Positions 1-21,394 of a stretch of DNA of 21,394 nucleotides are shown piece by piece. Source of the DNA: a virus; IMG/VR virus record IMGVR_UViG_3300020281_000138, positions 1 through 21,394 of that record; one strand, given 5' to 3'. The notes beneath the pieces are model-generated. The model searched no databases, was not told the DNA's origin, and saw only the letters and a list, made by a program, of their open reading frames with translations. Position 1 is the first letter of the stretch, and each line of letters starts with the position of its first letter. A program made the translations under genes and the position numbers.

Positions 1-507
1 CATGCTATTATGGAAAACGGTGCAATATTTTATCGCTTACCAATTAGCGCGTTTATTCAAAAGGGATTTGACCCATCCAGAGTGCCCGCAAGAAGACTTG
101 ATGAACTACAGCTTTGGAATTGTTTTAGTTATTATCCTTCTGTTCATCGTTGGGATATATTAGACGGACAAGCTGGTAAATACATAGGAAAAGACAAAAA
201 ATGGCACGCAGGTAAATACTTATTTACTGTTGACTTTGCACATCCTGAAAGTAATATACTTGACACTGATCATTCAGAGATACCGCACGAACATAAGTGC
301 GCTCACATAATTGCCTTAAATGATGGTAATTTTGCAGCACAGCCTAACAATCGATGTATATGGGATATACCTTCTTTTACTGTTAAAGACACAATCCCTG
401 ATTGGAAAGTGCAGACATCTGAATGGAATGTAGAAGATAGCAGAGCTTGGCGTACTGAAGATACAGACAAGTTCTTCTATGAAATAGAGGAGAAAAAAAA
501 TGATTAG
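1..507 (+). CDS. Conserved marine phage protein of unknown function, 5' end at window edge
   Basis: The frame is open from the first base (His-Ala-Ile before the first Met at base 10), so the gene may start upstream of the window; from base 10 it gives 165 residues. The protein is soluble and aromatic-rich, with no signal peptide. Notable segments are NGAIFYRLPISAF at the start, SVHRWDIL near residue 45, and PHEHKCAHIIALNDGNF followed by QPNNRCIWDIPSF near residues 92-122. I recognise this pattern as a hypothetical protein that recurs in marine phage genomes, from memory and not from a search. Its stop overlaps the ATG of the next small gene. Function unknown. Confidence 0.8.
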   Translation, partial: HAIMENGAIFYRLPISAFIQKGFDPSRVPARRLDELQLWNCFSYYPSVHRWDILDGQAGKYIGKDKKWHAGKYLFTVDFAHPESNILDTDHSEIPHEHKCAHIIALNDGNFAAQPNNRCIWDIPSFTVKDTIPDWKVQTSEWNVEDSRAWRTEDTDKFFYEIEEKKND

Positions 508-601
508 TAAAATTAAAAATAAAGCTTTTCATTACTGGCACAATCACAAGATCGAAACTCTTGTGTTTATAGTTTTAGTAGTGGCTTTAATAATTAAATA
601 G
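500..601 (+). CDS. 33-residue single-helix membrane peptide
   Basis: A short ORF beginning MISKIKNKAF and ending with one hydrophobic helix (LVFIVLVVALIIK). The purine-rich GAGGAGAAAAAA just upstream is a good ribosome binding site, and the ATG overlaps the end of the preceding gene. The charged N-terminus and C-terminal helix suggest a small inner-membrane peptide. It lies in a run of four membrane or coiled-coil mini-genes, as often seen in phage lysis or host-takeover regions, but no function can be assigned. Confidence 0.6.
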   Translation: MISKIKNKAFHYWHNHKIETLVFIVLVVALIIK

Positions 602-605
602 AATT

Positions 606-698
606 ATGGAGATAGCCAAGATGAATTACTACGCTACAGGTTTGTTGATAGTGTTGTTAGTAGTCTTGGCTTTCTGTGGAGGACCACATGTCCAATAA
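606..698 (+). CDS. 30-residue membrane peptide
   Basis: This short ORF (start MEIAKMNYYATG) has one hydrophobic segment, LLIVLLVVLAF, and no other feature. It follows the previous peptide by four bases and overlaps the next gene by 11. A start at the internal ATG (base 621) would leave the helix intact. Support is position, spacing and hydrophobic pattern only. Confidence 0.45.
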   Translation: MEIAKMNYYATGLLIVLLVVLAFCGGPHVQ

Positions 699-1116
699 AC
701 CATTAAACATCGGAGAAGAAGCACGAGTACAGATGCCGATGAAGACGGTAGCTAGCCTAATCGTTATCGTAGCAATGGGCGTATGGGGTTATTTTGGTAT
801 TGTAGAAAAGCTCAATCAACACAGCACAAGATTAGAGTTGATGGAGAAAGATCTAACAGAGAATACAGACTTTAGAATCAAATGGCCTCGAGGTCAACTT
901 GGTTCGCTTCCTGCAGACTCGGAGCAATTTATGATGATCGAGGATTTATACAAGACCACGGATAAGCTTAACGCACACATAGAAAACATGGCGTTAAACA
1001 AAGTAAACATTGAGTTTTTAAGAAAACAAATGGATAAGGTTTTAGAAGATATTGAAAAATTAAAAGATTCAAATCGAGACATGAAATACAATGGAAATGG
1101 GAGTTACGCACAATGA
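688..1116 (+). CDS. Membrane-anchored coiled-coil protein, conserved in marine phages
   Basis: The protein has 142 residues. I place the start at the ATG at 688 because GGAGG at 678-682 sits five bases upstream; a GTG at 676 is in frame but overlaps that site. One membrane helix (VASLIVIVAMGVWGYFGIV, about residues 21-39) follows a short cytoplasmic N-terminus. A coiled-coil-like region comes next, then the segment RIKWPRGQLGSLPADSEQF (about 63-81), which I recall from many marine phage proteins, and a second helical stretch. The topology fits a periplasmic-facing anchored protein. A role in lysis or the envelope is possible but not shown. It overlaps the next gene by ATGA. Confidence 0.8.
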   Translation: MSNKPLNIGEEARVQMPMKTVASLIVIVAMGVWGYFGIVEKLNQHSTRLELMEKDLTENTDFRIKWPRGQLGSLPADSEQFMMIEDLYKTTDKLNAHIENMALNKVNIEFLRKQMDKVLEDIEKLKDSNRDMKYNGNGSYAQ

Positions 1117-1364
1117 TGGAAAAAATAACAACAATGTTGATAGGAATTTTATTAGCATTGGCTGGGTGGAGTTTATCTCGTACGTTTGAGCTGTCTACAA
1201 GTCAAGCAGTTCTTCTTGATAAAGTTGAAAGATTAGAAATGCAGTCAAGATTGTTAGAAGAAAAATTATCCGAGATGGCTGATTCTGATGAAGAAATTAT
1301 GAAACAACATGAAAAATTATTTCAAAAATTAGATCAATCTAATACGGGATATAATTACAACTGA
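1113..1364 (+). CDS. Small membrane-anchored coiled-coil protein
   Basis: The 83-residue product has an N-terminal hydrophobic helix (TMLIGILLALAGWSLSRTF) and then a long heptad-like helix (KVERLEMQSRLLEEKLSEM) ending in a charged tail. The design of one helix plus a coiled coil resembles small phage membrane proteins of the XhlA or spanin-partner kind, but sequence similarity cannot be judged here. It starts at an ATGA overlap with its upstream neighbour, which has the same topology, so the two may form a complex. The ATG at 1116 is an alternative start. Confidence 0.7.
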   Translation: MMEKITTMLIGILLALAGWSLSRTFELSTSQAVLLDKVERLEMQSRLLEEKLSEMADSDEEIMKQHEKLFQKLDQSNTGYNYN

Positions 1365-1573
1365 TGATAGAATCTGTAGTAGCATTATTGATGTTTGTAA
1401 ACGGAGAGATCAAGGAACACCTTGTGCAAAAAAACATGGCTGCGTGTCTTCGTGGAAAGCGTCACGCAGAGAGGGAGTATTCAGAATCTGTATCTTACAA
1501 ATGCTACAAGGGTAAGGCAGAAATAGAATTATACCAAGGAAGAAAATATATTAAAGCTTTAATCCTTGAATAA
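1364..1573 (+). CDS. Small conserved phage protein with paired cysteines
   Basis: The 69-residue product starts on the last base of the preceding stop codon. It begins with a short hydrophobic stretch (VVALLMFVNGEIKEH) and has cysteines in AACLRGKR and SYKCYKGKAE. I recognise this layout as a recurring marine phage hypothetical. The hydrophobic start could be a weak export signal, with the cysteines forming a disulfide outside the cytoplasm. That is inference. A small cysteine protein on the other strand at 5589-5801 has a loosely similar design. Confidence 0.7.
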   Translation: MIESVVALLMFVNGEIKEHLVQKNMAACLRGKRHAEREYSESVSYKCYKGKAEIELYQGRKYIKALILE

Positions 1574-1586
1574 GAAAAAGAACCCA

Positions 1587-1694
1587 ATGGCGAAGTATTT
1601 AAAAGATAGACGTTATCGTCAGAAAGTGATAAAGAATAAAAAAGCATATGACAGGAAAAAAGTACACATGGAAGTTTACACCAGAGGTAGTTAA
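1587..1694 (+). CDS. 35-residue very basic peptide
   Basis: This short ORF (start MAKYLKDRRYRQ) is dominated by Lys, Arg and Tyr. It lies in the gap after the previous gene and overlaps the zinc-ribbon gene by 47 bases in another frame. Similar tiny basic peptides occur in marine phage genomes at comparable positions, and nucleic-acid binding would fit the charge. There is no strong ribosome binding site, so support is moderate. Confidence 0.5.
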   Translation: MAKYLKDRRYRQKVIKNKKAYDRKKVHMEVYTRGS

Positions 1695-1875
1695 TGGTGT
1701 ATGTCCAACTTGTGAAGAAGATACATTACTAGTGTCTATCACTAGAGAATATTATAGATGTGTAACTTGTGGCACAGACTTGGAGCAGCATGTGAATGGT
1801 AGGATAATTTATATGCCAACTTTGACTGGTAAAACTTTACAATCTGAAGTAGATAAATTTTTAAAAGATGGCTAA
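1648..1875 (+). CDS. Zinc-ribbon protein
   Basis: The 75-residue product contains two CxxC knuckles, CPTC at about residues 19-22 and CVTC at about 38-41, with beta-like sequence between them. This is the classic layout of a zinc ribbon. It could bind DNA, RNA or protein. The lone ribbon with a short helical tail (SEVDKFLKDG) recurs as a hypothetical in marine phages. It overlaps the basic peptide before it and the basic protein after it, so the three may be translated together. No specific target can be named. Confidence 0.75.
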   Translation: MTGKKYTWKFTPEVVNGVCPTCEEDTLLVSITREYYRCVTCGTDLEQHVNGRIIYMPTLTGKTLQSEVDKFLKDG

Positions 1876-2002
1876 ACGTAAATTTACCAATTTTGTACCT
1901 AGACCAAAGCCTAGAAAACGTCCAAGAAGACATACAAAAAACCTAAATAAATCAAAGAAAAGATCATATAAACCATACAATCGTCAAGGCCGTCCACAAT
2001 AG
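1868..2002 (+). CDS. 44-residue basic protein conserved in marine phages
   Basis: The product begins MAKRKFTNFVPRPKPRKRP and ends KPYNRQGRPQ. It is rich in Arg, Lys and Pro and has almost no hydrophobic residues, so it is probably disordered and nucleic-acid binding. I recognise the opening and the NRQGRPQ ending as a recurring short protein of marine phages. The start overlaps the end of the zinc-ribbon gene. The stop codon abuts the promoter at 2005. Confidence 0.65.
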   Translation: MAKRKFTNFVPRPKPRKRPRRHTKNLNKSKKRSYKPYNRQGRPQ

Positions 2003-2004
2003 TA

Positions 2005-2033
2005 TTGACATATATCATATAAAGTCCTATAAA
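2005..2033 (+). promoter_or_regulatory. Sigma-70-like promoter for the Mrr-fusion gene
   Basis: TTGACA at 2005-2010, a 17-base spacer and TATAAA at 2028-2033 are close to the bacterial housekeeping consensus. The start codon at 2060 would follow a leader of about 20 bases. The bases just before the -10 (AGTCC) recall those in the promoter at 8875-8903. Confidence 0.7.
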
Positions 2034-2059
2034 TAAAAATATACAGACGAAAGAATATT

Positions 2060-4534
2060 ATGGACATGCAAAATATAACAAACTTTGATTATAGAAAGCC
2101 ATCTTACGATGAAGATGCAAAATTAAAAAAAGTATTTGAAAGAGAAATTAGACCAAAAACTAATAGTGTTTGGTTTCATTTAGAAGAATCTGTCGTTAAA
2201 TCAGAAAGACTTTTAAGTGAAAAATCTGCTATTACTAAAGCTCAAATAGAATTAGGCACTGTTGAAAAAGAAATAGTTCAAAACATAGGTGTTCCTGAAA
2301 TGGAAGACATAGATTACTCTTTAATAAAAGATAAAAAATTAAACAAGTTTGGTGAATTACTTATACCATATAAAGATGGTTATTTAATAATTAGAAATGA
2401 TAACCCAAAAATTTATTTTAGTCTCGATATTAACTTTTATAAGGAAAAATTTTTACCATCAGCATACACAGCTGTTTGTAATTTAAATGACTTAACTTAC
2501 TATGTAGATAGAAAAACATATCAAAATTTATCCAAAGAAAATTTTACTTTGTATATAGTTTTTACAAGGGCACATAAAAACAAAGCCTATAAAATAAATC
2601 TTAAAAATTCTTATGGTATTAAAGAAACTTATAAATGTTTTGAAGAATCAACAGATGATGTTGGAACTAAAAAGGGAGAACACATTTTTAATAATTTACC
2701 AAAATCAATTACTAAAAAGTACACTGAAGTTCTAGGACTTTTTGGAAAATATGAAACCTTATATGATCAGAGTCAAGAAGGAACAATTAGTAAAACTAAA
2801 GTAGATTTCTCATTAAAAGAAGTAAGTAAAAAAGATTTACTTGAAGCTAGTTATTTTTTTACTTTAGTAAACTACATCATGGCGTTTGTAACCAAAGTTG
2901 ATAGTTTTATTGATGAAAAGCAAGATAGAAATAAAAAAGATAAGTGGAGCAATAATATTTATACTTGGTTTGGTGAGTGCAAAGATGAAGGGGAGATCAC
3001 TAAGGTAACCATGAAACTAATAGAAAAACCTATCGAGACTTCTACAATAGTTAAATTTCTTAACAAGCAGTATGGAGAAAGGTTTGAAAGAGAAAAAAAT
3101 ATGTTTGCAATTGATGAATTATTTGAAGAAATGCTTAAAATTTGTTTCTTAACTCAACATTGTGAACAAGGTTTGAAACTACCTTTAGGTTATATAAATT
3201 ATTCTAAGGCAACAGAAATAGACTGTCTGTATTATTGGAATAATTTAGACTTTGTTGCAGCAATTAAAAATTATCTTGATATTAGCGACTTTCCTTTATT
3301 TTTAGAGGAAGGTGAAATATTTAATAAAAGAGAACTTTATCCACACATTGAAGAATATAAAAAATCAATAGGTAGTTTAGATAAAAAAGTTAATGAAACA
3401 TATAATTTAAAAGATGAAATAAAAGAACAAACATCTTTAATTTTACAAGAAGCCATGAATCAAGAAACTGGTTTATTGATACCACACAATGCTTGTGTTG
3501 GGTTAAAAGATGACCCTACTTTCAAATATGCAAGATTTGTTGAAGATGAAAAGTATATACATATCTTTTTACATGATGAGGAAGACAGATACATGAGCGA
3601 ATTATTTAAGAAAGATGAAAAAGAATTTAGATATTGGTTAGTAAATAGAAGACAAATGTTTGATAAAGAAGAAAATTTAATAGAAAATTATAATCGTATA
3701 TATTTAAAATTAGCTTGTTGTATCAGAGATTGGAAAGTTTTAATTGAGAGAGATACAACGATGAACTATGTGGGATCTAGAATACCACCTGGAGTTAAGT
3801 CTGATAAGAAAAGACAGATTTGGATCCCAAGAGTTAGATATAAAAGAAGAGATGGTTTGCAGCAGAGAAAAAGGGAAAAGGTGTTCTTTTCGGAATCTAG
3901 AAAATTTAGTGGAGAACGTAGAGCTCATAGGAGAAAATTACCAAAAGGTATGCAACCCTCTAAGACTCAATTGGTTATGGCTGAGGCATCAGGAGTATAT
4001 TTACCTGAAGGTCATACATTTGTAAGAAAATCTATTTGGGGTGAAAAAAATATGAACGAAAGACAAATTAAATATAGAACAAAGTCTTTGAATGGTTTGT
4101 TATATGAAACTGATGAAAATTTAGATAAACATAAAAGAATTGCTGCACTATCCCCTGCAGGTTTTGAAGAGATGTGTGAAAGATATGTTTCAAGGCTTGG
4201 TTGGGAAGTTATAAAAAGAAATAATTATGATGGTGGTATTGATATTAGGGCTGTTCGTGAGGGAGAAGATGGTAGAGTTAGAAAATTATTTGTTCAATGT
4301 AAACATTATATAGATTCAGGTAACCCTATCGGACCCGATGTTGTGCGTGAATTAAAAGGTTCTGTTGACCTTGATGAGATTGATAATAAAGATTGCGATA
4401 TTGAAATGATGGTTATATCCTCAACTAGATATACATTCAAAGCTGTTGAAGCAGCAGAGAAATTAAATATTAAATTAGTTAAAACGGACGACATAAGAAA
4501 GGAGGACAATGGCAGCAAAAGAAAAGATAATTAG
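2060..4534 (+). CDS. Large protein with C-terminal Mrr-type restriction endonuclease domain
   Basis: The 824-residue product has three parts. Residues 1 to about 560 are helical, charged and unrecognised. Residues about 575-661 form a basic module (IPPGVKSDKKRQIWIPRVRY to HTFVRKSIWG) with RAHRRKLP in the middle. Residues about 697-800 match the Mrr_cat fold: helix GFEEMCERY (E703), DGGID (D724, D728) and VQCKH (Q746, K748), giving the D...QxK active site, then a conserved GPDVVREL helix. Mrr enzymes cut DNA, often methylated DNA. A phage copy may degrade host or rival DNA, or process replication intermediates. It has its own promoter at 2005. The last 26 bases overlap the next gene and its AGGAGG site. 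Confidence 0.85.
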   Translation: MDMQNITNFDYRKPSYDEDAKLKKVFEREIRPKTNSVWFHLEESVVKSERLLSEKSAITKAQIELGTVEKEIVQNIGVPEMEDIDYSLIKDKKLNKFGELLIPYKDGYLIIRNDNPKIYFSLDINFYKEKFLPSAYTAVCNLNDLTYYVDRKTYQNLSKENFTLYIVFTRAHKNKAYKINLKNSYGIKETYKCFEESTDDVGTKKGEHIFNNLPKSITKKYTEVLGLFGKYETLYDQSQEGTISKTKVDFSLKEVSKKDLLEASYFFTLVNYIMAFVTKVDSFIDEKQDRNKKDKWSNNIYTWFGECKDEGEITKVTMKLIEKPIETSTIVKFLNKQYGERFEREKNMFAIDELFEEMLKICFLTQHCEQGLKLPLGYINYSKATEIDCLYYWNNLDFVAAIKNYLDISDFPLFLEEGEIFNKRELYPHIEEYKKSIGSLDKKVNETYNLKDEIKEQTSLILQEAMNQETGLLIPHNACVGLKDDPTFKYARFVEDEKYIHIFLHDEEDRYMSELFKKDEKEFRYWLVNRRQMFDKEENLIENYNRIYLKLACCIRDWKVLIERDTTMNYVGSRIPPGVKSDKKRQIWIPRVRYKRRDGLQQRKREKVFFSESRKFSGERRAHRRKLPKGMQPSKTQLVMAEASGVYLPEGHTFVRKSIWGEKNMNERQIKYRTKSLNGLLYETDENLDKHKRIAALSPAGFEEMCERYVSRLGWEVIKRNNYDGGIDIRAVREGEDGRVRKLFVQCKHYIDSGNPIGPDVVRELKGSVDLDEIDNKDCDIEMMVISSTRYTFKAVEAAEKLNIKLVKTDDIRKEDNGSKRKDN

Positions 4535-4730
4535 TATTAAACCGAAAGGCGTTACCCCTAAACAATACAGTGCGCTTTTGTTAGAGATTAATTTAATGAA
4601 ACGTGCTTGGAAGCCTTATGGGGTAGACTTACAAGTCAGTGCACCTGGTTTAAGAAACATTTTAAAATGGGGAACTAATGCTTATTCAAGACCAATTGGA
4701 CAGACTCGCAAATCTGTACAACAAGACTAA
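4509..4730 (+). CDS. Small conserved phage protein
   Basis: The 73-residue product contains KPKGVTPKQYSALLLEINLM, then a Pro/Leu-rich middle ending GLRNILKWG. I recall this segment from marine phage hypotheticals. It has no membrane helix. GGAGG at 4501-4505 gives a strong but close ribosome binding site inside the end of the nuclease gene, so translation is probably coupled. Function unknown. Confidence 0.7.
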   Translation: MAAKEKIISIKPKGVTPKQYSALLLEINLMKRAWKPYGVDLQVSAPGLRNILKWGTNAYSRPIGQTRKSVQQD

Positions 4731-4869
4731 AGAACCACGGTACAAGGATCAGTGGTACAAGGAGGTGAGAAAGAATTATGGATCTAATAATATTAAACGA
4801 TGGGTTATACCAATTAATTCCAGTAACAAAAAAAATGTTAGATGGAATAGTATTGACAGGAGAGATTGA
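4678..4869 (+). CDS. Possible overlapping 63-residue helical protein
   Basis: This frame starts at ATG 4678 after GGGG and overlaps the previous gene by 53 bases and the next by 92. Its first 35 residues (with LDRLANLYNKTKEPRYKDQW) look like a real amphipathic helix. The later part (SNNIKRWVIPINSSNKK) looks like shadow coding of the gene at 4778. Either all three genes are real in a nested overlap, or this one was longer and has been overwritten. Moderate support only. Confidence 0.45.
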   Translation: MLIQDQLDRLANLYNKTKEPRYKDQWYKEVRKNYGSNNIKRWVIPINSSNKKNVRWNSIDRRD

Positions 4870-4984
4870 TTGCTTTGAATTGTGTGACATACTTCGTTTA
4901 AAACTAACTGGGTATGTTGACACTTTAAATTTACATATTATGAATGATGGCAGTGGTAATTGGATTGGTTGTATGTGTAGATAA
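4778..4984 (+). CDS. Small acidic protein, unrecognised
   Basis: The 68-residue product begins MDLIILNDGLYQLIPVTKK and ends SGNWIGCMCR. GGAGGTGA at 4761-4768, nine bases before the ATG, is a near-perfect anti-Shine-Dalgarno match, which makes this a well-supported gene despite its size. The C-terminal CMC pair could bind metal. The TAA stop is the first part of the hairpin at 4982-5007. No function is assigned. Confidence 0.7.
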   Translation: MDLIILNDGLYQLIPVTKKMLDGIVLTGEIDCFELCDILRLKLTGYVDTLNLHIMNDGSGNWIGCMCR

Positions 4985-5007
4985 GGCGACCACTGATGAT
5001 CGCCTTA
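4982..5007. terminator. Hairpin between convergent genes
   Basis: TAAGGCGA (4982-4989) and TCGCCTTA (5000-5007) pair perfectly over eight bases around a ten-base loop. It sits between convergent genes, and its first arm includes the stop codon of the plus gene. There is no clean T run, so it may be a weak or bidirectional terminator or an mRNA end-protecting hairpin. Confidence 0.55.
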
Positions 5008-5014
5008 AGTTTGA

Positions 5015-5353
5015 TTAAGCTGCTCTTTTTTTGTATACTTCTATCTGCTCTAAAACAAAGCTGTCGTTCTTAATACCTTGGTCTTCTGTTTTATCAAAAT
5101 ATTCTAAGGCATTTATTGCGAACTGTTTGTCATAAGCGTAATCATGTAGATTATCTAAATCCGATATTAGATATTCTATTGATCTAAGATTAGTTGCATA
5201 CCAACTACTATTTACAGTAACTGTTTCACGATCTACTTTTTCAAGCTTTTGAATTATATCTTTAATGATACCACTTAGTCTAGAATCTCTTTGAACTTTA
5301 GTAATATCTCGAACATCATCGTGAAATTTCCACCAACCATTTTTGTTAGGCAT
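5015..5353 (-). CDS. Hypothetical helical protein, 112 residues
   Basis: The product begins MPNKNGWWKFHDDVRDITK and continues with several amphipathic helices. It has no membrane segment or cysteine motif. A strong AAAGGAGG lies seven bases before the ATG on the minus strand, and a promoter is predicted at 5394-5421. I do not recognise a family. As a singly transcribed gene beside a regulatory gap, it could be an early host-interaction gene; this is inference. Confidence 0.7.
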   Translation of the reverse strand: MPNKNGWWKFHDDVRDITKVQRDSRLSGIIKDIIQKLEKVDRETVTVNSSWYATNLRSIEYLISDLDNLHDYAYDKQFAINALEYFDKTEDQGIKNDSFVLEQIEVYKKRAA

Positions 5354-5393
5354 CTTCCTCCTTTCTATGAACTTTTAAATAATTCATAAATCC

Positions 5394-5421
5394 ACTATAT
5401 AGGATTATGTGGGATAGTCAA
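5394..5421 (-). promoter_or_regulatory. Sigma-70-like promoter, minus strand
   Basis: Read on the minus strand, TTGACT (5416-5421), a 16-base spacer and TATAGT (5394-5399) precede the 112-residue gene, giving a leader of about 33 bases. A palindromic motif (5438-5451) lies 16 bases upstream of the -35. Confidence 0.55.
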
Positions 5422-5437
5422 GGAACAAATTGTCACA

Positions 5438-5451
5438 CACTATATCTTGTG
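5438..5451. repeat. Near-palindromic motif, copy A
   Basis: On the minus strand this reads CACAAGATATAGTG. Related copies occur at 10076-10088 (CTCAAGATAGTG-like), 10567-10580 (CACAAGATGTTGTG context) and 12966-12979 (CACAAGATATTGTG). It lies just upstream of the minus promoter at 5394-5421 and could be an operator. Flanking TTGTCACAC and GTGTCAA make a larger imperfect inverted repeat. Confidence 0.45.
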
Positions 5452-5507
5452 TCAAGGAAAATATAGGACACTATGACCAAAATGGGTTCAACTATAAATT
5501 GAAATAC

Positions 5508-5543
5508 ACCTACCCTTTAGAGAGGGAATAATTAAGGGTAGGT
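5508..5543. repeat. 10-bp perfect inverted repeat in a regulatory gap
   Basis: ACCTACCCTT (5508-5517) and AAGGGTAGGT (5534-5543) are perfect inverted repeats around a 16-base loop. The gap 5354-5588 holds this, copy A of the CACAAGAT motif, a TTCAA/TTGAA inverted repeat flanking TATAAA (near 5488-5502), and no convincing gene. It could be an operator, a terminator-like hairpin or the core of a small RNA. Confidence 0.5.
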
Positions 5544-5588
5544 AATGATGAGAAGATACTCACGCATTATCATTTGTTGGGTTTGAAG

Positions 5589-5801
5589 TCAAGTCTCTTG
5601 GGTTGGGGAGCAAAAAAACTTAATAAATATTCTTTTTTCGTTAACATCTACAGCTCCAATTTTTTCTAATTGTACTATCGATTCTTTATATCCTGCATTC
5701 AAACAAGTGTATAAATCAGGATACGACCCTTCATATTCTACAGGGGGCAAGCATTGATTAGCTAAACCTGAGCAAAATATAAAAGTTAAAATAAATTTCA
5801 T
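5589..5801 (-). CDS. Small secreted cysteine-containing protein
   Basis: Start is at the ATG at 5801 (minus), giving 70 residues. A TTG two codons upstream is open but has a worse spacing to AGGA. The N-terminus MKFILTFIFCSGLANQ looks like a short signal peptide. It is followed by CLPPVEY, SYPDLYTCLNAGYKES and a C-terminal KFFCS, giving three to four cysteines that could form disulfides in the periplasm. I recall this layout (CLPP, YxxCLNAGY, FC near the end) from marine phage hypotheticals. Its start codon overlaps the -35 of the divergent promoter at 5801-5828. Confidence 0.7.
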   Translation of the reverse strand: MKFILTFIFCSGLANQCLPPVEYEGSYPDLYTCLNAGYKESIVQLEKIGAVDVNEKRIFIKFFCSPTQET

Positions 5802-5828
5802 TGACAATCCTATATTATGAACTATAAA
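5801..5828 (+). promoter_or_regulatory. Sigma-70-like promoter for the ribbon-helix-helix operon
   Basis: TTGACA at 5801-5806, a 16-base spacer and TATAAA at 5823-5828 precede the ATG at 5855 by a leader of about 20 bases. The -35 overlaps the start codon of the divergent gene. Confidence 0.65.
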
Positions 5829-5854
5829 CTATCTAACAATGAAAGGAAACAAGC

Positions 5855-6034
5855 ATGACCGACATGAATAAATATAAAAATGTTTCGCTTCAGAAAGAAA
5901 CATACTCTATTTTAGAGAAGTTGTCTAAGGTATTACTGCCCGACGGCAAATTGTCTATATCAAAAACAATCGAAGTATTAGCAAACAAAGAAGCGAGAAA
6001 ATTAAATGGTAAAATTAAAACTAAATCGGATTAA
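5855..6034 (+). CDS. Ribbon-helix-helix DNA-binding protein (Arc/CopG-like)
   Basis: The 59-residue product contains KYKNVSLQKETYSILEKLS, a short basic beta strand followed by a helix, then LSISKTIEVLANKEAR, a second helix. Strand-helix-helix of this length is the ribbon-helix-helix pattern of dimeric repressors and antitoxins. AAGGA lies nine bases upstream of the ATG. As first gene of an operon with its own promoter it may autoregulate, and it is the only clear candidate to bind the palindromic motifs in this window. No toxin partner is evident. It overlaps the next gene by 29 bases. Confidence 0.7.
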   Translation: MTDMNKYKNVSLQKETYSILEKLSKVLLPDGKLSISKTIEVLANKEARKLNGKIKTKSD

Positions 6035-6206
6035 AAGAATAATCTGTTCTACTTGTAAGGGGAACGGATACATAAAGGCGAAAGGATTAGATGGGGAGGA
6101 TAAGATAAACCAATGTTTTTCGTGTGACTCTGAAGGAGAAGTGTATGAGACTGTGTCACCAAAGAAATTCATTGGTCATGCGAATAGCAGCAGAAGTATA
6201 AATTGA
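6006..6206 (+). CDS. DnaJ-like zinc-finger protein
   Basis: The 66-residue product has CSTCKGNGYI (about residues 14-23) and CFSCDSEGE (about 37-45). These are two CxxCxGxG-like knuckles as in the central zinc-binding domain of DnaJ. There is no J domain, so this is a stand-alone zinc module. It may bind unfolded protein or nucleic acid. Similar short proteins are common next to recombination genes in marine phages. It overlaps the upstream gene in another frame, and its TGA overlaps the next ATG. Confidence 0.75.
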   Translation: MVKLKLNRIKRIICSTCKGNGYIKAKGLDGEDKINQCFSCDSEGEVYETVSPKKFIGHANSSRSIN

Positions 6207-6637
6207 TGAACGAAACGGACTTGGCTTATATTGCCGGTTTGTTTGATGGCGAGGGACACGTTCAATACAAACAATACATGCGTCAGCGAAAGCATAACAT
6301 TAAACCTTATCCAACTTGGTCAATTAGAATGGAAATGGCAATGACAGATAGATCTATTTTGATTTGGGTGCGTGAGATTTTAGGTGTCGGCACTGTTGGA
6401 GAGAAAAGATATAAAACTAGATATACTAAAACTTGGAAGAAACAGTGGCGTTGGCGTTGCAGCCACCGTGATGCGTTTTACGTTTCTACTTTGTTATGGC
6501 CTTTTGCTCATGTAAAACTGGAGGACATACAAAAGATCATAGCTCATTATGCTAAAAGAAAAATAGAATGTAAAAAGTTATTAAATGGTAAAATAATTAG
6601 TTTAGAAAAATATAAGGAGGCGATGAGTTTAGAATGA
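6206..6637 (+). CDS. LAGLIDADG-like homing endonuclease
   Basis: The start is ATG 6206, coupled to the preceding TGA; an upstream TTG is an alternative. The 143-residue product opens with DLAYIAGLFDGEGHV, a clear LAGLIDADG-type helix with catalytic acids at its end. A DNA-contacting beta region follows (YPTWSIRMEMAMTDRS, then VGTVGEKRYKTRY) and then WRWRCSHRDAFYVSTLL. One motif means it would act as a homodimer. It stands free, with no split host gene visible. Such phage copies may spread themselves or cut competitor DNA. Confidence 0.8.
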   Translation: MNETDLAYIAGLFDGEGHVQYKQYMRQRKHNIKPYPTWSIRMEMAMTDRSILIWVREILGVGTVGEKRYKTRYTKTWKKQWRWRCSHRDAFYVSTLLWPFAHVKLEDIQKIIAHYAKRKIECKKLLNGKIISLEKYKEAMSLE

Positions 6638-6771
6638 CATTTTATCATGGATTAGGTATGTTTATATTTAGTATGAGTGCCTTTTTTATTGGTGCGATTG
6701 CAGCTTATATAATAATAAATAAAGTTACTAAAAGGAGAAAAGAATCTAAAAGATTCGATGATTCAGAATGA
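6634..6771 (+). CDS. 45-residue membrane peptide
   Basis: This short ORF is linked by ATGA overlaps to the genes on both sides. One hydrophobic helix (MFIFSMSAFFIGAIAAYIII) is followed by a basic tail (KRRKESKRFDDSE), so the C-terminus probably faces the cytoplasm. Spacing and perfect overlaps support it as a real gene. Function unknown. Confidence 0.6.
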   Translation: MTFYHGLGMFIFSMSAFFIGAIAAYIIINKVTKRRKESKRFDDSE

Positions 6772-7505
6772 AGAAAAACGAAAAATATCAATACGTTCAA
6801 GGCACACAGATCGAGGACCAAGGATCACGGATCTATGATGTAAATGGTTATAGACTTCCTAGTGTAACTACGATATTAGGCGCAACCAAAGATCAACAAT
6901 TTTTAAAAGATTGGACGGCTAAGGTTGGAGAAAAAGAAGCTGAACGAATTAAGAATCTATCATCACGGAGAGGGACTAGCATGCACAAGTTCTTGGAGTC
7001 CCATATTACAAGCGTTGGATACGATGATCTTACGGAACTCGGACGGACGGCGAAGTCCATGGCCGAAAAAGTTATTGAGATTGGTCTTGCACCGGTCGAA
7101 GAGTATTACGGCTCGGAAGTCACGTTGTATTATCCTGGGCTATATGCTGGGTCTACTGACCTCGTTTGTAGTCATAATGGGATGGAAACTATTGTAGACT
7201 TTAAACAATCCAATCGCCCTAAACGTAAAGAGTGGATTGAAGACTATTATTTACAAATCGCTGCATATGCCATGGCTCATGATCATGTTCACGGATCCGA
7301 GATCCGTCAAGGTGTAATCATGATGTGTACGCCTGATTTATATTATCAAGAGTTTATAATCACGGACCACGAACTACGGAGCTATAAACACAAGTTTCTC
7401 AAAAGACTAGACATGTATCATGAACTAAAGTTTGATGAGAAAGAACAATACAACACTGAAAAAGAAAACGAGGAATACTTAAAGGAGTTAGAGAAGAAAC
7501 TATGA
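6768..7505 (+). CDS. Cas4/RecB-like PD-(D/E)XK exonuclease
   Basis: The 245-residue product carries the ordered motifs of phage exonucleases in the PD-(D/E)XK superfamily. These are RGTSMHKFLE (H73), GSEV (E117), AGSTDLV (D131), IVDFKQS (D144 and K146) and YYLQIAAYAMA (Q163). Length and order match the group that includes MGME1, Cas4 and RecB nuclease domains. A likely role is to resect DNA ends for recombination or replication. No single-strand annealing partner is visible nearby. It overlaps both neighbours by ATGA. Confidence 0.85.
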   Translation: MKKNEKYQYVQGTQIEDQGSRIYDVNGYRLPSVTTILGATKDQQFLKDWTAKVGEKEAERIKNLSSRRGTSMHKFLESHITSVGYDDLTELGRTAKSMAEKVIEIGLAPVEEYYGSEVTLYYPGLYAGSTDLVCSHNGMETIVDFKQSNRPKRKEWIEDYYLQIAAYAMAHDHVHGSEIRQGVIMMCTPDLYYQEFIITDHELRSYKHKFLKRLDMYHELKFDEKEQYNTEKENEEYLKELEKKL

Positions 7506-7669
7506 CGGATCAAACACGATGGGGTATAGACCAAGTGCAGCAAGAAAATAAGGCCAAGGCTCACGAAGCTCAGAAAGAGATGAGAAAAGATATTGAGGAA
7601 TTTGTTAAAAAATGTAATGTTTTTGAATTACAGCAAATGTATCAAAGAATGAAGGACTTAAAGAAATGA
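7502..7669 (+). CDS. Small helical protein, 55 residues
   Basis: The ORF starts MTDQTRWGIDQVQQENKAK and continues as a charged helix (MRKDIEEFVKKCNVFELQQM). It is held by ATGA overlaps on both sides. No motif is recognised. It could be an accessory factor for the exonuclease, but only its position suggests that. Confidence 0.6.
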   Translation: MTDQTRWGIDQVQQENKAKAHEAQKEMRKDIEEFVKKCNVFELQQMYQRMKDLKK

Positions 7670-7893
7670 ACGATAATTTAAAGAAAGTATTGACTGCTAA
7701 GTATAATGCAGAGATTGAGGACGCTAAATACAAGATAAAGTGCTACAGTGAGCATGAATTAGTGATCCCGGAACACCCTGATATTACGGCAGAAGTAGAC
7801 AAATTAGTGGAAAAAATGGCACAAGCTGAGGAGAAATTGGCTATAATTGAGCTACACTACGGCAGTAATAAGGCAAAAAAAGAAATACTATAG
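7666..7893 (+). CDS. Small coiled-coil protein, 75 residues
   Basis: This charged, mostly helical product has two helices split by a proline region (IPEHPDITAEVDKLVEKMAQ). It has no membrane helix or metal site. It is the last gene of the exonuclease operon, and the following sequence begins with a long A run and T run (from about 7911) that could end transcription. Function unknown. Confidence 0.6.
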   Translation: MNDNLKKVLTAKYNAEIEDAKYKIKCYSEHELVIPEHPDITAEVDKLVEKMAQAEEKLAIIELHYGSNKAKKEIL

Positions 7894-7940
7894 TTTTATT
7901 TTACAGATTAAAAAAAATTTTTTTATTTTCACGAAATAAA

Positions 7941-8044
7941 GTGTACTTTGTGTACTTTTGATAGTTTTTCAGCATAAAATATAGCGTTTTATGGGACAAA
8001 TTATGGTACACTTTTTGTTTTTTGGTACATATTAATGTGTACCA
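7941..8044. promoter_or_regulatory. Cluster of GTAC repeats and inverted repeats in an intergenic gap
   Basis: The gap 7894-8111 has no convincing gene. It contains GTGTAC at 7941-7946 and 7950-7955, an inverted repeat CATAAAA/TTTTATG (7973-7979 and 7987-7993), TGGTACA at 8004-8010 and 8023-8029 (19 bases apart), and TGTACCA at 8038-8044, which pairs with the copy at 8023. A further TGGTACA lies at 8860-8866 in the start of the small terminase. The layout looks like an operator or replication-origin repeat set in AT-rich DNA. Confidence 0.45.
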
Positions 8045-8111
8045 ATACAAAATCGCTATCGCGCGCACGAACGTTATTTTATATATTTCAATCTGTGATA
8101 TAAACCTATAC

Positions 8112-8399
8112 ATGCCTAGGAAAAGAAGAAAAGCTGTCATCACTGAAACAACTCCAGATATACCTTTCCAAAAAGTCAGAGTGGAGTGGGTCGATTGCGT
8201 TAGTGACTCTGGCTGGGCTACTGAAAAAGAGTTTGATAAGATGAAACTATCTTATCCAGTTAATGAAGGTTGGTTGTATGAGAAGACAGAAAAACATATC
8301 AAGATGTTTGCATCATACGATAAGGATGAAGAAGGAATTACTTTTGGAGATCGGACGATGATCCCTCGTCATTGGGTGAAGAAGATTCAGAAGATATAA
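8112..8399 (+). CDS. Conserved marine phage protein, 95 residues
   Basis: The best start is ATG 8112 (MPRKRRKAVITET). A longer upstream extension is open but is AT-rich shadow sequence. The body has KVRVEWVDCVSDSGWATEKE and FGDRTMIPRHWVKKIQKI. I recognise this beta-rich arrangement as a recurring hypothetical of marine phages. There is no obvious ribosome binding site. Its end overlaps the end of the convergent small terminase by 62 bases. Confidence 0.7.
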   Translation: MPRKRRKAVITETTPDIPFQKVRVEWVDCVSDSGWATEKEFDKMKLSYPVNEGWLYEKTEKHIKMFASYDKDEEGITFGDRTMIPRHWVKKIQKI

Positions 8400-8871
8400 C
8401 TTCGCCTTCGATTTGTTTTGCATCTAACAAAGGTGCATAGTCACTTAAAATTTGTTTCATTTTATTTTCTAATTCTTGTTCAGATAAATCTTCTAGTTTG
8501 CCTGTTTTTATTATCTTTCTATCGATATATAGACCGGCAGCTTTTCCTCTATTTGCTTCTGCATTAACCGCTGAAGAAAAAGATCCTTTCTTTAGTGCTG
8601 CCTCTCGCAATCTCGCAAGTTCAGCAACGTGGCCTTCATAAGTCACTTCATGTTTTCTTAGTCTTTCTTCTTTTAGCTCTCCAATATGTTTCACTACAAG
8701 TGGAGACAATCTTGGGTTCGTAAGCTCAGATCCCTCTTGTCTTGCTCTTTTTGGAGAATAACCTGCCCTAAGTGCCGCCTCAGTTTTAGTTAGGGGACCA
8801 TTTTCATCACCGAACACTAAAAACTCGGCAAATCTTTGTTGCATTTCTGTCAATCGTTTTGGTACACCCAT
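8338..8871 (-). CDS. terS: Terminase small subunit
   Basis: The 177-residue product fits the Terminase_2 family: LTEMQQRFAEFLVFG, then KTEAALRAGYSPKRARQEGS with a helix-turn-helix, then a central helical oligomerisation region and an acidic, serine-rich tail. The small subunit recognises packaging sites and regulates the large subunit. It lies about 4.8 kb from the large terminase, on the opposite strand. No ribosome binding site lies at the usual distance. The predicted promoter puts the transcript start only a few bases before the ATG, so it may be leaderless. Confidence 0.8.
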   Translation of the reverse strand: MGVPKRLTEMQQRFAEFLVFGDENGPLTKTEAALRAGYSPKRARQEGSELTNPRLSPLVVKHIGELKEERLRKHEVTYEGHVAELARLREAALKKGSFSSAVNAEANRGKAAGLYIDRKIIKTGKLEDLSEQELENKMKQILSDYAPLLDAKQIEGEVISSESSSPNDEGSSSDLQK

Positions 8872-8872
8872 G

Positions 8873-8910
8873 AGTTGACAATTTAAGGTAACCCTCCTAT
8901 AAAGTCAACT
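8873..8910. promoter_or_regulatory. Symmetric divergent promoters
   Basis: AGTTGAC (8873-8879) and GTCAACT (8904-8910) are inverted repeats whose outer halves are the two -35 boxes. Plus: TTGACA 8875-8880, 17-base spacer, TATAAA 8898-8903, ATG at 8911. Minus: TTGACT 8905-8910, 17-base spacer, TAAATT 8882-8887, ATG at 8871. The start codons sit at or near the expected transcript starts, so both mRNAs would be leaderless or nearly so. Confidence 0.6.
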
Positions 8911-9099
8911 ATGAAAGTGCACAGAAGTTCGAAAGAGTTACAAGACACTATTGAGGGATATAAACAACTAGTTGACCAACAAAAGAAAGAAATTTGGGAA
9001 TTAAAGAAAGTTGTTTTTGAGAATGAACAGAGCAAAAATCTTTTAAGTGGTTATAAAAAAGTCATTGAAGATTTACAAACGAGGTTAAATAAAAAATAA
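8911..9099 (+). CDS. Small coiled-coil protein, 62 residues
   Basis: The product is almost entirely one charged coiled-coil helix (ELQDTIEGYKQLVDQQKKE and onward). Its ATG lies eight bases after the -10 box, so translation may be leaderless; no Shine-Dalgarno site is present. The next ATG shares its final base with this stop codon. It may pair with itself or a neighbour, but no function is evident. Confidence 0.6.
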   Translation: MKVHRSSKELQDTIEGYKQLVDQQKKEIWELKKVVFENEQSKNLLSGYKKVIEDLQTRLNKK

Positions 9100-9341
9100 T
9101 GTACGTCAGACATTTACAAGAATATTTGGACAAATTTACTGAAGGACAAAATGGAAGAAGAGGAAACGCTGTCAGTGATGCTAAAATCTACATCATGACC
9201 TCCAAAGGTTATTTAGAAGAGATTAAAAGAATTGAAGTTCATCAAAGTAATAATCCTTTAGATACTTCACTACGAGTGGTTTTAAAGCCAAATAGAGAGG
9301 AAAAATTAATATTACCTCCAGGATATATCAAAGATTACTAA
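9099..9341 (+). CDS. Hypothetical protein, 80 residues
   Basis: The product starts MYVRHLQEYLDKFTEG and then reads as mixed beta sequence (AKIYIMTSKGYLEEIKRIEV, LRVVLKP), ending LILPPGYIKDY. It is co-translated with the coiled-coil gene before it through a one-base overlap. It is followed at once by a terminator-like hairpin. No family is recognised. Confidence 0.6.
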   Translation: MYVRHLQEYLDKFTEGQNGRRGNAVSDAKIYIMTSKGYLEEIKRIEVHQSNNPLDTSLRVVLKPNREEKLILPPGYIKDY

Positions 9342-9369
9342 GGGCATGGCATGTAACACTACCACGCCC
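9342..9369. terminator. Hairpin between convergent operons
   Basis: GGGCATGG (9342-9349) and CCACGCCC (9362-9369) pair with one mismatch around a 12-base loop. It lies right after the plus-strand stop and before the end of the minus-strand block. No strong T run follows. Confidence 0.5.
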
Positions 9370-9380
9370 CTAGACCCATT

Positions 9381-9587
9381 TTAAAGAGGTAAATCGTCAA
9401 ATATAGAGTCAGAGTTTTCTTTATTTTTATCCTTTCTCCATTTTTCAAACTCTTCTCTATCTTTTGCCTCTTTATCCCACTGAGTTCTTAAAACTTCATC
9501 AACTGCATTTTCGACCTTTCTAAGACCTTCTTTAGTGTCGACCAAAGTAATTATTTTTTTAATTAAATCTAATTTATCTTTTTCCAT
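9381..9587 (-). CDS. Small charged helical protein, 68 residues
   Basis: The product begins MEKDKLDLIKKIITLVDTKE, continues with a long Lys/Glu helix and ends SIFDDLPL. AGGAGGTAAG lies seven bases before the ATG on the minus strand. It is the last gene of the minus-strand block and overlaps the gene upstream by 14 bases. The acidic C-terminal DDLPL resembles protein-interaction tails of single-strand binding proteins, but this is only a resemblance. Confidence 0.6.
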   Translation of the reverse strand: MEKDKLDLIKKIITLVDTKEGLRKVENAVDEVLRTQWDKEAKDREEFEKWRKDKNKENSDSIFDDLPL

Positions 9588-9747
9588 CTTTCTTACCTCC
9601 TTTCTCTAGTTTTTTAATTGATTGATGTATCTTTCTACCTAAAACCCTATCTTCATCATCTAAATTACCACTTAGAGATTTTACACTAAGTATATTCATA
9701 ATTATATGAAGTTCATCTAGGGTCAATTCTATTTTAATTTTATCCAT
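9574..9747 (-). CDS. Small helical protein, 57 residues
   Basis: I choose the ATG at 9747 (MDKIKIELTLDEL), with GGAG about ten bases upstream; an in-frame GTG at 9765 would add six residues. The sequence ELTLDELHIIMNILSVKS suggests a helix pair, with a basic tail KKLEKGGKKDGKR that also encodes the next ribosome binding site. Similar short proteins with a LTLDEL start occur in phages. Function unknown. Confidence 0.55.
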   Translation of the reverse strand: MDKIKIELTLDELHIIMNILSVKSLSGNLDDEDRVLGRKIHQSIKKLEKGGKKDGKR

Positions 9748-9748
9748 T

Positions 9749-9979
9749 TTATAAACACTCCGCACAATATTCTCTGTTTAATGTGCTTTGGTTCTTGTAT
9801 AGATAATTATTGCACTTCTTAGCTTTACAGATAATTGTTCCTTTTATTAATTTTTTCTTTTCTTGTTCTTTCTCTATTTTTAATAATTCATCAAAAGTTT
9901 CACTACCTTTTAACTCTACACCACAGAAAGATTTTAATTTTTTAACTTCTTGGTAATTTATTTTTGTCGCTTTTTTCAT
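9749..9979 (-). CDS. Putative zinc-binding protein, 76 residues
   Basis: The C-terminal part has CKAKKC, then YCAECL about 19 residues later, giving four cysteines suited to a zinc site. The N-terminal half is lysine-rich and helical. AAGGAAG lies upstream of the ATG. It may have its own promoter at 10011-10040. No family is recognised. Confidence 0.6.
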   Translation of the reverse strand: MKKATKINYQEVKKLKSFCGVELKGSETFDELLKIEKEQEKKKLIKGTIICKAKKCNNYLYKNQSTLNREYCAECL

Positions 9980-10106
9980 CTTTCTTCCTTTCTAACTTTG
10001 ACCTATATTTATTATAGTACACTCCACCTACACAACTCAAGATATTTTTTAAGGTCTGTTCCATGAGCCTTTTTACACTATCTTGAGTTGGTAAGTTTTT
10101 TTTCAT
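9942..10106 (-). CDS. Possible 54-residue protein
   Basis: An ATGA overlap with the upstream gene and a GGGGGGAAGATAA ribosome binding site support initiation here. The frame reads LPTQDSVKRLMEQTLKN and runs 38 bases into the next gene. The 12-bp inverted repeat CAACTCAAGATA (10033-10044 with 10079-10090) and a predicted promoter lie inside it, so the stretch may instead be regulatory. A similar frame occurs at 10462-10569 (QDVVSKLTDTTL). Confidence 0.4.
   Translation of the reverse strand: MKKNLPTQDSVKRLMEQTLKNILSCVGGVYYNKYRSKLERKKDEKSDKNKLPRS
10011..10040 (-). promoter_or_regulatory. Sigma-70-like promoter, minus strand
   Basis: Minus strand: TTGAGT (10035-10040), 18-base spacer, TATAAT (10011-10016). 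The -35 lies inside one arm of the inverted repeat CAACTCAAGATA, so binding there would compete with polymerase. It would serve the zinc-binding gene at 9749-9979. Confidence 0.45.
10033..10090. repeat. 12-bp perfect inverted repeat
   Basis: CAACTCAAGATA (10033-10044) and TATCTTGAGTTG (10079-10090) match exactly as inverted repeats 34 bases apart. Each arm carries the CTCAAGATA core of the motif family at 5438, 10567 and 12966. It overlaps a promoter -35 box and could be a two-site operator or an RNA hairpin. Confidence 0.5.
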
Positions 10107-10267
10107 TTATCTTCCCCCCTTAACTTTTTTATTATCTTGGGTAAGAACTTTCTTGCAGTTGGGCTTTGTTCGTCTTGATCCCTTCTCTTTTCAAGTTCAA
10201 TGTGCAAGTCATCACACAACCAATCTAATAAAAAATCTTTTTCTCCTTTAGTCAATTTTATATCCAT
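10103..10267 (-). CDS. Small protein, 54 residues
   Basis: The product begins MDIKLTKGEKDFLLDWL and continues HIELEKRRDQDEQSPTARKF. AAGAAAGGATAAAA lies just upstream of the ATG, matching the leader style of this block. It is a compact charged helical protein with no motif I recognise. It ends in an ATGA overlap with a possible downstream ORF. Confidence 0.6.
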   Translation of the reverse strand: MDIKLTKGEKDFLLDWLCDDLHIELEKRRDQDEQSPTARKFLPKIIKKLRGEDK

Positions 10268-10270
10268 TTT

Positions 10271-10465
10271 TTATCCTTTCTTAACTTTGTTAATTATTGA
10301 TGTTAAATATTTTTGTTTAGGTGTTTCAATACATTTAATTGTTTTTTTAGGTATGGTTCTATTAAAAGTATCAACCCAAACAAAAGGTTTAGAAACCTTT
10401 TGTAATTCATCTTTTAAAATTTCATTTAAAAGATTTGTTTCTTTTTTGTTTAACTCTATTTTCAT
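10271..10465 (-). CDS. Small helical protein, 64 residues
   Basis: The product begins MKIELNKKETNLLNEILKD and ends with a lysine-rich helix (KYLTSIINKVKKG). AAAAAGGAGAAAGA before the ATG is a strong ribosome binding site. It has a predicted promoter at 10493-10520. Its opening resembles that of its neighbour (MDIKLTKGEKDFLLDW), so the two may be distant paralogues. Function unknown. Confidence 0.6.
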   Translation of the reverse strand: MKIELNKKETNLLNEILKDELQKVSKPFVWVDTFNRTIPKKTIKCIETPKQKYLTSIINKVKKG

Positions 10466-10569
10466 TCTTTCTCCTTTTTGTTTTTTCTATCATTTATAAT
10501 CCTATAATTAATATAATCAAGCATTATTTTTGGACCACTACCTAGAGTTGTGTCCGTGAGCTTAGACAC
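10462..10569 (-). pseudogene. Possible short or frameshifted ORF
   Basis: One frame reads QDVVSKLTDTTLGSG and then IMLDYINYRIINDRK, ending in an ATGA overlap with the next gene as real genes here do. The only in-frame start is a GTG at 10569. An ATG at 10586 with a good position is one base out of frame; one extra A after ATGAAA would join them. It resembles the frame at 9942-10106. It may be a decayed gene, a sequencing slip, or just the promoter region. Confidence 0.35.
10493..10520 (-). promoter_or_regulatory. Sigma-70-like promoter, minus strand
   Basis: Minus strand: TTGATT (10515-10520), 16-base spacer ending ATAGGAT, TATAAA (10493-10498). It is nearly identical over 28 bases to the promoter at 12014-12041. 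A hairpin GTTGTGTC/GACACAAC lies upstream at 10547-10572. Confidence 0.6.
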
Positions 10570-10580
10570 AACATCTTGTG
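10567..10580. repeat. Near-palindromic motif, copy C
   Basis: Minus-strand reading gives CACAAGATGTTGTG. It overlaps one arm of the hairpin GTTGTGTC (10547-10554) with GACACAAC (10565-10572). A 37-base stretch here aligns without gaps to the stretch at 10054-10090 at 23 positions. Confidence 0.4.
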
Positions 10581-10582
10581 TT

Positions 10583-10678
10583 TCATCTTAAATCCTCAAT
10601 AATATGGATTATTATAATCATTAGTAGGCATACAAAACCACCTACACCCAAAATCATTGGTATATACCACCACTCCAT
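10583..10678 (-). CDS. 31-residue membrane peptide
   Basis: The ORF starts MEWWYIPMILGVGGFVCLLM, forms one hydrophobic helix and ends HIIEDLR. AAAGGAGAAAATAAA gives a good ribosome binding site. It lies between two better supported genes and fits the style of the membrane mini-genes at 500-698. Confidence 0.55.
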   Translation of the reverse strand: MEWWYIPMILGVGGFVCLLMIIIIHIIEDLR

Positions 10679-10693
10679 TTTATTTTCTCCTTT

Positions 10694-11107
10694 CTATTCG
10701 TATCTTAGTATTTCAATGTCTTGCATCATCTCATCAACATTGTATTTTTCTCCAACTGCCATTTCTTTTAAATCTTTCACTACATCATCTCCATAATGAT
10801 ATTCATCAAAAAATTTAATTGGATCGTCAACTTTATGTGATGAAGGGCTATCTGCATCCCCACACCAACGAACAATGAAAAATTTCATTCCTTTTAAATC
10901 TTTCACTAGTTCTTCATAAGTTGGTTGTGGTTCTTCTTTTAATGGTTCTAAATGTTTAAAATGAATTAATTCATCATCAGTTAAACCATAGTATTGTTTC
11001 GGATCAACAACACCCCTCATACATTCCGTTGAATAAGGATCTGTTATAAATTGACCTTGACAGACAAAACCCTTCGTCCCACTTTGATTAGTTATTATTT
11101 TTACCAT
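10694..11107 (-). CDS. Hypothetical protein, 137 residues
   Basis: The N-terminus reads MVKIITNQSGTKGFVCQGQF and looks beta-rich. The C-terminal part holds two similar segments, YEELVKDLKGMKFF and DDVVKDLKEMAVG, so it may contain an internal duplication. It is acidic, with no membrane helix. AAAGGAGATAAA lies upstream, and the start overlaps the previous gene by 20 bases. No family is recognised. Confidence 0.65.
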   Translation of the reverse strand: MVKIITNQSGTKGFVCQGQFITDPYSTECMRGVVDPKQYYGLTDDELIHFKHLEPLKEEPQPTYEELVKDLKGMKFFIVRWCGDADSPSSHKVDDPIKFFDEYHYGDDVVKDLKEMAVGEKYNVDEMMQDIEILRYE

Positions 11108-11378
11108 TTTCTTTTATCTCCTTTCCATTTTCAAAATAGTATTTTGCATTTTTCTTAATACTATCTTGAATTGTTTTATATTTATCAACTACCTCTTTTG
11201 GACACTCCCAACACAAAGACAGTTTAACTAAGTCTTTGTGTCTTAATTGTTCCTTAATGTAATCAATAAGTTTTTTTTCTGATTTAATCGCACTCTCCCA
11301 CACACCACAATTAAAATGATCTTGTTCATGATTTACATAAGTTGCGATTACATCTAGTCTTAAATTATCTACAAACAT
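11088..11378 (-). CDS. Hypothetical protein, 96 residues
   Basis: I choose the ATG at 11378 (MFVDNLRLDVIATYVNHEQD) because AAAGGAGAACGATTAAA directly precedes it; a longer frame would include that site. The segment VNHEQDHFNCGVWESAIKSE contains His and Cys that could bind metal, and the rest is helical with CWECPKE. Position in the accessory block is the only clue to role. Confidence 0.65.
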   Translation of the reverse strand: MFVDNLRLDVIATYVNHEQDHFNCGVWESAIKSEKKLIDYIKEQLRHKDLVKLSLCWECPKEVVDKYKTIQDSIKKNAKYYFENGKEIKENGKNNN

Positions 11379-11379
11379 T

Positions 11380-11760
11380 TTAATCGTTCTCCTTTCTTCC
11401 ATTATACCAACCATCTCGTTTTATATCGATTGAATTAGGGGCAATCATTTTAACAAATGTTAACAAATGCCAAACTGCGAGATCATAAGGCTTTCTTGCA
11501 GTTTTACAAAAATTAAATTTTACATCATCCCCATTATAAAAAGGTTCTCTAAAATTTTTTGTTAAAACAAAAGTTTCATGATCTAGATTATTTTTTGATT
11601 TACCATTAAAAATAATTTCATCTGATTTTTCTGTTTGATCTTCTATTATTCCGTCATCATCTGAAAAATTTTCTTTGATGTAATCGTATTCCTTTTTAAT
11701 AATATTCCATTGTTTATTATTAAAAGGTTTTTTTTGTGTCCAATAGTTTGTATATCCCAT
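11380..11760 (-). CDS. Conserved phage protein, 126 residues
   Basis: The product starts MGYTNYWTQKKPFNNKQW and later has HETFVLTKN and FNFCKTARKPYDLAVWHLL. I recognise this order (GYTNYW, HETF, FCKTARKPYD) as a widespread phage and prophage hypothetical. AAAGGATAAAATAAA precedes the ATG. It ends one base before the start region of the next gene. Function remains unknown in the family as far as I know. Confidence 0.75.
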   Translation of the reverse strand: MGYTNYWTQKKPFNNKQWNIIKKEYDYIKENFSDDDGIIEDQTEKSDEIIFNGKSKNNLDHETFVLTKNFREPFYNGDDVKFNFCKTARKPYDLAVWHLLTFVKMIAPNSIDIKRDGWYNGRKEND

Positions 11761-11766
11761 TTTATT

Positions 11767-11985
11767 TTATCCTTTCTTTTTATATAAGTTATCAAAAGCA
11801 TTAAAAAGACAATCACAAAAAAATTGATAATTTTTGTCTTTCATACAAATTGATAATTTTTTGCTATGTTTGACAACTTGTCTTTTTGAAAAAAACTGTT
11901 CCCAAGTGTCCTCTTCATAGTGAAAAAGACCTTTTGTTTTTTTCACTAAAAAGCTCGCAAACCTTTTAATTTGTTTTTTGTTCAT
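11767..11985 (-). CDS. Hypothetical basic protein, 72 residues
   Basis: The product starts MNKKQIKRFASFLVKKTKGL and ends with a cysteine-containing helix (FFCDCLFNAFDNLY). Its 19-base leader GAAAGGATAAAAACAAATG is identical to those of the two genes upstream (12120-12548 and 12626-12844). It has its own promoter at 12014-12041, placed after the first hammerhead ribozyme. Confidence 0.6.
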   Translation of the reverse strand: MNKKQIKRFASFLVKKTKGLFHYEEDTWEQFFSKRQVVKHSKKLSICMKDKNYQFFCDCLFNAFDNLYKKKG

Positions 11986-12013
11986 TTGTTTTTATCCTTT
12001 CTTTTTAATATCC

Positions 12014-12041
12014 TTTATAGTCCTATAAATAGTAAAATCAA
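12014..12041 (-). promoter_or_regulatory. Sigma-70-like promoter, minus strand
   Basis: Minus strand: TTGATT (12036-12041), 16-base spacer ending ATAGGAC, TATAAA (12014-12019). It lies between the first hammerhead ribozyme and the gene at 11767-11985, and closely matches the promoter at 10493-10520. Confidence 0.6.
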
Positions 12042-12064
12042 CTATAAAAAATATAATTGTTTCT

Positions 12065-12120
12065 GATCTCATCAGTTGAGGATTAACCTCAATACACCCC
12101 CAATTGGGGGTGTTTCGATC
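12065..12120 (-). ncRNA. Type II hammerhead ribozyme 1
   Basis: Minus-strand order: GATC (stem II, 12120-12117), GAAA (12116-12113), stem III ACACCCCC/GGGGGTGT closed by AATT (12113-12094), cleavage nucleotide A at 12093, stem I TTGAGG/CCTCAA with loop TTAAT (12092-12076), core CTGATGA (12075-12069), GATC (stem II, 12068-12065). Every invariant core base is present, including the A15.1-U16.1 and G10.1-C11.1 pairs. Stems I and III are closed and stem II is open, which defines type II. Cleavage is predicted between 12093 and 12092 after GUA. The 5' arm shares the G of the TAG stop of the preceding gene. It cannot be an ordinary terminator, as no T run follows on this strand. Confidence 0.9.
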
Positions 12121-12548
12121 TATGCAACCTCTTTTTTATCTTTTTGATATAAATCCCAATTCACTAAAGCAATATAATCTAAATCTGCAAGATATTTTAT
12201 ATCTTCATCAATCCATGCTTTTTTAATTCTATCACCATAATTATTGACTAATGATTGTGAATAAATACAAGATTTTTTGATTGTTAATAAATCTTTTACA
12301 CCCCATTTATTTGGATTTAATAAACTTTCTGCAATATGTTTTACTGTAAAAAGTTTTGCACAATCATTTATAGATGCAGATCCTTTGTGGTGTTCTGCCC
12401 AATCGCCAAATCTGTGTTGCTTTTCGTCTTTTCTATTCATATTAAATAATTCATCTCTGTATGGTGTCCATGTGATATTACTTAAAATATGTAGTTTGCA
12501 GAATGCTCTGTTAACTCTTTTATTTATTTCTTTTTGTTCTTTGTTCAT
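12120..12548 (-). CDS. Hypothetical protein between two hammerhead ribozymes, 142 residues
   Basis: The product starts MNKEQKEINKRVNRAFCKL and is helical and charged, with DWAEHHKGSASINDCAKLF near the middle and CIYSQSLVNNYGDRIKKAW later. No nuclease or ligase motif is evident and no family is recognised. Its leader contains GAAAGGATAAAAACAAATG. The gene lies wholly inside the 510-nt segment between the two predicted self-cleavage sites, and its TAG stop is the first part of ribozyme 1. A role linked to the ribozymes or the RNA segment is possible but unproven. Confidence 0.65.
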   Translation of the reverse strand: MNKEQKEINKRVNRAFCKLHILSNITWTPYRDELFNMNRKDEKQHRFGDWAEHHKGSASINDCAKLFTVKHIAESLLNPNKWGVKDLLTIKKSCIYSQSLVNNYGDRIKKAWIDEDIKYLADLDYIALVNWDLYQKDKKEVA

Positions 12549-12574
12549 TTGTTTTTATCCTTTCTTTTGTTTCT

Positions 12575-12626
12575 GATCTCATCAGTTGAGGATTAACCTC
12601 AAGACCCCCTTGAGGGGGTTTCGATC
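12575..12626 (-). ncRNA. Type II hammerhead ribozyme 2
   Basis: Minus-strand order: GATC (12626-12623), GAAA (12622-12619), stem III ACCCCC/GGGGGT with loop TCAA (12619-12604), cleavage nucleotide C at 12603, stem I TTGAGG/CCTCAA with loop TTAAT (12602-12586), CTGATGA (12585-12579), GATC (12578-12575). This gives the classical GUC cleavage triplet, between 12603 and 12602. Compared with ribozyme 1, stem III is two pairs shorter on both strands and has another loop, which is structural covariation. The 5' arm again overlaps the TAG stop of the gene before it. The downstream leader and ATG at 12548 follow within 27 bases. Confidence 0.92.
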
Positions 12627-12844
12627 TAATTAAATGCAAGTCTTCTCTCAATAGTAAATCCTTTTGCAAGTGATAAACCTTGACAGTGTTTAAGGGCGTA
12701 AACTTGTGCAATTGTAGACTTTGAAAGATTTTGTTTTTTCATAAAACCATCTAATTGATTTGGTTCTAAGTAAAAGCTTTTGCTTTCTCCATCTACTTGA
12801 CCCCATATAAAATAATTTAATTTAAGTTTTTTTTCTTTTGCCAT
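12626..12844 (-). CDS. Hypothetical protein upstream of ribozyme 2, 72 residues
   Basis: The product starts MAKEKKLKLNYFIWGQVDGE, a beta-like basic start, then PNQLDGFMKKQNLSKSTIAQ and a helical end. The middle recalls small DNA-binding folds, but no family can be named. Leader GAAAGGATAAAAACAAATG is the same as in the two genes that follow. Its stop TAG is part of ribozyme 2. It is the first gene of the minus-strand block, with a predicted promoter at 12882-12909. Confidence 0.6.
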   Translation of the reverse strand: MAKEKKLKLNYFIWGQVDGESKSFYLEPNQLDGFMKKQNLSKSTIAQVYALKHCQGLSLAKGFTIERRLAFN

Positions 12845-12881
12845 TTGTTTTTATCCTTTCTTTTATATTTATATATTTGGG

Positions 12882-12909
12882 ATATTATGGGATAATAAAG
12901 AGTAATCAA
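12882..12909 (-). promoter_or_regulatory. Possible promoter of the minus-strand block
   Basis: Minus strand: TTGATT (12904-12909), 16-base spacer, TAATAT (12882-12887). The -10 is weaker than in the other promoters. It would start the transcript carrying both hammerhead ribozymes. Confidence 0.4.
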
Positions 12910-12965
12910 GAAAATATTTAATTATTTTTTAAAATTACTAGATATAGTAGGTCCCGGTTTCCAGG

Positions 12966-12979
12966 CACAAGATATTGTG
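12966..12979. repeat. Near-palindromic motif, copy D
   Basis: CACAAGATATTGTG on the plus strand. It is followed at once by TTTCAACTTGAAA (12981-12993), a perfect inverted repeat with one central base. The gap 12845-13031 has no convincing gene and probably holds divergent control regions for both flanking operons. Confidence 0.5.
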
Positions 12980-13031
12980 TTTTCAACTTGAAATTGTAGA
13001 GCTTTGAATGTAAATGTTACTTTAAAAATTA

Positions 13032-13394
13032 ATGAAGAATGAAAGTAAATTTTATCACGAAATCAAAAAGAATATTAATCAAATTAGTTGGGTTAGAATT
13101 GAAAATAATAGCTTATTTGGTACTCCAGATTTATTGGGCTATAATGATAGTTGCACCTTTTTCACAGTAGAATTAAAAGTCGCTAGAGGTAACAAGATCA
13201 CCTTCTCACCCCATCAAATTGCATTCCATTACAGACACCCAAAGAACACCTTCATCTGTGTTAAGGGGCAAGGTTCGAGGTCTCCGAAACTTTTTGAGGG
13301 TTCCAAGATCCATGAACTTTTAAACGTGGGTTTTAAATCAAGGGCATTGGCTCAAGGTTACGAGGATATTAAGAAAGTTTTTAATTCTTTATAA
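13032..13394 (+). CDS. PD-(D/E)XK nuclease, VRR-NUC or resolvase-like
   Basis: The 120-residue product has FGTPDLLGY (D33), FFTVELKVARG (E47 and K49) and SPHQIAFHY (Q62), the D...ExK...Q pattern of small PD-(D/E)XK nucleases. VRR-NUC and phage-type Holliday junction enzymes have this size and layout. It lies just before the packaging genes, where a junction-cutting nuclease would help trim replication intermediates. The ribosome binding site is weak. Exact substrate cannot be told from sequence. Confidence 0.75.
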   Translation: MKNESKFYHEIKKNINQISWVRIENNSLFGTPDLLGYNDSCTFFTVELKVARGNKITFSPHQIAFHYRHPKNTFICVKGQGSRSPKLFEGSKIHELLNVGFKSRALAQGYEDIKKVFNSL

Positions 13395-13396
13395 TT

Positions 13397-13455
13397 TCCG
13401 ATAACTTTAATTTATCGGACATTACTATTGATAGTCATAAATTATCGTTAGTAAT
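13397..13455. terminator. Two tandem hairpins after the nuclease gene
   Basis: TCCGATAA (13397-13404) pairs perfectly with TTATCGGA (13412-13419). Then ATTACTATTGATA (13421-13433) pairs with TATCGTTAGTAAT (13443-13455) with two mismatches. They directly follow the stop codon. T runs are short, so they could slow or stop transcription, or protect the mRNA end. Confidence 0.5.
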
Positions 13456-13461
13456 AATTTA

Positions 13462-13563
13462 ATGACAATAGCCAAAGATCCGTGGTCAATGGATCCTAAA
13501 CCAAAGCCAAAAACCAAAAAACAAACAACACCGACCCCCCTTTTTTTACAAAAGGGATCCTAA
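13462..13563 (+). CDS. 33-residue basic, proline-rich peptide
   Basis: This short ORF (start MTIAKDPWSMDPKPKPKTKK) is mostly Pro, Lys and Thr. It lies between the nuclease and the large terminase and has no clear ribosome binding site. CCCTTTT and AAAAGGG near its end form a small hairpin. Composition and position make it plausible, but support is limited. Confidence 0.4.
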   Translation: MTIAKDPWSMDPKPKPKTKKQTTPTPLFLQKGS

Positions 13564-13568
13564 TACTG

Positions 13569-13580
13569 AGCACATGTGCT
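13569..13580. promoter_or_regulatory. 12-bp perfect palindrome before the large terminase
   Basis: AGCACATGTGCT is a perfect palindrome in the 95-base gap before the large terminase gene. It could be a repressor site controlling late genes. Confidence 0.4.
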
Positions 13581-13638
13581 AAGAGTTAGACTGTTAATGT
13601 TGGTAAAAACGTTTTCATTATGTATAGTGACCCTAAAA

Positions 13639-13656
13639 AAAATTTTGCAAAATTTT
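13639..13656. promoter_or_regulatory. 18-bp perfect palindrome at the large terminase start
   Basis: AAAATTTTGCAAAATTTT is perfectly palindromic and ends two bases before the terminase ATG, where a ribosome binding site should be. None is seen. It may be an operator or an RNA hairpin that hides the start codon. AT-rich DNA makes such palindromes more likely by chance. Confidence 0.4.
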
Positions 13657-13658
13657 AA

Positions 13659-15140
13659 ATGAATTTGGATACAGTAGACATAAGCAAGTTACCTTCTGAT
13701 ATAAGAAAACAGTTCTTGCAGCTAAAGGTAATGCATGCAGAAAAAAAGATACAGAATAAGGCTAAACAAGATTTTCTATCTTTTGTTAAATGTGTATGGC
13801 CTGATTTTGTAGAGGGTCCTCATCACAGACATATTGCAGATAAATTTAATAAATTAGCAACCGGTGAGATAAACCGTTTGATAATCAACATGCCCCCCAG
13901 ACATACCAAGTCGGAGTTTGCCTCATACTTACTTCCTGCTTGGATGGTGGGCCGTGAGCCGAAGCTCAAGATCATTCAAGCAACCCACACGGGTGAACTC
14001 GCAATCAGATTTGGTCGTAAGGCAAAGAACCTAATCGACAGTGAAGACTACGCAAAAATTTTCAAGACGACACTTCAAGAAGATTCCAAAGCAGCAGGAC
14101 GTTGGGAGACAGCACAAGGTGGTGAATATTTTGCAGCTGGTGTTGGTGGTGCAATCACTGGACGTGGTGCAGATCTATTAATCATTGATGACCCACACTC
14201 TGAGCAAGATGCAATGTCCAAGGTTGCATTAGAGTCAGCCTATGAATGGTATACCTCTGGTCCTCGTCAACGTTTGCAGCCTGGTGGTAAGATAGTTTTA
14301 GTTATGACACGTTGGTCTACGAAAGATCTAACGGGTATGTTAGTTAAAAATCAAACAGAAGCGAAAGCTGATCAGTGGCACGTGGTCGAGTTTCCAGCAA
14401 TCATGGATCATGGAACAGATAAAGCTGCACCTGTTTGGCCACAGTATTGGAAACTAGATGAACTTGAAAAGGTTCAAGCAACACTGCCCGTTGCTAAATG
14501 GAATGCACAGTGGATGCAGCAACCAACTAGTGAAGAAGGTGCGATATTGAAACGTGAGTGGTGGAGAACTTATAAATCAGAAAACATTCCACAATTACAG
14601 CACGTCATACAATCTTATGATACTGCGTTCCTTAAAAAAGAAACAGCAGATTATTCAGCTATCACCACTTGGGGTATATTTTATCCTAGTGAGGATGAAG
14701 GGGCTAACCTTATTCTTCTCGACGCTATCAAAGGCAGATACGAGTTCCCTGAGTTACGTAGGTTAGCCCTTGAACAATATGACTATTGGAAACCTGAAAC
14801 GGTAATTGTTGAGGCAAAGGCAAGTGGATTGCCGTTGACTTACGAGTTGAGGAAGATGGATATACCAGTTGTGAACTTTTCACCATCTAAAGGAAATGAC
14901 AAGCACGCACGTGTAAATGCAGTTGCACCTTTGTTTGAAAGTGGTATGATATGGGCTCCTGAGCAAAAATTTGCCGAGGAGGTCATAGAGGAATGTGCAG
15001 CATTCCCATATGGCGATCATGATGACTTGGTAGATAGTACAACACAAGCGATCATGCGATTTAGACAAGGAGGTCTAATCGACCACCCTGAAGACTATGT
15101 CGATGAAGTAACAAATGTACGTAAAAGGATTTATTATTAA
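13659..15140 (+). CDS. terL: Terminase large subunit
   Basis: The 493-residue motor protein packages DNA into the prohead and cuts it. N-terminal ATPase: Walker A MPPRHTKS (residues 78-85), Walker B LLIIDD (173-178) with the catalytic DP pair after it, and the coupling motif TRWS (217-220). C-terminal RNase H-like nuclease: YDTAF (D321), VEAKASG (E385) and GDHDDLVDS (D453-D456). All key acids are present and the length is typical. The start codon has no clear Shine-Dalgarno site and lies at an 18-bp palindrome. The stop overlaps the next start by one base. Confidence 0.95.
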   Translation: MNLDTVDISKLPSDIRKQFLQLKVMHAEKKIQNKAKQDFLSFVKCVWPDFVEGPHHRHIADKFNKLATGEINRLIINMPPRHTKSEFASYLLPAWMVGREPKLKIIQATHTGELAIRFGRKAKNLIDSEDYAKIFKTTLQEDSKAAGRWETAQGGEYFAAGVGGAITGRGADLLIIDDPHSEQDAMSKVALESAYEWYTSGPRQRLQPGGKIVLVMTRWSTKDLTGMLVKNQTEAKADQWHVVEFPAIMDHGTDKAAPVWPQYWKLDELEKVQATLPVAKWNAQWMQQPTSEEGAILKREWWRTYKSENIPQLQHVIQSYDTAFLKKETADYSAITTWGIFYPSEDEGANLILLDAIKGRYEFPELRRLALEQYDYWKPETVIVEAKASGLPLTYELRKMDIPVVNFSPSKGNDKHARVNAVAPLFESGMIWAPEQKFAEEVIEECAAFPYGDHDDLVDSTTQAIMRFRQGGLIDHPEDYVDEVTNVRKRIYY

Positions 15141-16492
15141 TGTCTGCACTATCTGATGAATATATCAAAAATTTTTCTAAAGAGAGAAAAGCCATATTTA
15201 ATAAAAGATTTAGTGATGACTATGATCCTAATATGTCTGAACGTTCTAATATTATAAGAATTCTAAATGAGATGAGAGAGCTTGGTTTAGCAGAGGGTGG
15301 CATCACTCGTATTGGTTTAAAAAATGGAATGAAGTTAAGCGATTTTTTTAACATACAAGCTTCAGGATCAAAATCTGGTAAGCAACAAATTGAAGGTGCA
15401 CCAGAAGGTTTTACAATAGATAAGGAAACTTTTAACGCTATAATAAAAGCAGATATACCTCTATCTGAAAAAATAGATTTACTTGCAAGTTATGAATACG
15501 GGAAAGGTAGAGATAGAATTGAAAAAGATGACCAAGAATTATTTTTAGGTGAAGGTGGATTTAAAGATAGAAACATTGGACTAGGTTTTAATAAGGAGGG
15601 TGAGGGTTTTGGTGGAACATTAATGTATAATTTAGAAACAGGTAAACCAGAATTTAAAATTGGATTTAAAAAACAATTTAACAAAGGTGGACGTGTTGCT
15701 TATCAAGAAGGAACACCAGATAGAGAACTTTATGAAACTCCAGTTACCGATGCAATAAAATCGGTGAATGAAAAAACTATTGATGCTATACAAAAGGGTG
15801 CAGAATTAGTTGATAAATATACTGGTATAGATCAAATAACTTCCTCTAATTTTCCAGGTGCTTTCGATGAGGCGTCTGGTCAACCCTCTGATTTTAGACA
15901 TCAAGCTGCATCAAATCTTTTAGCTGAGGCTTTAGGAAAAGGAAAAGCAGGCCCTTTAGGATATTTATCTGGTGCTATTGGTGCAAGTGGTTTAGGAGCA
16001 ATAAAAGAAATTGGTGATCTTGCAGCAGCGTTATATGATAATCCAAAAAATTATAAAGATGCTTTTAGTGAATTTGTAAAAGACAATGTAAGCAATATTA
16101 AAGGAGCATTTGCAAAAAACAAAACAAGTCAAGAGTTATACGATGAATTGATGGCAGGTTACGTACCAATAGATCCTTTTGCAATGGATAGAACAAGCCT
16201 TTTAAGATCACAACAGATTTTTGCACAAAGAAAAAAAGCACTTGAGGATGCGAAGAAAAAACAAGAAGATATCAAAAAATTTATAGAACAAAAAGATACA
16301 ATTACCCCTATTAAAAAACCAACTAGAACTGTAACAGGAACCACGAAACCTGGAACAGGTGGTGGAGGTGGAGGTTTCACCCCAACTACTACAGCTCAAA
16401 ATATAGCGAGAACTACTAGTCGTGTAGAAGACGGTAGAGTTAAAGCCTATGGTCTAGCAAAAGGTGGACTGGCTAGAATGTTAGGTGAGTAA
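15140..16492 (+). CDS. Putative virion-associated protein, 450 residues
   Basis: The gene lies between terminase and portal, so a capsid or ejection role is likely. The protein has a charged helical N-terminus, a central Gly-rich part (LGFNKEGEGFGGTLMYNLE, then NKGGRVAYQEGTPD) and a small-residue hydrophobic helix (LGYLSGAIGASGLGAIKEIG). A long charged helix, a linker with six glycines (about 408-413) and the ending GLAKGGLARMLGE follow. I recall KGGLA...LGE endings and GGRV...YQEG segments from several marine phage proteins. The hydrophobic part could contact membrane during DNA entry; that is inference. Confidence 0.65.
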   Translation: MSALSDEYIKNFSKERKAIFNKRFSDDYDPNMSERSNIIRILNEMRELGLAEGGITRIGLKNGMKLSDFFNIQASGSKSGKQQIEGAPEGFTIDKETFNAIIKADIPLSEKIDLLASYEYGKGRDRIEKDDQELFLGEGGFKDRNIGLGFNKEGEGFGGTLMYNLETGKPEFKIGFKKQFNKGGRVAYQEGTPDRELYETPVTDAIKSVNEKTIDAIQKGAELVDKYTGIDQITSSNFPGAFDEASGQPSDFRHQAASNLLAEALGKGKAGPLGYLSGAIGASGLGAIKEIGDLAAALYDNPKNYKDAFSEFVKDNVSNIKGAFAKNKTSQELYDELMAGYVPIDPFAMDRTSLLRSQQIFAQRKKALEDAKKKQEDIKKFIEQKDTITPIKKPTRTVTGTTKPGTGGGGGGFTPTTTAQNIARTTSRVEDGRVKAYGLAKGGLARMLGE

Positions 16493-16677
16493 TGGTTAAG
16501 AAACTAACCACAACAATACCACCATTACGTGGACCTAATCCACAAGGGTTGAATATTCCTTTAAAACAAGTTAAAACCGTTAAACTGGAGAAATTAAATG
16601 GCAGAAATAGACAAGGGTCTTCCGAATACTCGAACGAAACTAGAGGTTCCTTCACAAGAGGAAATCGAAGAAGTTAG
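16492..16677 (+). CDS. Short conserved protein before the portal
   Basis: The product begins MVKKLTTTIPPLRGPNPQG, a segment I recall from marine phages at this same place. AGGTGA precedes the ATG, which shares a base with the previous stop. The last 80 bases overlap the portal gene in another frame and look like shadow sequence (RQGSSEYSNETRGSFTRG), so the ancestral gene may have been shorter. Function unknown. Confidence 0.6.
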   Translation: MVKKLTTTIPPLRGPNPQGLNIPLKQVKTVKLEKLNGRNRQGSSEYSNETRGSFTRGNRRS

Positions 16678-19045
16678 TGTTCAAGAACCAACAGACGATA
16701 AGGGACCGATAGAAGTTATACCTGAAGAAGATGGTGGTGTAACGTTAGACTTTGAACCGGGTGCAATCAATGTCCCTGGAACCGAGAATCATTTTGATAA
16801 TTTAGCAGACATATTACCTGATGATATTTTAGAACCAATTGGTTCTGACATGGTTAACAATTACATGGACTATAAAGCTTCAAGAAAAGATTGGGAACAA
16901 TCTTATACTCAAGGTTTAGATCTGTTAGGTTTTAAGTATGAAAATAGAACTGAACCATTTCAAGGAGCGAGTGGTGCAACACACCCAGTTCTTGCAGAGG
17001 CAGTAACACAGTTTCAAGCACAAGCTTACAAAGAATTATTACCAAGTGACGGACCTGTTAGAACACAGATTATAGGAATTAAAAATCAACAAACTGAATC
17101 ACAATCGCAACGTGTTAAAGATTACATGAATTATCTAATCATGGATCAAATGAAAGAGTATGAAGAAGAGTTTGATTCTATGTTATTTCATTTACCATTA
17201 GCTGGTTCTACATTTAAAAAAGTTTACTACGATGTACCATTAGGTAGAGTGGTTTCTAAATTTGTACCAGCAGATGAATTAGTTGTGCCATACACTGCAA
17301 CAAGTATTGATGATGCAGAGTCTGTAATACACGTTGTTAAAATGTCAGAAAACGAATTACGAAAACAACAAGTAAATGGTTTCTACGTAGATGTAGAGTT
17401 AGCACCACCGAGTAGTGTTGAACAAAACTCTGTAGAGAAAAAAGAAAAAGAATTAGATGGTACTAAAAAATCTGGTAAACAAGAAACAATATACACTCTA
17501 TTAGAGTGCCATGTGAACTTAGACCTAGAGGGTTTTGAAGATCAAGGACCTGATGGACCTACAGGAATTAAATTACCATACATTGTAACTGTTGAAGAAG
17601 GAAGTAGAACAGTTCTAGCAATTAGAAGAAATTATGCGCCCAACGATCTAAAGAAAAATAAAATCCAATATTTCGTTCATTTTAAATTTCTTCCAGGTTT
17701 AGGATTTTATGGCTTTGGATTGATCCACATGATTGGCGGATTAAGCAGAACTGCAACAGCTGCTCTCCGTCAATTATTGGATGCTGGCACACTATCAAAC
17801 TTACCTGCTGGATTTAAACAAAGAGGAGTAAGGGTTAGAGATGAAGCATCTCCAATACAACCAGGTGAGTTTAAGGATGTCGACGCACCAGGTGGAAGTT
17901 TAAGAGATGCGTTCTTTCCTTTACCTTACAAAGAACCATCACAAACATTATTAAATTTATTAGGTGTTGTAGTATCAGCTGGTCAAAGATTCGCTGCTAT
18001 TGCTGACATGCAAGTGGGTGATGGTAATCAAGCCGCTGCTGTTGGAACTACAGTTGCATTATTAGAACGTGGCTCACGTGTCATGTCTGCAATACACAAA
18101 AGATGTTACGCAGCCATGAAAGATGAATTTAAATTATTAGCAAAAGTCGTTGCACAATACTTACCACCAGAATATCCATACGATGTTGTTGGTGGACAGA
18201 GAAATATTAAACAAGCCGACTTTGATGATAGAATAGACGTTGTACCGGTTGCAGATCCTAATATATTTTCTATGTCACAAAGAGTGACTTTAGCACAAAC
18301 ACAACTACAACTTGCAACATCTAATCCACAGATACACAACTTGTATCAAGTTTATAGAAACATGTATGAAGCAATTGGTGTTAAAAATGTAGATGCAGTT
18401 CTACCACCACCAGCTCCAAATGCACCTATGGATCCAAGTATGGAACACATAAATGCTTTGAATGGAAAACCTTTTCAAGCTTTTCCTGGTCAAGACCATA
18501 GAGCTCATATCACTGCACACTTAAACTTCATGTCAACTAATATGGTTAGAAATAATCCTGCAATTATGGGTGCAATACAGAAAAATATTCTAGAACACAT
18601 CAGTTTAATGGCTCAAGAACAAGTACAATTAGAGTTTAGAGAACAAATGCAAGAGATGATGTTGATGCAACAACAAGCAGCAATGAATCCAATGGTACAA
18701 CAACAGCTACAAATGATGACAAATCAAGTTGAAGCTAGAAAATCTGTCTTGATTGCAGAGATGACAGAAGAATTTATGAAGGAAGAGAAGAAAATTACTT
18801 CACAGTTTGACAATGACCCATTGTTAAAACTAAAATCTAGAGAAGTTGACCTACGTGCTATGGAAAATGAACGTAAAAAAGAATACGACAAAGCTCAAAA
18901 TGACATTGCAAGAGCAAGATTGATGCAATCAGGTGAAAATTTTGACGAAAAACTAGAGCAGAATGAAGATTTAGCTAAATTAAGAGCTGGAGTTAGCCTT
19001 GCAAAGCAAGGAATTCAAGATGCTAAGATAATGATAGACAATTAA
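16598..19045 (+). CDS. Portal protein
   Basis: The 815-residue product follows the large terminase in the usual head-gene order and has portal size. It has an acidic, flexible N-terminus (1-60) and a conserved core with GASGATHPVLAEAVTQFQ (about 125), FDSMLFHLPLAGSTFKKVYY (about 190-210), VPADELVVPY and FLPGLGFYGFGLIHMIGG (about 365). After a clip/stem-like region comes a Gln/Met-rich coiled-coil C-terminus (MMLMQQQAAMNPMVQQQLQ) to the end. It would form the dodecameric ring through which DNA enters. The family is nearest, by eye, to P22-like portals. TGGAG lies upstream of the ATG. Confidence 0.8.
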   Translation: MAEIDKGLPNTRTKLEVPSQEEIEEVSVQEPTDDKGPIEVIPEEDGGVTLDFEPGAINVPGTENHFDNLADILPDDILEPIGSDMVNNYMDYKASRKDWEQSYTQGLDLLGFKYENRTEPFQGASGATHPVLAEAVTQFQAQAYKELLPSDGPVRTQIIGIKNQQTESQSQRVKDYMNYLIMDQMKEYEEEFDSMLFHLPLAGSTFKKVYYDVPLGRVVSKFVPADELVVPYTATSIDDAESVIHVVKMSENELRKQQVNGFYVDVELAPPSSVEQNSVEKKEKELDGTKKSGKQETIYTLLECHVNLDLEGFEDQGPDGPTGIKLPYIVTVEEGSRTVLAIRRNYAPNDLKKNKIQYFVHFKFLPGLGFYGFGLIHMIGGLSRTATAALRQLLDAGTLSNLPAGFKQRGVRVRDEASPIQPGEFKDVDAPGGSLRDAFFPLPYKEPSQTLLNLLGVVVSAGQRFAAIADMQVGDGNQAAAVGTTVALLERGSRVMSAIHKRCYAAMKDEFKLLAKVVAQYLPPEYPYDVVGGQRNIKQADFDDRIDVVPVADPNIFSMSQRVTLAQTQLQLATSNPQIHNLYQVYRNMYEAIGVKNVDAVLPPPAPNAPMDPSMEHINALNGKPFQAFPGQDHRAHITAHLNFMSTNMVRNNPAIMGAIQKNILEHISLMAQEQVQLEFREQMQEMMLMQQQAAMNPMVQQQLQMMTNQVEARKSVLIAEMTEEFMKEEKKITSQFDNDPLLKLKSREVDLRAMENERKKEYDKAQNDIARARLMQSGENFDEKLEQNEDLAKLRAGVSLAKQGIQDAKIMIDN

Positions 19046-19047
19046 TT

Positions 19048-19203
19048 ATGCCATTGACAGATAAAGGTAAAAAAATTATGAAATCTATGAAGAAACAATA
19101 TGGTAAGAAGAAGGGAGAAACTGTTTTCTATGCATCTCGTAACAAAGGTGTTATAAAAGGTGTAGAAAAAACTAAAAAAAGGAGCAAAAATGCAAAAGCT
19201 TGA
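19048..19203 (+). CDS. Small basic conserved phage protein, 51 residues
   Basis: The product begins MPLTDKGKKIMKSMKKQYGK and continues ETVFYASRNKGVIKGVE. This is a very common short phage protein, recognised from its pattern (KGKKIM, YGKKKGExVFYAS, NKG). It lies after the portal as in many marine phages. It is basic and may bind DNA or a structural partner. It ends inside the start of the next gene. Confidence 0.75.
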   Translation: MPLTDKGKKIMKSMKKQYGKKKGETVFYASRNKGVIKGVEKTKKRSKNAKA

Positions 19204-19372
19204 CAAAATACAAGAAGTTAAAGTTGCAGAGCAGAGTATTGAAGTAGATCCTAGATCAAAAACTACTGCTGACCAAGCATTTAACTATATTGGCACTGGT
19301 GGATCTGAAGAAGAAGTACAAGGTCAAGGAGCAGTGTTAGCTGAAAAGAAAAGAAAATCTAAAGCGTACTAA
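19190..19372 (+). CDS. Conserved small protein, 60 residues
   Basis: AAAGGAGCAAAA precedes the ATG. The product has a charged start and the segment FNYIGTGGSEEEVQGQGAVL, then a basic end KKRKSKAY. I recall the GTGGSEEEVQGQG segment from marine phage structural clusters. It overlaps the previous gene by 14 bases. Function unknown; a head assembly role is suggested by position. Confidence 0.7.
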   Translation: MQKLDKIQEVKVAEQSIEVDPRSKTTADQAFNYIGTGGSEEEVQGQGAVLAEKKRKSKAY

Positions 19373-19375
19373 ATT

Positions 19376-19762
19376 ATGTGGTTTAGTGCTATTAAATTAG
19401 CGATATCTGCTGGAAGTAAGATATACGCCAACAAGCAGAAAGCCAAGATGGCTATGTCTGACGCTCAGTTGTTACATGCAGAACGACAAGCTCGTGGTGA
19501 GGAAGCTTACCAAGGTAAATTACTTGAGGCTAGACAATCGGACTGGAAAGACGAGGCAGTTTTGATAATTCTCAGTTTGCCCGTGTTGGTGCTTGCATAT
19601 GCAGTCATATCAGATGACCCAACTGCTATGGACAAGGTAAAATTATTCTTCGAGATGTTCTCACAGCTGCCGGGATGGTTCACAAATTTATGGATCCTTG
19701 TCGTGGCGAGCATTTATGGTATAAAGGGTACACAAATTTTTAGAAACGGAGGCAAAAAATAA
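19376..19762 (+). CDS. Two-helix membrane protein, holin-like
   Basis: The 128-residue product starts with an amphipathic region (WFSAIKLAISAGSKIYANKQ), has a conserved SDAQLLHAERQARGEEAYQG and then two membrane helices, about residues 60-78 (LIILSLPVLVLAYAVISDD) and 100-115 (FTNLWILVVASIYGIKG). A charged tail ends KGTQIFRNGGKK. Two helices with short loops resemble a class II holin, but placement among head genes also allows a virion membrane-contact role. The layout is common in marine phages. No lysis enzyme is seen in the window. Confidence 0.65.
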   Translation: MWFSAIKLAISAGSKIYANKQKAKMAMSDAQLLHAERQARGEEAYQGKLLEARQSDWKDEAVLIILSLPVLVLAYAVISDDPTAMDKVKLFFEMFSQLPGWFTNLWILVVASIYGIKGTQIFRNGGKK

Positions 19763-20211
19763 TGCGAAAAGATTACAGACAAAATTATAGAATGGGAACA
19801 AATCCGTTTGGAAGAAAATCTAATCTACAAAAGATAGCTGAAACCTTTGGACCTAAGAAAAAAGTTAAAAAAGATAAAAAACCTACTAAAAGAATGTTTG
19901 CAAATGTGGGTGGTGGTGCTGATACTGGTAAAATGGGCGAAGTTAAAAGTAAATTAGCAGTAGCTATGGATAAATTAAAATCTATGGAACCAAACAATCC
20001 AAGATTTAGCCAACGCGATATAGACCGAATGTTAAAAATGATGGAATCTAAAAAGAAAAAAGAAATGACACCATTAGCTAAAGGTGGTTCTGCTAAAAAG
20101 AAAAAGAAATTTCCTGATATGTCTGGAGACGGTAAAGTAACTATGAAAGATGTATTAATGGCTAGAGGTGTAATACCTAAAAAGAAAAAAACTAAGAAGA
20201 AGGTAATCTAA
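19762..20211 (+). CDS. Lysine-rich protein with a dockerin-like calcium loop
   Basis: The 149-residue product is lysine-rich and largely disordered. It contains GMG/GGG segments, a helical stretch (RFSQRDIDRMLKMMESKK), PLAKGGSAKKKKK and, at about 117-132, FPDMSGDGKVTMKDVL. The last is a DxSGDGKVT...D calcium-binding loop like a dockerin or EF-hand half. GGAGG lies upstream. Such loops bind Ca2+ and often mediate protein docking. A structural or assembly role is inferred from place. Confidence 0.65.
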   Translation: MRKDYRQNYRMGTNPFGRKSNLQKIAETFGPKKKVKKDKKPTKRMFANVGGGADTGKMGEVKSKLAVAMDKLKSMEPNNPRFSQRDIDRMLKMMESKKKKEMTPLAKGGSAKKKKKFPDMSGDGKVTMKDVLMARGVIPKKKKTKKKVI

Positions 20212-20525
20212 TGACTAAACTATGTCCTAGAGGTAAAGCCGCAGCAAAAAGAAAATTTAAAGTTTACCCCAGTGCATATGCGAACGCATACGCTAGTAAA
20301 ATCTGTGCAGGTAAAATTAAAGATCCAAGTGGTGTAAAGAGAAAAGATTTCAAAGGACGTAAACCAGCTATGGGTGGTGGCATGATGAAACGTGCATCTT
20401 ACGCGGGTGGTGGTTTAACTGAAGCAACTGCTAGATTAAAAAGACAAGGTTTAAAAACTGGATCTGTAGCTAGAGGATGTGGTGCTATCATGTCTGATAG
20501 AAAGAAAAAAACTAGGATGGTCTAA
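20211..20525 (+). CDS. Basic conserved phage protein with AYANAYAS motif
   Basis: The 104-residue product begins MTKLCPRGKAAAKRKFKVYP and continues SAYANAYASKICAGKI, a pattern I know from marine phage proteins. It carries MGGGMMKRASYAGGGLTEAT in the middle and ends VARGCGAIMSDRKKKTRMV. It is strongly basic, with several cysteines. It may be a minor virion or DNA-compaction protein. It starts on the last base of the previous stop codon. Confidence 0.7.
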   Translation: MTKLCPRGKAAAKRKFKVYPSAYANAYASKICAGKIKDPSGVKRKDFKGRKPAMGGGMMKRASYAGGGLTEATARLKRQGLKTGSVARGCGAIMSDRKKKTRMV

Positions 20526-20824
20526 TGGCCGGGTTAAAAGAATGGTTCAAGCAAGATTGGGTAGACATTGGAGCCAAGAAAAAAGGCGGAGGTTTTAAAA
20601 AATGTGGAAGAAAATCTGCAAGTGGATCAAAAAGAAAATACCCCAAATGCGTGCCTGCTGCAAAAGCCGCCCGAATGACAGAATCGCAAAGGCGTTCTGC
20701 GGTTGCGAGAAAAAGAAGTAAAGCACAAGGTGTAGGTGGTAAGCCTACTAACGTTCCAACATTTGCAAAAAGAAAAAAAGCTATGGGTGGTGGATTTATG
20801 GCTAGAAGAATAGGAATGATGTAA
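20525..20824 (+). CDS. Basic conserved phage protein, 99 residues
   Basis: The product begins MAGLKEWFKQDWVDIGAKKK and continues CGRKSASGSKRKYPKCVPAA, MTESQRRSAVARKRS and GVGGKPTNVPTF. It ends KAMGGGFMARRIGMM. The two-Cys core and basic helix fit nucleic-acid binding. The same arrangement recurs next to the following gene in marine phages. It shares the MGGGxM segment with its upstream neighbour. Confidence 0.7.
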   Translation: MAGLKEWFKQDWVDIGAKKKGGGFKKCGRKSASGSKRKYPKCVPAAKAARMTESQRRSAVARKRSKAQGVGGKPTNVPTFAKRKKAMGGGFMARRIGMM

Positions 20825-21120
20825 TGCGAAGAGAATATTATTCAAAAGGAACTAACCCTCCAAGAAATAAAAAAAATTTTAGACCCACTGATAAAGGGGC
20901 TGGAATGACAAGAGCTGGAGTTAAAGCTTATAGAAGACTTAACCCTGGTTCTAAATTAAAAACAGCCGTGACTGGTAAAGTGAAACCAGGATCAAAAGCT
21001 GCTAAACGTAGAAAATCATACTGCGCTAGATCACTGGGACAATTAAAAAGGTCATCAGCAAAAACTCGTAACGATCCGAACTCACGTATCCGTCAGGCAA
21101 GAAGGAGATGGAAATGTTAA
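20824..21120 (+). CDS. Basic conserved phage protein, DUF6321-like
   Basis: The 98-residue product has GAGMTRAGVKAYRRLNPGSK, then LKTAVTGKVKPGSKAAKRRK, SYCARSLGQ, and ends RIRQARRRWKC. This set matches the pattern of the DUF6321 family as I remember it; the family number should be checked. It is very basic, with two cysteines and no membrane helix, so DNA binding in the capsid is likely. It is linked by one-base overlap to the gene before. Confidence 0.7.
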   Translation: MRREYYSKGTNPPRNKKNFRPTDKGAGMTRAGVKAYRRLNPGSKLKTAVTGKVKPGSKAAKRRKSYCARSLGQLKRSSAKTRNDPNSRIRQARRRWKC

Positions 21121-21248
21121 AAAAACTAAAGATTAAAAAAGTAATCAAAGGTTTACAAAAAGCATCTAAAACACATGCTAAACAAGCTAAAACATTAAAA
21201 GGAGTTATAAGTGGCGGATCCAAAAAAAGGAACGGGAAAAAAGCCTAA
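21114..21248 (+). CDS. 44-residue basic peptide
   Basis: This ORF starts MLKKLKIKKVIKGLQKASKT, continues HAKQAKTLKGVISGG and ends in a Lys-rich tail. GAAGGAGA precedes the ATG, which overlaps the previous gene. ASKxHAKQAKTLK occurs in similar short marine phage proteins. It overlaps the next gene by 38 bases. Confidence 0.6.
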   Translation: MLKKLKIKKVIKGLQKASKTHAKQAKTLKGVISGGSKKRNGKKA

Positions 21249-21394
21249 AGGTTCAGGAAGAAGACTGTATACGGATGAAAATCCTAAAGATACAGTTAAG
21301 ATAAAATTTGCAACACCATCAGACGCAAGAGCAACTGTTGCAAAAGTCAAACGTGTTAACAAACCGTTTGCAAGAAAAATACAAATACTAACCG
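21211..21394 (+). CDS. Conserved phage protein, 3' end beyond the window
   Basis: A GTG start at 21211 follows AAAAGGAG by six bases. The 61 residues seen begin VADPKKGTGKKPKGSGRRLY and continue TDENPKDTVKIKFATPSDAR, then NKPFARKIQILT at the edge. I recognise this as a common marine phage hypothetical that lies among head genes. The frame is open to the last base, so the gene is truncated here. Confidence 0.75.
   Translation, partial: MADPKKGTGKKPKGSGRRLYTDENPKDTVKIKFATPSDARATVAKVKRVNKPFARKIQILT

Follow-up and report, generated by a model that had tools for sequence, protein, structure and literature searches.

The role of hammerhead ribozymes in phage genomes has been a standing question since 2011, and the locus analysed here raises it again: what would a phage gain from one hammerhead before and another after a single gene? 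The window, by which we mean the whole stretch of 21,394 nt (IMG/VR record IMGVR_UViG_3300020281_000138), encodes a terminase with 70.7% identity to that of Pelagibacter phage HTVC027P and 62.4% to that of HTVC023P, which identifies it as a fragment of an uncultured HTVC027P/HTVC023P-type phage. Pelagiphages are ocean phages that infect SAR11 bacteria. Both ribozymes belong to an accessory block on the minus strand that has the small terminase gene on one side and the large one on the other. The counterpart block of HTVC027P contains gp33 and gp34, for which high expression in the early to middle stages (6-9 h) is reported (PMC12753301). Read along the minus strand, the region of interest in the window holds the following features:

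12626-12844, minus: F73 family gene, 72 aa, which opens the operon and precedes copy 2 (open reading frame)
12575-12626, minus: hammerhead copy 2, type II (by sequence, descriptor, RF02276 and subfamily model R1)
12623-12626 with 12575-12578, minus: copy 2 stem II, 4 bp
12620-12622, minus: copy 2 GAA
12604-12619, minus: copy 2 stem III hairpin, 6 bp
12603, minus: copy 2 H17, a C, in the triplet GUC
12603/12602, minus: copy 2 cut, predicted from the layout
12586-12602, minus: copy 2 stem I hairpin, 6 bp
12579-12585, minus: copy 2 CUGAUGA
12569-12574, minus: 3' tail AGAAAC of copy 2, putative tertiary-contact element, conserved among sites
12557-12563, minus: AAAGGAT, Shine-Dalgarno-like, after copy 2 and ahead of the start of the 142-aa gene (by sequence)
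12120-12548, minus: bracketed gene, family F20, 142 aa (open reading frame)
12065-12120, minus: hammerhead copy 1, type II (same evidence as copy 2)
12117-12120 with 12065-12068, minus: copy 1 stem II, 4 bp
12114-12116, minus: copy 1 GAA
12094-12113, minus: copy 1 stem III hairpin, 8 bp
12093, minus: copy 1 H17, an A, in the triplet GUA
12093/12092, minus: copy 1 cut, predicted from the layout
12076-12092, minus: copy 1 stem I hairpin, 6 bp
12069-12075, minus: copy 1 CUGAUGA
12059-12064, minus: 3' tail AGAAAC of copy 1, putative tertiary-contact element, conserved among sites
12014-12041, minus: promoter-like TTGATT-16-TATAAA after copy 1, a weak candidate from a shared leader, not in the consensus scan
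11767-11985, minus: gene downstream of copy 1, family F72, 72 aa (open reading frame)

Both copies possess the full hammerhead core, namely C3 U4 G5 A6 N7 G8 A9, G12 A13 A14, A15.1-U16.1 and an H17 other than G. Stems I and III are closed by loops and stem II is open, the type II arrangement. Copy 1 reads GATC-GAA-ACACCCCCAATTGGGGGTGT-A-TTGAGGTTAATCCTCAA-CTGATGA-GATC from 12120 to 12065, and copy 2 reads GATC-GAA-ACCCCCTCAAGGGGGT-C-TTGAGGTTAATCCTCAA-CTGATGA-GATC from 12626 to 12575. The first-pass annotation had described two complete type II hammerheads in tandem on the minus strand of a phage operon, a description that sequence, descriptor, covariation and R1 support. Its triplets (GUA and GUC) and its count of 8 and 6 stem III pairs agree with the sequence, and its cut positions, 12093/12092 and 12603/12602, are the correct predicted sites for a type II layout. 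Its argument that pairing was kept through sequence change applies to stem III, which differs between the copies, but not to stems I and II, which are identical.

RF02276 aligns with both copies over model positions 1-66, scoring 28.8 bits on copy 2 (E 8e-6 for the single family, 0.034 for all Rfam) and 27.2 bits on copy 1 (E 2e-5 and 0.087, respectively). The Rfam type II model, proposed in the first-pass annotation as the check, therefore matches the two elements, but neither reaches its gathering score of 37 bits, and a default-threshold Rfam scan of the window listed nothing. Low-threshold Rfam matches in the window to mir-3747, rli52, rimP and mir-320 were judged to be chance. The type I model RF00163 gave no match on nine records, and the control likewise gave none. 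When the descriptor was run on 300 Markov-shuffled windows, it returned 15 matches, one of which scored as high as the real copies. R1 gives 85 bits for copy 1 and 82.8 bits for copy 2, both sequences being part of its own alignment. Hammerhead identity is decided by comparative evidence from relatives, since covariation can be followed in 58 distinct sequences.

The search pattern that found these relatives prescribes the core, some of stem II, the tail and approximate loop lengths, and leaves every stem I base free; it matches 118 IMG/VR stretches. In the fetched loci, 122 pattern sites also satisfy the stem descriptor, and the other 19 keep stem I but carry an imperfection (mismatch, bulge or lost base) in one of stems III and II. 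Sites in L086, L089 and L094, with a mismatched GACC/GATC stem II and a missing stem III base, appear to be decaying ribozymes. Across 17 pairs in the 58 distinct sequences, all from IMG/VR marine contigs, 99.7% of cells are standard pairs, as against 33-50% in slid controls, in an alignment that leans towards pairing because the descriptor accepted no hairpin stem of fewer than three pairs and because the 19 imperfect sites were omitted. Both sides have changed in 12 of the 17 pairs. Double-change cells number 181 versus 36 in shuffles (0 of 500 shuffles reach the observed value), and the covariation score is 0.537, whereas shuffles give 0.142 and slid controls no more than 0.124. The covariation argument rests on the double changes at stem I pairs 4-6, pairs that the descriptor did not demand. 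Among 130 sites the core is CUGAUGA in 127 and CUGAAGA in three, and H17 is C in 110 and A in 20; neither count is independent, as the descriptor demands the core. By structure and covariation, both elements in the window are genuine type II hammerheads, with self-cleavage predicted.

The subfamily has marks of its own. Loop I follows U-(U/A/G)-(A/G)-N-(U/G/A) with an invariant U1, an A directly precedes stem II in 130/130 sites, and the tail AGAAAC is present in 127/130, a count that is partly selected since AGAAAC belongs to the pattern used for the 118 stretches (it is absent from another pattern used). Commonly, though not universally, hammerheads of the RF02276 type form a pseudoknot of at least four pairs between loop I and the 3' tail; neither copy has it. 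A loop I/tail pseudoknot was rejected for UUAAU and AGAAAC, which show neither complementarity nor covariation; position 2 of loop I can be T, A or G, yet 127/130 sites have one and the same tail. Tertiary contacts are probably made by loop I, by the A in front of stem II and by the AGAAAC tail. With its fixed loop I and 3' tail in place of the usual pseudoknot, the subfamily is mostly missed by Rfam: one of eight members in five scanned loci, the L123 copy at 37.9 bits, passes the cut-off. In the minimum-energy folds of both copies the core and the 3' strand of stem II are tied up in a local hairpin, CUGAU-GAG-AUCAG (window 12063-12075 and 12573-12585, minus), and the ribozymes may therefore fold imperfectly. 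The closing pairs of this hairpin require the AG of the tail, which hardly varies among sites.

The position of the ribozymes relative to genes is rigid. In a placement set thinned for redundancy (101 of 148 sites), the ribozyme starts at most 1 nt from the upstream stop codon in 82/97, often using the G of TAG, and the next start codon follows 19-29 nt downstream in 84/95, with a Shine-Dalgarno-like sequence in between. In the window, the F73 stop codon TAG shares its G with copy 2 and the F20 stop codon TAG shares its G with copy 1, and AAAGGAT is predicted to be unpaired both before and after cleavage. Ribozymes also concentrate near operon starts, with 52 at joint 1, 22 at joint 2 and 13 at joint 3 (joint 1 or 2 in 74/93), and of 55 untied cases, 46 have more genes after the ribozyme than before it (sign test 4e-7, uncorrected for relatedness).

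The bracketed 142-aa gene illustrates this placement. Its product has 12 relatives with 61-86% identity across the whole protein, no match in Pfam, PHROGs, NCBIfam or PADLOC, and a structure prediction of low confidence (mean pLDDT 55.6). Where the gene comes after another gene (the window, L003 and L004), a ribozyme precedes it; where it is apparently first in the operon (L005-L007 and L014), none stands before it and one follows; in L008-L013 and Skadi-11 it has no adjoining ribozyme. The ribozymes at L003 1284-1352 and L004 2917-2987, which stand before the closest relatives of the bracketed gene, are pseudoknot-type hammerheads with different stems at the same stop/ribosome-binding-site joint; hence the joint is conserved, but not the ribozyme that fills it. 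The same stop/ribozyme/ribosome-binding-site layout recurs in 11 IMG/VR stretches with the pseudoknot subtype (two of them the L003 and L004 contigs), with the stop mostly 3-9 nt before the first matched bases. The first-pass annotation considered a tandem pair bracketing one phage gene unusual, but this arrangement had been reported (PMC3088659) and two or three ribozymes occur in 21 of 125 ribozyme-bearing loci. The more telling features, which it missed, are the stop/ribozyme/Shine-Dalgarno spacing, the position near operon starts and the gene swaps.

The ribozyme joins 37 upstream and 51 downstream gene families in 77 pairs, and 16 upstream families meet at least two downstream families; the joint is constant, the flanking genes are not. 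In some relatives one flanking gene is 97-100% identical and the ribozyme is shared, while the other side is wholly different. Between L116 and L118, identity is 98-100% in the 250 nt that lead up to the ribozyme, 100% in the first 50 nt of the ribozyme itself and ~45% beyond. L118 and L074 show the reverse, ~50% before the ribozyme, 92% at it and 98-100% after it, and identity switches similarly at the ribozyme in L087/L101, L007/L125 and L018/L053. Genes have thus been exchanged with a breakpoint at or beside the ribozyme. Both genes outside the ribozyme pair occur in other contexts: F73 homologues in L016 precede the same ribozyme but a different next gene, and the F72 homologue in L020 has a ribozyme after it, not before it. 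When a flanking gene is shared at ≥75% identity, stem III likeness is 79% if that gene is the downstream one versus 62% if it is the upstream one, against a background of 62%; ribozyme sequence would thus track the downstream gene somewhat more, a signal confounded by phage lineage. The shared ribozyme at swap points could reflect simple inheritance with one flanking gene.

Related ribozymes also occur in phages with another terminase (89% to HTVC106P), beside a divergent gene of family F0, which places the element in at least two pelagiphage lineages. Four isolates, HTVC027P, HTVC023P, HTVC024P and HTVC106P, gave no convincing R1 match (best 15.7 bits, E 0.07). Many homologous operons, including those of these isolates, have no convincing match, so the ribozyme function is dispensable. 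A scan of GTDB (84,980 species) with the subfamily pattern found none, and a search of 50,697 phage records with two representative ribozymes found no real match. HTVC027P (L136, MN698241.1) has an RNA of another family, Rfam Flavobacterium-1 RNA, at 17753-17873 minus (90.2 bits against a cut-off of 58.9). It lies immediately ahead of gp34/gp33, in the block that matches the ribozyme operon of the window, and is a structured RNA at the operon start of a cultured, transcriptome-profiled pelagiphage.

From structure, covariation, placement and gene swaps we infer how cleavage, its effect on mRNA and recombination may be connected. We think it likely that self-cleavage between cistrons yields single-gene mRNAs with hairpin ends, at joints of the accessory operon where genes are exchanged. 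The two hammerheads would act as joints between cistrons, at the end nearest the promoter, in an accessory operon of a lytic HTVC023P/HTVC027P-type pelagiphage. Each would cut the nascent polycistronic mRNA once as RNA polymerase passes, after one gene's stop codon and ahead of the next ribosome-binding site. Hammerhead cleavage leaves a 2',3'-cyclic phosphate and a 5'-OH. The upstream RNA would thus finish with the stem III hairpin, which is GC-rich, and carry a 2',3'-cyclic phosphate; the downstream RNA would have its 5'-OH at the foot of the stem I hairpin and, beyond that hairpin, an unpaired Shine-Dalgarno site. Exonucleases, and RNase E with its dependence on a 5'-phosphate, should be slowed by ends of this kind, and the first genes of the operon would become separately stable one-gene mRNAs without any protein, comparable to the work of RNase III in T7. 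Since each joint is the same ~60 bp element with stop and ribosome-binding site in register, homologous recombination there would swap whole genes, making the ribozyme the joint between swappable genes.

In some loci the joint may be followed by a new transcription start. The leader after copy 1 (window 11986-12056, minus) contains TTGAYT-16-TATAAA and AGGACTATAAAGGA, with the same or a variant leader in L027, L033, L041, L043, L060 and L115; it is absent at most loci, and a consensus scan did not list the candidate in the window. The shared leader is perhaps an internal promoter directly after the cut joint.

A broader form of this proposal, to which we attach only tentative belief, is that the stop/hammerhead/Shine-Dalgarno linker serves pelagiphages as a universal gene joint, both cutting mRNA and acting as the crossover point for accessory genes. 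If this were true, a gene landing between two joints would at once have an independent, end-protected mRNA.

Alternatively, the element might be kept mainly as a patch of DNA homology for gene shuffling, with self-cleavage incidental. Sharp identity switches at the element fit this idea, as do copies that are 85% alike within one contig and 65-67% between contigs, the pattern that recombination or duplication would give. However, the stems drift widely with 99.7% of pairing kept, which erodes DNA identity and preserves the RNA fold, and an unrelated hammerhead subtype occupies the same joints; we therefore consider this reading unlikely. It is more doubtful still that the bracketed gene leaves the transcript as a 510-nt RNA, cut out by the two ribozymes with a 5'-OH and a 2',3'-cyclic phosphate, and is circularised by RtcB or by the reverse reaction of a hammerhead re-formed from the RNA's own ends. 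The middle RNA has GAUC near both ends, across which a hammerhead could re-form, and stem II sequences are identical in all multi-copy loci but two. Those two, L031 and L036 (GATC/GATC then GACC/GGTC), would place a C-A mismatch at the ends of the middle RNA, a weak counter-argument; only one ribozyme is visible in 104 of 125 loci, many of which are contig fragments; and spliced or circular products were sought and not found by Perreault et al. 2011 (PMC3088659). A circle may form, but its support is poor. We give little credence to a regulated hammerhead, in which a ligand, protein or translation would switch leader cleavage and so control the next gene: the higher stem III likeness with a shared downstream gene (79% vs 62%) and the core-sequestering hairpin, a potential switch, would suit it, but that linkage is confounded by phage lineage, the 52-58 nt or so are all core and stems with no room for an aptamer, and next genes from 51 families share no regulated function. 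That a transcription terminator or chance hairpins mimic a hammerhead is highly improbable, because a GC-rich stem III in an AT-rich genome and RF02276 scores under the Rfam cut-off are outweighed by an invariant core with covarying stems and by an exact pattern in 118 IMG/VR stretches; a terminator was rejected, as the region has no terminator-like site.

For intercistronic cleavage at exchange joints, rigid placement and gene swaps make the so far vague notion of operon processing testable: an RNA joint would take over from processing by nucleases and make genes interchangeable. The idea that hammerheads cut long phage transcripts has been proposed before, in the work of Perreault et al. 2011 that described type II hammerheads, found several of them often flanking single genes or short blocks in prophages, and showed cleavage of three tandem sets in vitro and of the A. 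tumefaciens set also in E. coli (PMC3088659). In the part of the journal literature that was searched, we found no paper on hammerheads in pelagiphages and no earlier description of this subfamily, of its rigid stop/ribosome-binding-site placement near pelagiphage operon starts or of swaps at the ribozyme. Members of the subfamily may already be present in the metagenome alignments of that study (PMC3088659).

Like RF02276, the elements have a core CUGANGA...GAAA, closed stems I and III, an open stem II and predicted cleavage after GUH; unlike it, they score below the gathering cut-off and have the fixed loop I, invariant A and AGAAAC tail instead of a loop I/3'-tail pseudoknot. RNase III cuts the early polycistronic mRNA of T7 between genes and leaves hairpin ends. 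There a host enzyme produces 5'-phosphate/3'-OH ends, whereas here the RNA would cut itself. HHphage of the haloviruses HF1/HF2 likewise belongs to a lytic virus and lies 13 nt upstream of a start codon in the early region (PMC3088659). A transcript 5' end is mapped within 3 nt of its cut site. HHphage differs in its variant core with insertions, its archaeal virus and its single site before a helicase gene (PMC3088659). Tandem hammerheads of retrozymes also bracket a segment of a few hundred bases, but retrozymes are eukaryotic retrotransposons that encode no protein, and most of their hammerheads are of type I or III (PMC4918200, PMC7761336); the segment bracketed here is a conserved protein gene with its own ribosome-binding site. 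In PeSL cassettes of T4-type phages (Arbiol 2010 and Comeau 2014, as reported in PMC4503421), a short conserved regulatory element at gene boundaries likewise mediates exchange of small accessory genes, and the corresponding signature, an identity switch between otherwise unrelated neighbours, is found here in five locus pairs. PeSLs are early promoters with stem-loops and no ribozyme, whereas the pelagiphage boundary is a putative self-cleaving RNA placed after a stop codon.
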